DNA of 64,000 nucleotides, taken from contig NZ_JACHIG010000001.1 in the NCBI RefSeq assembly GCF_014203095.1, positions 1,240,001 to 1,304,000 of the forward strand. Direction: 5' to 3'. This DNA comes from Prosthecobacter vanneervenii. Lineage in GTDB: Bacteria; Verrucomicrobiota; Verrucomicrobiia; Verrucomicrobiales; Verrucomicrobiaceae. Position 1 is the first letter of the stretch. Each line of letters begins with the position of its first letter. The position numbers and the translations under genes are program-made. Below the pieces are notes generated by a model that made no database searches, was not told the DNA's origin, and saw only the letters and a program-made list of their open reading frames with translations. Of the stretch, positions 1 to 64,000 are shown one piece after another.

Positions 1-1117
1 GGAAGCGGTTGCTCGGCTGGAAGAAGAGCTGCGCAAAGTGCTTGGTGTAGAATTTTTCGATGAACTGCCAGAAGCGCCCCACATGGCGGCGGGTGCCCCA
101 CTCGTAGCGCTTCAAGGCAAAGGTCATGGCACGCCCGGAGGCGATGGCAGCACTGACGGCACGCGCGCCATCCTGCGCGCTCTTCATGGCCAGCATGACA
201 CCGCTGGAAAAGATGGGGTCGATGAACCCGGAGGCATCTCCCACACGCACGAGGCGGGGGGAGACGAGCTTGCGGTTGGTGTAGGAGAAATCAGTGAGCA
301 CATGGCCCTGCGTGATGGCCTTTGCATTGATCATGCGGTCCTGCACGGCGGGGGTGCTGAGCACGGCATCGTCAAAGACCTGCTGCGGGTCCTGCTTCAG
401 CGCCTTGAAGTCGGCCTGGTCCAGCACCAGGCCCACGCTGGTCTTGTCATCCTCCAGCGGGATCATCCAGAACCAGGAGTTCTCACGGCGGATGATGAGG
501 ATGTCTCCCTTCTCATTTCCCACCGGCATCTGCACGCCGCTGTAGTGGCCAAAGATGGCGATCTTTTTGTGCCCGGGATAGTACTCGCGCAGGTTTTCGC
601 GGTTGGCGGTGAAGTTGCTCAGGCCGCTGGCATCCATGAGGAAGGCGGCGCGCGCCTCGTGATCGGTGCCGTCGGCGGTGCGGTACTTCACCGTGGCGCA
701 ATCCGGAGAGACGCAGTGCTCCGTGACCAGCGCCTGCTCCACGACCTCAGCGCCGAGGGACTCCGCATGGCGCAGCAGGATGTCGTCAAATTTGGCGCGC
801 TCCACCTGGATGGACTCGGGAAATTCGGTGAAGGAGCCGCGCGAGAAATCGAGGCGCGTGTGCAGCCGGCCATTGCCCATCCAGAACTGAGCGCCGCGTT
901 TCACCATGAAGCCTGCGCACTGGATCTTGGACCAGACGCCGAGGTCGTCAAAGATCTCGCGATTGTAGGGCAGCAGGGACTCGCCGATGTGGAAGCGCGG
1001 AAACTTGGACTTTTCCAGCACGAGCACCGAGCGCCCCGCCTGCCGCAGCGTGACCGCCGCCGTGGCTCCCGCAGGCCCGCCGCCAATGACTATGACATCC
1101 CAGGTTTGTTGGCTCAT
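1..1117 (-). CDS. NAD(P)/FAD-dependent oxidoreductase, halogenase/geranylgeranyl-reductase type (3' end outside window)
   Basis: Reading the minus strand from the ATG at 1117 gives an open frame of about 372 codons that runs off the window edge. The N-terminus has a Rossmann dinucleotide-binding motif (DVIVIGGGPAGATAA, from residue 7). Around residue 290 it reads VGDASGFIDPIFSSGV, the second FAD-contacting motif typical of flavin-dependent halogenase-like and geranylgeranyl-reductase-like enzymes. The last visible residues are rich in aromatics (RFWQFIEKFYTKHF), as in this family's C-terminal part. The family oxidises or reduces small hydrophobic substrates using FAD; the substrate cannot be told from sequence. 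Gene 1313-1939 is divergent, with about 195 bp between the two starts. Family-level confidence is good. Confidence 0.8.
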   Translation of the reverse strand, partial: MSQQTWDVIVIGGGPAGATAAVTLRQAGRSVLVLEKSKFPRFHIGESLLPYNREIFDDLGVWSKIQCAGFMVKRGAQFWMGNGRLHTRLDFSRGSFTEFPESIQVERAKFDDILLRHAESLGAEVVEQALVTEHCVSPDCATVKYRTADGTDHEARAAFLMDASGLSNFTANRENLREYYPGHKKIAIFGHYSGVQMPVGNEKGDILIIRRENSWFWMIPLEDDKTSVGLVLDQADFKALKQDPQQVFDDAVLSTPAVQDRMINAKAITQGHVLTDFSYTNRKLVSPRLVRVGDASGFIDPIFSSGVMLAMKSAQDGARAVSAAIASGRAMTFALKRYEWGTRRHVGRFWQFIEKFYTKHFAQLFFQPSNRF

Positions 1118-1312
1118 GATCCGGGAATGAATGGTGTTTCCCCGTCCGGATCGCAAGAAAAACTCCAACCTCAGACCAGCCTGAGATCCGATATTTTCAT
1201 GTCGTGCTGCGCTGTCTTTTCGCAGAAACCAGCATGCGCAGCCGGTCACCCACGCAAGATCCTCGCAAAAAGAGAGTAAATCCAAGGCGGAAACATCCCT
1301 ATTCTTTTTCTC

Positions 1313-1939
1313 ATGAACGAAAAACTCGAATCTCTGCTGCAGCAAATGCAGGTGCTGGAAAAGGACATCCTGCGGGAGCTGCAGAAGAAGGAGATGGAAT
1401 TCTTCTACGAGGTGCGCCAGGGCAAGGTGCGCTTCACCAAGGAGGCGCGCGCGCAGCATCGGCGGCTCATCAAGCGCTTCACCCGCTACATCCGCGACTC
1501 CCGCTTCATGATCCTGCTGACCACGCCAGTCATCTGGTCGTGCATCATCCCCATCGTCCTCCTGGATGTGTTCATGGTGGTGTATCAGGCCATCTGCTTT
1601 CCCATCTACGGCATCCCCAAGGTGAAGCGCAGCGACTACATCAAGCTGGACCGCCGCCACCTGGCCTACCTGAACTGGGCGGAGAAGTTTAACTGCGAGT
1701 ACTGCGGCTACGCCAACGGCGTGCTGGCCTGCGCCTCGGAGGTGGCCGCGCGCACGGAGCAGTACTGGTGCCCCATCAAGCACGCGCTGCGCATGAAGTC
1801 CATGCACAGCCGCTACCGCTTCTTCTTCGACTACGGAGACGCCGAGCACTACCGCCGGCAGATCGAGAAAGTGCGGCGGTCTTTTGAGGACATCGAGAAG
1901 GCGGAGGCTGCGGAAGCACCCGCGCAGACAGGCACCTGA
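1313..1939 (+). CDS. Conserved membrane protein with CxxC and WCPIKHA motifs, unknown function
   Basis: A 208-residue protein. The N-terminal 60 residues are charged and helical, probably a coiled coil. One or two hydrophobic segments follow (about residues 66-100, containing MILLTTPVIW and VLLDVFMVVYQAIC). The C-terminal half is cytoplasmic-looking, with a CEYCGYANG motif, a further Cys, and YWCPIKHA, together resembling a metal or redox site of four cysteines plus a histidine. I recall close relatives in many Gram-negative genomes carrying the same Cys pattern, all without assigned function. It stands alone between a divergent flavoprotein and a pectate lyase, so context does not help. Confidence 0.75.
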   Translation: MNEKLESLLQQMQVLEKDILRELQKKEMEFFYEVRQGKVRFTKEARAQHRRLIKRFTRYIRDSRFMILLTTPVIWSCIIPIVLLDVFMVVYQAICFPIYGIPKVKRSDYIKLDRRHLAYLNWAEKFNCEYCGYANGVLACASEVAARTEQYWCPIKHALRMKSMHSRYRFFFDYGDAEHYRRQIEKVRRSFEDIEKAEAAEAPAQTGT

Positions 1940-2097
1940 TGCACGCGCTCATGCGATGGGCGGCGGCACGCCGGGCTCTTTTTTGAAAGCAGCGCAGCAG
2001 GCACCTTGCTGCGGGCGTGAATGCTGTTGATTGAGCTTGTCTTGACTCAACGTCCCTCCCGGGGTTCACTGCTACGCTCATTCTCCGGAAGCAAAGC

Positions 2098-3477
2098 ATG
2101 AAACTGACTCCATTGTTCTCCACCGTCATTTTGCTCATCTCCTCATCAGCCCAGGCTGGCGCTGCCGAGCTGACCGCCTTTCCCGGAGCGGAGGGTTATG
2201 GGCGACTGGCCAAAGGCGGGCGTGGTGGAGATGTTTACCATGTCAAAAACCTCGCAGACTCAGGCGAGGGCTCGCTGCGTGAAGGATTGGAGACCATGAC
2301 TGGCCCGCGCACGATCGTGTTTGACGTCAGCGGCACCATCGAACTGCAGAAGGAGTTGCGGCTTGAAAACCAATCTGGCCTCACCATCGCGGGGCAGACG
2401 GCTCCTGGAGATGGAATCACGTTGAAAAACCAACCGCTGAAATTTTACAATGTCTCGGATCTCGTGCTGCGCTTCATCCGTGTGCGGCTCGGAGATGAAC
2501 GCAAGGGAGCCGCAGACTGCATCGACCTCGGCGAAACGAAAAAACCAATCAAGCGCGCCATTCTGGACCACGTGACCGCCACCTGGGGTGTGGATGGGAC
2601 GATGGATGTGTACTTCGCCTCCGACCTCACCCTGCAGTGGTGCCTGCTCGGCGAAGCCCTGCATGACTCGGTGCATGAAAAGGGCCCGCATGCCATGCTC
2701 ATGTCCATCCGCAAGACACAGGGAAACGTGAGCCTGCACCACAACCTGCTCTTCAGCAGCCGCGACCGCCACCCCACGCTGGGCGGCGGGCCGGAGCCAT
2801 TCAACCCGACGGCGATTTTTGATTTCCGCAACAACGTCATCTACAACTGGAGCGGCCCCTGCAATCTTGGCCACGGCCAGTTCAGCCTCGTGAACAACTA
2901 CTGGCGGCCCGGCCCCAACAAGGAACCCCAAACCCTGCCCGTGGCCCCCAAGTCCGAAAAGCCGGACTGCACCGTGGGCTACATGAGCGGCAACCTCTTT
3001 GAGGGCAACGAAGCGTACATTCGTGACAACTACAGCGCCGTGCAGTGGGGCACGCGCGGCGGCAAGTACAAGGCGGATGTGCCACGCGAGAAATTTGTGC
3101 AGAAGGATTCTCCCGTAGCCGCAGCGGACATCCCCATGACGGAATCCGCCACCGCCTGCTATGACTCCGTGCTGGCCAGGGCGGGCGCATCCAAAGCGCG
3201 GGATGCCGCCGACGAACGCGTAGTGCAGGGAATCCGCGACCGCACCCACCGCCAGATCGACAGCCCCAAACAAGTGGGCGGATGGCCTGTGCTCAAATCC
3301 CAGCCAGCCCCTCAGGACACAGACGGCGACGGCATGCCAGACGCCTGGGAAAAAAGCCACCGCCTGGACCCGGAGAACGCCAAAGATGGCAACCAGACCA
3401 CCCTGAGCGCGGAAGGCTACACCAATCTGGAGATGTACCTCGCCGAGCTGGCCGGTGATCCACTGCACTGGAAGTAG
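2098..3477 (+). CDS. Secreted pectate lyase-like protein (PL1-type right-handed beta-helix)
   Basis: 459 residues with a signal peptide (about residues 1-20, ending in SAQA). The mature N-terminus reads FPGAEGYGRLAKGGRGG, then LADSGEGSLREGL, TIVFDVSGTI and LTIAGQTAPGDGI, the standard opening of bacterial pectate lyase/parallel beta-helix proteins from Verrucomicrobia, Planctomycetes and Bacteroidetes. The C-terminus has a thrombospondin-3/dockerin-like calcium motif (DTDGDGMPDAWE, about residue 407). Such enzymes cleave de-esterified pectin or related polyuronates by beta-elimination outside the cytoplasm. No partner PUL genes are adjacent. The gene is convergent with the DUF1592 gene; the 188 bp between them hold nothing I recognise. 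Confidence 0.85.
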   Translation: MKLTPLFSTVILLISSSAQAGAAELTAFPGAEGYGRLAKGGRGGDVYHVKNLADSGEGSLREGLETMTGPRTIVFDVSGTIELQKELRLENQSGLTIAGQTAPGDGITLKNQPLKFYNVSDLVLRFIRVRLGDERKGAADCIDLGETKKPIKRAILDHVTATWGVDGTMDVYFASDLTLQWCLLGEALHDSVHEKGPHAMLMSIRKTQGNVSLHHNLLFSSRDRHPTLGGGPEPFNPTAIFDFRNNVIYNWSGPCNLGHGQFSLVNNYWRPGPNKEPQTLPVAPKSEKPDCTVGYMSGNLFEGNEAYIRDNYSAVQWGTRGGKYKADVPREKFVQKDSPVAAADIPMTESATACYDSVLARAGASKARDAADERVVQGIRDRTHRQIDSPKQVGGWPVLKSQPAPQDTDGDGMPDAWEKSHRLDPENAKDGNQTTLSAEGYTNLEMYLAELAGDPLHWK

Positions 3478-3665
3478 ACAGCCGCCCATCTCCGCAGCAT
3501 GTGTGAGCTGGATGGCATGCAAATGCCGCAGAACTCCAAAAGAGCCGCAAAGATGCTGACTCCGAGCATTTGGTGATATGCGGTTGCCGCGCTGCTCTCT
3601 AGAAGCCGTAGCTGCGCTCACACTTCACTCCACAACCACACGACTAAGGGTGCAGCTGGGCACGC

Positions 3666-6600
3666 TCACTTGCGCTGAAACTCGGGGCTGGTGACCAGCG
3701 CGCGGATGAACTCGCCCAGGTCATACTCCTTCGCCTGGGCGCGGGAGAGGATGCGTGAGACGAGCGCCTCGTCCGTGAAGCCGCAGGGACGGCCGAGCGC
3801 GTACTCGATCAGGGCCTCGGCATAGCCTTTGGCAAAGTCTGCACTGCGCGCGGCGATGAGGTCGCGGAGCTGGAAGTAGTCTGCAAAGGATGGCCCGTTG
3901 TAAAACGCGCCGCTGGGGTCGATGGGCCAGGTCTTGAGCACGGTGGTTTTGCCGCCAACACCTTTCTTTTCCTGGCTCTCCTCGGTGCGCCATTTGCCGG
4001 CGGCATTGAAGTTTTCCAGACCAAAGCCGATGGGGTCGATCTTGCGGTGGCACTGCAGGCACTGCGCCTCCTCCTGATGCGCCAGCAGGCGCTCGCGGGT
4101 GCTGAGCACTTTGCCCTCCAGCCGCGTGAGCTGCGGCACATTGGGCGGTGCGGGCGGCGGCGGGGAGTGCAGGAGCTTGCGCAGCACCCACGCACCGCGC
4201 TCCACGGGGCTGGTGCGCTCTCCATTGCTGCCCATGGCCAGGATGGCCGCCATGCCGAGCAGCCCGCCGCGGGGCGATCCGGGCTGCAGCTTCACTTTTT
4301 GAAACGCATCACCGCTCACGCCTTCGATGCCGTAGTAGGTGGCCAGCAGGCCATTGATAAAAACCTCGTCGCTCTTCAGCAGGCGGGAGAGGCTGCCGTG
4401 GTTTCGGAGCAGGTGCGCAAAGGTCTCGTACACCTCCTGCCGAGCGGCGGCGCGGGCGCTTTCGTCAAAGTCGCGGAACTGCCTGGTGTCGAACTGGAAG
4501 AAGTCCAGCCGCTCCATGCCGAGCCACTGATGCACAAAGCCGCTGACAAAGGCATCCGCCTTCGGACTGGCCAGCATGCGTGCCACTTCTTGCGCGAGGA
4601 CTTCGGGCTTTGACAGATCGCCGCTGCGGGCGCGGGCCAGCAGCGCATCGTCCGGCGGAGCGCTCCAGAGGAAGTAGGAGAGGCGCGTGGCCAGCTCGGT
4701 GGCGTCCAGCGTGCGCGCTTTCTGCTCCTGCCCGGGCTCCACGAGGTAGAGAAAATGCGGCGAGGCCAGCACGGCGCTCAGCGGGGTCTTGAGCGCGGCC
4801 TGCTGCGTGTCCCCTGCCCTGCGGCGGGCCTGATACAATGCGCACAGTTTGTCCAGATACCCTGCGCTGGGGGCACGACCACGGAAGGCACGCTGCGCAA
4901 AGGCGGCGATGCAGGCCCGTGCGTGATCGTGCTCGCTCATGCCCTGGTCATTGGCCAGAAGCACAGGCGGGATCTCCGGAGTGGTCTTCGTGTCATGCAG
5001 CATGGGCCCCTCCCACTCCACCCAGTCGATCCACAGCGCGGAGGGCGGGCCTGCGCCGGTTTCCTTGCGTGCGGCCTCGTACACTTCGTGGTCCAGCTTC
5101 ACATCGCGCTTTTCCCGCAGCACAAAGGTGCGCGGCCCCTGTGCGGTGACGCTGACGGGCAGCTCAATGGTCTGCGGCGCGTCGGTGGTGGCGGTGATCT
5201 GAAAGGTCTTCAACAAAGTGAAGTCGTCTTTTTCAATGCGGCTGCCCAGCTCCACGTAGTGGCGTGCGGCGGGCGTGCCTTTCACCACACCGATGCGGAA
5301 ACGCAGAAGGTATTCGCCGGGCGGCACAGTTTCGATCTCGTGCTTGGTTTTGAGCCAGCCTGAGGGCTGGTCAGGCGGCAGCGTGATGACTTCTTCGGGA
5401 TGCACGTTGTAGATCGACAAATAAGCCCCGGTCTTGGTGAGCGGGTCCTTGAGATAGCGCTCAAAACTCGGGCCATGCTGCTCAAAGCTGCGGATGCGAA
5501 ACTTCGCCTCTGGCTCGTCAGGGATGCCTTTCTGCGGCTGCTTCGTTTCAAGAAATTTCTTCGCCGCCTCGTAGCCGCCTTTGAAGTAGCCGTTGTAAGT
5601 GCCGCCTACCATGCGGTTTGCGTGCTCTTCGACTTCGCGATGTTCTTTGAAACTCTTCGCGGAAACCGCGAGCGCGCCGTCCTTGCCTTCCACTTCGATC
5701 CAGTCCAGCCACAGCGCGAACTCCGGCCCGACGCCGTTGCGCTTCCTGGCCTCTTCAAAGACCTGCCGCGCCGCGTTCTCCGATTCGTAGCTGCCTTTCT
5801 CCTGGAAGAAAAAGCCGCGGCCGTTCTCCTGAGAGAACTTCAGCGGAATCTCCAGCACCTGGGGCTTATCCATCATGCCCGTGATCTGATGACTGCTGAT
5901 GACCGCGCGCACGCCCGAGTCGTGCTGCGAGCCAAACTGTACAAAGTGCCGTGCGGCAGGTGTGTCGCCCGTGGCTGCGATGCGAACACGCACCACGTAG
6001 TCGCCGGCAGGCCAGTCGCCCGGAATGCGGAAGGCCTGATACGGATTGACCGCGACATCCTCGATGGTGAGAAACGCGCCCGTCTTTGTCTGCGGGTGCT
6101 GCACATAGGCGCGATGATGCGGCACGTAGTGCAGCCAGTCGCGACGCCCCGCGTGGTCTGCATTCACCTCGTCCACAAAGCCGAAGTCCGTGGGTGCAGG
6201 CGCGCCTTTGATGCGCCGCCACTGCGAGTAGAGATGTGCTGCGTCGTTCTTTTTCTCCGCGCGCACCTTCTCCAGAATTTCCGCATTCTCCGGCCGCTGC
6301 GCCGCTACCTCCACGGCCGCCGTCCACTTCTCATAGCGCTGCCGGTCATCCAGACGTGCTGCCAGCGCCTTCGCGATCCTGGCATTCTTTTCCTCCGCCT
6401 CGGTGTGCATGATGCGTGGCACAGCCGGAGCAGGCGTGACATACCGCGCAAAGTGCTCGTCCAGCGCCTGACGCCCCAGCGCGAGGTACTGCTCAAACTG
6501 GTCGCTCGACATGAAGAGGGACGAGCCCACGGTGTCAAAGCTGCCCGCACCGCCGTCGGCAGGCAGTTCGTTGACGCGCAGATCCACGCCGAGGAGATCG

Positions 6601-7004
6601 CGGATGGTGTTCTTGTATTCGCGACGGTTCAGGCGGCGCATGGTGATCTTTCCATGCACATCCCCGAGCGACTGACGCGCAGCCACGAGGGTGTCGGAGA
6701 GCGCCTCAAGGAAGTTGGTTTTCGCCAGCTTCTCCGGCTGCTTTTCATCCTCCGGCGGCATCTCGCCGGAGTTCACCTGATTGAGCACCTTCTGCCACAG
6801 ATCCGCCCGCGCCACCGAGTCCAGCGTGAAGGCGATGTCATCCAGCCGCACCTTGCCCTTCTCCTTTCCAGCACGATGGCAGTCGATGCAGTAGTCCTTG
6901 AGAAAGGCGCGGTGCTTCTCATCCAACCGCGCCTGGGGTGCTTCGGCAAAGGCGGAAAGAGAAAGAACGAGAGAGAAGAGCGAAAAAAAACGGAAGGCAG
7001 ACAT
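3666..7004 (-). CDS. PSCyt1/DUF1587-DUF1595-DUF1592-DUF1588-DUF1585 secreted cytochrome-like protein
   Basis: About 1112 residues. I start at 7004 (MSAFRFFSLF) because a signal peptide follows directly and the upstream DUF1552 gene ends at 7046; an in-frame ATG at 7130 would overlap that gene. Order: signal peptide; PSCyt1 domain with haem motif CIDCH (residues 39-43); DUF1587 (TMRRLNRREYKNTIRDLLGV); a middle part with two carbohydrate-binding-like segments sharing the motif TPAARHxVxxGS; DUF1595; DUF1592 (ATRLSYFLWSAPPDD); DUF1588 (GMAAILAMGSNGERTSPVER); a second haem-type motif CLQCH (982-986); DUF1585. This architecture is hallmark Planctomycetes/Verrucomicrobia. A role in periplasmic polysaccharide oxidation is often supposed but unproven. 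It is co-oriented with DUF1552, 41 bp downstream of it. Confidence 0.9.
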   Translation of the reverse strand: MSAFRFFSLFSLVLSLSAFAEAPQARLDEKHRAFLKDYCIDCHRAGKEKGKVRLDDIAFTLDSVARADLWQKVLNQVNSGEMPPEDEKQPEKLAKTNFLEALSDTLVAARQSLGDVHGKITMRRLNRREYKNTIRDLLGVDLRVNELPADGGAGSFDTVGSSLFMSSDQFEQYLALGRQALDEHFARYVTPAPAVPRIMHTEAEEKNARIAKALAARLDDRQRYEKWTAAVEVAAQRPENAEILEKVRAEKKNDAAHLYSQWRRIKGAPAPTDFGFVDEVNADHAGRRDWLHYVPHHRAYVQHPQTKTGAFLTIEDVAVNPYQAFRIPGDWPAGDYVVRVRIAATGDTPAARHFVQFGSQHDSGVRAVISSHQITGMMDKPQVLEIPLKFSQENGRGFFFQEKGSYESENAARQVFEEARKRNGVGPEFALWLDWIEVEGKDGALAVSAKSFKEHREVEEHANRMVGGTYNGYFKGGYEAAKKFLETKQPQKGIPDEPEAKFRIRSFEQHGPSFERYLKDPLTKTGAYLSIYNVHPEEVITLPPDQPSGWLKTKHEIETVPPGEYLLRFRIGVVKGTPAARHYVELGSRIEKDDFTLLKTFQITATTDAPQTIELPVSVTAQGPRTFVLREKRDVKLDHEVYEAARKETGAGPPSALWIDWVEWEGPMLHDTKTTPEIPPVLLANDQGMSEHDHARACIAAFAQRAFRGRAPSAGYLDKLCALYQARRRAGDTQQAALKTPLSAVLASPHFLYLVEPGQEQKARTLDATELATRLSYFLWSAPPDDALLARARSGDLSKPEVLAQEVARMLASPKADAFVSGFVHQWLGMERLDFFQFDTRQFRDFDESARAAARQEVYETFAHLLRNHGSLSRLLKSDEVFINGLLATYYGIEGVSGDAFQKVKLQPGSPRGGLLGMAAILAMGSNGERTSPVERGAWVLRKLLHSPPPPAPPNVPQLTRLEGKVLSTRERLLAHQEEAQCLQCHRKIDPIGFGLENFNAAGKWRTEESQEKKGVGGKTTVLKTWPIDPSGAFYNGPSFADYFQLRDLIAARSADFAKGYAEALIEYALGRPCGFTDEALVSRILSRAQAKEYDLGEFIRALVTSPEFQRK

Positions 7005-7045
7005 TCCAAGATTCCCTGGTGTGAAAACGAACATGCGGTAAAACC

Positions 7046-8320
7046 TCACGCCATGAGCTGGGAGATGGGTCCCGTGCTGTCTCCATGCCGCTCGGCTTGG
7101 GTGCCGATGCCTTGGAGGAGGGTGAGCCACACGTTGGCCAGCGGAGTGTCTTTGGAGAGGACGAGGTGCTGGCCGAGCTTGATGCCTGCGCCGCCGCCGG
7201 TGAGGACGGTGGGGCAGTTGTCCAAGAAATGCACGGAGCGGATGTTGCTGCCGTAGGCGAGGCAGGTGTGGTCAAAGAGGCTGCTGCCGTCGGTTTCCTT
7301 CACCGCTTTAAGCTTGTCGATCAGTCCTGCCAGAAGCTGGCTCTGCGTGGTATCGCGCTTTTGGGAGGCCTCCATGCGCGGGCCGGTGGTGTAGTGGCTC
7401 ATGTCGTGCGGCGCCACCTTGAGCCCCAGGCTCTGCAGCAGCGCACCCACTGGCTGGCGATAGGTGAGCACGCGCGTGGTGTCCGTCTGCAGCGCGGCCA
7501 CGATGAGCGCGTACATCATCTCGATCTCCTCCTTTCCCGCGAGCCCGGGCTTGGGCTCGGCGATCTGCGCCTTGGACTTCGGCACGCTGAGCCACTGCTC
7601 GTCTTTGCCCAGGCGCACCTCGATGTCACGGATGCTTTGGAAGTACTCGTCCAGCTTGTCGGTGTCGGTCTTGGTCAGGCCCTTCTGCACGCTCTTGGCA
7701 TCGTCCAGCACGGCATCCAGCACGCTGCGCTGCTGCGCCAGCTGGGCCTGGCGCTCGCTCAGCGGCGTGGTGTCATCCGAAAACAGGCGGTGAAAGGCGG
7801 CCACGGGCGTCTCCAGCCCGGAGAGGGGCTTGCCACGCATGTCCCACGCCAGCGAGAGCCCCGGGCCGTGGCCGGAATTGGGCACATCGGCGGAGTTGAG
7901 CTGGATGGAGGCAAAGCGTGTGTCCGCGCCCAGATGTGCGGCGGCCACCTGGTCGGCGCTCACGCTGTTGTGAAAGCTCTGCCCCGGCTCGGCATAGCGG
8001 TTGGCCCCGGTGAGCCAGAAGGTGCTGCCCCAGTGTGCCTCATTGCTGAATTTGTTGGAGCAGCCCTGCACCACGGTGATGTCCTTCTGGTGGCGTGCCA
8101 GCGGCTGCAGGCCGGGAGAGAGCTGCCAGTCAGCGCCCGTCTGCTTCACATCGGGGAACCACGTCTCATTCGTCACGCCCCAGCCAAAGCCGAGAAACAC
8201 CATCCGCTTGGGCGGCGTGCTGGTCCTGGGTGCCGCAAAGGCCCGAAACCCGAGCGACTCCAGCGCCGGCAGGGCGATGAGTGTTCCAGTGCTGCGGAGA
8301 AAATGGCGGCGTTTTTGCAT
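7046..8320 (-). CDS. DUF1552 domain-containing protein, partner of the DUF1592 cytochrome protein
   Basis: 424 residues beginning MQKRRHFLRSTGTLIALPAL, a twin-arginine-like signal (RRHFLRS) followed by a hydrophobic stretch. The mature part starts PPKRMVFLGFGWGV and continues with QKDITVVQGCSN, which fits DUF1552, a family related to alkaline-phosphatase-like and DUF1501 folds and nearly always encoded beside PSCyt1/DUF1592 proteins. The pair is probably one operon (41-bp gap) acting in the periplasm. Function is not established. A second, unpaired DUF1552 gene lies at 30495-31811. Confident in the family. Confidence 0.88.
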   Translation of the reverse strand: MQKRRHFLRSTGTLIALPALESLGFRAFAAPRTSTPPKRMVFLGFGWGVTNETWFPDVKQTGADWQLSPGLQPLARHQKDITVVQGCSNKFSNEAHWGSTFWLTGANRYAEPGQSFHNSVSADQVAAAHLGADTRFASIQLNSADVPNSGHGPGLSLAWDMRGKPLSGLETPVAAFHRLFSDDTTPLSERQAQLAQQRSVLDAVLDDAKSVQKGLTKTDTDKLDEYFQSIRDIEVRLGKDEQWLSVPKSKAQIAEPKPGLAGKEEIEMMYALIVAALQTDTTRVLTYRQPVGALLQSLGLKVAPHDMSHYTTGPRMEASQKRDTTQSQLLAGLIDKLKAVKETDGSSLFDHTCLAYGSNIRSVHFLDNCPTVLTGGGAGIKLGQHLVLSKDTPLANVWLTLLQGIGTQAERHGDSTGPISQLMA

Positions 8321-8366
8321 GCCGAGGGAAACGCCGCTTTTGCCGCGAAATTCTCAACGCATTTTG

Positions 8367-8392
8367 CTCTGCATGCAGGATGGCATGCAGAG
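8367..8392. other. Perfect 10-bp inverted repeat between cassette gene D and the DUF1552 gene
   Basis: CTCTGCATGC (8367-8376) and GCATGCAGAG (8383-8392) pair perfectly across a 6-nt loop. It lies 18 bp past the stop of gene D and 46 bp before the start of DUF1552, both on the minus strand. Read on the minus strand it is followed by CAAAATG rather than a T-run, so it is not a classical intrinsic terminator. It could attenuate or process the transcript, or bind a protein. Confidence 0.5.
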
Positions 8393-8410
8393 GAGTGCGA
8401 ACGCACCGCC

Positions 8411-9022
8411 TCAGGGCTGGAAGGTGCGCAGGCTGCCGGAGGCGGGATCGATCTGCACGGTGATAAAGTTTTTGAGCTTCTGCCCCGGCGGCACGGCTTT
8501 GTTTTCCTGGATCGTGAGAAACCACGGCTTCCCATTTTGAAGCTGGGTGCTGCCGTCTGGATGGAAGCGCAGGGCGATGTAGCGCCCATAGATGTCGCTG
8601 CCATGAGTCTGGTAGCCGAGGTCGAGGATGGAGGACAAGGTGCGCTCATTGCTGATCACCATGCCGTCTTCGAGCGTGGTCACTGCACCGGCGGGCTCAA
8701 AGACCTCGGCGGCGCTGGCGGCACCATCCTGCGGAGAAGTGACGGTGAAGATCCGCAGCTTGCGCAGTGTGGGAGGGCTGTCTGGCTCAATGAGATCCAC
8801 CGCCTCATAAATGCGCAGCTCGGTGTCTGCATTGAAAAGAGTGGCCAGAGACTGGGCCTCCAGCAGCCGTGCGTAAACGGCATCTGAAGCCGTGCGCAGG
8901 CGTGAGGCGGTGACGATGCCCGAGATGTAAGGTGCGGAAACAGCGACGATGATGGCGAGGATGACCAGAACGACGAGAAGCTCCACGAGGGTAAAGGCGG
9001 CGGTGTGGCGGCGTGTGTGCAT
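8411..9022 (-). CDS. Verru_Chthon cassette protein D (GspH/FimT-like pseudopilin)
   Basis: 203 residues with an N-terminal type IV prepilin signal: a short basic leader (MHTRRHTAA) then FTLVELLVVLVILAIIVAVS. Glu is at +5 of the predicted mature protein. The residue before the cut is Ala rather than the usual Gly. The rest is a globular beta-rich domain. It is the last gene of the A-B-C-D set, 12 bp after C on the same strand. By its place and its ELLVVLVILAII helix it corresponds best to GspH/FimT minor pseudopilins. It should be cut by prepilin peptidase and inserted in the inner membrane. Confidence 0.85.
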   Translation of the reverse strand: MHTRRHTAAFTLVELLVVLVILAIIVAVSAPYISGIVTASRLRTASDAVYARLLEAQSLATLFNADTELRIYEAVDLIEPDSPPTLRKLRIFTVTSPQDGAASAAEVFEPAGAVTTLEDGMVISNERTLSSILDLGYQTHGSDIYGRYIALRFHPDGSTQLQNGKPWFLTIQENKAVPPGQKLKNFITVQIDPASGSLRTFQP

Positions 9023-9034
9023 AGGCGGCGGAGA

Positions 9035-10135
9035 TTAAAAGGTGCGGGAGTCCCACCGGGCATTGCGCAAAATGACGGTGGCGGTGAAGGTTTCGAAATT
9101 CAGCTTCTGCGCTCTCAGCCATGCCTCCACAGCGTCGAGATCGGTGGAAAAGGAGGCGGCATCGGTAAAGGAGGCTCCGGCCTGATTGAGAAAATCGACC
9201 GGCTTGTCCCCCGAGCTCGCAGCCCAGCGCGTGGCGGAGACTTCATCCAGCGCGATCATAGTGACGACGACCACGGGAGGCAGCAGATGCTGGGTGCCCT
9301 GCACCACCTCTCCACTTTTGGAGACGGTGACATTCTCCACGTCCGGAGTAGCATTGTTCAGATCGAGCGAATTGTAGGTGTAACCGGGCGCGATCCAGTG
9401 CGCAGGCTTTCCGGCGGCGCGGGCGGAGTCTGCAGACACCTGCGGTGAGAGGACCAGGAGGATGATGTTTTCAGCCACGACACGCGCTGACTTGTCGAGG
9501 TCCTGGCGGAACCAGTCGGCTGGATGGGTGTAGATGGGATTGCCGAGAGAATCGGTGGTCTTTTCAGCAGGCGGCCGGTATTCGATGAGGCGGTAGCGTG
9601 AGCGCCGGGGGATGGAGTAGTCGGCGAGAAATGGGGGCCGGTTGGCAGCATCATCTCCATATTGAATGGCAAAGCCACGCGAGTTCAGCAGACTGCCCTG
9701 GGTGCGCTGATCCTGGGTGAGGCCGAGAGGTGCCTGGAAGAACAAGGCGTGCCCTGGATTTGTCGCTGGTGTGGCGTTCTTTCCTATCAGCGTGGTGGCC
9801 TTGCCGCTCTGAAACTGCAGCTCAGACTGGCGCACGTAGGCGCTGGGCGGCTTGACGCTGCTGGTGGGGGCGGCGTTGGAGGCGGTGTCGGTGTAGTAGT
9901 AGTCCCAGTAGGTGTTCAGCGTGGCGCGTGAGAGGCTGCTGGTGATGAGATCAAACGCCAGCCGCGCCTCGCGGTACTGCTGAGTCTTGCCACGGGCAGT
10001 GGTGGTGCTGCGCCGCACGGTGTCCACGGTGCCGACCATGACGAGCAGCAGCATGGAAAGCAGCACGGTGGCCAGCAGCAGCTCCACCAGGGTGAAGGCC
10101 CGGCCACCTCTGCGTGAATGAGGGCGCGTTTTCAT
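9035..10135 (-). CDS. Verru_Chthon cassette protein C (GspJ-like pseudopilin)
   Basis: 366 residues. The leader MKTRPHSRRGGRA precedes FTLVELLLATVLLSMLLLV: Glu at +5, Ala at -1. The following helix (ARGKTQQYREARLAFDLITS, about residues 47-66) resembles minor pseudopilin GspJ, which has a similar helix and a long C-terminal domain. It overlaps gene B by four bases (ATGA), so the two are probably translationally coupled. It matches the family catalogued as Verru_Chthon cassette protein C. The long C-terminal domain has no motif I recognise. Confidence 0.85.
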   Translation of the reverse strand: MKTRPHSRRGGRAFTLVELLLATVLLSMLLLVMVGTVDTVRRSTTTARGKTQQYREARLAFDLITSSLSRATLNTYWDYYYTDTASNAAPTSSVKPPSAYVRQSELQFQSGKATTLIGKNATPATNPGHALFFQAPLGLTQDQRTQGSLLNSRGFAIQYGDDAANRPPFLADYSIPRRSRYRLIEYRPPAEKTTDSLGNPIYTHPADWFRQDLDKSARVVAENIILLVLSPQVSADSARAAGKPAHWIAPGYTYNSLDLNNATPDVENVTVSKSGEVVQGTQHLLPPVVVVTMIALDEVSATRWAASSGDKPVDFLNQAGASFTDAASFSTDLDAVEAWLRAQKLNFETFTATVILRNARWDSRTF

Positions 10136-10626
10136 TTGCCGGTTTTGGCCACCACGTAGGAGACCAGCTTGTAGCTGGAGGGATTGGCGTCATCAAAGAC
10201 GTAGTCGGCAGCCGGTGTCTGCTTGAGCTTCACCGTCACCCTGCGGAGAAAGGCGTCGTTCTGACTGCTGTCTTTGACGCCGGGCAGGCGCAGATCGCTC
10301 ACGAGGGGAGCCACTTCAGCGACGTAGGCGATGTCATCTTTCTTCCGGCCAGCGGGGTCCACCGGCATGGCATAGGCATTGAAGTAGAAGCGCTGCTTCG
10401 CATTGACGGTGGTGGCCTGGGATTGATCGAGCCTGCCGAGAATCTGCTGGGTGATGCGGCTGGAAGTGGCCACGTCTCCGGCCTTGCGGATGTTGTTCAG
10501 GCCATGCGGCAACAGGCCTAGAAGTGTGGTGATGCCGAACGCAGCGATACCGAGCGCGAGCGTGACTTCAGGCAGGGAGAAACCCTGCGATGGAACAAGG
10601 CGTGGGGAGGTGCTGGGGGTTTTCAT
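10132..10626 (-). CDS. Verru_Chthon cassette protein B (GspI/PilV-like pseudopilin)
   Basis: 164 residues. The leader ends in SQG and the mature N-terminus is FSLPEVTLALGIAAFGITTL, with Gly at -1 and Glu at +5, the clearest prepilin signal of the four cassette genes. PEVTLALGIAAFGI is typical of PilV/GspI-type minor pilins. The short globular domain follows. Its 3' end overlaps gene C by four bases and 35 bp separate it from the stop of A. Expected site: inner membrane and periplasm. Confidence 0.85.
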   Translation of the reverse strand: MKTPSTSPRLVPSQGFSLPEVTLALGIAAFGITTLLGLLPHGLNNIRKAGDVATSSRITQQILGRLDQSQATTVNAKQRFYFNAYAMPVDPAGRKKDDIAYVAEVAPLVSDLRLPGVKDSSQNDAFLRRVTVKLKQTPAADYVFDDANPSSYKLVSYVVAKTGK

Positions 10627-10661
10627 GGGATGTTTTTGGGGGGATGAATGTGGGGGAGGGA

Positions 10662-13600
10662 TCAGTTGCCAAACTTGCGCTTTTCGATGACGCGGAACTG
10701 GTAGTAGTTATCGAGGCTCAGGTCTGAGCCGGTGGTGGCGGTGGTGAAGTCCGGCAGGTCTGCCTGCGCGGGGTCGAGGTAGCGCTCCACCACGGCGGAG
10801 CCCCGGTGCTCGCTCTCAAATTTATCGGCTGGAGTGACGACATCAGACGGAGAGGAGCGCGCTTTGCGAATGACCTGGGCGATGTAGTGCACGCGGTAGG
10901 TGTTTGAGCGTGTGGTGAGGCGCGGGTAGATGCGGGAATAGGGGCGCTCGCGGGTGTTGTCTCCAGTCAGGCGGCGTTTGCTCCAGAAGGTTTCCATCTC
11001 TGTCCAGTCACTGACTTCCTGGTCGGGGACGAGGTGGATGTCGCAGATCTCGCTGGGGCTGAGGAAGGCGGACCCTGTTTTGAAGCGGGACTCAAACTGG
11101 GCGAGCGTCTTTTCGGGGTCGATCTTGTAATACCACTTCTTGCCATCGGCGCTGGACCAGAAGGTGCTCGGGTCTCCGGATTTGGGAAAGACCTTGTAGC
11201 TGGCGGCATCGCTGGTGGGGACGGCAGGGATGCGCTCGCTGGCAAAGAGCGCGTGCAGGCCGCTGGCACGTCGGATGTTAGTAAATGGCAGGATTTGGTA
11301 GTTGAGGTTGATCTTGCCTGCAGTGGAGAAGGGCTCGCTGATGGCATAGGGCTCCACGACGGGCATCCAGAAGTACTCCAGCAGGAGGTGGTCTGGCGGG
11401 TCGATGCCGCCGAGCCTGGCCGGGCCGCCGGGGTGGTTCTGCTGCGGGCGGAAATGCAACGTACGCCAGGGTTTGCCAGAAATCACGCCGGTGGGCAGTG
11501 AGCCCAGCATGACGGGAGATGAGATGAGGCGGTTGGGGGAGAAGAGGGTGTTGTCCAGCGTGGTTTGCTGACCGGCTTCACTGAAGTAAGGAACGCCGTT
11601 GTTGTTGGGGATGATGTTGCGGTTGCCCTCGTCGGGCTTGTTGATGTAGGGGCCATCGCGTGCCGGGCCGGGGCCGTTGTCAAAGTCGCCGTACTTCTGC
11701 GCTGAGATGCTGGCATCACTGGTATAGGGCAGGTCTGGAATACGACTGGCGGGATAGTCGGCGCCAGAAACAAGACGGCCTGAATAGTCTGATGTAGTGC
11801 CGTAGTCGTAGCCCGGGAGCTGGTCGGAGACGAAGCTGGAAAAGCTGTGCGCCAGCCTGCGCTGCCCGTAGAAGCGGTGTGGCGCCCACTGGCTGGCGTC
11901 CACCACGCTCATGGCGGAGGTCAGGCGGTAGTCCCCATGCTTGATCAAGACAGTCTGCACCACGTCACTGCCTTCATTGATCTCCGCCTGTGCCAGGGAG
12001 GCGGATTTCTCCGGGGCGTAGAAGCGCTGGGAGGAATCCTCTGCATCAAAGCCGAAGAAAAAAGCGCCGCGTGCAGCCTTGAAACCTGTTTTTGCATTGC
12101 CTGTGCGCACATCCTGGTTGTCGCGAAAGATGCGGCCGCGCTGGGGGTTGGCGCTGACTTTGGCAAGCGTGCTGTAATAGTTGTTCAGCGTGTCATTCTT
12201 GATCGCATTGACCTGGTTTTTATTCAGGCTGAAGCCCAGGGCTCCGCGGCTGTAAAAAGTCCACCAGGCAGGAGCGTCAATGATGTCGGCAGTGACGGCC
12301 ACATTCTTGTTAAACTGACGCACCAGTGTGGGAGCTGCCACGGTATTGGCTGGAAAGCTGGGCTTGAGAGTCTGCACCAGAGTAGCAGCGGTATCTCCGG
12401 AGACGGGAAGGCGACCGATGTGCCCACTGTAGATCTGGATGGTCAGATCTGCCTTTGAAATGTCCATGGGGACCAGGCCGCCACGCCCCACATTGATGTC
12501 CAGAAAGTTGCTGAGCAGGTTGTAGTTGAGCACGCAGGTGCTGGTGTCAGATCCTGTGCCGGGTTTGATAATCCATTCAGTGTTGCCCCAGTTGTTGTCC
12601 GCAGGCATGGGAGGGCGGGAAATGGCCTCGCGTCCGCGCAGCAGTCCTTTGAGCCCTGTGCCGTAGCCACCGGTGAGCTGGCTGCCATTGTTGGTGGCGC
12701 GGCGTCCGGTGTAGAATCTCTCGCTGTCGTTGGGGAAGAGCTGCTTGCCATTGACGAGGAATTTGCTGAGACCGGAAACCACGACGGTGATCTCGGGCTC
12801 GATGAGCGTGTAGCCCGCGCCCGGCACAAAGAACTCCATCAGCACACGGGCCTGGATGCGGCGGAAGCCGGGCAGCAGAGCGGTGCTTTTGTCGAGCTGG
12901 AAATTCCAGTTGGCAGGCTGATAGCCAGGATGATTGGCATCTGGACCGTAAGGGAAGCCGCCCGTCTTGGGCCAGGTCTTGGTGTCGGCTTTTTCGCCAA
13001 AGAAAGGATTGGGGACAGGCACGGGCGGGAAGTTGGAAAACCAGCGCGCCTGCAAGGCATTTCCCTCCGGGGCTGGCAGTGCCAGAGCCGTGCGGCCGCC
13101 GGGCTTGCCCAGAGGGACGTTGGTTTTGGAAAACGTCTCGGCGTAGGGGTTGTCGGGGTCGTCTGTGTTGTCGGCGGCGCAGATGAAATGCAGCCCCACT
13201 TCAGTGATGGTGGGGATGCGACCGATCCCCTGAAACACACTGCTGCCTGCATTCCACTGTGATGGCGTGACCTGGCCGTGTCCGGGATTCCCGAGCATCT
13301 CCTTGGTGCCTGTTGGACTAGCGTCTGGATCGTCGGCGGCGGCATCTCCGGACTGCCGGAAGTCGGTGAAGGTCTTGAAGCTGAAATTTCGCGTGGAGCC
13401 GGTGGCGTAGCCCAGCAGGTAGTTTTGTGTAACGTTCCCACCGGGAAGACTTTGAGAGATGTTGCCGTCGTACAGATTCGTGGAGCGGACGTAGTCAAAG
13501 ATCTCGACAAGGATCTGCCGCAGGTCATCGCCATATTTGGTCTGATAGTTTTGCGCCGGGCTGGCCGCAAAGCCGGGCATCGGATTTTGCAGAAGATTGT

Positions 13601-15077
13601 ACAGATAGTTCAGCAGATCCTTGTTTTCCGTGATGCCGCTGATGTCCTGTGTGGAGTCGGCATTTTTACGCTGGAAGATGTATCTGCGCAGGCCACCCGA
13701 TTTGCCGCCCTGCTGGCGCAGCGTGGAGCAGAAGGCCACGAGCTGGTCATAGGCGGTGCTGTAGCTGTAGTCCGCACCAGACTGGAGCACGCTTTTGTAA
13801 TGGATGGGCCAGAGCGCGATCTTGGGCAGTCCGTGCAGATTCAGCTCCGGGGCACGGCTGTGGGCGGTGAGGAAGAAGCCTTTGCGCTGCAGCATGCTGT
13901 TGGCGCGCTGCAACGATATGTTGCTGCTGCTGTCATTGCCGACGCTGTCCTGCCAGTATTTGTTGAAGGTGCGGTCCTGCTGGAAGAGGTACTCGTCCAG
14001 ATTGTCGTAAAGCCGCTCCTTGCGGTACTGGGCCAGCTGCACCTGGGCCATATTGGAGTCTGAGTAGGGCACGGTGGCGCTGTTGCTGCCGCCCACGCCG
14101 ATTTTGGGTGTCAGGCCGTAGATGATGTCTTTGTCCTCCTTGGTGAGGGTCTTGCCGGGGAAAAGGATGGGGCTGAGAGCTGTGGTGGCAGGATGGCCGG
14201 GGTAGCGCTGCAGCTCGCCATTGGCAGGCTGGTAGCGTGCATAGCCGGCGTCTTCCTCATGGAAGAAGGTGGGCACGGCCCAGGCGGTGGGCTCGGAGGC
14301 GGTGTTGATGTTGACCTTGGTGGATTCATCGTCTCCCCAGAAGGCGATGCGGCCCACGATGGGATTGGCCGCAGTGGCGGGCACAGGACCGACAAACTTG
14401 TTGTCCGCATCCAGCGTGCCCAGCGTGCCATCTTGGAGCATGTAGAGCCACTCCACCGGCATGGGCAGGCGCTGGGAATCGCCACCGGTAGTCTGCACGC
14501 CGGAGAGTGTGGTGCCGTCTGCCAGCTTGCTGGTGTAGGAGAAGCCGCCCACGGTGTCTGTGCCCCCCGTCATGGCACGCGGATCAATGATGGGAAACTG
14601 CAGCGAGGTGGTGCCGTCTGCCGCCACACGGTGCACGGGGCGGTTGAGATCGACGTAGCGTGCCTTGAGATCCAGCCAGTTGGCGGGAGGTGCGTCGGAG
14701 ATGAGCTTCTTCTCCACGTCCTTGCCACCGGGCACGACCATCTGGGAGCTGGAGTAGAGCTTGTAAGCAGCAAGGAGGTCCCCCGAGGCCTGATACTGGC
14801 GGATCATGCCCGGCTGTGAAGTCCACACCTCGCGGCCCTGGGTGCCTGTGGCTGGCGTGGTGCCTTTGCGCAGCTGCGAGATGGCCACATCCACCGCCAG
14901 GTCTCCGAGCTGCCGCGCCTGCTGGCCGCTGGCGTAGCGGCTGGCTCCTTTGAGCTCGGCGTCAGACACGGAGAAAACCGCGACCATGAAGGTGAGCATG
15001 AGTGCGAGCATGAGCACGACCACCACCAGGGCCATGCCCTGGCGGCTCTTGGAGAATGAAACAGCGTGGTATTTCAT
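10662..15077 (-). CDS. Verru_Chthon cassette protein A (giant GspK/PilX-like pseudopilin)
   Basis: 1471 residues. The N-terminus reads KSRQG then MALVVVVLMLALMLTFMVAV, a prepilin-type helix without Glu at +5, exactly as in GspK (usually RQRG then VALLVVLLILALM). A GspK-like sentence FWGDDESTKVNINTASEP occurs at about residues 246-263, and KINLNYQ occurs far downstream, matching the KINLNTA-type motif of GspK. GspK is normally around 300-350 residues; this protein is over four times longer, the extra length being a large exported domain of unknown fold. It fits the catalogued family Verru_Chthon cassette protein A. Its start codon overlaps the stop of the upstream PATR gene (15074-15077), implying translational coupling. 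Confidence 0.85.
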   Translation of the reverse strand: MKYHAVSFSKSRQGMALVVVVLMLALMLTFMVAVFSVSDAELKGASRYASGQQARQLGDLAVDVAISQLRKGTTPATGTQGREVWTSQPGMIRQYQASGDLLAAYKLYSSSQMVVPGGKDVEKKLISDAPPANWLDLKARYVDLNRPVHRVAADGTTSLQFPIIDPRAMTGGTDTVGGFSYTSKLADGTTLSGVQTTGGDSQRLPMPVEWLYMLQDGTLGTLDADNKFVGPVPATAANPIVGRIAFWGDDESTKVNINTASEPTAWAVPTFFHEEDAGYARYQPANGELQRYPGHPATTALSPILFPGKTLTKEDKDIIYGLTPKIGVGGSNSATVPYSDSNMAQVQLAQYRKERLYDNLDEYLFQQDRTFNKYWQDSVGNDSSSNISLQRANSMLQRKGFFLTAHSRAPELNLHGLPKIALWPIHYKSVLQSGADYSYSTAYDQLVAFCSTLRQQGGKSGGLRRYIFQRKNADSTQDISGITENKDLLNYLYNLLQNPMPGFAASPAQNYQTKYGDDLRQILVEIFDYVRSTNLYDGNISQSLPGGNVTQNYLLGYATGSTRNFSFKTFTDFRQSGDAAADDPDASPTGTKEMLGNPGHGQVTPSQWNAGSSVFQGIGRIPTITEVGLHFICAADNTDDPDNPYAETFSKTNVPLGKPGGRTALALPAPEGNALQARWFSNFPPVPVPNPFFGEKADTKTWPKTGGFPYGPDANHPGYQPANWNFQLDKSTALLPGFRRIQARVLMEFFVPGAGYTLIEPEITVVVSGLSKFLVNGKQLFPNDSERFYTGRRATNNGSQLTGGYGTGLKGLLRGREAISRPPMPADNNWGNTEWIIKPGTGSDTSTCVLNYNLLSNFLDINVGRGGLVPMDISKADLTIQIYSGHIGRLPVSGDTAATLVQTLKPSFPANTVAAPTLVRQFNKNVAVTADIIDAPAWWTFYSRGALGFSLNKNQVNAIKNDTLNNYYSTLAKVSANPQRGRIFRDNQDVRTGNAKTGFKAARGAFFFGFDAEDSSQRFYAPEKSASLAQAEINEGSDVVQTVLIKHGDYRLTSAMSVVDASQWAPHRFYGQRRLAHSFSSFVSDQLPGYDYGTTSDYSGRLVSGADYPASRIPDLPYTSDASISAQKYGDFDNGPGPARDGPYINKPDEGNRNIIPNNNGVPYFSEAGQQTTLDNTLFSPNRLISSPVMLGSLPTGVISGKPWRTLHFRPQQNHPGGPARLGGIDPPDHLLLEYFWMPVVEPYAISEPFSTAGKINLNYQILPFTNIRRASGLHALFASERIPAVPTSDAASYKVFPKSGDPSTFWSSADGKKWYYKIDPEKTLAQFESRFKTGSAFLSPSEICDIHLVPDQEVSDWTEMETFWSKRRLTGDNTRERPYSRIYPRLTTRSNTYRVHYIAQVIRKARSSPSDVVTPADKFESEHRGSAVVERYLDPAQADLPDFTTATTGSDLSLDNYYQFRVIEKRKFGN

Positions 15078-18000
15078 GGCAGAACGGAGGTTGAAAGGGA
15101 ACGACGGCGGCGGAGGCCCAGCGCGGTGAGGCTGAGGAGGACAAGCAGCGCCCGCGAGGGCTCGGGCACAGCGGCGGTGATGTAGAGCACGCCTGCGGTG
15201 GTGAAGAGGTCCGTGCCCCAGCTCAGCGTGGTATCACTGAGCGCCGGAAGGCCGAGGTCTGTGGCGACATTGAAATCGCCGGCATCCAGCGTGCTCCAGT
15301 CGAGGAGATTGAAGACATCGCCATAGACGGGTGTGTAGTTTTTGAGGGAGATGTCCAGCACGCCACCAGCATGCAGGTGCAGCGTGCCGGTGACATTGAT
15401 GAGGTCCACGCTAGGGGAGGCGGTGCTGCCAAAGGCGAGCACGTTTGCCGGCACGGTGGGGTCGCTGGTATTGCCAGTGGCGGCGCCGATCTGGAAGAGC
15501 GCGCGCGGCAGCAGGGTGCTGGCACCGCCAAGGAGTGTGAGGTCGCCATTGACCGTCAGCGTGCCCAGGCCATCGCCAGCCGTGGCGATGCTGGTGGGAT
15601 CAGAGCTGGCACCGGCACTGAGAGTCACGGCGCCACCCACCCCGAGGGAGCCAACCACAGTGCCGGTGCCGCTGATGGCGCGCACGCCGGTGCTTCCATT
15701 CTGGGAATACCCTCCGGCGACGCCCGAGACATCGAGCGTGGCACCGGAGTCCACCTGAACCCATGAGGAAGCATTGATGCTGGCGCTGCCAGCAAGGGCC
15801 AGCGTGCCACCACTGAGGGTGGTCTTGCCAGTGTAGGTGACGGCACCACCGAGCGTCAGCGTGGTGCCCGTGCCGGTCTTGACCAGCGCGGTCTGCGCGG
15901 CAGCGCCGTCCTGGATCACTCCATTGAAGACTCCGGCACTGCTGACAGTGAGCGTGGAGGTGCCGGAGGCGGCCCCATTGGTGATGACCGCAGCTCCGGT
16001 GCCGGCGCTGCTGAGGCCGCCGATGGTTTCATTGTAGCCATTGAGATCATAGGTGCCGGCGCTGTTGCTCGTGGCATCTCCCAGCGTGAGCGTGGTGGCA
16101 TCTGGCAGCACGCCGCTGGCTCCGTTTTTCAAGACGCCGCCGTTATAGACATTGGTGGTGCCCGCGTAGTTGTTGGACGTCTGCGAAAAGACGACGGTGG
16201 CGTTGTCAATATTGAGCGCCGCAGAGGCACCGGCGATCTGGCCGGTCACGTGAATCTCCCCGCCCGTGAGGGTGAGCGGACGTGAGGCGCGTGTGAGCGT
16301 GCCGCTGAGCGTCAGCACGGCACCACCGCTGTTTTTGATGATGCCGCCGCCCACACCACCCACGGTGATGCCTCGTGCGAGGGTGGCGTCTGTCAGCCCG
16401 GTGTACTCCAGCGTGCCGGAGGTGGTGGCGGTGCCGAGAGTGACCGCGCTCGTGGCAGTGCCCAGAGGCTGGGCAGTGGCAGCGGCAGCCAAGGTGCCGA
16501 CCTTCAGCGTGCCTGCGCTGACCGCCACGGCACCGCTGAAGGTGTTGGCGGCATTCAGCGTCCAGGTGCCTGAGCCGTCCTTGGTCAGGCTGGTGACAAA
16601 GGAGGCATCGGCAATCACGCCATTGATGATGCCATTCCCTGCCCCGCCGATGAGCAGAGTGCGCACGCCCGTGGCTCCGGTGGAGTCGATGCCGCCATTG
16701 ATCGTCAAGGTGCCGGACTGGGAGACGATCTTGCCATTGCCACCACCGCCGTTGACCAAGGCGATGGCGCCATTGATGACGTTGTTGCCTGCGACGCTGA
16801 CGATGGCCCCGGGATTGGAGGCGGTATTGACCACGCTGCCATCGCTGCTGATGGCAAAGCTGATGCTGCTGTCCAGCGTGATGGCGCTGCTGGTTCCGTC
16901 GATGAGCAGTGCCGGGCGTGAGGCATTTCCAATGCTGACCGTCTTTGGCCCGATGCCGAGGGCGCTGCTGTTGGTGATGCGCAACGCGCCGCCGGTGATG
17001 GTGACATTTCCTGTGAAGGTGTTCACCCCGCTGAAGGTCACGATGCCGCTGGTGCCGCCGGAGCCGATGACGATGGCATTGGTGCCCGCACCGCTGCTGC
17101 TGATGACGCCGCTGATGTTCAGTGTGGAGTCAGCGCGCAGGATGGTGAGCGTGGCGCTGCCGCTGGTGGGATTGAGAGTGATGTCTCCACTCCCCAGGCT
17201 GCCGGTGGTGCCCGTTCCGCTGCTGGCTCCGATCTGCAAGGTGCCGCCGCTGATGGTCGTGCCGCCAGTATAGCTGCTGTCTGCGGTGAGGATGAGGGTG
17301 CCAGCACTTGTTTTGACCAGACCGCCTGTGCCGCTGATGCCGCCGGTGAGAGTCAGCGTGGCGGCGCTGGCTGCATCCACCGTGCCACCGCCGCTGAGAG
17401 CGAGCGCGGAGTCGATCCTGCTGGCGGTGCCGCTGGTGGTCTTGAGCGTGCCGCCATTGAGCTGGATGTTTTCGAGAATGCCGCTGAAGCCTGTGACATC
17501 CAGCGCCGCGCCCGCCGCCACCTGAGTGCCGCCAGTCGTGTCTCCCAGGGCGCTGGCACCGCCCAGCTTGAGCGTGCCTGCGCTGATGGTGATGCCGCCG
17601 GTAAAGCCCGCATTGTTTCCCGAGAGCAGCACCAGTCCCCCGCCCTGCTTGATGATGCTGCCTGAGCCGCTGATGACATTGGCAAAGCTGAAGTCCTCGG
17701 GGCGGTTGAAGATGAGCGTGCCGTTGTCGATGATGGCCCCGCTGCCGTAGGTGCCCACGCCTGCCGTGGCTCCATCTCCGAGGATCAGGCTGCCTGCGGC
17801 GATGGTGGTGGTGCCGGTGAAGTCATTGAAGCCGCTGTTGATGATGGTCAGCGATCCACTGCCCTGCTTGAGAATGGAGGTGCTGCCGCTGAGGCTGCCC
17901 ACGCCGCTGAAGGTATAGGCCAGCGTGTTGTTGCTGACCGTGATGGAGTTTGGCGTGAGGGTTGTGGTGAGGTTGACATTGGTGGAGCCTGTGGCCGTGT

Positions 18001-20839
18001 CATCAAAGCGCACGCTGTCCACCACCGAGACAAACTGGAGGTAGCGCGTGGCATTGCCGCTGGTCGTTTCCTTCCAGTTCACCGTGCCGCTGCCGGTGGT
18101 GGGATCTGCGCCGTCATTGATGTCCCAGTCGCTGCTGGTGGCCCCGGTCCATTTGGGCACATCAAAGGCGGTGATGTTGAGCTGCAGGGTGGAAAGAGCG
18201 GTGTTGTTCACCAGAGCAGCCGTCACGCGCGCCGGAGTGCTGCCCAGCGCCAGCCCGGCAAAGCCGGAGCCGCCGATGCTGCCGCTGTAACGGATGAGGT
18301 CAAACACTCCCACGCTCAGCCCCGTGCCACTGATGTTGATGGTGCTGAGGCCGCCGGTGGTGAAGGTGGTGGTGCCGAGCACTGGCGCGGTGGGATTGCT
18401 GAAGCTGCCCAGGCTCAAGGACAAGACGGCTCCGGTGGATGAGCCAAGGGTGATGCTGGAGGCCTGCAGGGTCTGGCCTGCCGCCGCCAGCGAAAGCCCG
18501 AGCGTGGCCCCATCCGCAACGCTGAGGACTCCGCCACCAGTCTGCGCGGTGGTGAGATTCAGCACGCCCGCGCTGAGGATGGTGTCTCCGCTGTAGGTAT
18601 TGGCGGCGGAGAGCGTCCAGGTACCCGTGCCAGCTTTGGTCACGCCCAGCTTCACGCCGCCATTGTCCGCGATGAGCCCGTTGACCGTGCCGCTGGCAGC
18701 GCCGTCGAGAATCACGGTGCGTGCGGACCCCGCAGCGGCATCCGCCTTGATGCCGCCATTCACCGTGAGCGATCCTGCACTGACGGAGATGCGTGTCTGC
18801 CCGGTGCCAAAGCCGCCGCTGGCAACGGTGATGCCGCCAGCAATGACGTTGTTGCCTGCAGTGCTGGCAATGGCGGGAGTGGTGGCGTCGTCATTGCTGG
18901 TGATGAAGCTCAGACTGGCAGCGAGGCTGAGATCCCCTGCACTGCCATCCAGCCTGAGGCTGGGCGCTGCAGTGGTGCCGCTGATCGTCACCGTCTTGCT
19001 GGCTGTACCCAGGGCGCTGCTGGTTTTGATGATGAGCGTGCCGCCGGAGATGGTCACATTGCCCGCAAAGGTGTTCGAAGTGCCAGAGAGAGTCAGCGTG
19101 CCGGCACCGGTTTTGATCAGCGCGAGGTTGTTCTCATTCGTGCCTGCACCGCCGAGGGCCTGCGCCCAGGTGACAGCGGCGGCGTTGTTCAGCGTCAGGG
19201 TGGAAATGCTGGCGGCACCGCCCACGATGCCATTGCTCAAGCTGCTGGCGTTTCCGCTGATCGAGAGCCCCGTAACTGTCTGATTGCTGGCGCCGCTGGC
19301 GTCTCCGAGCTGGAGCACGCCGCTGTTGGCCGCATTGCCAAACTGCAGCGCCGTGGCGGAGGACAGGCGGTTGTCTCCGCCCGTGAGGATGAGACGGCCG
19401 TTGTTGATGCGCGTATTGCCGGTGTAGGTATTGACGGCGGTGATCGTCAGAGTCCCTGCGCCCCCTTTGGTCAGCGCACCGGTGCCCAGCGTGCCGGTCT
19501 GCAGCGCCGTGGCAAAGGTGACGTTGTTGCCATTGGTGTCCGCCGTGGCCACGATGCCGTCGGCGATTTTGATTCTGGAGGAGAGATCCACCGTGGTGGC
19601 GGTGCCCCATTGCAAGCTGGAGGTTGCGGCAAAGGTAATGGTGCCGCTGCTGCCGAGAGCACCATTCACAAAATTCAGCGTGCCCTGATTGAGAATGACA
19701 CCGCCGGTGAAGGTGCTGGCGGTATTGCTGAGCGTGAGCGCAGCGGAGCCGGTCTTGCTCAGCGCGAGATTGTTTTCATTCGTGCCGGAGCCGCCGAGCA
19801 GCCCCGCGTAAGTGACGGCGGCGGAGTTGTTGATGGTGAGGGTGGACACTGCTGCATTGCCGCCCACCACGGCATTGGTGGTGCCGCTACCGGCGATCGT
19901 GAGAGAGGTGGTGGTCTGATTCACCGCGGCACTGGCATCTCCCAGCTGCAGCACGCCGTTGTTGGCCCCCTGCCCCAGACCGATGGTGCCGGTGACAGCC
20001 AGGCGGTTGTCTCCGCCGCTGAGCACCACGCGGCCCACGCTGATCTTTGTCAGCCCGGTGTAGGTATTGGCTGCGGTGATGGTGAGGATGCCCGCGCCGG
20101 TCTTGGTAAGCGCGCCAGTACCAAGCGCACCTGTTTGGATGGCGGTGGCAAAGGTCACATTATTGGCTCCAGGAGCGATGGTGGCCGTGACTCCGTCTTC
20201 GATTTTGATCTGCGCGGACAAGTCCTGGGTGTTGGTGCCGTTCCAGGTCAGCGTGGATGAGCCCTGAAAATCCACCAGATTGGTGCCGAGAGAGCCTGTG
20301 GCGAATTGGAGGTCCGCGCCTGACTGCAGGCGGAAGCCGCCCGTGAGAGTGTTCGTCGTGGAGGTGAGCCTCAGTGAGCCAGGGCCGCTGATGCTGACGC
20401 CCTGTGTGCCGGCCAGGGATGCCGATATGATGGTCACATTGCTGGTGACGACGATGGAGGGCACTCCGGTGGAAGTAGCCAGCGTCAGCGTCCAAGGGCC
20501 GCCGGTGCCGTTGGCCAGCGTCCAGTTGTTCGACGGAGCGGAGTCGCCAATCTTCAAGGTGCCCACCGTGAAGCTGGCCCCCAGATTGATCGTACGCGCG
20601 GCGGTGATGTCCACGGTGCTGAAATCGGCCACGGCATCCGTGCCGCTGGCGATGATGCCGCCGGACCAGTTGCTGGTCGTGCCCCAGATGCCGCCGGTGC
20701 TGTTGGTCCACGTGCCGCTGGTCTGGGCTGAAGCCTGGGCCACCATCAGCAGGAGCAGTGAAAAGAGCAGTAAAGAATGCTGTGCGCGTCCAATGGCCGG
20801 ACGTGTGAATGAAGAGGATGGATGAGAGGGGGGATTCAT
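15074..20839 (-). CDS. Giant PATR (autotransporter-associated beta-strand repeat) surface protein with PEP-CTERM tail
   Basis: 1921 residues. Signal peptide (LLLFSLLLLMVAQASAQ, about residues 23-39), then GTWTNSTGGIWGTTSNW, a typical start for these proteins. Many PATR units follow, e.g. LTKTGAGILTITAANTYTG and LSGGTLALAGSA-type strands, rich in Gly, Ala, Thr and Ser, predicting a long beta-helix. Instead of an outer-membrane barrel the C-terminus has VPEPSRALLVLLSLTALG followed by RRRR: Pro-Glu-Pro, hydrophobic segment, basic end, i.e. a PEP-CTERM sorting tail. It is the first gene of the five-gene unit with cassette A-B-C-D and overlaps A by 4 bp. Expected location is the cell surface or an extracellular matrix. 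The trans-acting exosortase is not in this window. Confidence 0.88.
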   Translation of the reverse strand: MNPPSHPSSSFTRPAIGRAQHSLLLFSLLLLMVAQASAQTSGTWTNSTGGIWGTTSNWSGGIIASGTDAVADFSTVDITAARTINLGASFTVGTLKIGDSAPSNNWTLANGTGGPWTLTLATSTGVPSIVVTSNVTIISASLAGTQGVSISGPGSLRLTSTTNTLTGGFRLQSGADLQFATGSLGTNLVDFQGSSTLTWNGTNTQDLSAQIKIEDGVTATIAPGANNVTFATAIQTGALGTGALTKTGAGILTITAANTYTGLTKISVGRVVLSGGDNRLAVTGTIGLGQGANNGVLQLGDASAAVNQTTTSLTIAGSGTTNAVVGGNAAVSTLTINNSAAVTYAGLLGGSGTNENNLALSKTGSAALTLSNTASTFTGGVILNQGTLNFVNGALGSSGTITFAATSSLQWGTATTVDLSSRIKIADGIVATADTNGNNVTFATALQTGTLGTGALTKGGAGTLTITAVNTYTGNTRINNGRLILTGGDNRLSSATALQFGNAANSGVLQLGDASGASNQTVTGLSISGNASSLSNGIVGGAASISTLTLNNAAAVTWAQALGGAGTNENNLALIKTGAGTLTLSGTSNTFAGNVTISGGTLIIKTSSALGTASKTVTISGTTAAPSLRLDGSAGDLSLAASLSFITSNDDATTPAIASTAGNNVIAGGITVASGGFGTGQTRISVSAGSLTVNGGIKADAAAGSARTVILDGAASGTVNGLIADNGGVKLGVTKAGTGTWTLSAANTYSGDTILSAGVLNLTTAQTGGGVLSVADGATLGLSLAAAGQTLQASSITLGSSTGAVLSLSLGSFSNPTAPVLGTTTFTTGGLSTINISGTGLSVGVFDLIRYSGSIGGSGFAGLALGSTPARVTAALVNNTALSTLQLNITAFDVPKWTGATSSDWDINDGADPTTGSGTVNWKETTSGNATRYLQFVSVVDSVRFDDTATGSTNVNLTTTLTPNSITVSNNTLAYTFSGVGSLSGSTSILKQGSGSLTIINSGFNDFTGTTTIAAGSLILGDGATAGVGTYGSGAIIDNGTLIFNRPEDFSFANVISGSGSIIKQGGGLVLLSGNNAGFTGGITISAGTLKLGGASALGDTTGGTQVAAGAALDVTGFSGILENIQLNGGTLKTTSGTASRIDSALALSGGGTVDAASAATLTLTGGISGTGGLVKTSAGTLILTADSSYTGGTTISGGTLQIGASSGTGTTGSLGSGDITLNPTSGSATLTILRADSTLNISGVISSSGAGTNAIVIGSGGTSGIVTFSGVNTFTGNVTITGGALRITNSSALGIGPKTVSIGNASRPALLIDGTSSAITLDSSISFAISSDGSVVNTASNPGAIVSVAGNNVINGAIALVNGGGGNGKIVSQSGTLTINGGIDSTGATGVRTLLIGGAGNGIINGVIADASFVTSLTKDGSGTWTLNAANTFSGAVAVSAGTLKVGTLAAAATAQPLGTATSAVTLGTATTSGTLEYTGLTDATLARGITVGGVGGGIIKNSGGAVLTLSGTLTRASRPLTLTGGEIHVTGQIAGASAALNIDNATVVFSQTSNNYAGTTNVYNGGVLKNGASGVLPDATTLTLGDATSNSAGTYDLNGYNETIGGLSSAGTGAAVITNGAASGTSTLTVSSAGVFNGVIQDGAAAQTALVKTGTGTTLTLGGAVTYTGKTTLSGGTLALAGSASINASSWVQVDSGATLDVSGVAGGYSQNGSTGVRAISGTGTVVGSLGVGGAVTLSAGASSDPTSIATAGDGLGTLTVNGDLTLLGGASTLLPRALFQIGAATGNTSDPTVPANVLAFGSTASPSVDLINVTGTLHLHAGGVLDISLKNYTPVYGDVFNLLDWSTLDAGDFNVATDLGLPALSDTTLSWGTDLFTTAGVLYITAAVPEPSRALLVLLSLTALGLRRRRSLSTSVLP

Positions 20840-21224
20840 GGTCTGGGGGTGGCCTTGGGGCGGCCTCCGCCGTCTTTCGGGAGAAAGTGCGCGCGGTGTT
20901 TTTTTGAGGCAGACCTTCCTGTGTGCGGATCAGTCTCTGGGGGAGCGGGAGCCATCTCAGGCTGCCCTGCTCAGGGGATGGAGGCGCTGCCCTGCCGGGG
21001 CTCACGCATAGGCTCAGGCACGACAGCTCGCGGCCTGCGATATGGCGCAGAGCCGGCAAAGAGAACTGTGTGTCATCTGGAGCATGGTGCTTTTCTTCTG
21101 CCTTTCCCCTGTGCGGGGATTAAATATCCTACCTGTGTTGTATGGGTTAAATCCAATATCATCTTTGTCCAGTAGGATTTAGAAAAAACTTGTTCACCGC
21201 ACACGCTTCTCAGCGATGAAAAAA
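20840..21224. other. Leader/intergenic region upstream of the PATR-cassette unit
   Basis: About 385 bp between the PATR start codon and the terminator of the M14 peptidase gene. No coding signal. It should hold the promoter and a leader of up to about 280 nt for the five-gene unit. The only structure seen is the inverted repeat listed separately at 21121-21181. Confidence 0.6.
21121..21181 (-). promoter_or_regulatory. Candidate promoter/operator of the PATR-cassette unit
   Basis: TAAATATCCTAC (21121-21132) and GTAGGATTTA (21172-21181) form an imperfect inverted repeat. Within it, on the minus strand, TTAACC and TATTTA are spaced 18 bp, a weak sigma-70-like arrangement, in a locally AT-rich patch. 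It lies about 280 bp before the PATR start. Suggestive only. Confidence 0.22.
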
Positions 21225-21263
21225 AATCCGGCCCGGCACACTCTGGGCGCACCGGGCCGGATT
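21225..21263 (-). terminator. Rho-independent terminator of the cysK/M14 peptidase unit
   Basis: A perfect 12-bp stem, AATCCGGCCCGG (21225-21236) with CCGGGCCGGATT (21252-21263), is followed on the minus strand by eight T residues. It lies 42 bp past the stop of the M14 peptidase gene. On the plus strand it is followed only by GTTT, so it works chiefly for the minus strand. Confidence 0.85.
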
Positions 21264-21304
21264 GTTTAACACCAGATGGCTGCTGGTGGCTTATGCGCGC
21301 AGGA

Positions 21305-22081
21305 TCAGAGATTGGGCGCGTAGGATTGCAGATGGCGGTAGCGTGCCAGGATGGTCTTCACCGCGCTGACCGTGGCTGCCACCTGGTGGGGCATGGGGGC
21401 CAGAGCGGGCGTTTCAAAGACGATCTCCAGCGGCTTGGGGCTCTGCTCGGGCGGAGAGGTGAGCATGCCCAGGTAGCCCTCACGGATGATGCCACGGTCC
21501 GCAAGGAAGCCGTCGATGACATGCGATTCATTGCGCGGCAGGATCGCTGCGGCTCTCTGCAGGGCGGGCTCCAGCAGATGCTCGCTGAGGAAGGAGCCTC
21601 CGACAAAGCCGTAGAGGCCGTCACTCTCGCTGTCCGAGTGCAGCGAGATGATGCCGTCATACTTTTCACGCCGCAGTTCGCTCTCCAGATACTGCACCTC
21701 GGGCTCGTCTGACTCGCTCCAGAACTGGCGGTTGAGGTCCAGCCCGTTGCTGGAGTGGCGCGTGTTGGAGCGGCGGCCCGTGGGATTGCACACGGGGTAG
21801 ATGTGCAGCTCGTAGTCATGCAGTTCCACCGGCTGCTCGGAGGCCCAGCGGATGAGCTCAAAGGCGGCCAGGGTGCCTGCCTCTTCGTCGCCATGAATGC
21901 CGGCGAAGATGGCAAACTTGAATCCAAAACCGGGTCTCACCGGCTTGGAGATGATCTTGGGGATGAAGGTGCTGCGCTCGATCTCGGGCGTGTCTTCACG
22001 CAGCACGAAATGGCGGCGGCGTATGAGGGGGCGGGGAATGCTGTCCCCGGTATGAAGAATGGGTGAAGGAAGGGCTGACAT
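21305..22081 (-). CDS. M14-family zinc carboxypeptidase/succinylglutamate desuccinylase-like protein
   Basis: 258 residues, no signal peptide. Zinc ligands are visible: GIHGDEEAG (His63, Glu66) and SLHSD (His148); DLNRQF (Asn117-Arg118) is the substrate-carboxylate-binding pair of M14 enzymes. Short, cytoplasmic members of this group include murein peptide amidase MpaA-like and aspartoacylase/succinylglutamate desuccinylase-like hydrolases; sequence alone does not decide between them. The gene lies 14 bp after cysK on the same strand and ends at a strong terminator, so it is probably the last gene of the cysK unit. Confidence 0.8.
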   Translation of the reverse strand: MSALPSPILHTGDSIPRPLIRRRHFVLREDTPEIERSTFIPKIISKPVRPGFGFKFAIFAGIHGDEEAGTLAAFELIRWASEQPVELHDYELHIYPVCNPTGRRSNTRHSSNGLDLNRQFWSESDEPEVQYLESELRREKYDGIISLHSDSESDGLYGFVGGSFLSEHLLEPALQRAAAILPRNESHVIDGFLADRGIIREGYLGMLTSPPEQSPKPLEIVFETPALAPMPHQVAATVSAVKTILARYRHLQSYAPNL

Positions 22082-22095
22082 GGTGCGGTGTGTTT

Positions 22096-23058
22096 CTAGG
22101 ATCCAACTTTACTGCGGGCTTCGTCGGCGAGTGCCGTGGAGAGGTAGCGTTCACCCGTGCTACATCCTACGGTGACGATGAGCTTGCCCGCATTCTCGGG
22201 GCGCGCCGCCACCTGCAGCGCGGCCCAGACGTTGGCTCCTGTAGAAATGCCCACCAGCAGGCCTTCCTCGCGGGCGAGGCGCTGAGCGGTGGCGATGGCA
22301 TCCTCATTGGTGACGGTGATCACGTCGTCGAGGATGCTGATATTGAGATTCTTCGGCACAAAGCCAGCGCCAGTGCCCTGGATCTTGTGCGGGCCGGGCA
22401 CCACCGGCTGGCCTGCACGCGTCTGGGTGATGACGGGCGATGCGGCGGGCTCCACCGCGATGGACTGCAGCGCGGGCTTGCGCTCCTTGATCACCTCGCT
22501 CACGCCGGTGATGGTCCCGCCGGTCCCCACGGCAGCCACAAAGATGTCGATCTTGCCTTCAGTGTCCGCCCAGATCTCCTCGGCGGTGGTCTTGCGATGG
22601 ATGGCAGGATTGGACGGATTTTCAAACTGCTGCGGGATCCAGGAGTTGGGGATCTCGGCATGCAGTTCGTTGGCACGCTCGATGGCCCCCTTCATGCCCT
22701 TGGGGCCGGGAGTCAGCACCAGCTCGGCACCCAGCAGGGCCAGCAGCGTGCGGCGCTCCAGGCTCATGGTCTCAGGCATGGTAAGGATGAGCTTGTACCC
22801 TTTGGAGGCGGCTACAAAGGCCAGTGCGATGCCGGTGTTTCCCGAAGTGGGCTCGATGATGGTGGTGCCCGGCGTGAGCACTCCGGCAGCCTCAGCGTCC
22901 TCGATCAAGGCGCGCCCGATGCGGTCCTTCACGCTGCCCAGGGGCTCTTTGAATTCGCCTTTGAGGGCAATGGTGGCGTTCACTCCTGCGGCGATCCGGT
23001 TCAGCTTGATCAGCGGGGTGCGGCCGATGGTTTCAACGATGCTGTTGTAGTAGGACAT
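22096..23058 (-). CDS. cysK: Cysteine synthase A (O-acetylserine sulfhydrylase)
   Basis: 320 residues, about the usual CysK length. The PLP lysine lies in [10 protein letters not shown] (Lys44), the substrate-binding loop is PTSGNTG (70-76), the phosphate-binding loop is GTGGT (178-182), and the C-terminal part has GERYLST. It makes cysteine from O-acetylserine and sulfide in the cytosol. It follows yezD by 55 bp and precedes the M14 peptidase by 14 bp. An Rrf2 regulator gene lies just upstream, as in many sulfur-assimilation loci. CysM or cystathionine beta-synthase-type enzymes are less likely, as no CBS domains are present. Confidence 0.93.
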
Positions 23059-23113
23059 GGTGGTGCTGGCGGGGTTGAGGATGATGGGAAAAGTGGAGCG
23101 GAAAGGCGGAGGT

Positions 23114-23296
23114 TTATCTCTTGAGCTGCGCAGGAGTGCTGTCTGCGGCGAGCCGTGTCTTCTCCGTGCTCTCCACCTGCGTCACGCGGCCCTCGTGCAC
23201 GATGATCTGCACCGAGCCGAAGCGCAGTGCGGACACCTTTTGTCTGACGATCTCGATCCAGGAATCGGCTTCGGATTCTGCGGGCTGATGGGACAT
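23114..23296 (-). CDS. YezD-family small protein (DUF2292)
   Basis: 60 residues. I chose the ATG at 23296 because the conserved family core begins soon after: [20 protein letters not shown] then [14 protein letters not shown]. This LxFGSVQIxxHxGxVxQxExTEKxR pattern is YezD. The role is unknown, but these proteins are often found in sulfate/sulfonate assimilation loci, which agrees with cysK 55 bp downstream and the Rrf2 gene upstream. Confidence 0.82.
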
Positions 23297-23369
23297 GGCT
23301 TTCGGGAGGAAGCTGGGAGTTGCGGATGGGCGTGCCGGTGAACGGGCTCTAATAGCAGTTACAACGGAT

Positions 23370-23388
23370 GTATTATTCTTAAATATAC
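23370..23388. promoter_or_regulatory. AT-rich dyad upstream of yezD-cysK, candidate Rrf2 operator
   Basis: GTATTATTCTTAAATATAC is an imperfect palindrome (outer GTAT/ATAC) in an otherwise GC-rich region, 74 bp upstream of the yezD start. Rrf2-family factors often bind AT-rich dyads overlapping promoters. That this Rrf2 protein binds here is inference. Confidence 0.4.
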
Positions 23389-23583
23389 ACTGTGCAAGTA
23401 TGAATAAGAAAAAGTTTCGCGCCATGCAACAGGGGTTTTATCCTCCGAAACCACACCACAGCCACTCTGAGAACTCCGTGGTGCCATGGGCTTTCAATCC
23501 CCCCGGTGCTGAAGCGGAACTGGTGGGCCTTCCTGCCGGACAAGCCTCAAGATCGCACCGTCCTGTGCTGGACCGCCTGCGGC

Positions 23584-24120
23584 TCAGGCCACGGAATCCA
23601 GCAGCGTGGCCAGGAAGCCATCGGCCGGGTCCGCATGCTTTTCGCGTCCGGTTTTTTTCTTGGCCGTCTTTTTTGCGGCATGCTGCTGCTGTTTTCGCAG
23701 TGTCACCTCCACCACGTCTTCCAGAGTGTAGCGGTCCAGAATATTGGCGATGGCATTGCGCACATCGATCATGAGCATGCGCAGCCCGCAGTGCGTCTCG
23801 TCCGGGCAGGTGCACTTTTCATACTCCGTCTCACTGGCGCAGCCGATGGGGGCCAGCTTGCCGTCGATCAGGCGCACCACCTCGCCCATCTTGATGGATT
23901 TCATCGGCTTGGCCAGCCGGGTGCCGCCGTACTTGCCACGCAGGCTTTCCACATAACCCGCGGTGCGCAGCTCAAAGAGAATGGCCTCCAGAAACTTGAA
24001 CGGCAGATGCTCCTGCTCCGCCAGGGTGGAAACAGAAATGACCCCCTCCTGCTGGCGCTCGGCAATGCCCAGCCGGATCAGGGTGCGCAGTGCATATTCA
24101 CCTCGTTTGGTCAGTCGCAT
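23584..24120 (-). CDS. Rrf2-family transcriptional regulator with four C-terminal cysteines
   Basis: 178 residues; start at 24120 (MRLTKRGEYALRTL), the normal Rrf2 N-terminus, rather than an in-frame ATG 12 codons earlier. A winged helix covers about residues 1-75 (FKFLEAILFELRTAGYVESL, RGKYGGTRL). Cysteines at 94, 103, 105 and 111 (GCASETEYEKCTC, HCGL) could ligate an Fe-S cluster, as in IscR/NsrR-type members. A basic Lys-rich tail (AAKKTAKKKTGREK) is unusual. It precedes yezD-cysK on the same strand, which suggests sulfur or cysteine control comparable to CymR, though it could equally be an IscR-like regulator. Confidence 0.85.
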   Translation of the reverse strand: MRLTKRGEYALRTLIRLGIAERQQEGVISVSTLAEQEHLPFKFLEAILFELRTAGYVESLRGKYGGTRLAKPMKSIKMGEVVRLIDGKLAPIGCASETEYEKCTCPDETHCGLRMLMIDVRNAIANILDRYTLEDVVEVTLRKQQQHAAKKTAKKKTGREKHADPADGFLATLLDSVA

Positions 24121-24240
24121 GGTTTGTGCCCATGAGTATGCAGCCCCAAGCCCCACGGGGCAAGTAGGATTATGAGGCAGCGCCTGCGCGAACCACGCAG
24201 CAAATCAGCACAGCCACCTCCGCTGCGTGAAATTAAATGA

Positions 24241-24285
24241 GTGATCGAACCACATAAACAACAGGCCGCTGATTGGTTCGAACCA
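24241..24285. promoter_or_regulatory. Two related palindromes upstream of the Rrf2 gene
   Basis: GTGATCGAACCAC (24241-24253) and the perfect palindrome TGGTTCGAACCA (24274-24285) share the half-site GAACCA and lie with centres about 33 bp apart, three helical turns, 120-165 bp upstream of the Rrf2 start. They could be an autoregulatory operator pair. No promoter could be fixed. Confidence 0.35.
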
Positions 24286-24352
24286 GCCAGGGTGTTTCTC
24301 CATCGCAGGCCAGCCCTAAGCTGAAAAAAGTCACCCAGAATCACTGTCGGGA

Positions 24353-25048
24353 TCAAGGGGTGTTTGTAATCATAACGTCGAACGGCACCGGCAGCCCATC
24401 GATGGGTGAAATCAACACGTTGGCGGGATGTATATCCCACACATCGATTCCTTCCTTGCGAAAAGACAAAGAGTTCTCATAGCCAATACCTGTCCAAGGA
24501 AGCAGCTCGAACTCCGCCAATTCGAAAGCCTCCTTCAGCTCCAAGAGAGTAGCTTTTTTCCCACTCACTCCAGGTTGAGTCGTCACAATCCTCCAATCGT
24601 GCGCTGCAGCGTTGCACAAACCTGCCAAAATCACATCATCACCAAAATGCTCGTTCTGTCTTTGCATTCTTGAGAAGTACTCAAGGGGACTCGCATTGTG
24701 CATGTAGGGCGTAGCATCTTCTTTCCAACTGACAGTATATCCCGACGAATTAATTTTGGTATACTTCCACCATAATCCAGTGCCGTCGTCAAATCTCACA
24801 TCGTGTTCTCTGCCACCGGGACGAGCATCGTCAGCAGAGCTTGCGGCTAAAATCGAGCCGCTTTCTTTTGCCCATTGGATGAGCGCTTCCCACTCTTTTT
24901 CGAAGCGGTCAAAGTCATCGACTTCCCCATGAGGATATCCATTTGAGCATAAGCTTCCTCGGATGAATGCTGCCGCATCACCAAGCGAGCTTGACGAAGC
25001 TTTTGAGACAACTGTGCTAGGCTCATGTTCCTTATTAACAGTACCCAT
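24353..25048 (-). CDS. Orphan kinase-like protein resembling polyvalent-protein kinases
   Basis: About 231 residues if started at 25048 (MGTVNKEHEP); an in-frame ATG at 25147 is also possible. Recognisable parts: DDGTGLWWKYTK, like a glycine-rich nucleotide-binding strand, and near the C-terminus VWDIHPANVLISPIDGLPVPFD, which resembles the HPxNV catalytic-loop pattern of kinases found in polyvalent proteins of phages and mobile elements. The catalytic Asp seems to precede the His. Local base composition is clearly lower in GC than its neighbours, suggesting recent acquisition beside tmRNA, a common integration target; I saw no integrase. Assignment is tentative. Confidence 0.45.
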   Translation of the reverse strand: MGTVNKEHEPSTVVSKASSSSLGDAAAFIRGSLCSNGYPHGEVDDFDRFEKEWEALIQWAKESGSILAASSADDARPGGREHDVRFDDGTGLWWKYTKINSSGYTVSWKEDATPYMHNASPLEYFSRMQRQNEHFGDDVILAGLCNAAAHDWRIVTTQPGVSGKKATLLELKEAFELAEFELLPWTGIGYENSLSFRKEGIDVWDIHPANVLISPIDGLPVPFDVMITNTP

Positions 25049-25269
25049 TTCAACGGAACATAAGCAACATCTTTTTCCACCCCAAAGGAAAAGAATGCCC
25101 GATGAAAAATCACCTTTCAACAGCTCATTTTCAAATATCAAAACCACTTACTTATGGAAGGCATCAATGGGTTTGGCAACGAGCTGTGCCTAGCTCCAGC
25201 CAAGCATCTGATTCCCCCCGCGATCTATCAGTGCTTTAGACTGATGATTAGTGATATAAATAGAAAAAG

Positions 25270-25618
25270 TGGAGGCGAGGGGAGTTGAACCCCTGTCCGA
25301 ATCACCGTTGCCCGTAGCGTCTCCATGCTCAGTCTCATCTTTGGTCTCGGTGGGAGGCGGCTTGAGACAGCCTACTCTTCACCCAGCGTCCTGTTTGGTC
25401 TCGTTTGTGACCCGGTCGCCCGGCCGCCAAACCAGCCTGGTAGTGGCATCGTTCAGGCTACCAGACATTGCCTGAAGGATGTCGCAGTGCTTAAGCTGCG
25501 AGTGCTAGCTCGTTAGAGTTTGCATTTATGTTTTTGATCCGGTGTTTAACGAGGCCAACGAATCATCCTCGGCATGCAGCTCCGAACTAAGACGACCCGT
25601 CGAAACCAGTACGCCCCC
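25270..25618 (-). ncRNA. ssrA: Transfer-messenger RNA (tmRNA)
   Basis: 349 nt on the minus strand. The 5' end GGGGGCGUACUGGUUUCGAC is the conserved tmRNA start. The 3' end has a T-arm (GGACAGGGGUUCAACUCCCC) and CGCCUCC pairing with 5' GGGGGCG; the discriminator is A at 25270. The CCA end is not encoded (the genome continues CTT). The tag frame starts at GCA (25523) after AUAAAU and reads ANSNELALAA, then stop (25491). It rescues stalled ribosomes together with SmpB, which is not in this window. Confidence 0.95.
25491..25523 (-). other. tmRNA proteolysis-tag reading frame (ANSNELALAA-stop)
   Basis: Ten codons from GCA to GCU followed by UAA. The tag ends in LALAA, the degradation signal recognised by ClpXP-type proteases in other bacteria. 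Confidence 0.92.
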
Positions 25619-25964
25619 GTTTTGGAGAGGACTCAGGATACCCCATCGCCGCCCAGGGTCAAGGTGGTTCGGTGTCTGGTTCGTCCTCGTCCTCCTACTC
25701 GTCCTCGATCATTGAACTTCCGCCAGCGGATGAGGACTATGAATGGCGATGGGTGGTCGTGGGAAGAGGCCTTTGTGAGGCTTAGGGGACGCCTGAGCGC
25801 CGTTGACCTGGATAAAGTGGCAGTACCGAGGACGAGTTCGAGTAGGAGGACGAGGACGATGGCGCTTCGATGCCGCTTCTTGACCGCCTGCCCCTTGTTT
25901 GACCTCCTGACCTCCTCTTGACGCCTTGACCTTCCGCATTCGTCATTCACCTTCACCGCCCCTC
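25619..25964. other. Intergenic region between ssrA and cysS
   Basis: About 345 bp. Expected to hold the ssrA and cysS promoters, divergently oriented; neither could be placed confidently. It contains the inverted repeat 25682-25858 and, at 25940-25948, CATTCGTCATTC-like sequence resembling the terminal repeats at 49727-50043. No credible gene. Confidence 0.6.
25682..25858. repeat. Inverted repeat pair, 20 bp perfect, arms about 140 bp apart
   Basis: CGTCCTCGTCCTCCTACTCG (25682-25701) is the exact reverse complement of 25839-25858; the right arm carries a second overlapping register, GAGGACGAGTTCGAG, at 25828-25842. Form suggests a small palindromic element in the ssrA-cysS gap. Confidence 0.7.
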
Positions 25965-27371
25965 ATGTCCGCTCTGAAACTCCACGACACCCTCTCCCGC
26001 ACCGACCGCGCTGTCACGCCACTCGACGGCAAGACCCTGCGCTTTTACTGCTGCGGACCCACGGTGTACGGCCCGGCGCACATCGGCAACTTCCGCACCT
26101 TCGTGGCGCAGGACGTGATGCGCCGCGTGGTGGAGGCCTCCGGCACGCCCACCCTCCATGTGCGCAACATCACCGACGTGGACGACAAAACCATCCGCGA
26201 CTCACAGAAGGCGGGGCAGAGCCTCACCGACTTCACCCAGGGCTGGACGCAGAAATTCCACGCCGACTGCGCCGCGCTGAATCTGCTGCCCCCGCACGTG
26301 GAGCCCAGCGCCGTGGCGCACATCCCGCATCAGGTGGCCATGATCGAAAAGCTCATCTCCGGCGGCCACGCCTACGCCGCTGCGGATGGCAGCGTGTACT
26401 TCCGCGTGGCCTCCTTCAAAGACTACGGCCGCCTCAGCCACCTGGAAGACCGCGAGCTGCGCCTCGGTGCCAGCGAGGCCGCCAGCGCCACCGACAGCGA
26501 CGAATATACCAAGGACTCGCTCACCGACTTTGCCCTCTGGAAAGCCCGCAAGCCCGAAGACGGCGCCAACTACTGGCCCAGCCCCTGGGGCGAAGGCCGC
26601 CCCGGCTGGCACCTGGAGTGCAGCGCCATGATTCTCGAATACCTCGGCGAGGACTTCGACCTGCACAGCGGCGGCGTGGACCTCATTTTCCCGCATCATG
26701 AAAACGAGATCGCCCAGAGCTGCTGCAGCACGCACGGGAAATTCGCGCATCACTGGATGCACGTGGCCCACCTGATGGTGGACGGCGGCAAGATGAGCAA
26801 GAGCATCGGCAATCTCTACACGCTGGCCGATCTGGCCGCGCGCGGCTACACCGCCGCCGAGGTGCGCTACGTGCTCATCTCCGGCCACTACCGCGCCCCG
26901 CTGAATTTCACCATGCACAGCCTGGACTCCGCACGTCAGGCCCTGCAAAAGCTGGCCAAGGCGGACAAGGCACTCGCCGCCGTCTCCCCTGCCCTCTCCG
27001 CTGCAAACTCTGCCGGCCCCTTTGCCGAAGCCTGGGAGGTGCTGCTCAATGACCTCAACGTCCCCGGCGCCATGGGCGGCATCTTTGGCGTGCTGAACAA
27101 GCTCAAGCCCGCCGCGCTCTCCGCCGACGAAGCCGCCGCCGCACGCAGCGGACTGCACTTCATGCTCGGCGCCCTCGGCATCGTGCTGCCCCCCGTGGCC
27201 GACGACGCCGTGGCCGACGTGCCCGCCGAGATCCAGGCCAAAGCCCAGCAGCGCTGGGACGCCAAGCAGGCCAAAGACTGGGCCGCCGCCGACACGCTGC
27301 GCAAAGAACTCGAAGCCGCCGGCTGGCTCATCAAGGACAGCAAGGAAGGTTTTACCGTCGTGCCGAAGTGA
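25965..27371 (+). CDS. cysS: Cysteinyl-tRNA synthetase
   Basis: 468 residues, the standard length. Start at 25965 gives [15 protein letters not shown], the usual CysRS N-terminus. Class I signatures: HIGN (39-42) in [11 protein letters not shown] and KMSKS (276-280). The zinc-site Cys (FYCCGPTV, Cys29/30), HLECSAM and [10 protein letters not shown] are present. It charges tRNA-Cys in the cytosol. The last ten codons ([10 protein letters not shown], stop) form part of a 71-bp unit repeated three more times just downstream, but the gene itself looks intact. Confidence 0.97.
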
Positions 27372-27624
27372 GGCTGCGAAAGCACGAGCGCAAATTTGGA
27401 CTGCGGTCGCGCAAGGAAGGCTTCACCGTGGTGCCAAAGTGAGGCTGCGAAAGCACGAGCGCAAATTTGGACTGCGGTCGAGCAAGGAAGGCTTCACCGT
27501 GGTGCCGAAGTGAGGCTGCGAAAGCACGAACGCAAATTTGGACTGCGGTCGAGCAAGGAAGGTTTTACCGTGGTGCCGAAGTGAGGCTGGGAAAGCCCGA
27601 GCGCAAATTTGGACTGCGGTCGCG
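27341..27624. repeat. Four tandem copies of a 71-bp unit containing the cysS 3' end
   Basis: Copies start at 27341, 27412, 27483 and 27554, each beginning CAAGGAAGG and ending with a TTTGGACTGCGGTCG segment. Copy 1 holds the last codons and stop of cysS. Because 71 is not a multiple of 3 the copies fall in different frames. The second half of each unit matches the left arm of the dispersed repeat family at 37.0, 41.4, 51.3 and 61.1 kb. Confidence 0.95.
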
Positions 27625-27700
27625 CAGTGAGGCACGAACGAAGCTACCGCTTTCGAGCGTCTCGTGGCGTGCGTGAGGTCAGCAGCCCCCACGCACCCAG
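27580..27700. repeat. Dispersed palindromic repeat family 1, degenerate copy
   Basis: TGCGGTCGCGCAGTGAGGCA and GAACGAAGCTACCGCTTTCG, the forward arm of family 1, joined directly to the inner end of the reverse arm (CGAGCGTCTCGTGGCG). It continues from the 71-bp tandem array. Confidence 0.75.
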
Positions 27701-28298
27701 CACAAGGTAGGGCGCTTGGTCCTCCAAGCGCCGTCGAACGTCTCGCAGCCCGCGCACGCTCCCCCCAGCCCCCGCGCACCCATAGCCCGCTCACTCACCA
27801 ACAGTCGCGGCTCCCTGCGAAAACCAATCCCTCCCAGCTCTCCCGCGTGGGCGCCAGCCTAGTGATCCGCACAACGCGAAGCCAGCCGAAGGCAATCCTC
27901 TGTGCGGCTCGATATACCCAGCGTTCTCACAGCCCCTTGGCATTCGCGCGTTTTTCTACGTGAAATAGCAAGCCTGTGCCGCCTGCTTTTTTGCATGCTT
28001 CCTGCATGACAAGAAATGAGCGCTGGATTCTGCGCTGCATGTTGTGGCTTGTTCATCAGGGTGCTTGCGTGCCGCACAGAGGACTGTGCGGACCACTATG
28101 CGGAGCCTTCCTTCGCATGCCTCGCGGCCTTCGCCCACCGTCCGGCCCACGGAAAGCGGTAGCTCCGTTCGTGCCTCACTGCGCGACCGCACTCCATATT
28201 CTGAGGTGCCCCCCATCTCGTTTTGTTTTGCTTTTTTCCGCAGGTCCGCAGAAAAAGCTGCGTTTATCTGCTCTCTCATTCCACCCACCACTCCGACC
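27625..28298. other. Gene-free repeat region between cysS and the DUF1080 gene
   Basis: Apart from family 1 and 2 repeats nothing coding is recognisable. A reverse-oriented half copy of family 1 (AAAGCGGTAGCTCCGTTCG to GCGCGACCGCACTCC) sits at about 28142-28190. The open frames here are repeats read through and do not look like proteins. Confidence 0.65.
27861..28097. repeat. MITE-like element, family 2, copy A (237 bp)
   Basis: The left end AGTGATCCGCACA...TCCTCTGTGCGG (27861-27907, with 22 bp between the two parts) is the inverted counterpart of the right end CCGCACAGAGGACTGTGCGG followed by ACCACT (28072-28097). No ORF inside that looks genuine. A second copy lies at 31933-32132. Confidence 0.7.
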
Positions 28299-28904
28299 AT
28301 GAAACGCATCGCCGCCCTCTGCCTCGCCCTCGCCACTCTCCCACTGCATGCCGAGGACTGGCAGCCTGAGGCGGGCTTCACCTCCCTCTTCAATGGCAAG
28401 GACCTCACCGGCTGGTGCTTCCGCGAGAAAACCAAGAAGGACGATCCGAACCCCGGCGCCATCACCGCCAAGCACGATGGCAAGACCGAGGCCGCCGATG
28501 CGGGCAAGTACATCGTCAAGGACGGCGTCATCGCCGTGACCTTCCCCACCGAGATGGACAAGCTCACCGGCCAGCTCTACACCGTGGCCGAGTTCCCCAA
28601 GAACTTCATCCTTAAGCTCGAATTCCGCGCCAGCGTGAACGCCGACAGCGGCATCTTCATCCGCAAGCCCCAGCTCCAGTGCCGCGACTACCTGGTGGCC
28701 GGCCCCTATAAAGAACTGAAAGCCTACAAGCCCCAGGAGTGGAACCAGATCGAAGTCACTGTGAAAGACGGCGTGGCCCACTGCACCTGCAACGGCGAAG
28801 TCCTAGAAGACGCTCTCAAGCTCCCCGCCACCGGCCCCATCGGCCTGGAGGGAGACCGCGGCGTGATGGAGTACCGGCATATCCAGATCAAGGAAGTGCC
28901 GTGA
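28299..28904 (+). CDS. Secreted DUF1080 (3-keto-disaccharide hydrolase-like, LamG-fold) protein
   Basis: 201 residues. Start at 28299 (MKRIAALCLALATLPLHA) gives a clean signal peptide; the frame is open further upstream but that is repeat DNA. The mature part opens with GFTSLFNGKDLTGWCF, the signature of DUF1080, and continues NFILKLEFRASVNADSGIFI and DRGVMEYRHIQIKEV, both typical. The fold is a concanavalin-like jelly roll; some members hydrolyse 3-keto-glycosides. It acts outside the cytoplasm. It stands alone, followed by an AT-rich inverted repeat. Confidence 0.88.
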   Translation: MKRIAALCLALATLPLHAEDWQPEAGFTSLFNGKDLTGWCFREKTKKDDPNPGAITAKHDGKTEAADAGKYIVKDGVIAVTFPTEMDKLTGQLYTVAEFPKNFILKLEFRASVNADSGIFIRKPQLQCRDYLVAGPYKELKAYKPQEWNQIEVTVKDGVAHCTCNGEVLEDALKLPATGPIGLEGDRGVMEYRHIQIKEVP

Positions 28905-28934
28905 GAGGAGAAGTGAGCGAGGGGGATGCGGGCA

Positions 28935-29029
28935 GATTTACGATTTTTGATTAATTATTTGGCTGAGACCGCCATGCACTCCGGCTCTGAAATCATCAAT
29001 CGTAAATCATAAATCATAAATCATAAATG
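28935..29029. repeat. AT-rich inverted repeat plus AAATCAT tandem repeats
   Basis: GATTTACGATTTTTGATT (28935-28952) pairs with AATCATCAATCGTAAATC (28991-29008). From 29004 the heptamer AAATCAT is repeated about 3.5 times. It lies 30 bp past the DUF1080 stop, where it might end transcription, but lacks a proper T-run. Confidence 0.65.
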
Positions 29030-29095
29030 CCCCCGCCTCCGTGCTAGATAGGCTCCTCGGCGGTGGTATCAATATTGAGCCTCTCTGGCAGCCCG

Positions 29096-29166
29096 CCCCC
29101 CATCCCCCAGCGAAAAACCTCTACCGCCGCGAATTTCCCGGCGACCTCGGCATCTCCGCCGTGGCG
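29096..29166 (+). pseudogene. Fragment of a DUF1552 gene 5' end
   Basis: About 70 bp nearly identical to 30482-30551, the start region and first 18 codons of the DUF1552 gene (AAAAACCTCTACCGCCGCGA then GACCTCGGCATCTCCGCCG). The ATG has become GCG and a stop follows soon after, so it cannot be expressed. It lies between the DUF1080 gene and the serine protease. Confidence 0.8.
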
Positions 29167-29210
29167 GATGAATAGGCGCAGGCAGCAGGCGGAGGCAGGA
29201 CACACCCAGA

Positions 29211-30161
29211 TCAGCGGGCCCCAGAACTCTCACGTTTTCCAGCCAGAAAGAAAAACGCCCGGTGCCGCGCCCGGTGCTTCTCAATGAGCGATTGAATCCA
29301 CGCGGAGTCGGGAGCCACGGAAATGCCGCGATAATGCCGCATCTTGTCACGCCCGAGCTCGAAGCTGGCCCGCGTGTTGATCCCGAGCACCAGACCGTGC
29401 TTTTCGATCAACGGGCCGCCGCTGTCTCCGGGTGTCAGCTCCGCAGTGTGCTCCAGCGGCCGCCAGCGGGCACCGGGAGGATTTGCCATCACGGGGCCCA
29501 GGCGGGTCACTGAGCCGCCACTGTAGGCGATCACAGGGCGTTTCTCGCTCGCATTCCCGCAGGTAAAGATCTGCGAGCCGTTTTTCAGTTCGTCAAATCC
29601 AGCGAGCTTGTAAGTCTGGTACGGCGTCACGGGAGCGTGGATCAGGGTGAGATCGGGCTCGCCCTTTTCGACGCGACCGCGCCAGACAATGTCCGGCGTC
29701 AGGCAATGGAGCTCGCCGTCCGAAGCCAGGGCGACAAGGGCAAGCCTGGGCCTGTGCGCGCAATGACTCGCGGTCAGGAAATAGCCATCCGATGTCACCG
29801 GCACCGCCATGCCTTTGCCCAGCGCGCCTTTCGTCTCCGCGACAATCTCAAAGGTTTTTGACCTGTCTGTCTCCGCGCTTTTGACGAGGGTCACGTCCAT
29901 GGCGCTGCGGGACTGAAACAAGACCGCCCACCGGAGGGCCGCATAGTCCAGCGCCCTGGCGTCTCCGATCTTCCGATGTGTCCATTCCCTGAGGCCGGCA
30001 GGCCGCCGTGCATTCAAAATGGCCGTGGCGCGCTGCATATCCCGTTGGCTCAGCGGCAGCGCCTCGGGCTCTGCCATGCGGCCACCGCGAAAAGGGACGC
30101 ACGATTCGAGCAGGGCTCCCACGCTCAGAATGCCCAAGGCCTGAAAAAAAGAGAACCTCAT
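29211..30161 (-). CDS. Trypsin-like serine protease, exported
   Basis: 316 residues from the ATG at 30161; that start gives a hydrophobic signal (MRFSFFQALGILSVGALLESC) with a poor lipobox-like end, and an ATG at 30254 would add 31 polar residues. The triad is visible: TASHC (His133), GEPDLTL (Asp170) and GDSGGP (Ser247). Spacing fits the chymotrypsin/trypsin-like S1 family, close to stress-type or V8-like bacterial proteases. No PDZ domain, so not a typical DegP. It probably cleaves proteins in the periplasm or at the membrane. It is divergent from DUF1552. Confidence 0.82.
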   Translation of the reverse strand: MRFSFFQALGILSVGALLESCVPFRGGRMAEPEALPLSQRDMQRATAILNARRPAGLREWTHRKIGDARALDYAALRWAVLFQSRSAMDVTLVKSAETDRSKTFEIVAETKGALGKGMAVPVTSDGYFLTASHCAHRPRLALVALASDGELHCLTPDIVWRGRVEKGEPDLTLIHAPVTPYQTYKLAGFDELKNGSQIFTCGNASEKRPVIAYSGGSVTRLGPVMANPPGARWRPLEHTAELTPGDSGGPLIEKHGLVLGINTRASFELGRDKMRHYRGISVAPDSAWIQSLIEKHRARHRAFFFLAGKRESSGAR

Positions 30162-30494
30162 AGGCCGATCCGCCGCCCTCGGTTGAGAAGAAACAGGATG
30201 TCCTGACGATTCTGCAGAGCCGAAGTGATTTTGATGATCGTTTTCATTGCTCAATTTCTCTGCACGTCATCCACTTCAAAGACACAGCCACGCGTATTAC
30301 CGGCAGCGTCTTTGAATAGCGAGACAAATCCGCACGGAAGCATGCTCCACTCACGCCAAGCGCCCGCTTTTCTCCTTCTGGGAGGCTGTGGCTGACGCAG
30401 CCCCGTATTATGCTTGAGTTTCACCCCCGTACGGCCATGAGGTGTGCGCAAGATGCGCCGCTGCGTGGCGTAGCTTTCATACCCCCATCCCCCC
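30162..30494. other. Divergent promoter region between the serine protease and DUF1552 genes
   Basis: About 330 bp. Nothing coding is recognisable; if the protease starts at the earlier ATG (30254) the gap shrinks to 240 bp. No clear promoter elements could be fixed. Confidence 0.45.
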
Positions 30495-31811
30495 ATGAAA
30501 AACCTCTACCGCCGCGAATTTCTCCGCGACCTCGGCATCTCCGCCGGGGCGCTGCCGTTTCTTGCCGGGCTGCCCAGTCTGACGGGTGCGCCCACGCCGC
30601 AGCGGAAGCAGAGGCTCATCATCATGTTTTCGCCGAACGGCACGCTGCCGAATGAGTTCTGGCCGGACCAGGAAGGGGCGGACTTCAGCTTCAAGTCCAT
30701 CCTCAAGCCGCTGGAGGCATTCAAGGACAAGATGCTCATCCTCCACGGCATCGCCAACAAGGTGAAGGGCGATGGCGACAGCCACATGCGCGGCATGAGC
30801 TGCCTCCTAACCTGCGACGAACTGCTCAAGGGCAACATCATGGGCGGCGGCGGCAATCCCGCCGGCTGGGCCAGCAGCATCTCCATCGACCAGGAGCTGA
30901 AAAACTTCCTGCAAAGCCGCAAGGAAACCAAAACCCGCTTTGGCTCGCTGGAATTCGGCGTGGCCGTGCCGGAGCGCGCCGATCCCTGGACCCGCATGTG
31001 CTACGCCGGCGGCAACCAGCCCGTGGCCCCCATCGACGACCCGCACCAGATTCTCAAAAAGGTGTACGGCAAGATGAAGGACAAGGACAGCCTCGTCAGC
31101 ATCCTGGATGACGTGCGCGACGACCTGAAACGCATCTCCTCCAAGCTCAGTGCGCGCGACAAAGCCCTGCTGGACCAGCACATGACCCTCGTCCGCAGCA
31201 TGGAGCAGGACCTTGCCGAAGCCGACAAGCAGGGCAAGCTGGCCCACCCCGTGCCGCAGGTGGACCCCAGCATCGAGCTGGTGAACGACAACACCCCGCA
31301 GATCAGCCGCATCCAGATCGATCTCCTCGTCAACTCCCTGGCCAACGACATGGCGCGCATCGGCACTCTGCAGTACATGCGCAGCGTGGGCATGGCGCAG
31401 ATGCGCTGGCTCGGCGTGGAGGAGGGCCACCACTCCCTCTCCCACGACCCCGACGACAAGAAGGACAGCTACGAAAAGCTGCTCAAAATCAACACTTGGT
31501 TCGCCGGAGAATTCGCCTACCTGGCCAAGCGCCTCAGCGAGACCCCCGAAGCCACCGGCGGCGGCAGCATGCTGGACAACACCCTGCTCGTCTGGACCAA
31601 CGAACTCGGCAAGGGCAACACCCACACCCTGGACAACATCCCCTACATCATGATCGGTGGCGGATGCGGATTCAAGATGGGCCGCAGCCTCAAGTTTGAC
31701 AAAGCCGCCCACAACCGCCTCTGGATGGCCGTGGCTCAGGGCATGGGCCACGACCTGCAGACCTTTGGCAAAAAGGAGCTGTGCGAGGGCGGCGCGCTGG
31801 CCCTGAGCTAG
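30495..31811 (+). CDS. DUF1552 domain-containing protein (unpaired)
   Basis: 438 residues with a twin-arginine-type leader (YRREFLRDLGISAGALPFL). The mature part (KQRLIIMFSPNGTLPNEFWP, KMLILHGIANKV, GVEEGHHSLSHD, NTLLVWTNELGKGNTHTLDN) fits DUF1552. Unlike the copy at 7046-8320 no DUF1592/DUF1588 cytochrome gene is beside it; a small copy of its own 5' end lies upstream at 29096. Role unknown, presumably exported by Tat. Confidence 0.87.
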   Translation: MKNLYRREFLRDLGISAGALPFLAGLPSLTGAPTPQRKQRLIIMFSPNGTLPNEFWPDQEGADFSFKSILKPLEAFKDKMLILHGIANKVKGDGDSHMRGMSCLLTCDELLKGNIMGGGGNPAGWASSISIDQELKNFLQSRKETKTRFGSLEFGVAVPERADPWTRMCYAGGNQPVAPIDDPHQILKKVYGKMKDKDSLVSILDDVRDDLKRISSKLSARDKALLDQHMTLVRSMEQDLAEADKQGKLAHPVPQVDPSIELVNDNTPQISRIQIDLLVNSLANDMARIGTLQYMRSVGMAQMRWLGVEEGHHSLSHDPDDKKDSYEKLLKINTWFAGEFAYLAKRLSETPEATGGGSMLDNTLLVWTNELGKGNTHTLDNIPYIMIGGGCGFKMGRSLKFDKAAHNRLWMAVAQGMGHDLQTFGKKELCEGGALALS

Positions 31812-31932
31812 GGCCCCCGCGGCCACAAGGCGCCGGGGTCTCCTGACCCCATGCCTGGCACACACCTCCCACCCGCCGCTCTTCCTCCCCACCCGGCCCA
31901 TACACGCCCAGCGCCTAGGCGCGCGCCCCCAA

Positions 31933-32132
31933 AGTGGTCCGCACAACGCGAAGCCAGCCGAAGGCAATCCTCTGTGCGGTTAGTGAGCCCCCTGAACTGC
32001 TAGACATGAGCGAGCTTCGTAGAAACCCAATGCTGATTGTCTGATGTTGTGGTGAAGGGCCTGCGCGGAGGGTGTGGGCAGAGAAGCACGTACTGGGCAG
32101 CGCGTGCCGCACAGAGGACTGTGCGGACCACT
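31933..32132. repeat. MITE-like element, family 2, copy B (200 bp)
   Basis: Left end AGTGGTCCGCACA...TCCTCTGTGCGG (31933-31979) and right end CCGCACAGAGGACTGTGCGG plus ACCACT (32107-32132) are nearly identical to those of copy A at 27861-28097. The middle differs from copy A and does not code. It occupies most of the gap between DUF1552 and the small gene at 32281. Confidence 0.72.
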
Positions 32133-32280
32133 TTGCTGGCGCATGCTCGTGTAACCCAGAAGCATGTCTGCTCCCCAGCCCCGCCAAGACTCGAATCGCC
32201 CTGCCCCTCCTCCCGCCTTGGCGAGGAATCCTTAACCTCTCCAAAACAAACAACTGTTTACTTGAACAGCATTCAAATGA

Positions 32281-32589
32281 ATGCATACTTGCGGAATGAG
32301 ACACAGCATCCACGATATTTGCGAAATGGCATCAGCAATCGGCGGCACTCAAATCGCCGCCCGGCAATGGCTGGAAGCAGGCTTTTCCCCTGGCGATGCC
32401 GCCGCCTACACGCGCGCCGGATGCTTTGATGTGGACCGCACGGCCAAGCTCAAGGAAGCCCAAATCGCCCCCCACCTGCTGGCCTCCAGCGGCCTGGCCT
32501 GGGACTACTGCAGTGGCTGCGTAACGCTGACAGAGTTGCAAAGACTCATCGTCCCAGATACCCGGGGCTGCGCTCTGCTGCTCAACTAA
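32281..32589 (+). CDS. Small hypothetical protein
   Basis: 102 residues; M6 (32296) and M16 (32326) are alternative starts. The centre reads QWLEAGFSPGDAAAYTRAGC then FDVDRTAKLKEAQIAPHLL, two helical units with the pattern aGfsPxdAaxyxxaGxfdxdxaxxLkxa, like short helical repeats seen in plasmid- and phage-borne proteins of unknown function. Four cysteines lie in the C-terminal half. No functional partner is nearby. Coding status is moderately supported by this internal pattern. Confidence 0.4.
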   Translation: MHTCGMRHSIHDICEMASAIGGTQIAARQWLEAGFSPGDAAAYTRAGCFDVDRTAKLKEAQIAPHLLASSGLAWDYCSGCVTLTELQRLIVPDTRGCALLLN

Positions 32590-33070
32590 GGTCTAGTCTC
32601 AGGCTCTTGCCAGGAGCAAGAGCGTGCCGCTCATATGCACCAATGTGGAACGATTGCATCGTTTCACCTTCAAGTCACTCGACAGGCGGACTGCTATGGC
32701 ATCATGCCAAAAAAGCGGCTGCCCCATGATTCAAGAAACGCTTTAATCGTTAGTTTTTAATTACCCCAACTCAGGGAGTGAAACTCCCCTTTGCGCAGTC
32801 CAAACGTAGTGCCCTGCACCATTTGGTAACTTTTCGCCCGTTTCACAATTCCGCACCTCATTGAGGATCAATACGCACATCGGTGACTCAGGAGCCAATA
32901 CACTCTGAGCCGTTGAAAGGGGCAGGATGGAGGCACGCCGTTGAAACCACCGGGGCGTGTCGAGCCCTGAGATCTGCCACTCAAGCTCCAGCATCATCCC
33001 AAGTTCTCATCACGCCCCCTGAGCTGATCTTGTTGGAGGCGGCAAGCGGAGCCGTGACTCAGCACACCCA

Positions 33071-33097
33071 TAATGAAACGCTTATTTCGTTTCATTA
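33071..33097. repeat. Perfect 10-bp inverted repeat
   Basis: TAATGAAACG (33071-33080) and CGTTTCATTA (33088-33097) with a 7-nt spacer. Related GAAACG/CGTTTC dyads occur at 32650, 32737, 33597, 33762 and 33920. Confidence 0.7.
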
Positions 33098-34138
33098 AAG
33101 GCCGCATTCCCACGGAATTCACCGCTAGCGGACGCAGCCGGTCATCCAGTATCCGGGGCATTCCTGCCCCGTCTGATCAAACGCCGCAGCAGCCCAACCA
33201 TGCCCAAGCCAGGACCCGACTGGCAGCCGCTAGCCATTGCTGCATCTCGAATTGTAACGTTTTACCCGTTTCTATAACCAGCACCTCCCAAGCCATCCAC
33301 CGGCAAAACCCACCCACTCTCAGCGCCCCCAAAGCAAGATATGGTTCCCACCTCTCCCACAGCCTTCGGCACCTGCAACCCATCCCTTCGGATCCTGGAT
33401 GAGACAGCGTGGGGGCTGTATTTCGGATAACGCCCAGCCAGCCACTTCATCGTTTCCACCCACGCGGCAGCCACGCTGGGGACTGATCGCAGGCATCATC
33501 TCGGGCCTGTGACGGGCACCGGTCGGAATGGACAAGTTACTCACCTTGCGGACTGAAACGAGAGCGGCCCCATTGTAATGATAGAAAGGTTTGAAAAACG
33601 TTATCATTGATGCTTAAACGATTCATTACCAATCTTGTGAATAAGAACCCTCAGGCATCACAGCGTTACATAAAAGTTACTGATGGCAGCAAATCCCAGG
33701 AAAGCTGCAGACTGTTCACAGACTAACAAGCTGTGAATACTTCCCCTTTGGAACGCCTCAAGAGTAACGTTTTTAACGATACACTTTCCTCAATTCTCGC
33801 CTCGTCCTTGCCCAGCAATCGCAGGCCGGAGCGGCTCGGCACCCAAGGAAAGGGCAGCAGTGAGGGTGTCGGGTGTGCGGATCAGGAATGAGCGGAGGCT
33901 TGTCAGGGACGACCCCAAAACGTTACCATAATATCGTTTCATTTTACCCCAAGCTAAGGAGAACACAGGACGTGCGATGGCGCTCTCGGAGAGAGCGCAC
34001 CACTCCGCGCCGGGCGGCAGTGGGCTGGGGGGCCTGCGGGAGGCGGCTGCTTGGGGACAAGCAGCCCAACCCTGCTCCCGGCATGCGCCGCGCACCTGGG
34101 TGCTTGGGAAGGGGGGCTATCTCCGGCCCGCTGTCTGG

Positions 34139-34290
34139 CGGAGGGGGATCGTCCCGATCCCTCACGCTCTCGCAATACCCCGCATTCTCGCCTTTCCACA
34201 AAACCGAGCCTCCCGCCCCTCCCAGCGCCCGCGCGTCTCCGCGAAGCCGCTGCAGGTAGGGGGATCAAGATGATCACCCTCCGTCGGCAC
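34139..34290. repeat. GATC-centred dispersed repeats, family 3 (two short forms)
   Basis: GGGGGATCGTCCCGATCCCT at about 34141-34160 and GGGGGATCAAGATGATCACC at about 34259-34278. The same two palindromic cores recur around 39.57, 39.63, 42.18, 56.47 and (diverged) 63.75 kb. Confidence 0.6.
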
Positions 34291-34474
34291 GCGCCTCAGC
34301 CTTCAGACCCATTTTCATCGCATCAGGGTATGAGAGAGCCCGCCGGCTGGAGAGCGGCGTCGCCCCCGGCTTGGGGACGGGCAGCCCCGCCTGAGATGCC
34401 CTCCCCTGCCCCGGCCTGCATCTTCCTGCCAACCTTTGCTGGACACCGCAGCCGCCTCCGCTAAGGCAGAAGGC

Positions 34475-35419
34475 ATGGCTATCACAGGCGGCAAACTTTT
34501 CATCACAGGTCATCGGGGTCTCGTCGGGCGCGCGCTGCTGCGTTATTATGAGGACAAGCCCCAGTGGCAGATCATCACCCGCACCCGCGAGGAGCTGGAC
34601 CTGCGCGATCCGCATGCCACGGACGCCTTCTTTGCCGCCGAGAAGCCGGACGCCGTGATCCTCTCCGCCGCCAAGGTGGGCGGCATCAAGGCCAGCTACA
34701 CCCACCCGGTGGACTTCCTGCTGGACAACCTGCAGATCCAAAACTGCGTCCTCTCCGCCGCGCACCGCTTTGAGACGAAAAAGGTGCTCTTTCTGGGCAG
34801 CACCTGCATTTACCCGAAGGCCGCTGAAATCCCCATCCGGGAAGACAGCCTCATGACCGGCCCCATGGAGGAGACCAATGCGCCCTACGGCGTGGCCAAG
34901 ATCGCGGGGATCAAGCTCTGCCAGGGCTACCGCCACCAGCACGGCCGCGACTTCATCTGCGCCATGCCGGCCAATCTGTACGGGCCCTACGACAATTTTG
35001 ACCCCGAGCACTCCCACGTGCTGCCCTCCCTGATCCGCCGCTTTCACGAGGCGCGCCTGCAGAGCGCCCCCAGCGTGACGCTGTGGGGCAGCGGCAATCC
35101 GAAGCGGGAATTCCTCTTTGTGGACGATCTGGCCTCCGCCTGCGGCTTCCTGCTGGAAAACTACAGCAGCCCCGACATCATCAATGTGGGCTGCGGCTGG
35201 GATGTCAGCATCCGCGAGGCGGCGGAGATCATCCGTGGCATCGTCGGCTACGAGGGGGAGATCCGCTGGGACACCACCCAGCCGGATGGCAACCCCCGCC
35301 GCCTGCTGGACGTGAGCCGCATGGAAAAGCTGGGCTGGAAGGCCCGCACCGACTTCCGCGAAGGCGTGGCCCGCACCTACCAGTGGTTTTTGGAAAACCG
35401 CGCCACCGCCCGGGTCTAG
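34475..35419 (+). CDS. GDP-L-fucose synthase-like NAD-dependent epimerase/reductase
   Basis: 314 residues, the family's usual size. Start at 34475 places the Rossmann motif GKLFITGHRGLVGRALL at residues 6-22. The SDR catalytic set is present: Ser-Thr-Cys in FLGSTCIYPK and Tyr-x3-Lys in PYGVAKIAG. LYGPYDNFDPEHSHVLP and WGSGNPKREFLFVDDLA are typical for GDP-fucose synthase (Fcl/WcaG), which turns GDP-4-keto-6-deoxymannose into GDP-L-fucose. The next gene on the strand is a sugar C-methyltransferase, so the pair probably makes a modified deoxysugar for surface polysaccharide. GDP-mannose dehydratase is not in the window. Confidence 0.87.
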   Translation: MAITGGKLFITGHRGLVGRALLRYYEDKPQWQIITRTREELDLRDPHATDAFFAAEKPDAVILSAAKVGGIKASYTHPVDFLLDNLQIQNCVLSAAHRFETKKVLFLGSTCIYPKAAEIPIREDSLMTGPMEETNAPYGVAKIAGIKLCQGYRHQHGRDFICAMPANLYGPYDNFDPEHSHVLPSLIRRFHEARLQSAPSVTLWGSGNPKREFLFVDDLASACGFLLENYSSPDIINVGCGWDVSIREAAEIIRGIVGYEGEIRWDTTQPDGNPRRLLDVSRMEKLGWKARTDFREGVARTYQWFLENRATARV

Positions 35420-35584
35420 ACCTGCTCTCGAACAGAATGTCCGATTGAACCGGCGAGCGCAGCGGCCCCAGTGGCAAGGCGGGAGCGCCGCCTGCTATTT
35501 GAAAATAACAGGCAAGCGACCCACGCAGCCCATTGGGCCGCTCCGCCGCCCGGGCAAGGTGACAGGCTATTCGAGAACAGGTCT
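35418..35584. repeat. Palindromic element between the fucose synthase and methyltransferase genes
   Basis: AGACCTGCTCTCGAACAG (35418-35435) and CTATTCGAGAACAGGTCT (35567-35584) are reverse complements with two mismatches. Nested shorter palindromes lie between (e.g. CTATTTGAAAATAACAG near 35495). The left arm touches the stop codon of the fucose synthase gene. Confidence 0.65.
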
Positions 35585-35652
35585 AACTTTCATCCGAGCT
35601 GCAAAGTCAGGCTGGACACTCCAGCGCAGCAATGCCAATTGGAGGACCACCC

Positions 35653-36939
35653 ATGGCCATCCAAGCTTTCCGTCCTGTCCTCATTACCCGCAATACCTGC
35701 CGAATCTGCGGCTCCCGCAGCCTCACCCCTGTCGTCAGCCTGGGAGATCAGTTCATCGGCGGAGTTTTGGCGAGTGCAGACGGCAGTGCGCTGGTGAAGC
35801 GCAAGGTGCCGCTGGACCTCGTGCGCTGCGACCCCTCCCAGGACGAAAACGCCTGCGGCCTGGTGCAGATGCGCCACTCCGTGCCGCCCAAGGTGCTCTA
35901 CCACCGCTACTATTACGAGTCCGGCATCAATCAGTCCATGATCGACAACCTCACCGGCATCACCAAGCTGGTGGAGGAAACCGTGACGCTGAAGCCCAAG
36001 GACATCGTGCTCGACATCGGGTGCAACGACGGCACCCTGCTCTCCAGCTACCGCACGCAGGGCCTGCGCCACATCGGCATCGACCCCTCAGACGTGGCCC
36101 TCAAGGCGCGCGCCAAGGGCTTCACCGTGGTGAATGACTTTTTCACCGCCCGCGCCTTCCGCAGCGAGCACCCCACGGAAAAGGCCCGCGTGGTCACCAG
36201 CATCTCCATGTTCTACGATCTGGAGAACCCGCACGCCTTTGTGCAGGACATCGCCGATGTGCTGGCCACGGACGGCATCTGGATCCTGGAGCAGAGCTAC
36301 CTGCCCGCCATGCTGGACATCAACAGCTTTGACACCATCTGCCACGAGCATCTGGAATATTACTCGCTGGCCGTGCTGGAGCGCCTGTTTGGCGATCATG
36401 GGCTCGAAGTGATCGACGTTCATCTCAATGATGTGAACGGCGGCAGCTTCCGCCTGGTGGTGGCCAACGCCGGCCAGGTCAAGCCCTCCCGCGAGGCCGC
36501 CGCCCGCGTGCAGGAGCTGCGCATCCGCGAGTTTGAGATGGCGCTGGACTCCGACGCGCCCTACGCCGTCTTCCGCGACAACATCGAGCGCATCCGCACC
36601 GATCTGACCGCCTTCCTGCAAAAGGCCAAGGCCGAAGGCAAGGTGGTGCACGGCTATGGTGCATCGACCAAGGGCAGCACCACGCTGCAATACTGCAATG
36701 TGACGCCCGACCTGGTGCCCTTCATCGCCGACCGCAATCCCATCAAGTGGGGCAGCTACACCATCGGCACGCACATCAAGATCATCTCCGAGGAGGAATC
36801 CCGCGCTGCCAAGCCGGACTACTACCTCGTGCTGCCGTGGCACTTCATGCCCGAGTTCCTGAAGCGCGAAAGCGACTTCCTGGCGCGCGGCGGCAAGTTC
36901 GTGGTACCGATGCCGCAGGTGCATCTGGTGGGTGCGTGA
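35653..36939 (+). CDS. SAM-dependent sugar C-methyltransferase (zinc-binding N-terminus)
   Basis: 428 residues. I start at 35653 because GGAGG lies 7-9 bases before it, whereas an in-frame ATG at 35632 has none. Order: N-terminal zinc-site motif CRICG (Cys16, Cys19); SAM-binding VLDIGCNDGTLL (119-130); C-terminal C-methyltransferase domain with HGYGASTKGSTTLQYC and ending PMPQVHLVGA. This is the NDP-hexose C-3-methyltransferase architecture (TylCIII/TcaB9-like). It probably methylates a keto-sugar nucleotide made with help of the gene upstream. The last 40 bp of its coding sequence also occur in a pseudogene at 38045-38084. A terminator follows. Confidence 0.87.
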   Translation: MAIQAFRPVLITRNTCRICGSRSLTPVVSLGDQFIGGVLASADGSALVKRKVPLDLVRCDPSQDENACGLVQMRHSVPPKVLYHRYYYESGINQSMIDNLTGITKLVEETVTLKPKDIVLDIGCNDGTLLSSYRTQGLRHIGIDPSDVALKARAKGFTVVNDFFTARAFRSEHPTEKARVVTSISMFYDLENPHAFVQDIADVLATDGIWILEQSYLPAMLDINSFDTICHEHLEYYSLAVLERLFGDHGLEVIDVHLNDVNGGSFRLVVANAGQVKPSREAAARVQELRIREFEMALDSDAPYAVFRDNIERIRTDLTAFLQKAKAEGKVVHGYGASTKGSTTLQYCNVTPDLVPFIADRNPIKWGSYTIGTHIKIISEEESRAAKPDYYLVLPWHFMPEFLKRESDFLARGGKFVVPMPQVHLVGA

Positions 36940-36965
36940 TGCGCGCAGATAGGTCTTTTCAAAAC

Positions 36966-36997
36966 AGCTCCGGTGCCGCAAGGACCGGAGCTTTTTT
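36966..36997 (+). terminator. Rho-independent terminator of the methyltransferase gene
   Basis: AGCTCCGGT (36966-36974) pairs with ACCGGAGCT (36984-36992) and is followed by a T-run (36992-36997). It lies 26 bp past the stop codon. Confidence 0.9.
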
Positions 36998-36999
36998 AT

Positions 37000-37235
37000 T
37001 TGGAGTGTGGTCGCGGAGGGAGGAACGACCGCAGCTACCGCTTTTCGTGGGCCGAGTAGAGATGCGAGTGCCTGGGAGTTTTCGAAGGCAGAGGCTCTCG
37101 CCGGGCATGTGACACTCGCAGGCCGGGGAGCCCACGCAGGCCACGAGACGCTCGAAAGCGGTGGCTCCGATGCAGGCTTGCGCCTCGCATCTGCGCAACC
37201 GCACTCCAAATTCGCGCTCGTGCTTGCGCCACCTT
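37000..37235. repeat. Dispersed palindromic repeat family 1, complete copy
   Basis: Forward arm GAGTGTGGTCGCGGAGGGAG...GCTACCGCTTTTCG (37002-37044) and reverse arm CGAAAGCGGTGGCTCCGATG...CAACCGCACTCC (37155-37207) are imperfect reverse complements. The 110-bp middle holds GATGCGAGTGCCTGGGAG and CTCGCAGGCCGGGGAGCCC, shared with other copies. It follows directly after the terminator. Confidence 0.85.
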
Positions 37236-37287
37236 TACGGCACTCTTGAGCCCGGCCCCGCCCCCTCACCCTTTCACCCATTCTGCA

Positions 37288-37767
37288 ATGAACCAGCCCA
37301 AGGTATACGACAAAGCAAAGTGGCACTTTGAGACCGTGGACCAGCATGGGCTGCCCGAGGAGCATGCCTCGCATCACATCGTCTTTTTCTTTCGCTGGTG
37401 CATTGAAAACGACTTCGTCAGCGAGTGGCTGCGAACCGAATGGCCTGAAGACTATGCCGCAGTGCGCGACGGCCAGCTCAGTGCCCTGGACTACTTTGAG
37501 AAGCTGGACCTCTGCCTCATCGATGACATGCTCACGGATGAGGGCAATGCCTTTGCCTCGGCTTACTTTGAGTACGAAACCGGACGTTACATCGACGATC
37601 TACTTGCCACCCTCAAAGGAGACCTGCCTTCGGAGTATCACATCCCCTTCAACGAGGATACCTATGGGCGTCTCAGGCAGGTGATGGACAGTCGCTATGC
37701 CGCGTGGAAGACCGGAAACGTGGCCAGTGTGTCCAAAAAGCGCAAGTGGTGGCAGTTCTGGAAATGA
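37288..37767 (+). CDS. DUF7832 domain-containing protein
   Basis: 159 residues, cytoplasmic. The core YDKAKWHFETVDQHGLPEEH then ASHHIVFFFRWCIENDFVSE, with LTDEGNAFASAYFEYETGRY further on and LPSEYHIPFNEDTYGRL near the end, fits DUF7832, a small family of unknown function whose members often look like immunity-type or accessory proteins. The C-terminus is basic and Trp-rich (KKRKWWQFWK). No toxin partner is visible. It lies between a family 1 repeat and an ABC-transporter pseudogene. Confidence 0.7.
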   Translation: MNQPKVYDKAKWHFETVDQHGLPEEHASHHIVFFFRWCIENDFVSEWLRTEWPEDYAAVRDGQLSALDYFEKLDLCLIDDMLTDEGNAFASAYFEYETGRYIDDLLATLKGDLPSEYHIPFNEDTYGRLRQVMDSRYAAWKTGNVASVSKKRKWWQFWK

Positions 37768-37787
37768 ATGCGGCTGCAGCGCATCCC

Positions 37788-38046
37788 TTCCACATCCGCT
37801 TGAATCCCGCGCCACGCTCGCTCGTCTAGCCTTTGCATGGAAGACAAGCCCGCTCCCATGACCAACACCAGCGCCCTGCGGCGGCTGCTGGGGTTTGCGC
37901 AGGGGCATTGGCGGATCGCGCTGCTGAAGCTGGCGCTGGCAGTGGGGACACGGGGCTGATCTATGTGTTTCCGGGGATTGTGCGCTGGTTTGTGGATGAG
38001 ATCATCCCGCAGCGACGCGGCGATCTGATCCGGCGCATGGGCGGCA
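37788..38046. repeat. 259-bp direct repeat, copy 1
   Basis: Matches 39120-39378 without gaps and with only scattered substitutions. It covers a short 5' flank (TTCCACATCCGCTTGAATCC...) plus the first part of an ABC-transporter gene. The two copies bracket the hypothetical gene 38125-39009. Confidence 0.92.
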
Positions 38047-38087
38047 AGTTTGTGGTACCGATGCCGCAGGTGCATCTGGTGGGCTGA
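37837..38087 (+). pseudogene. Chimeric pseudogene: ABC-transporter N-terminus joined to methyltransferase C-terminus
   Basis: Starts MEDKPAPMTNTSALRRLLGF like the intact exporter at 56539-58323 (MTSAPEPMTNTSALRRLLGF). After ALAVG a single missing G in a G-run shifts the frame into a stop (TGA at 37958-37960). Coding similarity then continues in another frame (LIYVFPGIVRWFVDEIIPQR) to GGK, where it switches at a GGCGGCA junction to the last residues of the neighbouring methyltransferase (KFVVPMPQVHLVG, stop). No function expected. Confidence 0.88.
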
Positions 38088-38124
38088 GCTGCTTTTCCAA
38101 GCCAAGGTTTGTGCTGAGAGCGAA

Positions 38125-39009
38125 TCATTTGGCGCCACTCAGCCAATCCTTGGGAACGAAGAGCCGGAGTGCGAGACCGGCGGCTGTGGGATCGATCCCA
38201 CAAACGAAACCTGGACCACCAATCCAAAAACACCCCTCGGCTTCGCAAGCAGAGTGAGCGTCAGGGGCCAAATATGCGAAGCATTCATCCGATACGCGAA
38301 TGACACTGCTTGCATTGGTAGTCACATTCCAGCGAAACAGCTGAGCTTGATCGATCAGAAACAGAGTTTCTTTGTCTGGATTGGGCAGAATTTTTAACAA
38401 GCCGCTTCCGTTGATTTGAAACGCATTCAGCGGCTTGAGCTGAGGAGTCCCGCCTGGAACAAGCTCTAAAAAATCAAAAGCATACTTTTCTGAATCATAT
38501 GTCGTCGCGAAATACCGGCCTTTTACGGTCGCCAGTGTGACAATTTGGTTCTTTGTCAGCAAAGTTTTCCTTTCTCCTGCATTGGAGAAGAGCCAGCAGC
38601 GATTGCCAAACTCGCCGTAGGCATAGGCGCAGAGCCAGTCTTTTCCCACGGGCATCATGTGAGTGGGTTCTTTGAACATTTTGTTGATGCGTGTCATGTC
38701 CGTATCGAAGCTGACCTTCTGCGGACGCCACTCCTGGGTTTCTGGATAGGCGAGCCTGCGAACCCGAACGGCAAGCTTGCCGTCTCGAACGGTGACGTCA
38801 CACATCGGCCATCGATCCACCGGAGCGATGAAGTTATTGCCCAGTGCCTTCCATGCGTCCTGAACCTCGCTGGCCGTCACCTTGTAAAACTCGGACAGGG
38901 TGAGCGCGGCAGGTGTGTGCTCTTCAGCCACCACACCTTGCGCAACAACCCCAACCCAACAAATGATGATCGTCAGCAAGGGAACGCTGCGAAATGCGCA
39001 TGAATTCAT
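38125..39009 (-). CDS. Hypothetical exported protein between direct repeats
   Basis: 294 residues with a signal peptide (SVPLLTIIICWVGVVAQGVVAEE). The mature part shows repeating blocks such as WLCAYAYGEFGNRCWLFSNA, GRYFATTYDSEKYAFDFLEL, LLKILPNPDKETLFLIDQAQ and ECFWIGGPGFVCGIDP-like ends, suggesting a beta-propeller, but no family is recognised. Base composition is less GC-rich than its surroundings. It is flanked by the 259-bp direct repeats (37788 and 39120), one of which also holds a pseudogene, consistent with insertion or a duplication-linked rearrangement. Confidence 0.7.
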   Translation of the reverse strand: MNSCAFRSVPLLTIIICWVGVVAQGVVAEEHTPAALTLSEFYKVTASEVQDAWKALGNNFIAPVDRWPMCDVTVRDGKLAVRVRRLAYPETQEWRPQKVSFDTDMTRINKMFKEPTHMMPVGKDWLCAYAYGEFGNRCWLFSNAGERKTLLTKNQIVTLATVKGRYFATTYDSEKYAFDFLELVPGGTPQLKPLNAFQINGSGLLKILPNPDKETLFLIDQAQLFRWNVTTNASSVIRVSDECFAYLAPDAHSACEAEGCFWIGGPGFVCGIDPTAAGLALRLFVPKDWLSGAK

Positions 39010-39119
39010 CAGAAACTGAGGATGTCATATTGGCGGTTGAACTGCCAGCTTTTTGCATGGCGGCTCGACTATTCCTCTTCCAAACAGGTTTGCGCGACGA
39101 ACACCAACATGTGCTTGGA

Positions 39120-39378
39120 TTCCACATCCGCTTGAATCCCGCGCCACGCTCGCTCGTCTAGCCTTTGCATGGAAGACAAGCCCGCTCCCATGACCAACAG
39201 CAGCGCCCTGCGGCGGCTGCTGGGGTTTGCGCGGGGGCACTGGCGGATCGCGCTGCTGCAGCTGGCGCTGGCAGTGGGGGCACGGGGCTGATCTATGTGT
39301 TTCCGGGGATTGTGCGCTGGTTTGTGGATGAGATCATCCCGCAGCGACGCGGCGATCTGATCTGGCGCATGGGCGGCA
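39120..39378. repeat. 259-bp direct repeat, copy 2
   Basis: Same sequence block as 37788-38046 (offset 1332 throughout, no indels). Confidence 0.92.
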
Positions 39379-39472
39379 TGAGGCGCTGCTGCAAGCCTGC
39401 CCGCATTACCGCGAGATGGCCTCACTGGCCTTTGAGGGCGATGAGGATACAGGTTTTTTAAAAACGGCATGA
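39169..39472 (+). pseudogene. Internally deleted ABC-transporter pseudogene
   Basis: Begins MEDKPAPMTNSSALRRLLGF, carries the same one-base deletion in the G-run after ALAV as the copy at 37837, reads on in the shifted frame through VDEIIPQRRGDLIWRMGG, then jumps to the last 30 residues of the exporter (EALLQACPHYREMASLAFEG then DEDTGFLKTA, stop). About 495 codons are missing. Similarity to the intact gene continues past the stop (GGTGGCGCGGCGTGAGCCCG), so both original ends are kept. Confidence 0.9.
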
Positions 39473-39705
39473 GGTAGGTGGCGCGGCGTGAGCCCGTGGG
39501 CGAGTGAAGCGCTGGAAGGCGGGGGCTTTGCGGTAACGCGGGTGCGTGGGACGTTGCGTGCACGTGAGGGATCGGGACGATCCCTCTCCGCCGGAGGCTT
39601 CGCCCACGGCAGCTTCGTCCCAGCGACGGAGGGGGATCATCTTGGTCCCCACACAGGGCGCTTGTTTGCACCCATCCAAGCCCTCAGCGCAGCGCCTCGC
39701 CCCCC
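39473..39705. repeat. Exporter 3' flank plus GATC-centred family 3 repeats
   Basis: 39473-39525 mirrors the sequence after the intact exporter gene (56495-56540). Then GAGGGATCGGGACGATCCCT (about 39567) and GGGGGATCATCTTGGTCCCC (about 39630) are family 3 cores. No gene. Confidence 0.65.
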
Positions 39706-41211
39706 TCACTCACCTGCACATGGGCTGCCGGTGCTCTCGGCCTGGAGGTCCATGTGTTCAGTGTCCAGATCAGCGGGCGGGCCGGTGTGGGACACCATGT
39801 GGCGAAATTTCGTCGTGGGCTCGTCCGGGGTCAGGTTCGGCACGGCTTCCAAGGTCAGGTGCAGCTCCGCCAGCGGCCAACCGGTCGTGCGCAGGCGCTC
39901 CTCCAGGCGGCGGCGTGCGGCTTCCACATCCACCACGGTGCCCGGGATCGACTCCAGACGGATGATGAGGTGATTGCGCTCCACCTGCACAGCCTGCCAT
40001 TCCCGCACCTCGCGCAGCGGGTCAAAGGCATGCTGAAACGGATACTCCAGCAGCGCGCGGTAGCCTTGGGCTATGTGCAGCCAGAAGACATCCTCCGTGC
40101 GGCCCCGGATCGTCTGCAGGCGTGGCAGACGGCTGCCGCAGCCGCAGGGCTCCGTGGCCATCGTCACCCCGTCTCCCAGCTCGTAGCGGATGAAAGGCTG
40201 CACGGTGTTGGCCAGATTTGTCAGCAGCACCTTGTGGCCTGGCTGGCCGGGCGGCACGGGCTGGTTGTGTGCGTCCACCACCTCCAGGATGGCCCAGTCG
40301 CTGTTGAGATGCGCGCCGGGCGCGGTGGGGCAGCCATTGCTCAGAAACAGGCACTCGCCGCAGGCGTAGTTGTCCAGCACCGGCACGCCAAAGGCATGGC
40401 GCAGGCGCTCGCGCGTCTTGGCGGTCAGGGGCTCGCTGCAGGTGATGAGCCGCTCCAGGCGGGGCAGGTGCAGTTCCTCATCATTCAGCGCCAGCAGCTC
40501 CAGGGTGGAGGGCATGGCCGTCAGCACGCTGGGGCTGAACTCATTCAGCTTGTCCAGCAGGCGCGGGTCATTGGCAGGCACAAAGAGAAAGCGCATGCAC
40601 CAGTGCAGGTAGCGCGGCAGGTGCTGCCACACGCATGCGGAGGGAAAGAACCCCTGCGCGCTGCTCAGCACCGCCACCCGTGTGGGCCGCAGCAGGCGGC
40701 GCACCGTCTGCACCAGGCGCCCCACCGCGCTTCCTGCGCCGGCCGCTTGGCCGCGTGTCAGTTGAAAGGCATACAGCAGGTCCAGCACCTGCTGATTTTG
40801 CACGATCAGCGCCGGCTGCCCCTGGCTGCCCGAGGTGTGCGCCACTGCGTACTTGCCCAGAAAGAGGCGGCCCGCATTCGCGGCGTCTGACATGAAGCCC
40901 TCCACCCCCGCGCGTGTCACGGCCGGGTCCGTCACCACCGCATCAAAATGCGCCATCATTTCCGCCTTGGTGGTGATGGGAAAGGCCTGCAGGTCCGTGC
41001 AGTCCTCCGGCAGGTGGCGGAATTTCTCCCGGTAAAAGGCGGAGCCCGCACGTGCCTGGGCCAGCAGCGCGCGCAGGCGCTCCTGCTGCGTCCGCTGAAT
41101 CGCCTCCGGCGCCTGCCGCGAGGGCGCGAACTGGCGCAGGGCCCACAGCGTGCGCTGGATCAGCTGGAAGAAGCTGGCGAAAGGAGCGCTAGTTGTGGCA
41201 TTTGTCGCCAT
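39706..41211 (-). CDS. PaaK/CapK-like adenylate-forming ligase
   Basis: 501 residues, no signal peptide. Motifs: AVAHTSGSQGQPALIV (nucleotide-binding loop of the AMP-forming superfamily, about residue 120), DNYACGECLFLSNGC, SDWAILEVVD, VLLTNLANTVQPFIRYELGD and RLPRLQTIRGRTEDVF, in the order found in phenylacetate-CoA ligase/coenzyme F390 synthetase relatives (CapK-like). It probably activates a carboxylic acid as acyl-adenylate. CapK-type members are often linked with capsule or exopolysaccharide genes, compatible with sugar genes at 34.5-37 kb, but substrate is unknown. The cysteines in CGECLFLSNGC and PCGCGS could bind metal. Confidence 0.78.
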   Translation of the reverse strand: MATNATTSAPFASFFQLIQRTLWALRQFAPSRQAPEAIQRTQQERLRALLAQARAGSAFYREKFRHLPEDCTDLQAFPITTKAEMMAHFDAVVTDPAVTRAGVEGFMSDAANAGRLFLGKYAVAHTSGSQGQPALIVQNQQVLDLLYAFQLTRGQAAGAGSAVGRLVQTVRRLLRPTRVAVLSSAQGFFPSACVWQHLPRYLHWCMRFLFVPANDPRLLDKLNEFSPSVLTAMPSTLELLALNDEELHLPRLERLITCSEPLTAKTRERLRHAFGVPVLDNYACGECLFLSNGCPTAPGAHLNSDWAILEVVDAHNQPVPPGQPGHKVLLTNLANTVQPFIRYELGDGVTMATEPCGCGSRLPRLQTIRGRTEDVFWLHIAQGYRALLEYPFQHAFDPLREVREWQAVQVERNHLIIRLESIPGTVVDVEAARRRLEERLRTTGWPLAELHLTLEAVPNLTPDEPTTKFRHMVSHTGPPADLDTEHMDLQAESTGSPCAGE

Positions 41212-42287
41212 GGGCTGTCATGGAAAGTGGGGCTTGGATGTTGGATTTAGGATTTAAGACAACCTCTGAGAAATAGCATAAACGGTGCCTGAATGTCTCG
41301 AAATTAATTGTAACAGTCTGGTGGCAAACTCGTTGCGCTGTTACCGGTTCCAAATCGCCCTCGCGCTTTCGCAGCAGGATATGGAACCGGAACGACGTGG
41401 AGATAGACAGCCGCAGGCTGCCCGAAGGGCGAGCGCAGCGAGTCAATGCGGTCGCGGAGTGAGGCACGAACGCAGCTACCGCTTTTCGTGGGCGGGATGG
41501 CTGGCGAATACCTTGGAGCCATGAGAGGCAGAGGCTCTCGCGGGGCATTGGGCACTCGCTGGCTGGTCAGCCCACGTGTGCCACGAGACACTCGAAAGCG
41601 GTGGCTCCGATGCAGGCTTGCGCCTCGCATCTGCGCAACCGCATTGATTGATTCGCTGCGCTCACCCTGCGGGCTCCTTTCAGTCGTCTGTCTCACTTCG
41701 TTCGGCTCGCTGCGCTCACCCCTTCGGGGCAGCCTGCGGCTGTCGATCTCCGCTTCGCTACGGTTCCAAATCGCCCTCGTGCTTTCGCAGCAGGATATGG
41801 AGTGCGGTCGCGGAGTGAGGCACGAACGCAGCTACCGCTTTTCGTGGGCCGGACGGCTGGCGAATATCTTGGAGCCATGAGAGGCAGAGGCTCTCGCAGG
41901 GCATGGGGCACTCGCTGGCTGGTCAGCCCACGTGTGCCACGAGACGCTCGAAAGCGGTGGCTCCGATGCAGGCCTGCGCCTCGCATCTGCGCAACCGCAT
42001 TGATTGATTCGCTGCGCTCACCCTGCGGGCTCCTTTCAGTCGTCTGTCTCACTTCGTTCGGCTCGCTGCGCTCACCCCTTCGGGGCAGCGTGTTGACGTG
42101 GATGTGCGCAGGCGCTGGATGATGCGGGAGGCCCGGCTTTGTGGACACGCGAGAACGCTGGGCGTTGTGAGAGCGTGAGGGATCGGGACGATCCCTCTCC
42201 GCCAGAATGCGGGCTGGCAGCGTGTGATGGCGGCCTCACCCAGCAGACCTGTTTTTAACTTTGCGTGGTCTAACTTCCCCCCCGCCC
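41212..42287. other. 1.1-kb gene-free repeat region
   Basis: Consists mostly of two tandem family 1 copies (41338-42092) and, at about 42170-42200, a family 3 core (GAGGGATCGGGACGATCCCT). Open frames here are repeat translations such as RSRSEARTQLPLF. Confidence 0.75.
41338..42092. repeat. Dispersed palindromic repeat family 1, two tandem long copies
   Basis: Copy 1 about 41338-41800 and copy 2 about 41801-42092 share the arms TGCGGTCGCGGAGTGAGGCA...GCTACCGCTTTTCG and CGAAAGCGGTGGCTCCGATG...GCGCAACCGCA. Copy 1 is enclosed by an outer inverted module (GGAGATAGACAGCCGCAGGC and GCCTGCGGCTGTCGATCTCC), making a nested palindrome. Confidence 0.88.
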
Positions 42288-43400
42288 TTACTTCTGATAA
42301 ATCGGCAGAAAGTGGTGATGCACGCTCAGGCTCAGCAGGGCCAGTGAGGTGGCATACACAGCGCCGGCGCTCTTCTCGTTGCCATTGCGTGGGTACCAGC
42401 TGCCGTCCTGGCCTTGGGCGGAGATGAGGGTCTGCTCGGTCTTCTGGCGGGCGGCGGCGGCAAAGTCTCCGCCGCGCTGGTACATGCCCTGCGCGTAGTA
42501 GTAGCAGCCGTAGAAGAACCAGGGCTCATTGATCTCGGGCGGGGATTTCACCAGCCAGTTGGCCGAGCCGTGCACCTCGGGGGCCTCATACTGGCCGCAC
42601 ACCTGCAGGGAGAGCAGGCCCGCAGCCGTGGTGGAGAAGGTCTGGCGGCCGCCGTAGGGCTCGTAGCTGAAGGCCGCGTTGTCGGCCTTGGGATTGCCAT
42701 TGGAGTCGCGCTCCACGCGGTAGCTGCGCTTGATGTAGGCCACCGCGTTGTCGATCGCGCCCTTCGGCACGTCAAATCCGGCGTTCTTCGCGGCGCGCAG
42801 GGCCATCACCTGCCACACGCTCACGGAGATGTCGCTGTCACTTGAGCTGGGCTCATAGCGCCAGCCGCCGCGGTTGGCCTCGCTCTTGGGCACCTGCTGG
42901 GAGCGGATGATGAGCTGCACGGCCCCTTTCAGCAGCTGCTGCAGGCGCTTGTCCGTGGCCTCGTCCGGCGCGTGGCCGATCATCTCGGCCATCATGAGAG
43001 ACATGATGCCGTGGCCGTACATGCGCGAGCGGTCGCTGCGGCCCAGGTAGCCGTTTTCGTCAGGCTCCACGCCTTCCACCACATAGCGCAGGGCGCGGCC
43101 GCAGGCCTGGCCCTCGGGTGTGGGATCGTCCGGCATGTGGCCCACGGAGGCCAGCCCCATCAGCGCCAGGCTCGTCATCGCCGCGCTGTGGGAGGGCAGG
43201 TCGCCGCGCTTGGGCTTGGCATCAGATTTTTCATCCACGATCAGTCCGGCGGACTTCTGCTGCTTCATGAGCCAGCCCACGGCCTTGTCCACGGCGGCCT
43301 TCACCTGCGGGGAGATCAGCTCCGGCTTGGCGGTCTCGGCGCGGGCGCAGGTGGCTGCGGCCAGCAGGGGAAGGATAAAAAGGGATCGGGGAAAGCGCAT
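42288..43400 (-). CDS. Exported prenyltransferase/squalene-cyclase-fold (alpha/alpha toroid) protein
   Basis: 370 residues from the ATG at 43400, which gives a signal peptide (FPRSLFILPLLAAATCARAE). The body holds repeated helical motifs AVGWLMKQQKSAG, RALRYVVEGVEPDENGYLG, AVQLIIRSQQVP...GGWRYEPSSSDSDISVSVWQ and ISAQGQDGSWYP, the GGW-like/QW-type pattern of terpene-cyclase and prenyltransferase beta-subunit folds. The DxDD catalytic motif of squalene-hopene cyclase is not seen; DSDIS sits at the related place. Such exported copies are common in Planctomycetes/Verrucomicrobia, function unknown. The next gene (M50 protease) is co-oriented and just upstream. Confidence 0.82.
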   Translation of the reverse strand: MRFPRSLFILPLLAAATCARAETAKPELISPQVKAAVDKAVGWLMKQQKSAGLIVDEKSDAKPKRGDLPSHSAAMTSLALMGLASVGHMPDDPTPEGQACGRALRYVVEGVEPDENGYLGRSDRSRMYGHGIMSLMMAEMIGHAPDEATDKRLQQLLKGAVQLIIRSQQVPKSEANRGGWRYEPSSSDSDISVSVWQVMALRAAKNAGFDVPKGAIDNAVAYIKRSYRVERDSNGNPKADNAAFSYEPYGGRQTFSTTAAGLLSLQVCGQYEAPEVHGSANWLVKSPPEINEPWFFYGCYYYAQGMYQRGGDFAAAARQKTEQTLISAQGQDGSWYPRNGNEKSAGAVYATSLALLSLSVHHHFLPIYQK

Positions 43401-43427
43401 GGGCGGACGAAAACAGTCCATGCACCC

Positions 43428-44147
43428 TCAACGTCCATTCATCCACGGAATTTGCGGCTCTTCGCGCAGTTGGCGCCAATTGTTCATCGCCATCATGCCA
43501 AAGAGGATGAGGGTGAAGAGGCCGCCGCCGATGCGGTTCACCGCGTGGATGTCCAGCAGATTGAGCACGCCGTTTTGCAGGCCCAGCCACAGCTCCCGCT
43601 CAAAGGACAGCCCCGCCAGCACCACGGCGCACACCAGGCTGATCGTCAGCGTCTCCTTGTGCCGGGCGGGGCCCAGCGCCGTCTGGCACAGCCGCCCGCC
43701 ATCCAGCGGCAGCACGGGCACCAGATTCAGCAGCGCCCAGAAGAGGCTCACCACGGTAAAGGCATCCATAAACTGGTGCAGCCACAGCGTGGGCGGCCGC
43801 CACAGCGTCAGGCTCCAGCCCACGACCAGCCCGGCCAGGATCTGCAGCACCGGCCCGCCGGCGGTGATCATGAGGGACTGATTGCGCGAGCGCATGCGGC
43901 TGCCCATGGCCATGCCGCCAAAGGCAAAGAGGATGATCTCCACGCGGCGGTCGCCAAAATTCCGCATGGTCAGCGCATGCCCCAGCTCATGGATGAGGAT
44001 GGACACCAGCACCGCCGCCACCCAGGCCAGCAGCCTGCGCAGCTCCGCCGGGGTGTTGGCCTCCAGCGCCCCGCCCATCAGCGCGGTGTTGAACCAGAAG
44101 ATCCAATGAATCTGCACCGGAAAGCCGAGGAGATGAAAGCGAAGCAT
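43428..44147 (-). CDS. Site-2 protease family (M50) membrane metalloprotease
   Basis: 239 residues with about six hydrophobic segments. The zinc motif HELGH (in SILIHELGHALTMRNFG, around residue 53) and the second-ligand motif NLVPVLPLDGGR are canonical for M50 proteases. The absence of PDZ or CBS domains puts it in the short group. It cleaves within or near membrane segments; substrate unknown. It lies 27 bp upstream of the toroid-protein gene, probably in one unit. Confidence 0.86.
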   Translation of the reverse strand: MLRFHLLGFPVQIHWIFWFNTALMGGALEANTPAELRRLLAWVAAVLVSILIHELGHALTMRNFGDRRVEIILFAFGGMAMGSRMRSRNQSLMITAGGPVLQILAGLVVGWSLTLWRPPTLWLHQFMDAFTVVSLFWALLNLVPVLPLDGGRLCQTALGPARHKETLTISLVCAVVLAGLSFERELWLGLQNGVLNLLDIHAVNRIGGGLFTLILFGMMAMNNWRQLREEPQIPWMNGR

Positions 44148-44652
44148 GCGGGGGTAGAAGAGGCCGCATCATGCGGGGACGAAGGGCGCGGTGTCAATGA
44201 TACTTTCTGGAATATGACTTAAGGGAGGTGGGGAGGTGATGCAGTGCATCGAAAACGGCACCGCCGCATGCGCGTGCCACGCCGCCCAGGAGCGCGGACT
44301 TTAGTCCGCAGCAGGTCGCAAACACGAGCCCGGTGATGCGTGGTCTGCGTGGCGCACAAGCACGGTGGTCCTCGGTGTGGAGAGCGCCAGTGTGGAATAA
44401 GAGCTCTGCGGGCAGCGGAGAGCTGCGGAATAAATTCCGCGCTCCCGGGGTGCTGTTTGCCTGCGCAGTTCCCAGCCCCCTAAAAACCCCGGAAACATCC
44501 GCCCTCAGCTTCGAGTTCCACGCTCTCACGCAATGATTTGCAGCACTTGATGTCGCTCAGATGACTGGCAATCTATGCATGTGCAAGACGCATTGTGCCT
44601 AAGCTTTGTATCTTGTGCGCCACTACTTCCAACCCCGACTCCTTGTGGACTC
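44148..44652. other. Intergenic region with direct-repeat copy
   Basis: Contains the 101-bp direct repeat copy 1 (44345-44445) and the extra shared stretch CCCCGGAAACATCCGCC near 44487. No gene is recognisable. Confidence 0.6.
44345..44445. repeat. 101-bp direct repeat, copy 1
   Basis: CTGCGTGGCGCACAAGCACG through TAAATTCCGCGCTCC, repeated at 45526-45626 with few substitutions and no gap. It brackets the hypothetical gene 44653-45402. Confidence 0.9.
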
Positions 44653-45402
44653 ATGAAACCGCTGCTTCACCTTTTCCAACTGCTCGCGGCTTTACCCCTT
44701 TTTGCTAGTGACCTGCCAATAAGAATGTCCACGCGCTGGCTCGGAGATCGGGTTGCGATGCACAAAATAATGACTGCGACAATCGAAGGCTATGCCAATG
44801 AACTTCGCATCATCGGTGATGGACTTCGAGCAGCTCAAGCAACAACCAGCGGTGAACGAAAAACCGTCATTGATGCATCACTGCAATCACTGGATGCGAT
44901 CATGCAACGCCAGGATGCTGGAGGTACATTCAGTTTGCTCTCTCTTGTCAATCTGCTGCACTCAAACAACACAGATGAAAGCCCGCGTATCCTGCCAGGA
45001 ATCAGTAATGCATCAGCTCAGAGCACGCTGAACTATCTCATTGATGGTATCTTCACAGCCAGGATGACCTTTGCTGCTGACGTTGTTGGTGACCAGGAGA
45101 TGGAATCGATGATTCGGTTTTACGCAGGCAATCCTGCGCAAACCTCGGAGGGTAGCTGGCAACAGACCAACACCATGCTTTTCGTTTTTGGAGATCGATT
45201 GCTGAAAATTCTGGCTACGAAAGCTCCTGACCGCATTGATGCTTTTTACAAAGCTGTTCTGGATGCCCGTAAAAGTGCTCAGAGTGGCCCAGAATCAGAT
45301 GAGGAGGCGATCTCAGATGCTGAGAAGCCGACTGCCGGGCAATTGCGAGCTTATGAGGCGACATTCTGCAAGCTCGAAGCACTCGCGGCCAAAGGCGCTT
45401 AG
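44653..45402 (+). CDS. Hypothetical exported protein between direct repeats
   Basis: 249 residues from the ATG at 44653, which opens with a signal peptide (KPLLHLFQLLAALPLFAS). The rest is mostly helical (LQSLDAIMQRQDAGGTFSLL, STLNYLIDGIFTARMTFAAD, RIDAFYKAVLDARKSAQ) with no family I recognise. Lower GC than its neighbours. Two 101-bp direct repeats flank it, so gene and left repeat may have arrived or been duplicated together. No partner gene. Confidence 0.65.
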   Translation: MKPLLHLFQLLAALPLFASDLPIRMSTRWLGDRVAMHKIMTATIEGYANELRIIGDGLRAAQATTSGERKTVIDASLQSLDAIMQRQDAGGTFSLLSLVNLLHSNNTDESPRILPGISNASAQSTLNYLIDGIFTARMTFAADVVGDQEMESMIRFYAGNPAQTSEGSWQQTNTMLFVFGDRLLKILATKAPDRIDAFYKAVLDARKSAQSGPESDEEAISDAEKPTAGQLRAYEATFCKLEALAAKGA

Positions 45403-45525
45403 CCGAAGTCCGCCCCCCGCAAAGCCCGGCACGGAGGCCACCTGAGAGCGATGGCATCATAAACATCATGGAAGGGGGCGCGGACATAGCGTGCTGAAGA
45501 CGGTCAGGCGCCAGTGCTGCGTGGC

Positions 45526-45626
45526 CTGCGTGGCGCACAAGCACGGTGATCCTCGGTGTGGAGAGCGCCGGGGTGGAATAAGAGCTCTGCGGGCAGCGGA
45601 GAGCTGCGGAATAAATTCCGCGCTCC
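45526..45626. repeat. 101-bp direct repeat, copy 2
   Basis: Second copy of 44345-44445. After it the sequences share CCCCGGAAACATCCGCC again, but copy 1 has about 30 bp more before that stretch. Confidence 0.9.
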
Positions 45627-45690
45627 TGTCCTGAAAAAACCCCGGAAACATCCGCCCCGCTGGCATCGTTACGCGCTGTTCCTCAACTGC

Positions 45691-48600
45691 ATGAAACGAT
45701 TCCTCACCTGCCTCCTTCTCTCCACCGCCGCGCTGCGTGCGGATGATGCCGCCGATCTGATCTCCCAGTCCGGGGTGAAGGGCGGGATCGTCGTGCATGT
45801 GGGCTGTGGCGATGGCAAGACCACCCTGGCTCTGCGTGCCAGCGAGCGCTACCAGGTGCAGGGCCTCACGCAGGATGCAGCGGCGCTGCCCGCCATCCGT
45901 GAGTCGATCCACCAGACCGGCAAGTACGGCCCCGTGGCCGTGGACACCTGGACGGGCCAGCACCTGCCCTACATCGAGAATTACGTGAACCTCCTCGTGG
46001 TGGAAGACGCGGCCGCGGTTTCCAAGGCGGAGATCGACCGCGTGCTCACGCCCCTCGGCGTGGCGATGGTGCGGAAGAAAGGCGGCGGCTGGGACAAGAT
46101 CGTGAAGCCCTGGCCCAAGGGCATGGATGAGTGGACGCACTATGCGTATGACTCGAAGGGCAATCCCACCTCCAAGGACATGCTCACCGGCCCGCCCTCG
46201 CGCATGCAGTGGGTGGGAAATCCACGCTGGAGCCGCCACCACGACCGCATGTCCTCCGTCAGCGCGGAGGTCAGCTCCCAGGGCCGCATTTTCTACATCA
46301 TGGACGAGGGCAGCCGCATCTCCATCCTCATGCCGGCCAAGTTTGCGCTGATCGCGCGAGATGCCTTTAACGGCACCGTCTTGTGGAAAAAGCCCATCCC
46401 GCAGTGGAGCACCCACCTCTGGCCGCTCAAGTCCGGCCCCACCCAGCTGGCACGCCGACTGGCAGCCATCGGCGACAAAGTGTACGTCACCCTCGGCATC
46501 AGCGATCCCATCACCTGCCTCGATGGCGCGACTGGGGAGGTGGTGCGCGACTACCCGCAGACCAAGGGCGCTGAGGAGCTGCTCTACCGCAATGGCACCC
46601 TCTACGCGCTGGTGAATCCCGAGCCCTGGCGTCTCAATGAGGAATTCGCCGTGAAGCAGCAGAGCGACCAGAAGCGCGTGGAGACGGAATTCAACTGGGA
46701 CGGCAAAACCCGCCACCTCATGGCCGTGGACGCCGAGAGCGGCAAGACCGTCTGGTCTGTGGATGACAAGGTGGGGCCCATCACCCTGGCGCTGGATGAC
46801 AAGCGCATGGTCTATTACAATGGCGACGGCCTGACCAGCCGCGATGTGAAGACGGGCAAGGTGCTCTTTGCCGATGTGCCCGAGGCCCGCCGCAAGCTCT
46901 ATGAGTTCAACTTCGCCCCCCGTGTGGTGCTCAATGACGATGTGATCCTCTACGCCGGTGGCGATGGATTGATGAAGGGCATCAATGCGGACACCGGCAA
47001 GGAGCTGTGGAGCTCCTCCCATGAGAAGAGCGGCTACCGCAGCATGGAAGATGTCATTGTAGCGCAGGGTCTGGTATGGAATGCCGGCACCACGCAGGGA
47101 AATCAGACCGGCGAGTACACCGGGCGCGATCCGCTCACGGGTGCGGTGAAAAAGCAGTTCTACCCCGACGTGCCGCAGGGCACCTACTGGTTCCACCACC
47201 GCTGCTACATGGCCAAGGCCACGGAGAAGTACATCATCCCCTCCCGCACCGGCATCGAGTATGTGGACATGGACAAGCAGCACTGGGACCTCAACCACTG
47301 GGTGCGCGGTGCCTGCCTCTACGGCGTGCTGCCTTGCAACGGCCTGACCTACGCAGGTCCGCACAACTGCGCCTGCTACCCCGAGGCCAAGCTGGACGGC
47401 ATGGCCGCCATGGCCTCCGCCCCGCGCTACCCCATGCCACCGCACACCGCCGACAGCGCCCGCCTGACCAAAGGCCCCGCGTATGCCGAGCCCATCGAAG
47501 AAAAGCCCGCCGACTCCAAGGACTGGCCGACCTACCGCTCAGACAATGCGCGCAGCGGCTACTCCAATCAGGATCTGAAGAAGGATCTCGGCATGGCCTG
47601 GGAGGTCAAGCTCACACCGCCGCTCAGCACCACCACCACGGCTGCGGGGCTAACCTTTGTGTCAGAGGTGGACAAGCACACGCTGCATGCCTTCAATTCT
47701 GCCACGGGGAAAGAGGCCTGGCATTTCATCGCCGGTGGTCGCATGGACTCGCCGCCCACCTACTGGCAGGGCCGCGTGTATGTGGGTGGCAATGACGGCA
47801 ATGTGTACTGCCTCCGCGCCAAGGACGGCGCGCTGGTGTGGAAATTCCAGGGCGCACCCGTGATGATGAGCCACGGCGCGTGGGAAATGATGGAGAGCGT
47901 GTGGCCCGTGCACGGCAGCGTGCTGGTGGAAAACGGCCTCGTCAGCTTTGTCTCCGGCCACTCCTGCTTCCTCGATGGCGGCCTGTGGTTCTACCGCATC
48001 GATGCCAAGACCGGCGAGATGAAGGTGAAGGTGAACTACGACGACCGCGACCCCGAAACCGGCGGCGATCTGAACGACCGCCACAAGACCCTGCAGATGC
48101 CCGTGGCGCTGAACGACATCCTCAGCAGCGATGGCAAGTGGACCTTCCTCCGCACCCAGAAGATCGACCCCGCCGGACTGCGCGTGGAGGTCGGCCCTGT
48201 GAGCGGAGATTTTGACAAGCAGGGCGGCGCGCACAAAGGCGAGGGCAAGCACCTCTTTGCGCCGATGGGCTTCCTGGATGACTCCAATTTCCACCGCAGC
48301 TACTGGGTCTATGGCAAGAGCTTTGCCGGTGGCCACGGCGGTTACTTCCAGGCAGGCAAGTACGCGCCTGCAGGCCGCATCCTGGTGCACGATGACAAGA
48401 ACGTGTACTCCTACGGCCGCGAGGCGCAGTACTACAAGTGGACCACCACCATGGAGTACACGCTCTACGCCACCTCCAAGGAGCCGCCGGACGAAGCCTA
48501 CGACACCGAAAGCGCCACCACCGAGCGCAAGGGCAACAGCGTGGTGCTGGACAAAGACGGCAAGCCTCTGGCCGTGCAGCCCGCCAAGGAAACCCAGGTG

Positions 48601-49716
48601 GGCCACAGCGAAACTCTCAAGGCCCAGGCCGAAGCCCGCAAGAAGGGCAAGGGCAAAGGCGGCGAAGCCAAGGGCAATGCCAAAGGCGGAGCCAAGGCCA
48701 AAAACGCGCCCATCCCCGGCAGCGTGCAGTTCCCCGATGTGCCTGCGCTCGACCCCAAGGAAACCGCCATCACCGTGGAGGCCTGGGTGCTGCCAGACAA
48801 GCCCAGCGGCACGATCATCAATCACGGCGGCCCGCGCCTCGGTGTGGGGCTCGACTTCCATGATCGCAAGCCGCAGTTCCACATCCGCGACGACAGCAAG
48901 GTCAGCACCATCGTCTCCGCCGAGGCCTTTGGCGAAGGCTGGCACCATATCGCCGGCGTGCTGGCGGCAGACAAGAAGATGACCCTCTACATTGATGGCA
49001 AGCTGGTGGCCGAAGGCACCGCCGGAAACCTCATCTCCGCCAAGCCCGCCAACCCGCTCATCGTGGGCAATGGCAGCGGCGTGGCCGAGGAGAGCGCCGG
49101 AGCCTACAGCGGCCTGCTGGACCAGCTGGCCATCTACCACAAGGCCCTGACCGCCGCCGAGGTGCAGCGCCGCTTTGAAGAGCCGGACGCCAAACCCGCC
49201 GATGCCGTGCTGGTGTGCAACTTTGACAACGGCGACTCCCGCGACAGCTCCGGCAATGAAGTCCACGGCGTGGGCGCAGGCGTGGAGTCTGGCAAGGGCA
49301 AGGTGGGCGGCGCGCTCTGGTTCAAAGGCGATGCCGCAGGTGGCGGCAAGGGTGACAAAAACAGCGGCAGCTTTGTGAAGCACACCTGGGACCGCTTTGT
49401 ACCCATCGTGGCCCGCAGCATGGCGCTGGCCGGCAAGACCGTGCTCGTCAGCGGCGCGCCCGACATGATCGACGAAGAGTACGCCTTTGAGCGCCTCGCC
49501 GCCAAGGACCCCGCCATCCTGCAGGAGCTCAAGGAGCAGGACGAAGCCCTGGACGGCAAACGCGGTGCCAAGATGTGGGCCGTGAACACCGAAACCGGCG
49601 AGCAAAGCACCGGCCTCGAACTCACCAGCCCGCCCGTGTGGGACGGCATCACCGTGGCCCAGGGCTGCGTCTTTGTGAGCACCATGGACGGAAGGCTGCA
49701 GTGCTTTGGGAAGTGA
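45691..49716 (+). CDS. Giant exported PQQ-like beta-propeller protein with methyltransferase-like N-terminus and LamG domain
   Basis: 1341 residues; start at 45691 gives a signal peptide (KRFLTCLLLSTAALRA). Order: a Rossmann/methyltransferase-like segment with GGIVVHVGCGDGKTTLAL (about 30-48); PQQ-type propeller repeats from about 150 to 900 (e.g. VYVGGNDGNVYCLRAKDGAL, DAESGKTVWSVDD); a Lys/Gly-rich low-complexity linker (about 980-1003); a LamG/concanavalin domain (about 1010-1170, ITVEAWVLPDKP, HHIAGVLAADKKMTLYIDGK); a final propeller strand (GCVFVSTMDGRLQCFGK). This layout recurs in Planctomycetes/Verrucomicrobia. The SAM-binding look of an exported N-terminus is odd and probably structural only. 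Role unknown. Confidence 0.85.
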   Translation: MKRFLTCLLLSTAALRADDAADLISQSGVKGGIVVHVGCGDGKTTLALRASERYQVQGLTQDAAALPAIRESIHQTGKYGPVAVDTWTGQHLPYIENYVNLLVVEDAAAVSKAEIDRVLTPLGVAMVRKKGGGWDKIVKPWPKGMDEWTHYAYDSKGNPTSKDMLTGPPSRMQWVGNPRWSRHHDRMSSVSAEVSSQGRIFYIMDEGSRISILMPAKFALIARDAFNGTVLWKKPIPQWSTHLWPLKSGPTQLARRLAAIGDKVYVTLGISDPITCLDGATGEVVRDYPQTKGAEELLYRNGTLYALVNPEPWRLNEEFAVKQQSDQKRVETEFNWDGKTRHLMAVDAESGKTVWSVDDKVGPITLALDDKRMVYYNGDGLTSRDVKTGKVLFADVPEARRKLYEFNFAPRVVLNDDVILYAGGDGLMKGINADTGKELWSSSHEKSGYRSMEDVIVAQGLVWNAGTTQGNQTGEYTGRDPLTGAVKKQFYPDVPQGTYWFHHRCYMAKATEKYIIPSRTGIEYVDMDKQHWDLNHWVRGACLYGVLPCNGLTYAGPHNCACYPEAKLDGMAAMASAPRYPMPPHTADSARLTKGPAYAEPIEEKPADSKDWPTYRSDNARSGYSNQDLKKDLGMAWEVKLTPPLSTTTTAAGLTFVSEVDKHTLHAFNSATGKEAWHFIAGGRMDSPPTYWQGRVYVGGNDGNVYCLRAKDGALVWKFQGAPVMMSHGAWEMMESVWPVHGSVLVENGLVSFVSGHSCFLDGGLWFYRIDAKTGEMKVKVNYDDRDPETGGDLNDRHKTLQMPVALNDILSSDGKWTFLRTQKIDPAGLRVEVGPVSGDFDKQGGAHKGEGKHLFAPMGFLDDSNFHRSYWVYGKSFAGGHGGYFQAGKYAPAGRILVHDDKNVYSYGREAQYYKWTTTMEYTLYATSKEPPDEAYDTESATTERKGNSVVLDKDGKPLAVQPAKETQVGHSETLKAQAEARKKGKGKGGEAKGNAKGGAKAKNAPIPGSVQFPDVPALDPKETAITVEAWVLPDKPSGTIINHGGPRLGVGLDFHDRKPQFHIRDDSKVSTIVSAEAFGEGWHHIAGVLAADKKMTLYIDGKLVAEGTAGNLISAKPANPLIVGNGSGVAEESAGAYSGLLDQLAIYHKALTAAEVQRRFEEPDAKPADAVLVCNFDNGDSRDSSGNEVHGVGAGVESGKGKVGGALWFKGDAAGGGKGDKNSGSFVKHTWDRFVPIVARSMALAGKTVLVSGAPDMIDEEYAFERLAAKDPAILQELKEQDEALDGKRGAKMWAVNTETGEQSTGLELTSPPVWDGITVAQGCVFVSTMDGRLQCFGK

Positions 49717-49726
49717 GGGGGAAAGG

Positions 49727-50043
49727 GAATGACTAATGAGTAAATCCGAATGACGAAATAATGCCGAATGCCGAAGCGCTCTCCGGAACGTAGGTTGGGT
49801 GTGTTTGGCGCATTCCGATTCCTTAGCCTCATGCAACCCCCTCCGCCAAACCGCCCGACCATCAGGACGTTCGTACGCCGTGGTATTTGCAGCGCGCTGA
49901 TGGACGGGCGGGCTTGCGCCACACCCATCCTACGTCCACGCGCCACGCGCCGGGCCAAAGGTCTCGATTCGACCATAGACGCCATCCTTCGTCATTCGCC
50001 CCTCGTCATTCTCTAGTCATTCGGGCTTACTCATTCGTCATTC
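49727..50043. mobile_element. MITE-like element with 28-bp terminal inverted repeats
   Basis: The left end 49727-49754 (GAATGACTAATGAGTAAATC then CGAATGAC) is the reverse complement of the right end 50016-50043 with 3 mismatches in 28. The 317-bp element fills the gap between the PQQ giant and the next gene and encodes no recognisable protein. Further GAATGAC/GTCATTC motifs lie inside both ends. Confidence 0.7.
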
Positions 50044-50053
50044 GATCCCCCCC

Positions 50054-51181
50054 ATGCGCCTCGCCTCCCTCCTCATCGCTCTCGGCACCAGCGCCGCCTG
50101 CGCCTGCACCATCCCGGTGTTCCGCTTTGCACTGGACCGCTGGGAGGCCGACAAATTCCATCTCGTCATGCCTGCTGCGGTTTCGCAGACGCCTGAGGTG
50201 CAGGACCTGCTGCGCCCCCTGCGTGCCAATGGCAAGGCCAACCTCGACTTCTCCACCGCCAAGGACCCCGCACTCAAAGACACCGTGCTGCGCTACTCCC
50301 GGGGCGATGCCGAAAAGCAGGTCTGGTCCGGCAAGCTGGACGCCGCCAGCCTCGCCGCCGTGCTCGACTCTCCTGCGCGCCAGAAGATCGTGCAGCAGCT
50401 CCTCGCTGGAGACTCCGTCATCTGGGTCATCGCCGACAGCGGCTCGCCGCTGGACACCGCCGAAGCCGAGCGCGTGGAGAAGCGGCTCAAATTCCTCGAA
50501 CAAGTCGCCTCCCTGCCCATCCAGGACCCGAACGACCCCGACAGTCAGCTCGGCCCCGGCCCGCCCCTGCGGCTGAAATTCGCCACCCTCCGCCTGCGGC
50601 GCGACGACCCCGCCGAGGCCCTGCTGCTGCGCATGATCGCCGGGCCGCAGGCCGCCTTTGATCCCGCCACCACCAGCTTTGCCGGCGCGGTGTTTGGCCG
50701 TGGCCGCGTGCTCGGTGCCTGGCCGCTCGCCATCCTCGACGATGCCTCGCTGGAGGACGCCTGCATGTTCCTCGTGGGCCGCTGCGGCTGCCGCCTGAAA
50801 AACGAAAGCCCCGGCTGGGACATCCTGCTCAACATCGACTGGGAAAAAGCGCTCGCCAAAGCCTCCACCGCTCCCTCATCTGCCGACACTGCTCCGACTG
50901 CCCAACCCGCGCCCGCCATGGCCGCCGCCGTCACCGCCGACGTCAAGCTCAGCCCCGCCGCCACCGCAGCTCCTGCCACCGCGCCCACGCCCGCCCCTGC
51001 GCCAGCAGTTCCCGTCAAAGCAGCTGCAGTGCCCGAAGTCGTCGCCATCATTCCCGACCATTCCTCTTCCGGCACCACCGCCGCCGCGCCTTCTGCCAGC
51101 AATCCCAAAGCCGCGCTCATCCTCGGCATCGCCGCCAGCCTGGCCATCATCCTTCTCATCCCGAGGTGGCTGCGGAAGTGA
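50054..51181 (+). CDS. Exported, C-terminally membrane-anchored hypothetical protein
   Basis: 375 residues. Signal peptide about 1-18 (LASLLIALGTSAACA) followed by CTIPVFRFALDRWEADKF, which I recognise as a conserved opening of Planctomycetes/Verrucomicrobia proteins of unknown function. A globular part ends near residue 270 (VGRCGCRLKNESPGWDILLN). Then a 75-residue Ala/Pro/Thr-rich linker and a C-terminal membrane helix (AALILGIAASLAIILLIP) with a basic end. It is separated from the PQQ giant by the inverted-repeat element and may share its transcript. Confidence 0.72.
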   Translation: MRLASLLIALGTSAACACTIPVFRFALDRWEADKFHLVMPAAVSQTPEVQDLLRPLRANGKANLDFSTAKDPALKDTVLRYSRGDAEKQVWSGKLDAASLAAVLDSPARQKIVQQLLAGDSVIWVIADSGSPLDTAEAERVEKRLKFLEQVASLPIQDPNDPDSQLGPGPPLRLKFATLRLRRDDPAEALLLRMIAGPQAAFDPATTSFAGAVFGRGRVLGAWPLAILDDASLEDACMFLVGRCGCRLKNESPGWDILLNIDWEKALAKASTAPSSADTAPTAQPAPAMAAAVTADVKLSPAATAAPATAPTPAPAPAVPVKAAAVPEVVAIIPDHSSSGTTAAAPSASNPKAALILGIAASLAIILLIPRWLRK

Positions 51182-51866
51182 GCCGCATGTGCGCTTGGCA
51201 GCGCGCTGGCTTATTTGGAACCGGAACGAAGTGGAGATAGACAGCCGCAGGCTGCCCGAAGGGCGAGCGCAGCGAGTCAATGCGGTCGCGAAGTGAGGCA
51301 CAGCCCGTCCTCCGTAGCTCGGAGAGCGAAGGGGGAAACGCAGCTACCGCTTTTCGAAGGCCGTGTCAGTCAGCACATGCCACAGCCCATCCTCAGCCAC
51401 ACGCTCCCACGGCACTCGCAAAAAGCTTGCCCCCCGCACGCCACGAGACGCTCGAAAGCGGTAGCTCCGATGCAGGCTTGCGCCTCGCATCTGCGCGACC
51501 GCACTCCAAATTTGCCCTCGCGCTTTCGCAGCAGGATATGGAGTGCGGTCGCGGAGTGAGGAACGAACGCAGCTACCGCTTTCCGAGGGCTGGATGAGAG
51601 TGCGAGTGCCTGGGAGTTTTCGAAGGCAGGGGCTCTCGGGAGGGGTGGGACGCTCGCAGGCCGGGGAGCCCACGCACGCCACGAGACGCTCGAAAGCGGT
51701 GGCTCCGATGCACGCCTGCGCCGTGCATCTTCGCGACCGCATTGATTCGCTGCGCTCACCCCTTCGGAGCAGCCTGCGGCTGTCTATCTCCGCTTCGCTA
51801 CGGTTCCAAATTCGCTTCGCTTCCAAATAGCCCTCGTGCTTGTGCCAGCATCTACTCCCCCCACCC
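51182..51866. other. Gene-free repeat region
   Basis: Almost wholly family 1 repeats; no genuine reading frame. Confidence 0.75.
51213..51845. repeat. Dispersed palindromic repeat family 1, two tandem copies with outer modules
   Basis: Copy 1 (51213-51535) starts with the outer module GGAGATAGACAGCCGCAGGC and carries a small insertion in its forward arm (CCCGTCCTCCGTAGCTCGGA). Copy 2 (51540-51845) ends with the inverted outer module GCCTGCGGCTGTCTATCTCC. Both have the arms described at 37000. Confidence 0.88.
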
Positions 51867-52703
51867 TCACTGCGGGCTGAGGAAGAAGGTACCTTTGCGG
51901 CGGCGGTGGGGCAGCATCTCGTCGGCCTGGGCCTGGAGCACGCACTGGAGTCCCAGGCGGATGGCGGCGTGGCGGTTTTCCACGCGCAGCTTGTGGAAGA
52001 TGCTTTCCGCATGGCCTTTCACGGTGTCGATGCGCACCTTCAGGATGGTGGCGATCTCGGGATTGCGCTTTCCTTCCACGATCCAGTAAAAGACCTCCAT
52101 CTCCCGGGGGCTGAGGCCCAGGCCGCTGAAGTGGCTGATGTGGGGCTCGCCAGCCTGGGTGCGGGCACGGCCGAGCGCACGCGCATTGCGCAGGTGCGGC
52201 AGCAGCAGGGTGAGCACGGAGCGGTCCTCCTCGGTGAAGTCCAGGCCTCGGCGCTGTACGCTGAGAAAGAGGCTGCCGCCGCCGGCCTCGTCGGCGCAGA
52301 GGGGGATGGCGCAGTGGTTGTCCAGCCCGGCCAGCTTGTAGGTGGTGGCGTAGATGTCGAGGTCGCGGAACTGGCGGCGGCTGTAGTAGTCCCGCAGAAA
52401 GAGCACGCTGCCGCCGCGCACGGAGAGGTCGGACTTCCAGAGGTCGTAGCGGTTCTTGACCTGCATGTAGTTCATGAGCACGTCGAGGGAGGGCGCGTTG
52501 TCGTCTGAGAAGACGATGTCAAAGGCGCCGGTGGCGTGCGCTTTGGAGTAGGTGATGAACTCCCCGGGGACGAGCGCCTTGACGGCGTCGATGGCGCGCA
52601 GGACGCAGCTCTCGGCGGTGAGGCCCTCGGCATAAAGGGCACGCAGAGCGGCGTCCAAGCGGCTCCAGGCGTGCGAGGAAAGAGGTGGGATGGGGGGATT
52701 CAA
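51867..52703 (-). CDS. LuxR-family transcriptional regulator
   Basis: 278 residues. Residues about 20-170 form a GAF/PAS-like sensor region of unknown ligand. The C-terminal LuxR helix-turn-helix spans about 197-250: LSPREMEVFYWIVEGKRNPE then IATILKVRIDTVKGHAESIF. There is no receiver domain, so it probably senses a small molecule or partner directly. It is divergent from the second PATR surface protein, 136 bp apart, and might control it. Confidence 0.87.
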   Translation of the reverse strand: MNPPIPPLSSHAWSRLDAALRALYAEGLTAESCVLRAIDAVKALVPGEFITYSKAHATGAFDIVFSDDNAPSLDVLMNYMQVKNRYDLWKSDLSVRGGSVLFLRDYYSRRQFRDLDIYATTYKLAGLDNHCAIPLCADEAGGGSLFLSVQRRGLDFTEEDRSVLTLLLPHLRNARALGRARTQAGEPHISHFSGLGLSPREMEVFYWIVEGKRNPEIATILKVRIDTVKGHAESIFHKLRVENRHAAIRLGLQCVLQAQADEMLPHRRRKGTFFLSPQ

Positions 52704-52839
52704 GGTGCGCGTGCTTTTCTCTTAGCAAACTCTGCCACGACTGGCAATGCGGCGATGCGGGCGAGGCCGGGAAAACACCCCACCAAAGGGGGGTTTAGCG
52801 CGGCATGGCGGCTCCTACTGTGGCGGAGATTCCCCACCT

Positions 52840-55800
52840 ATGCCCTGCCCTGCTCCTGCCTGCCGTCTGCCTTTGTCCCCTGCGCTGCATTTCATCCCGT
52901 GTTTGCTGCTGTGGCAGATCTGCCTGCTGAGCGGCGCTGCAGGAGCCGCAGACCTCTTTCCCTACGGCACGGCGGCGGGAGACACGGCCATGGGAAAGTC
53001 CGATGACGCCTCTGAACTCATCGCCTGGACCGGCCAGGGCCCGGGCGGCAGCAATCCGACCTTGAAAATCGCCAGCACGCGGAGCAGCAGCATCTACGTC
53101 AACAACAACGGCTGCCTGTCATTTGGCCAGGCCATCTCCAGCTATTCAGCCAGCCTCTTTCCCTATTCGTCCACGCCAATCATAGCCCCGCTGTGGTGCG
53201 ATGTGGATACACGCGGCGTGGGCGGCGGGACGGTGTGGTACCGCGTGGAGCAGGATGCGGCGGACCTGGCCCAGATCAGCACCCTGATCACCTCTCGTGT
53301 GCCAACGGCGGCGGGGTTTCAGGCCACGTTTGCCTTCATCGCCACGTGGGACCACGTGGGCTACTATGCCCAAAAGGTGGACAAGCTGAACACCTTCCAG
53401 GCGGTGGTCGTCACAAACGGCGTCACGTGCTACGCGCTGTTTCTCTATCCGGAGAATGGGGTCAACTGGCTGCTGGCAGATGCCACCGGCACCAGGTATC
53501 CTTGCATGGGGCTGGATGCCGGAAACAATGCGGCTTACTACAATCATCCGCTTTCCTGCACGGCGGGCCTCACCGCTCTGCCCACGCTGAGCAACACGAC
53601 TCCGGCCACCCCCGGCCTTTTCATCTACCGCATCGACGACAGCACCATCCCGGAAGTGCCTGCCGCCCCGACGACGGGCACGGTGACTGCAGACGCCAGT
53701 CTGACACGCTGGGTTGAGGGCACCGGCATTTGGACAGGCGATGCCACGGTATGGCGGAGTGGATTCAATGCCATCTTTAACAGTCCGGCGCGCAACCTGG
53801 CCATGACCGATATCGTGGCCAACAACCTGCAGCTCAATGGCTCCGGCTTTAGCCTCGGCGGCAACCTTCAGTTCAACGGGCTCCAGTTTGCCAGCCCCAC
53901 GGACGAAGTGGTCATCTCCAGCACTTCAGTCATGACTCCTCGTGCGCAAAATGCCATCACTCAAGGCAGGCTGACGTTTCGGGACAGCGCCACGCTGGTG
54001 GCCATAGGCACGGGCACGATCAATGGCGGCACGATCAACCTGCGCCACACGTCGCGCGTGGTCTCCTACTCCGCCGATGCCATCACCAGCCAGACGGCGC
54101 TGATTTTTGACAGCAGCTTTTCAGGCATCGGCGGCACGCTGGACCTGCGCGGCATCGGGGCCACGGTGGGCACGATCAATTCGGTGAGCACGGGCGGGCT
54201 GATCACCAACAGCGGCAGCGCGGTGGCGGCGCTGAATGTAGCGGGGGCAGGCAGCAGCGACTTCAGGGGGCAGATCGTGAACGGCACGGCGGCCAGTGCG
54301 CTGACCAAGAGCGGCGCGGGCATGCTGACGCTCTACGGCACCAACACCTACACCGGGCCCACCACCATCTCCGCCGGCACGCTGCGCCTGGCGGCGGCCC
54401 CTGCGCTGCCTGCAGCCAGTGTGGTGACGCTCTCCGCCGGGGCCACGCTGGACCTGGGCGGCTATGCCCACACCTTTCCCGCCAGCACCGGAGACGGCAC
54501 GCTGGCCATGGGTGCAGGCACGGCTACGTATAACTTAACGGCCGATGCCACGATGAACACGGTGCTCAGCGGCACGGGCGGCTTTGTCAAAACCGGCAGC
54601 GCTGTGCTGACGCTGAACGCCGCCACCAGCCACACCGGCCCGACGACGATCTCCGCCGGCACGCTGCGCCTGGGGGTGAATGATGCGCTGGCCACCTGCT
54701 CGGCGGTGTTTCTGAACGGTAATGCCACGCTGGATCTCAACGGCCATGACCAGACGGTGACGAATCTGGACTCGTACAACGCGGGCACCAGCCAGTTTGA
54801 CTCCGGCACGGTGGTGCTGGGCGGGGCACGGCTGAAGAACGTGGCGGCGGTGACGAACAACTGGGCGGGCAGCATCACCGGCACGGGCACCTTTGAAAAA
54901 AGCGGCCCCGAGCCCATGCACTGGCTGTGGGGCAGCAGCAGCTTCAGCGGCGCGCTGGTCATCACGCAGGGGGTGCTGTCCGCAGACGCGGTGAATGTGC
55001 TGAGCCCGAATGCGGGCGTGGCCGTGGCCAGTGGCGCCACGCTGTGGCTGGGCGGTGCCTCGCAGACGGTGGGTGCGCTCTCCGGCGCAGGCGCGGTGGC
55101 CATCGGCGCAGGCTGCACCTTTACCGTAGGCGCGGGAGATGCCTCGGGCGAATTCAGCGGCAGCCTCTCCGGCACAGGTGCGCTGGCCAAGACGGGCACC
55201 GGCACGCAGACACTCAGCGGCAGCAGCAGCTTTACCGGCTTCACTTACGTCCTGGGCGGCACGCTGGGCGTGACGGCAGGCGGCGCGCTCAGCACGCCGG
55301 AGGCGGACATCGTGGTGGCCAGCACGGGCAGCGGGAACTTCGTGCTGGCAGGCGGTGCGGTGACCGCCCGGTCGCTGATCCTGGGGCATGATGGCGGCAG
55401 CGCCAACGCCGTGCTGAATGGCGGCACGCTGACCACCGGAGAGATCGCGCGGTGGTCGGTGACCAGCGGCATCGTCTTCAATGGCGCCACGCTGCGGGCG
55501 CTGGCAGACAGCAGCGTGCTGCTGAATGGCTTTACCAGCGGCTCGGCGGAGATCCAGGCCGGGGGACTCATCATCGACACCAATGGCTTTACCGTGTCCA
55601 CCGTGGCGGAGCTGAGCGGCAGCGGCACGCTGACCAAGACGGGCGCGGGCAGCCTGAGCCTGGCGGGTGCCTTTGGCCACACTGGAAACACCGTGGTGGC
55701 GGCAGGCACGCTGAGCATCGGCTCCGCGCGCCTGGCAGACAGCGGTCAGGTCTCTGTCAGCGCCGGGGCGGTGCTGCACCTGGCTTTTTCCGGCACGGAC

Positions 55801-56301
55801 ACCGTGCGCGCGCTGACGCTGGCGGGTGTGCAGCACCTGAGCGGCACGTGGGGCGGCATCGGCTCCGGCGCGCAGCATGAGACCGCCCTCATCACCGGCC
55901 CCGGCCTGCTGGTGGTGGTGAATGAGGTGATCTCCTGGATGAGCGACAACGGCCTCAGCGCCTCCACCCTGGCGGCGGATGACGATGGCGATGGCCTGCC
56001 CAATGCGCTGGAGTACTGCCTGGGCACCTCCCCCACGCAGCGCAGCACCGCCACCACCGGCACGACGCTGCAGGGCAGTGTGCTGAAGTTTGCCTACCCA
56101 CGCCGCAAGGGCTTCAGCCTCGTGACCTCCGTGGTGGAATGGAGCGACGACCTGAGCACCTGGAGCAGCGCTGGTGTGGGCGCACCCGCCGTGGTGGCCG
56201 ATCTAGGCACGACCGAGAGCGTGAGCGTGGACATCGCCGTGCCCGAGAGCACACGCCGCCGCTTTGTGCGCCTGCGAGTGGTGGTGCCCGCAAGCCCGTG
56301 A
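52840..56301 (+). CDS. PATR-repeat surface protein with N-terminal nidogen-like (NIDO) domain
   Basis: 1153 residues from the ATG at 52840, which places a signal peptide (HFIPCLLLWQICLLSGAAGA) correctly; an earlier ATG at 52747 is GC-rich non-coding-like. Domains: NIDO-like (about 35-265, SSIYVNNNGCLSFG, IIAPLWCDVDTR, TFQAVVVTNGVTCYALFLY); PATR repeats (about 350-1000, ALTKSGAGMLTLYGTNTYTG, GTLRLAAAPALPA); a calcium-type DDDGDGLPNALEYCLGT stretch (about 1047); a C-terminal beta domain. Unlike the first PATR protein it has no PEP-CTERM tail and no pseudopilin cassette. Likely secreted adhesin or matrix protein. Confidence 0.85.
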   Translation: MPCPAPACRLPLSPALHFIPCLLLWQICLLSGAAGAADLFPYGTAAGDTAMGKSDDASELIAWTGQGPGGSNPTLKIASTRSSSIYVNNNGCLSFGQAISSYSASLFPYSSTPIIAPLWCDVDTRGVGGGTVWYRVEQDAADLAQISTLITSRVPTAAGFQATFAFIATWDHVGYYAQKVDKLNTFQAVVVTNGVTCYALFLYPENGVNWLLADATGTRYPCMGLDAGNNAAYYNHPLSCTAGLTALPTLSNTTPATPGLFIYRIDDSTIPEVPAAPTTGTVTADASLTRWVEGTGIWTGDATVWRSGFNAIFNSPARNLAMTDIVANNLQLNGSGFSLGGNLQFNGLQFASPTDEVVISSTSVMTPRAQNAITQGRLTFRDSATLVAIGTGTINGGTINLRHTSRVVSYSADAITSQTALIFDSSFSGIGGTLDLRGIGATVGTINSVSTGGLITNSGSAVAALNVAGAGSSDFRGQIVNGTAASALTKSGAGMLTLYGTNTYTGPTTISAGTLRLAAAPALPAASVVTLSAGATLDLGGYAHTFPASTGDGTLAMGAGTATYNLTADATMNTVLSGTGGFVKTGSAVLTLNAATSHTGPTTISAGTLRLGVNDALATCSAVFLNGNATLDLNGHDQTVTNLDSYNAGTSQFDSGTVVLGGARLKNVAAVTNNWAGSITGTGTFEKSGPEPMHWLWGSSSFSGALVITQGVLSADAVNVLSPNAGVAVASGATLWLGGASQTVGALSGAGAVAIGAGCTFTVGAGDASGEFSGSLSGTGALAKTGTGTQTLSGSSSFTGFTYVLGGTLGVTAGGALSTPEADIVVASTGSGNFVLAGGAVTARSLILGHDGGSANAVLNGGTLTTGEIARWSVTSGIVFNGATLRALADSSVLLNGFTSGSAEIQAGGLIIDTNGFTVSTVAELSGSGTLTKTGAGSLSLAGAFGHTGNTVVAAGTLSIGSARLADSGQVSVSAGAVLHLAFSGTDTVRALTLAGVQHLSGTWGGIGSGAQHETALITGPGLLVVVNEVISWMSDNGLSASTLAADDDGDGLPNALEYCLGTSPTQRSTATTGTTLQGSVLKFAYPRRKGFSLVTSVVEWSDDLSTWSSAGVGAPAVVADLGTTESVSVDIAVPESTRRRFVRLRVVVPASP

Positions 56302-56459
56302 GGCCGAAGAGACTTCCGCAAGGCCATCAAGGGCGTGCAGCGCAGGCTCAGCCACCTGCCCAACGAGGCGGTGGAAGGGCAGCACGACGACCGATGCTCG
56401 GAGAGGTTTCACACAGCCGCTGAAGTCCGCGCTGCTTTCCGGAGGCTTCGGCAAACACA

Positions 56460-56490
56460 CCCCACGTGCGGGGATCAAGATGATCCGCCC
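56460..56490. repeat. GATC-centred repeat, family 3
   Basis: GCGGGGATCAAGATGATCCG at about 56468-56487, like 34259 and 39630, between two convergent genes. Confidence 0.55.
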
Positions 56491-56538
56491 GTCTTCCAGC
56501 GCTTCACCCGCCCACGGGCTCACGCCGCGCCACCTCCC

Positions 56539-58323
56539 TCATGCCGTTTTTAAAAAACCTGTATCCGCATCGCCCTCAAAGGCCAGTGCGGCCATCTCGC
56601 GGTAATATGGGCAGGTTTGCAGCAGCTCCTCATGTCGGCCATGCGCCAGGATGCGCCCGTGATGCAGCACGTAGATCACATCCGCAGACACGATGGTGCT
56701 CAGCCGATGGGCGATCACGAGGCTGGTGCGGTTGGCGCGCAGGCGTGCCAGCGCGTCCTGGATCAGGCGCTCCGACTTCACATCCACGGCGGAGGTGGCC
56801 TCGTCCAGCAGCAGGATGGGCGCGTCTTTGAGAAAGGCGCGTGCCAGAGCCAGGCGCTGGCGCTCGCCGCCGCTCAGCAGTACGCCGCGCTCTCCCACCT
56901 CGGCATCCAGCCCCTCGGGCAGCCGCTGCACAAAGTCCGCCGCACTCGCCTCCCGCAGCGCATGCCACAGAGCGTCATCGTCCGCGTCCGGCCTGCCCAG
57001 CAGCAGATTCTCCCGCACCGTGCCCGCAAATAGAAACGCCTCCTGCGTCACATATGCCAGCGCCTGCCGCAACGTGCGCTTGCTCATCTTTTCCAAAGGC
57101 TGTCCGTCCAGCCAAATGCGGCCGCTCTGCGGATCGTAAAAACGCGCCAGCAGCTGGAAGACCGTGCTCTTTCCCGATCCCGTGGCCCCCACGATGGCCA
57201 CCGTCTGGTGCCGCGCCGCGTGCAGCGAGATGCCATGCAGCACCGGCTTGTCCGCACGGTAGCTGAAGCTCACGTTTTCAAACGAGATCTCTCCACGGAT
57301 GGCCGCAGGCTCCGGCGCGGCGCCTGCATCCAGATCCTCCTCCTGCTCGTCCTCCAGAATGGCAAAGACGCGCTTGGCCGCAGCCAGTCCGCTGAGCAGC
57401 GTCTGGTTCACCCCATGCAGGCGGGAGATGGGCTCATACAGAAAGCCGACGAGCAGCAGAAACTCCATCAGCCGCCCCGCTGTCATGGCCCCCTGCACGC
57501 ACCACCACGAGCCCGCCATCAGCAGCAGCACCAGGCCGGCGTTTCCCAGCAGCGTCATGGATGGCGCATAAAAAGCCCACGCCGCCATCAGCCGCGTCTG
57601 CCGCTCCTGCAGCCGCTGGCTGGCCGCCAGAAACTTCCACTGCCGCATCTCCTCCGCCGTGTAGCTCTTGATCTGGCGGATGCCCGTGATCGTGTCGTGC
57701 AGCGTGGCATTCAGCGCGCTCGTGGCCTCCCGCGCCGCCGTGGCACGCGGAGACACCCAGCGCGAGTAGATCCACCCGCCCGCCGCGATGAACGGCGTGG
57801 GCGCCAGCACCAGCAGCGCCAGCTTCATGTCCGCCACCAGCATGACGATGGCCGTGACCACGATCTGCAGCAGGGCGGTGCTGCCCTGCTCGATGCCCTC
57901 CAAAATGACGCGCTGTGTGGCAGGCACATCATCGGCCAGCTTGGTCAGGATGTCTCCCGTGCTCTGATGGTCAAACCACCCCAGCGGCAGCCGCGCCATC
58001 TTGCGGTGCAGCCGCCCGCGCAGGTCGGTGATCATGCGCTGCTCAAAGGTGCAGTTCACCCGCGTGCGCACATAGAAGAGCCCCTCCCGCAGCGCAAAAG
58101 CCAGCAGCGCCAGCCCGCCCGCGCGCCAGATCAGATCGCCGCGCCGCTGGGGGATGATCTCATCCACAAACCAGCGCACCACCCCTGGAAACACATAGAT
58201 CAGCCCCGTGCCCCCCACCGCCAGCGCCAGCTGCAGCAGCGCGATCCGCCAGTGCCCCCGCGCAAACCCCAGCAGCCGCCGCAGGGCGCTGGTGTTGGTC
58301 ATTGGCTCGGGCGCGGAAGTCAT
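56539..58323 (-). CDS. ABC exporter, fused permease and ATPase (MsbA/lipid A-like type)
   Basis: 594 residues from the ATG at 58323; the decayed copies at 37837 and 39169 start seven residues before the shared MTN in the same way, supporting this start over an earlier ATG at 58554. The permease half (about 1-320) has six membrane segments. The ATPase half shows Walker A GATGSGKST (379-387), Q-loop Gln427, signature LSGGERQRL (483-491), Walker B ILLLDEA (503-509) and an IAHRLST H-loop. It functions as a homo- or heterodimer in the inner membrane; substrates of relatives are lipids, peptides or drugs. No partner half-transporter is adjacent. Confidence 0.92.
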   Translation of the reverse strand: MTSAPEPMTNTSALRRLLGFARGHWRIALLQLALAVGGTGLIYVFPGVVRWFVDEIIPQRRGDLIWRAGGLALLAFALREGLFYVRTRVNCTFEQRMITDLRGRLHRKMARLPLGWFDHQSTGDILTKLADDVPATQRVILEGIEQGSTALLQIVVTAIVMLVADMKLALLVLAPTPFIAAGGWIYSRWVSPRATAAREATSALNATLHDTITGIRQIKSYTAEEMRQWKFLAASQRLQERQTRLMAAWAFYAPSMTLLGNAGLVLLLMAGSWWCVQGAMTAGRLMEFLLLVGFLYEPISRLHGVNQTLLSGLAAAKRVFAILEDEQEEDLDAGAAPEPAAIRGEISFENVSFSYRADKPVLHGISLHAARHQTVAIVGATGSGKSTVFQLLARFYDPQSGRIWLDGQPLEKMSKRTLRQALAYVTQEAFLFAGTVRENLLLGRPDADDDALWHALREASAADFVQRLPEGLDAEVGERGVLLSGGERQRLALARAFLKDAPILLLDEATSAVDVKSERLIQDALARLRANRTSLVIAHRLSTIVSADVIYVLHHGRILAHGRHEELLQTCPYYREMAALAFEGDADTGFLKTA

Positions 58324-58586
58324 GGCATCGAGACATTCTATAGCATATGGCCAAACAGATTTCCGAAAAGGATACGTGGAGACACCCGGCGGAGGCTTGA
58401 GGACAAGCATCCCCACCTCTCGCGCCAGGCGCGCGCATGCCCAGCGCAGGCAGGGCTGGCTGCCCTGAGGCAGCTTCGTTTTCACACAGCCTTTCAAGTG
58501 CGCACCGCCCGGCCTTGGATGGCGGTGGCGGGTTGCGGTGTCCAGGGGGGGCATCCCCCCGGCCGATGATACCAGATCCTAGCAGC

Positions 58587-59207
58587 TTAGGCAGCCAGGG
58601 GCTGCACCTGACGCAGGGGGATGCGCTGCTGGTGGCGGAGGGAGGCTTCGGTATTGTAGGCGGCCAGGAGCAGGAGGCTGAAGCCGAGATCGCTCACGAG
58701 GGAGTTGATGAGGAAGCTCCAGGTGGGGGCGTAGCCGGGCTCTCCGGTGGTCAGGGCCTGCAGCAGACCGGAGAGGGTCTTGGCATAGGCGGGGGCGCTG
58801 ATCCAGGAAATGGTGTTGGTGACGAGGTAGAAGGCGATGGTGCAGCCCGCGACGCCGAGAAGGCTGCCCACGAGGCTGAGCTGTCCGCGCCAGCGTCCGG
58901 CCAGCCAGGAAGCGAGCGCAAAGCATGGATAGACCGAGAGAGCCTCCCAGTGCAGCACGGAGGCGGGGCCGGTGGCGGCGGCATCGATGCCCACCAGCAT
59001 CAGCGGGATGAGCAGGAAGGTGACGCGACGCGGAAAGACGAGCGTGCCGGTGAAGGCCAGCGCCATCCAGGGGGTGAAGTTTTCCAGCGCTTCAGTGGTG
59101 ATGAAACCTTTCAGCCGGGCCCAGCGATAGACGGCGGCAGCGGCGATGAGGAGCAGCGGCAGCAGCAGGGCGCGTGTGGAGGCAGGACGGGAATCGGGGG
59201 AAGTCAT
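58587..59207 (-). CDS. DUF6580 family membrane protein
   Basis: 206 residues from the ATG at 59207 with about five membrane segments. Family signatures: ENFTPWMALAFTGTLVF, TNTISWISAPAYAKTLSGLL then QALTTGEPGYAPTWSFLINS, matching DUF6580, an integral membrane family resembling ECF-transporter S components. The substrate, if any, is unknown. It stands alone between the ABC exporter and a glutaredoxin, both also on the minus strand but well separated. Confidence 0.8.
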   Translation of the reverse strand: MTSPDSRPASTRALLLPLLLIAAAAVYRWARLKGFITTEALENFTPWMALAFTGTLVFPRRVTFLLIPLMLVGIDAAATGPASVLHWEALSVYPCFALASWLAGRWRGQLSLVGSLLGVAGCTIAFYLVTNTISWISAPAYAKTLSGLLQALTTGEPGYAPTWSFLINSLVSDLGFSLLLLAAYNTEASLRHQQRIPLRQVQPLAA

Positions 59208-59572
59208 GGCGGGCCGAAGATGCAGGTGTTTGGGAGTATGGAAAGGATGAATTGTGACTGATGCGCTACGAATCACGCAGAGTGCGCGGTGGGGTAAACT
59301 TTGGCAATTCATCGCACCCAGCAAGGCATCCAGGCCTGTCAGCTCTCGAAGTCCGTGAGCCCCTTTGCAAGTGATGATGGTTTGAGGCGTGCCTGCACCC
59401 GGGGGCATGGCGGCTGTGCCAGGCCCCGCACACGGAGTGTGCGGACCACGCCGCGCTGGGTGGACATGCTGCGCTGGGTGGTCTGTAAGCGCCACGAGAT
59501 GGGCTGAAAAGCGCCGGGCTGGCACGCCACGGGCACGCTCGCCCCCCTTCCCCGCAAGGATGGGGGCCGGGC
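59208..59572. other. Intergenic region upstream of the DUF6580 gene
   Basis: About 365 bp with no gene. It contains a single family 2-like end (CGCACACGGAGTGTGCGGAC, about 59431-59450) next to ACCACGCCGCGCTGGGTGG. Confidence 0.55.
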
Positions 59573-59818
59573 TCAGGCGAGGCCTTTTTTGCGCAGGAAG
59601 GGCACGAGCTCGTCCACGCCAAAGTCGGCCAGCACCTCGCCGTCCCAGTCCATGGTGGGGGCTTTGCTCTGGCCGCTGAGGTCGATCATGGCCTGCATGG
59701 CTTCGCGGTTGCCGGTGACGGTGATGGCTTGATAATCAATGCGTCGGGCATCGAGATATTCGGTGACTTCCTCGCACCAGGGGCAGCCGGTTTTGATGTA
59801 GATGGTAGGTTTGACCAT
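59573..59818 (-). CDS. Glutaredoxin
   Basis: 81 residues, the size of a minimal glutaredoxin. The active site is GCPWC (11-15) instead of the commonest CPYC; KAPTMDWDGEVLADFGVDEL contains the cis-proline Thr-Pro-like loop (APT) and the GSH-binding end. It reduces disulfides with glutathione or an alternative thiol in the cytosol. Monocistronic by spacing. Confidence 0.88.
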   Translation of the reverse strand: MVKPTIYIKTGCPWCEEVTEYLDARRIDYQAITVTGNREAMQAMIDLSGQSKAPTMDWDGEVLADFGVDELVPFLRKKGLA

Positions 59819-60277
59819 GATGAAATGATGGTACGGGATACGGCGAAGGGCAAGCCGGGGGTGCGTGATTCGCGGTTGACCACCCCCCTGCCCCGATTAA
59901 CATCAGCGCGCTGTTTTCAGGGCCACTCAACCAGTGCTCCGAAGCCATCCCCTCCGAACCTCTTTCCCCGATGCGCCTCTTCAGACCCATGAATGCGCTG
60001 CAGGAAACGTTCCAGCGGATGGAAGGTACGAAAGGCAGTCCCGGTGCGCCGCAGGTGTGTGTGCGTGCGGGGACGAATTTTGAGCCGGCAGGACCGCCCG
60101 CGCGGTCCGGCTTTGAAAACCGCAGCAGCCCGTGGTGGTGCTGTGGCAGGCCGCTTGTGCGGTCCGCCGCGTGCCGCGGTGCCGTGGACGAGGCTAGCCG
60201 CACGTCCCCCGCCCGCCGCCCCCTCAGCACCCCGGCCCTGCCTGACAACGCAACCCACCCCTACGTAATACTGAAAC
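59819..60277. other. Divergent promoter/5' leader between glutaredoxin and RRM genes
   Basis: About 460 bp. A plus-strand frame from 59971 runs into the RRM gene in another frame, but its composition (Cys, Arg, Pro-rich after the first 20 residues) does not look like a protein. It may be the long leader of the RRM gene; leaders of cold-induced RNA-binding genes are often long. Nothing firm. Confidence 0.4.
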
Positions 60278-60904
60278 ATGTCCGACTACCCGAACCGCAA
60301 TGGCGGAGGAAATCGCCGCCGCAGCCGCAACCGCTCCCGTGGTCCCCGCCCTGAAGGCCCCCGCCCCGCCCGTGGCGACAGCCGCAGCGCCCCGCCCTCC
60401 CTCTTCCAGAAGATCCTGAGCTTCTTTGGCCTGGGCTCCAAGCCGAAGAGCCGCCCGCAGTCCAGCGAGCGCAGCCCTGCCTCCGCCTCCTCCGCCCCGC
60501 GCTCCACCAATGACAATCCCCGCCCGCAGCGCGAGCCGCGTGAACCCCGGGAGCCCCGCCAGCGCCGCGAGCCCCCCGCTCCGGTGAATCCGGCCGACAT
60601 CACCACCGAGCGCCTCTATGTGGGCAATCTCTCCTACGACGCCACTGAGAGCGATCTCTTTGAGCTCTTCAACGGCGTGGGCGCCGTGAAGAACGCCGAA
60701 GTGGTGGTGAACAGCCGCACCCAGCGCTCCAAGGGCTTTGCCTTTGTGACGATGGGCACCGTGGACGAAGCCCGCCGCGCCGTGCAGGAACTCAGCGGCA
60801 AGGACTTCATGGGCCGCCCGCTGCAGCTCAGCGGCGCCAAGCCCAACACCCGTGGCGACGAGTCCTCCTCCTCCGCCCCGGCTGAAGAAGCCCAGGCCGC
60901 CTAA
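60278..60904 (+). CDS. RRM-domain RNA-binding protein with long basic disordered N-terminus
   Basis: 208 residues. Residues 1-105 are Arg/Pro/Ser-rich, with repeated EPREPRQRREP-like stretches, plus a short amphipathic piece (SLFQKILSFFGLGSK). The RRM spans about 112-190: RNP2 LYVGNL, RNP1 KGFAFVTM. The usual bacterial single-RRM proteins (Rbp) are only about 80-120 residues with a C-terminal tail; this long N-terminal extension is unusual. It binds RNA, probably as a chaperone. A strong terminator follows. Confidence 0.9.
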   Translation: MSDYPNRNGGGNRRRSRNRSRGPRPEGPRPARGDSRSAPPSLFQKILSFFGLGSKPKSRPQSSERSPASASSAPRSTNDNPRPQREPREPREPRQRREPPAPVNPADITTERLYVGNLSYDATESDLFELFNGVGAVKNAEVVVNSRTQRSKGFAFVTMGTVDEARRAVQELSGKDFMGRPLQLSGAKPNTRGDESSSSAPAEEAQAA

Positions 60905-60957
60905 GACCGGCTGAGAAGGCTGCAAGCCAGACTCAGACCCGACCGACAAACATTCAC

Positions 60958-60996
60958 GCCCGCAGGTTCTCGCATGAGCCTGCGGGCTTTTTGTTT
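60958..60996 (+). terminator. Rho-independent terminator of the RRM gene
   Basis: GCCCGCAGG (60958-60966) pairs perfectly with CCTGCGGGC (60979-60987), followed by TTTTTGTTT. Confidence 0.93.
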
Positions 60997-61040
60997 GAGG
61001 GACGGATGGGGGTAAGGACGGGGATAGGGAGAAAGGCGCG

Positions 61041-62010
61041 GTGCTTCGTGTGTGGGTGGGGCACTCGCAGGCCGGGGAGCCCACGTGTGCCACGAGACGC
61101 TCGAAAGCGGTAGCTCCGATGCAGGCTTGCGCCGTGCATCTGCGCGACCGCACTCCAAATCGCACTCGCGCTTTCGCAGGTCAATTTGGAGTGCGGTCGC
61201 GGAGTGAGGAACGAACGCAGCTACCGCTTTCCGTGGGCCGAGTAGAGATGCGAGTGCCTGGGAGTTTTCGAAGGCGGAGGCTCTCGCGGGGCATGTGGCA
61301 CTCGCAGGTCGGGGAGCCCACGCGAACCACGAGACGCTCGAAAGCGGTGGCTCCGATGCAGGCTTGCGCCGTGCATCTGCGCAACCGCATTGATTCGCTG
61401 CGCTCACCCCTTCGGGGCAGCCTACGGCTGTCTATCTCCGCTTCGCTACGGTTCCAAATCGCCCTCGTGCTTTCGCAGCAGGATATGGAGTGCGGTCGCG
61501 GAGGGAGGAACGACCGCAGCTACCGCTTTCCGTGGGCAGGACGGCTGGCGAATTTCTTGGAGCCATGAGAGGCAGTGGCTGTCGCGGGGCATGGGACGCT
61601 CGAAGGCCGGGGAGCCGACGTAGGCTACGAGACGCTCGAAAGCGGTAGCTCCGATGCAGGCTTGCGCCTCGCATCTGCGCAACCGCACTCCAAATCGCCC
61701 TCGTGCTTTCGCAGCAGGATATGGAACCGGAACGAAGTGGAGATAGACAGCCGCAGGCTGCCCGAAGGGCGAGCGCAGCGCGCCGAAGCGAAGCGGAGAC
61801 AGACGACTGAAAGGAGCCAGAAGGGTGAGCGCAGCGAATCAATCAATGCGGTCGCGGAGGGAGGAACGAACGCAGCTACCGCTTTTCGGAGGCTGGATGA
61901 GAATGCGAGTGCCTGGGAGTTTTCGAAGGCAGAGGCTCCCGCGGGGCATGTGCACTCGCAGGCAGGGGAGCCCACGTGTGCCACGAGACGCTCGAAAGCG
62001 GTGGCTCCCT
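61041..62010. repeat. Dispersed palindromic repeat family 1, three or more tandem copies
   Basis: Units around 61041-61195 (reverse arm only), 61190-61480, 61485-61730 and 61850-62010, separated by the outer module GGAGATAGACAGCCGCAGGC or its inverse. It is the longest run in the window and occupies nearly the whole gap between the RRM and DUF2235 genes; the last copy abuts the 3' end of the DUF2235 gene. Confidence 0.88.
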
Positions 62011-62059
62011 GCTGGCCGGCAGCCGCTCTGGATGCCGGGCTCTTTGCTGCACCGCGCGC

Positions 62060-63595
62060 CTACTGCGGGTACGCGGCGTCTGCGGCGGTGGTCGGCTTGG
62101 CCGGGGCTGGGGAGGGCTGCACGGCCGGGGGCGCGGGCTTGGCCACGGTCTTCACCTCCACGTTCATCTGGCTCAGTGTCAGCGGGGCGCCTTCGGGGCG
62201 GTTTTCGATGTTCTGCTTCGGATCATACAGGTCCAGGCCCACGCTCTGCAGCATCTGGCGGGCTGCTGCGGGCTGGTAGTTTTTAGCACCGGCGATTTTC
62301 AGCGTCTTGATGCTTCCGTCAGGCTGCGGCACATGCAGCGTGGGCTGATACAGCACGCCGGCGGGCTGGCCCTCCTCCGGGTGCGACTCCAGATTGGCAC
62401 GCTTGAAGACCGAGAAGTCCACGTGCGACCCATACGGGACATGCCGTGCCTGCTCGTGCGACCCGATGCTGCTGAACGCATTCTTTTCCGGATGGTGTAA
62501 AATACCATGCGCGTCACGGTAGTAGCTGTGGGTGCGCTTGATCAGCCGCTCGTTTTTCATCACCTCGTCCATCCACGCCAGGGTGGTGCCCGCCATGTCG
62601 TTGGAGTCTTCATACCCGCCGCCGATGTCTGAATGCGCGCCGGGGAACCACACCTCATACACCTTGCAGGAGGGATCGATGGGCGGGCCCACGATCAGCG
62701 GGTGGAACTGGCTGCGCTTCTCATCCAGGCTCAGCGCGTGCACGGTCAGCTTGATGTTCGGGTAGGGGCGCACCTTGTAGCGCTGCGGCCTGCCGGGGAT
62801 GACTTCGCCGTCGTTGCGCAGCTTGGTGAAAGGCAGCCCGGGCACCGTGTCCCAGATGCCCAGCAGCTCGATCTCCGGTGCATGAAACACCCAGCCCTGG
62901 CAGAAGCGCTGCCGCTGCAGCTCAGCCTGATTGGCCTTGAGGGTGTCCTTCCACACCTTCAGCGGGATGCTGCTGCCGGCCTTGGGCTCGGGGTCGGTCA
63001 GGTGCAGCTCGCAGTAGTCGTACACGGCGGTGGCCAGTGCCTTGAGCTGCTTTTCGCGCAGCTTGTTCTGCACCACGTCCTGGGTGAAGGCGTGCGTGGC
63101 ATCCGGCAGCCCGCAGTGCGCCATCATGCCTGAGAGCATGCGCGCCTCGAAGGCCCCGCGGCTGAAGCCAAAGATGTGGATCCTGTCCTTGGCGCCCGCA
63201 TTCCAGTACCGGGCCAGGAAGGCATACGCATCGATCACGCGGTCTTTGATGCCCCAGCCAAAGGCCTTGCCCGTGAGCGTGCGCACGCCCACGCCCTCCA
63301 CGTAGATGCAGGGGGCGTGCGGGTCCTCCGCCAGCGCCTGCTGCTCAAAGCTGCGCCTGACATTCGTGCGCGCTTTCCAGTTGTTGGACGTGCCGTCAAA
63401 GAAGACATTGATCTGCTTGGGCTCGTTTTCCTCTTCCGGCGCGAAGCGGCGCGGCGTGGCCGGATTGGGCGCATACTGCACATTGAAGCGGTAGAGGCTG
63501 CAGCCCGTGAGAGACACCGCCCCCAGCACTGCCGCCGCCATGCCCGACATCATTCGCGCACGAGAGGCCCCGGTAGAAAGATTTTTGAAAATCAT
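62060..63595 (-). CDS. DUF2235 / Tle1-like alpha/beta-hydrolase, predicted lipoprotein
   Basis: 511 residues. N-terminal signal with lipobox LTGC (Cys32). KQINVFFDGTSNNW (60-73) and the nucleophile elbow GFSRG (143-147, Ser145) followed by FPGAHSDIGGGYED (317-330) are the hallmark blocks of DUF2235, the catalytic domain of type VI phospholipase effectors Tle1. The Pro/Ala-rich tail (APPAVQPSPAPAKP) is disordered. No VgrG, Hcp or immunity gene is adjacent, and a lipoprotein signal argues for a housekeeping envelope lipase or esterase rather than a T6SS effector. Confidence 0.85.
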   Translation of the reverse strand: MIFKNLSTGASRARMMSGMAAAVLGAVSLTGCSLYRFNVQYAPNPATPRRFAPEEENEPKQINVFFDGTSNNWKARTNVRRSFEQQALAEDPHAPCIYVEGVGVRTLTGKAFGWGIKDRVIDAYAFLARYWNAGAKDRIHIFGFSRGAFEARMLSGMMAHCGLPDATHAFTQDVVQNKLREKQLKALATAVYDYCELHLTDPEPKAGSSIPLKVWKDTLKANQAELQRQRFCQGWVFHAPEIELLGIWDTVPGLPFTKLRNDGEVIPGRPQRYKVRPYPNIKLTVHALSLDEKRSQFHPLIVGPPIDPSCKVYEVWFPGAHSDIGGGYEDSNDMAGTTLAWMDEVMKNERLIKRTHSYYRDAHGILHHPEKNAFSSIGSHEQARHVPYGSHVDFSVFKRANLESHPEEGQPAGVLYQPTLHVPQPDGSIKTLKIAGAKNYQPAAARQMLQSVGLDLYDPKQNIENRPEGAPLTLSQMNVEVKTVAKPAPPAVQPSPAPAKPTTAADAAYPQ

Positions 63596-63860
63596 GCGCC
63601 GTTTTTCCCGGGGAATGCCGGGAGTGTCAACTCATTAATGCGGCATGCCCATAAGAATAAAACCAAAAACCTGTGGGCAGGCCCCTGATTTTTCCTGCTT
63701 GGGGGCGTCAGCCAGCATCCCATGCGTCCAGCCCGCGCTCCGGCGGAAAGGGATCGTCACAGTCCCTCACGCTCACGCATGGCGCTGCACCACCGCACAT
63801 GCGCAAAGACGCCTCACATGGAGGCATCCAGATGAGCCCCGTCCGCCGCCGCGCCTGGTG
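63596..63860. other. Intergenic region with a diverged family 3 repeat
   Basis: Contains GGGATCGTCACAGTCCCTCA at about 63750-63769. No genuine gene. Confidence 0.5.
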
Positions 63861-64000
63861 CTAATCCTTCTTCTGCTGCGCCAGCACCTCCAGTGCCTCC
63901 TCCTTCGACTTCACGTGCAGCTTCTGGTAGATCTTCTTCATGTGCACCCGCACGGTCTCGTGGCTCAGTCCCAGGGCGGCGCCCACCTCTTTGGCGTTGC
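63861..64000 (-). CDS. LuxR-type HTH regulator, C-terminal end only (5' part outside window)
   Basis: The minus strand reads NAKEVGAALGLSHETVRVHM then KKIYQKLHVKSKEEALEVLA, followed by a short tail and TAG ending at 63861. This is the recognition-helix half of a LuxR-family HTH. The upstream part is missing, so it is open whether it has a response-regulator receiver domain. Confidence 0.85.
   Translation of the reverse strand, partial: NAKEVGAALGLSHETVRVHMKKIYQKLHVKSKEEALEVLAQQKKD

Follow-up and report, generated by a model that had tools for sequence, protein, structure and literature searches.

We propose, with a probability of roughly three in four, that an ABC exporter gene moved away from its ancestral place beside a methyltransferase gene (MT), that the original copy decayed, that the decayed copy was doubled locally and that the doubling left two slots with differing cargo. 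The locus has two exporter remnants (c1 and c2) with a common frameshift, joint bases, a fused MT fragment, a tree in which the remnants are sisters, an ancestral synteny kept by relatives, and an intact copy at which a conserved upstream element is missing. It lies in the window (the whole stretch of 64,000 nt that was analysed and to which the coordinates refer; Table 1), within a 1.37-Mb contig of a 6.66-Mb genome in 33 contigs. The comparison set consisted of 48 genus genomes, and the named near relatives were largely Prosthecobacter and Verrucomicrobiaceae or Verrucomicrobia MAGs.

According to the proposed history, the exporter would originally have stood directly after MT. A copy that began at codon 5 and extended about 51 nt beyond the stop would have been placed about 17 kb away on the opposite strand, where it gained a new start and upstream region and is flanked by a passenger-repeat (NIDO/PATR) protein gene and a DUF6580 gene; it would have stayed intact and presumably took over the function. 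The original copy, free to decay, would have lost one G from its slippage-prone run of six and, presumably in that order, 1480 nt between two CTGGCGC repeats. The decayed copy would then have been doubled head to tail over the 7-bp GGCGGCA, with the deletion joint meeting the MT 3' end, to give MT, slot 1 and c1, followed by an MT tail, slot 2 and c2. The different cargo would stem either from an exchange in one slot after the tandem duplication or from the unequal joining of two strain alleles, both being conjectural routes. No intermediate state of this history was seen in the relatives.

Table 1. Features of the exporter locus and of the relocated copy (window coordinates)
Feature	Position	Strand	Basis or remark
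SAM-dependent C-methyltransferase gene (MT), upstream of the exporter in the ancestral order	35632..36939	+	PF08484/PF13489
Hairpin then T run 3' of MT	36964..36991	+	pattern search, at most 3 mismatches
Dispersed intergenic repeat in first slot	36998..37229		query 36930-37300, 76 own-genome matches including itself
First-slot cargo gene, DUF7832 protein	37288..37767	+	PF25191
Remnant c1: 49 nt native upstream, frameshifted first 67 codons, ten post-joint bases	37788..38046	+
Upstream element, c1 copy	37800..37829	+	pattern matches
44-nt copy of MT 3' end fused to c1	38040..38083	+	against 36889-36932, 43/44
Second-slot cargo gene orf294	38125..39009	-	G021 and G042 have it at the same position and on the same strand with respect to MT
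Remnant c2: native upstream, frameshifted 5' part, 1480-nt internal deletion, native 3' end	39120..39472	+
Upstream element, c2 copy	39132..39161	+	pattern matches
Intact ABC exporter, relocated copy	56539..58323	-	PF00664 and PF00005, ATPase motifs
New 5' region of relocated exporter, without the conserved element	58324..58586	-	flank comparison

A head-to-tail joint between c1 and a second MT end

The two remnants agree at 253 of 259 positions (6 differences, about 98%; the c2 part being 39120-39378), a similarity well beyond chance, and their identity begins 49 nt 5' of the start codon (37788 and 39120), the native upstream element included. Each copy also carries private substitutions in the alignment. 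A search of the own genome with the remnant returned five matches, namely the query, two stretches of the intact gene, the MT end and a 27-nt match on another contig, and the whole-genome search found no additional exporter copy beyond the remnants and the intact gene.

The exporter match of c1 does end (at 38046), as expected from the claim in the earlier note that one copy had lost everything after codon ~69, but c1 itself runs on into the MT 3' end. The junction of c1 with the MT fragment is the shared 7-bp GGCGGCA (38040-38046); at random c2/MT junctions, microhomology of at least 7 bp occurred in 0.10% of 200,000 trials. The locus thus has the head-to-tail joint with short identity of a tandem duplication, but not the equal content of its units: orf294 is confined to the second unit, and the DUF7832 block lies in the first. 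From the MT fragment through its stop and orf294 into c2 (38040-39391), the sequence is collinear with both G021 (82.7% identity across 1039 nt) and G042 (72.3% across 1124 nt), so the right half (MT tail, orf294, c2) shows the layout of these two genomes; the left half, made up of MT, the DUF7832 block and c1, repeats that layout in part and carries other cargo. The hairpin after full-length MT was found in 2 of the 48 genomes, the only one besides the own genome being G001, where it also follows MT; the terminator scan, whose limit its 9-base loop exceeds, did not list it. MT itself ends in Gly-Ala-stop here and in Gly-stop in the 14 relatives printed.

Possible exchange of cargo in the slot between MT and the exporter

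Among 17 relatives, the gap between MT and the exporter, here called the slot, measures 38 bp in eight, 98-107 bp in four, where a short hairpin-like element was recognized by eye, and 323, 359, 816, 1076 and 1125 bp in one each. Each of the three longest gaps (816, 1076 and 1125 bp) holds an antisense gene, which is orf294 in G042 and G021 but of another kind in G001; as in an exchangeable slot, different genes (two antisense kinds in three genomes) stand between the same conserved neighbours. The frame in the G001 slot (L026:7534-8348) is a different antisense one, 249 codons from stop to stop. The own genome holds two such slots in tandem, with different cargo. A DUF7832 gene also occurs in G001, G046 and G002, on contigs other than that of MT, and orf294 had no Pfam or NCBIfam match.

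Between the own genome and G021, the nucleotide identity is 82.7% for orf294 and 87.0% for MT, and between G021 and G042 it is 73.4% and 92.4%, respectively; these orf294 values, from three sequences only, are out of step with the neighbour genes and hint that the cargo may move laterally. Of the three genomes with orf294 in this slot, two (the own genome and G021) have a broken exporter next to it, which may be chance with so few cases, and a sequence error could underlie the stop in G021. The MT hairpin matches G001 and the flank of the MT fragment matches G021, a mixture that a simple tandem duplication does not by itself explain but for which a cargo exchange, before or after the doubling, would account. 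No traces of a lost first orf294 were found elsewhere in the window. The import of a whole G021-type locus was also considered and is weakened by the own bases (GTGGTACCG) that the MT fragment shares with full MT. More tentatively, and at somewhat less than even odds, the slot might in this genus be an exchangeable one-gene cargo site swapped by recombination in the flanking conserved genes, with two strain alleles of differing cargo joined head to tail over the 7 bp in the own genome; c1 and c2 would then be merged alleles, and the exporter would have survived only by escaping without its gene-specific element.

The same joint might instead reflect an insertion by template switching, in which repair synthesis copied the DUF7832 block and 259 nt of c2 and then returned to the MT 3' end, leaving an insert of about 1.1 kb with a 44-nt target duplication. 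The 44-nt direct copies that flank 36933-38039 and the 7-bp microhomology at the right joint fit such an event, as does a nearby second insertion of similar layout (a 70-bp gene-start ghost at 29097-29166 before an antisense protease gene), and microhomology template switching is described for E. coli in the available part of one report (PMC3161906). However, several switches would be required, the left edge of c1 (37788) is not assessable for microhomology as the source of the block is lacking, and both slot edges here equal the slot edges of the relatives, which random insertion points would not give. We therefore regard template switching as rather unlikely and retain a local doubling, with either of the two routes to the differing cargo.

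The intact exporter as the probable relocated copy

The intact exporter combines a membrane domain (PF00664, 130.3 bits) with a fused ATPase (PF00005, 111.6 bits), each above its gathering score, and its Walker A, signature, Walker B and H-loop motifs are all present. These domains and motifs liken it to MsbA-type lipid/polysaccharide ABC exporters, from which it differs in scoring below the cut-off of TIGR02203 (MsbA lipid A exporter; 436.8 versus 602 bits), so that no substrate is assigned to it.

In 17 of the 23 relatives read (25 stretches or loci), the exporter follows MT, and a GDP-fucose-synthase-like gene usually lies 5' of MT; G055, G059, G041, G054, G016 and G014, in whose fetched stretches MT and the exporter are not adjacent, stand outside the slot counts. 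The MT-linked exporters of these 17 relatives are open over 582-591 codons in 15 and open to the contig end (240 codons) in G045, and that of G021 has an in-frame TAG at codon 94, where the relatives have Glu, the same base being present in the named record L113 (locus L034). The 5' flank of both c1 and c2 matches the native exporter upstream region of the relatives, whereas that of the intact gene does not: its codons 2-4 and upstream region are unlike the native form, and the native match begins at codon 5. Judged from these sequence comparisons, the remnants mark the ancestral site and the intact gene appears to be the relocated copy. This corrects the direction of the exporter copying in the earlier note.

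The neighbourhood of the intact gene agrees with a relocation, since the ancestral neighbourhood lies elsewhere and another neighbour occupies the new site: in 7 of the 7 relatives printed, the DUF6580 gene (58587-59252) is followed by a solute-binding-protein gene and not by an exporter. The own counterpart of that solute-binding-protein gene lies about 15 kb off in the opposite orientation, a displacement that places the relocated exporter at the edge of a rearrangement. No relocated second exporter copy was seen in G021, and because the exporter is interrupted there, a relocated copy may be no precondition for loss at the native site, provided that the stop is not a sequence error.

Exact matches to the upstream element TTGAAT-N18-GTCTAG numbered 21 in 19 of the 48 genomes, and 18 of them stand before an exporter gene (16 relatives, c1 and c2). 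The element is kept in 16 of the 17 MT-linked relatives, G001 being without it; it lies 7-10 nt 5' of the start codon in the 13 relatives measured and before c1 and c2, and the other relatives that keep it are G040, G045 and G060. Since TTGAAT partly overlaps the MT stop in compact loci, its conservation is best judged on the eight longer-gap relatives that keep it. The exact pattern search found none before the intact exporter. The element is a putative promoter that the sigma-70 scan does not list, and a literature search on leaderless promoters in Verrucomicrobia gave no match.

We also considered a simple inversion that would have left an exporter copy at each end. Compared with all six relatives whose fetched stretch holds both blocks, the own genome has the sugar-gene/MT block inverted with respect to the DUF1552 block, and the first gene to the right of the block has close homologues on other contigs in 4 of 9 relatives. 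We set this inversion aside because no exporter piece lies at the other end and the genes right of the turned block were not found in the fetched stretches of the relatives. Inverted repeats (78%) at 34134-34205 and 39524-39595 coincide with the edges of the turned block.

Tree and relative timing of the copies

A tree of 259 columns gave the topology (intact,(c1,c2)), with supports of 100/100 for the grouping with the intact gene and 100/98 for c1 and c2 as sisters apart from this functional gene, and with one conflicting site. The 3' part of G021 is absent from the tree as its contig ends inside the gene, and the G021 exporter identities refer to 354 codons past its premature stop. The clade of c1 and c2, sister to the intact gene, bears out the earlier order of events, namely an exporter duplication, the frameshift and then a second, local duplication. 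At the conflicting site, the first Ser/Thr codon (AGC/ACC), c1 sides with the intact gene, and c2 with 14 of the 16 relatives, a conflict that may reflect one homoplasy or a conversion tract.

Dating by substitutions among the three copies, a check proposed with that order, gave 17 differences in 257 sites between c2 and the intact gene and 6 in 188 between c1 and c2; on these figures, based on 188 to 257 sites, the relocation would, under equal rates, date back about twice as far as the doubling, or somewhat further. The branch lengths were 0.071 for the stem of c1 and c2, 0.033 for c1, 0.0045 for c2 and 0.0023 for the intact gene.

The new site and new upstream region of the intact gene would also be expected if it had arrived by transfer from a very close relative, the native gene decaying later, and the cargo genes seem laterally mobile (orf294, 82.7% between the own genome and G021 versus 73.4% between G021 and G042). 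However, the intact and remnant copies are mutually closest, the intact gene and c2 being 93% alike and either being at most 80% alike to any of 16 relatives, and no donor was found when the remnant DNA was searched against the 48 genomes, which makes a transfer improbable compared with a move within the genome.

A common frameshift and a probably common deletion

The intact gene has a run of six G (GTGGGGGGCACG) where c2 has five (GTGGGGGCACG); the run of c1 (GTGGGGACACG) is as long as that of c2, with an additional G to A change. Both remnants have a TGA at codon 41 (37957-37959 in c1 and 39289-39291 in c2). The pair therefore shares a disabling mutation, the G loss with its codon-41 stop, and the observation in the earlier note that the same G is missing from both stands. 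The six-G run is absent from all 16 aligned relatives, so it probably arose in the own lineage before the G was lost; as such a run is slippage-prone, the common loss is by itself weak evidence. A comparison with related genomes for a copy without the frameshift, likewise proposed earlier, found no other genome with two exporter starts among the 48, and hence no case of the kind named there as a refutation.

In c2, codon 67 (nt 201) abuts the final 104 nt of the gene with its stop codon, and 1480 nt (about 493 codons) are missing; c2 keeps 51 nt of the 3' flank of the intact gene, and similarity extends to 39523. This agrees closely with the earlier reading that one copy had lost about 495 internal codons and kept its native 3' end and flank. 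Both deletion edges are CTGGCGC in the intact gene (7-bp microhomology; c2 joint at 39362-39368), and microhomology of at least 7 bp occurred at 0.24% of random junctions within the exporter (200,000 trials). The remnant c1 holds the same post-deletion bases as c2 (ATGGGCGGCA) and reaches the same edge before diverging. Given the same breakpoint and the ten bases from beyond the joint in c1, a deletion before the local doubling is most likely; on this sequence evidence, the 1480-nt deletion is probably, perhaps at nine to one, common to c1 and c2 and older than the doubling. The c1 evidence for the deletion joint amounts to about ten bases, for which the alternative is that the gene had no deletion here but underwent a double change from GC to AT.

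The earlier note had instead envisaged that c1 and c2 were duplicated with the frameshift but otherwise at full length and were then truncated independently. Their right-hand joints do differ, and two substitutions would suffice to derive the ten bases that follow codon 67 from the undeleted gene. Two random breakpoints fell at most 10 nt apart in 1.2% of control trials, and both copies have this same breakpoint and the same post-deletion bases, so we favour a single deletion over independent ones, which we consider quite improbable. A 7-bp match is too short for the usual assembly misjoin, and an assembly artefact joining two strain variants, although the genome is in 33 contigs and the two slots resemble two alleles, is the least probable reading, given a joint of only 7 bp, private substitutions in the copies and a site inside the 1.37-Mb contig.

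Relation to known systems

Every step is a known kind of event, and the history is one of ordinary genome decay (compare the available parts of PMC3161906, PMC3411829 and PMC4033161). As in nonfunctionalization after gene duplication, one copy is intact, the other is frameshifted and deleted, and more change lies on the decayed branch; here, however, decay struck the copy at the native, syntenic site, and the survivor is the displaced copy, which has no conserved element. With the microhomology rearrangements of E. coli Lac and the Salmonella junctions, as far as the accessible portions of these reports go (PMC3161906 and PMC3411829), the locus shares a head-to-tail arrangement and short identities where new junctions formed (7 bp at each of the two here), and it differs in that the events are inferred from one genome and the cargo is not the same in the two units. 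Replacement flexible genomic islands are exchanged via flanking core genes, according to the part available of PMC4033161, and likewise have different genes per genome in the same place between conserved genes, whereas the slot here is tiny (38 bp to about 1.1 kb, at most one gene) and species were compared, not strains. Among literature titles on Prosthecobacter pseudogenes and on gene relocation with pseudogenes, none points to this locus.

The locus offers a clean case in which the order of four events (relocation, frameshift, deletion and doubling) could be worked out at a single place and checked against relatives. It also cautions that the copy which stays intact need not be the original, and that a gene described as 'truncated' may run into a fragment of the gene next to it. 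Two by-products, the slot and the upstream element specific to this gene (kept in 16 relatives), lend themselves to testing.

Other repeats and fragments in the window

The 70-bp ghost is 91% identical to the start of the DUF1552 gene (30495-31811), and the antisense gene between the ghost and the full gene (29211-30254) encodes a trypsin-like protease, a layout like that of the MT fragment; the corresponding stretches of six relatives, which contain the genes on either side, gave no match to the protease. The repeat family of the first slot also clusters at 41.3-42.1, 51.2-51.8 and 61.0-62.0 kb. Near-identical pieces (97-98%) lie about 4 kb apart at 27861-27907 and 31933-31979 and at 28067-28101 and 32102-32136, and their GTCCGCACA/TGTGCGG ends resemble a dispersed palindromic repeat. 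At 27339-27693, a 71-bp unit is repeated in tandem in about five copies.
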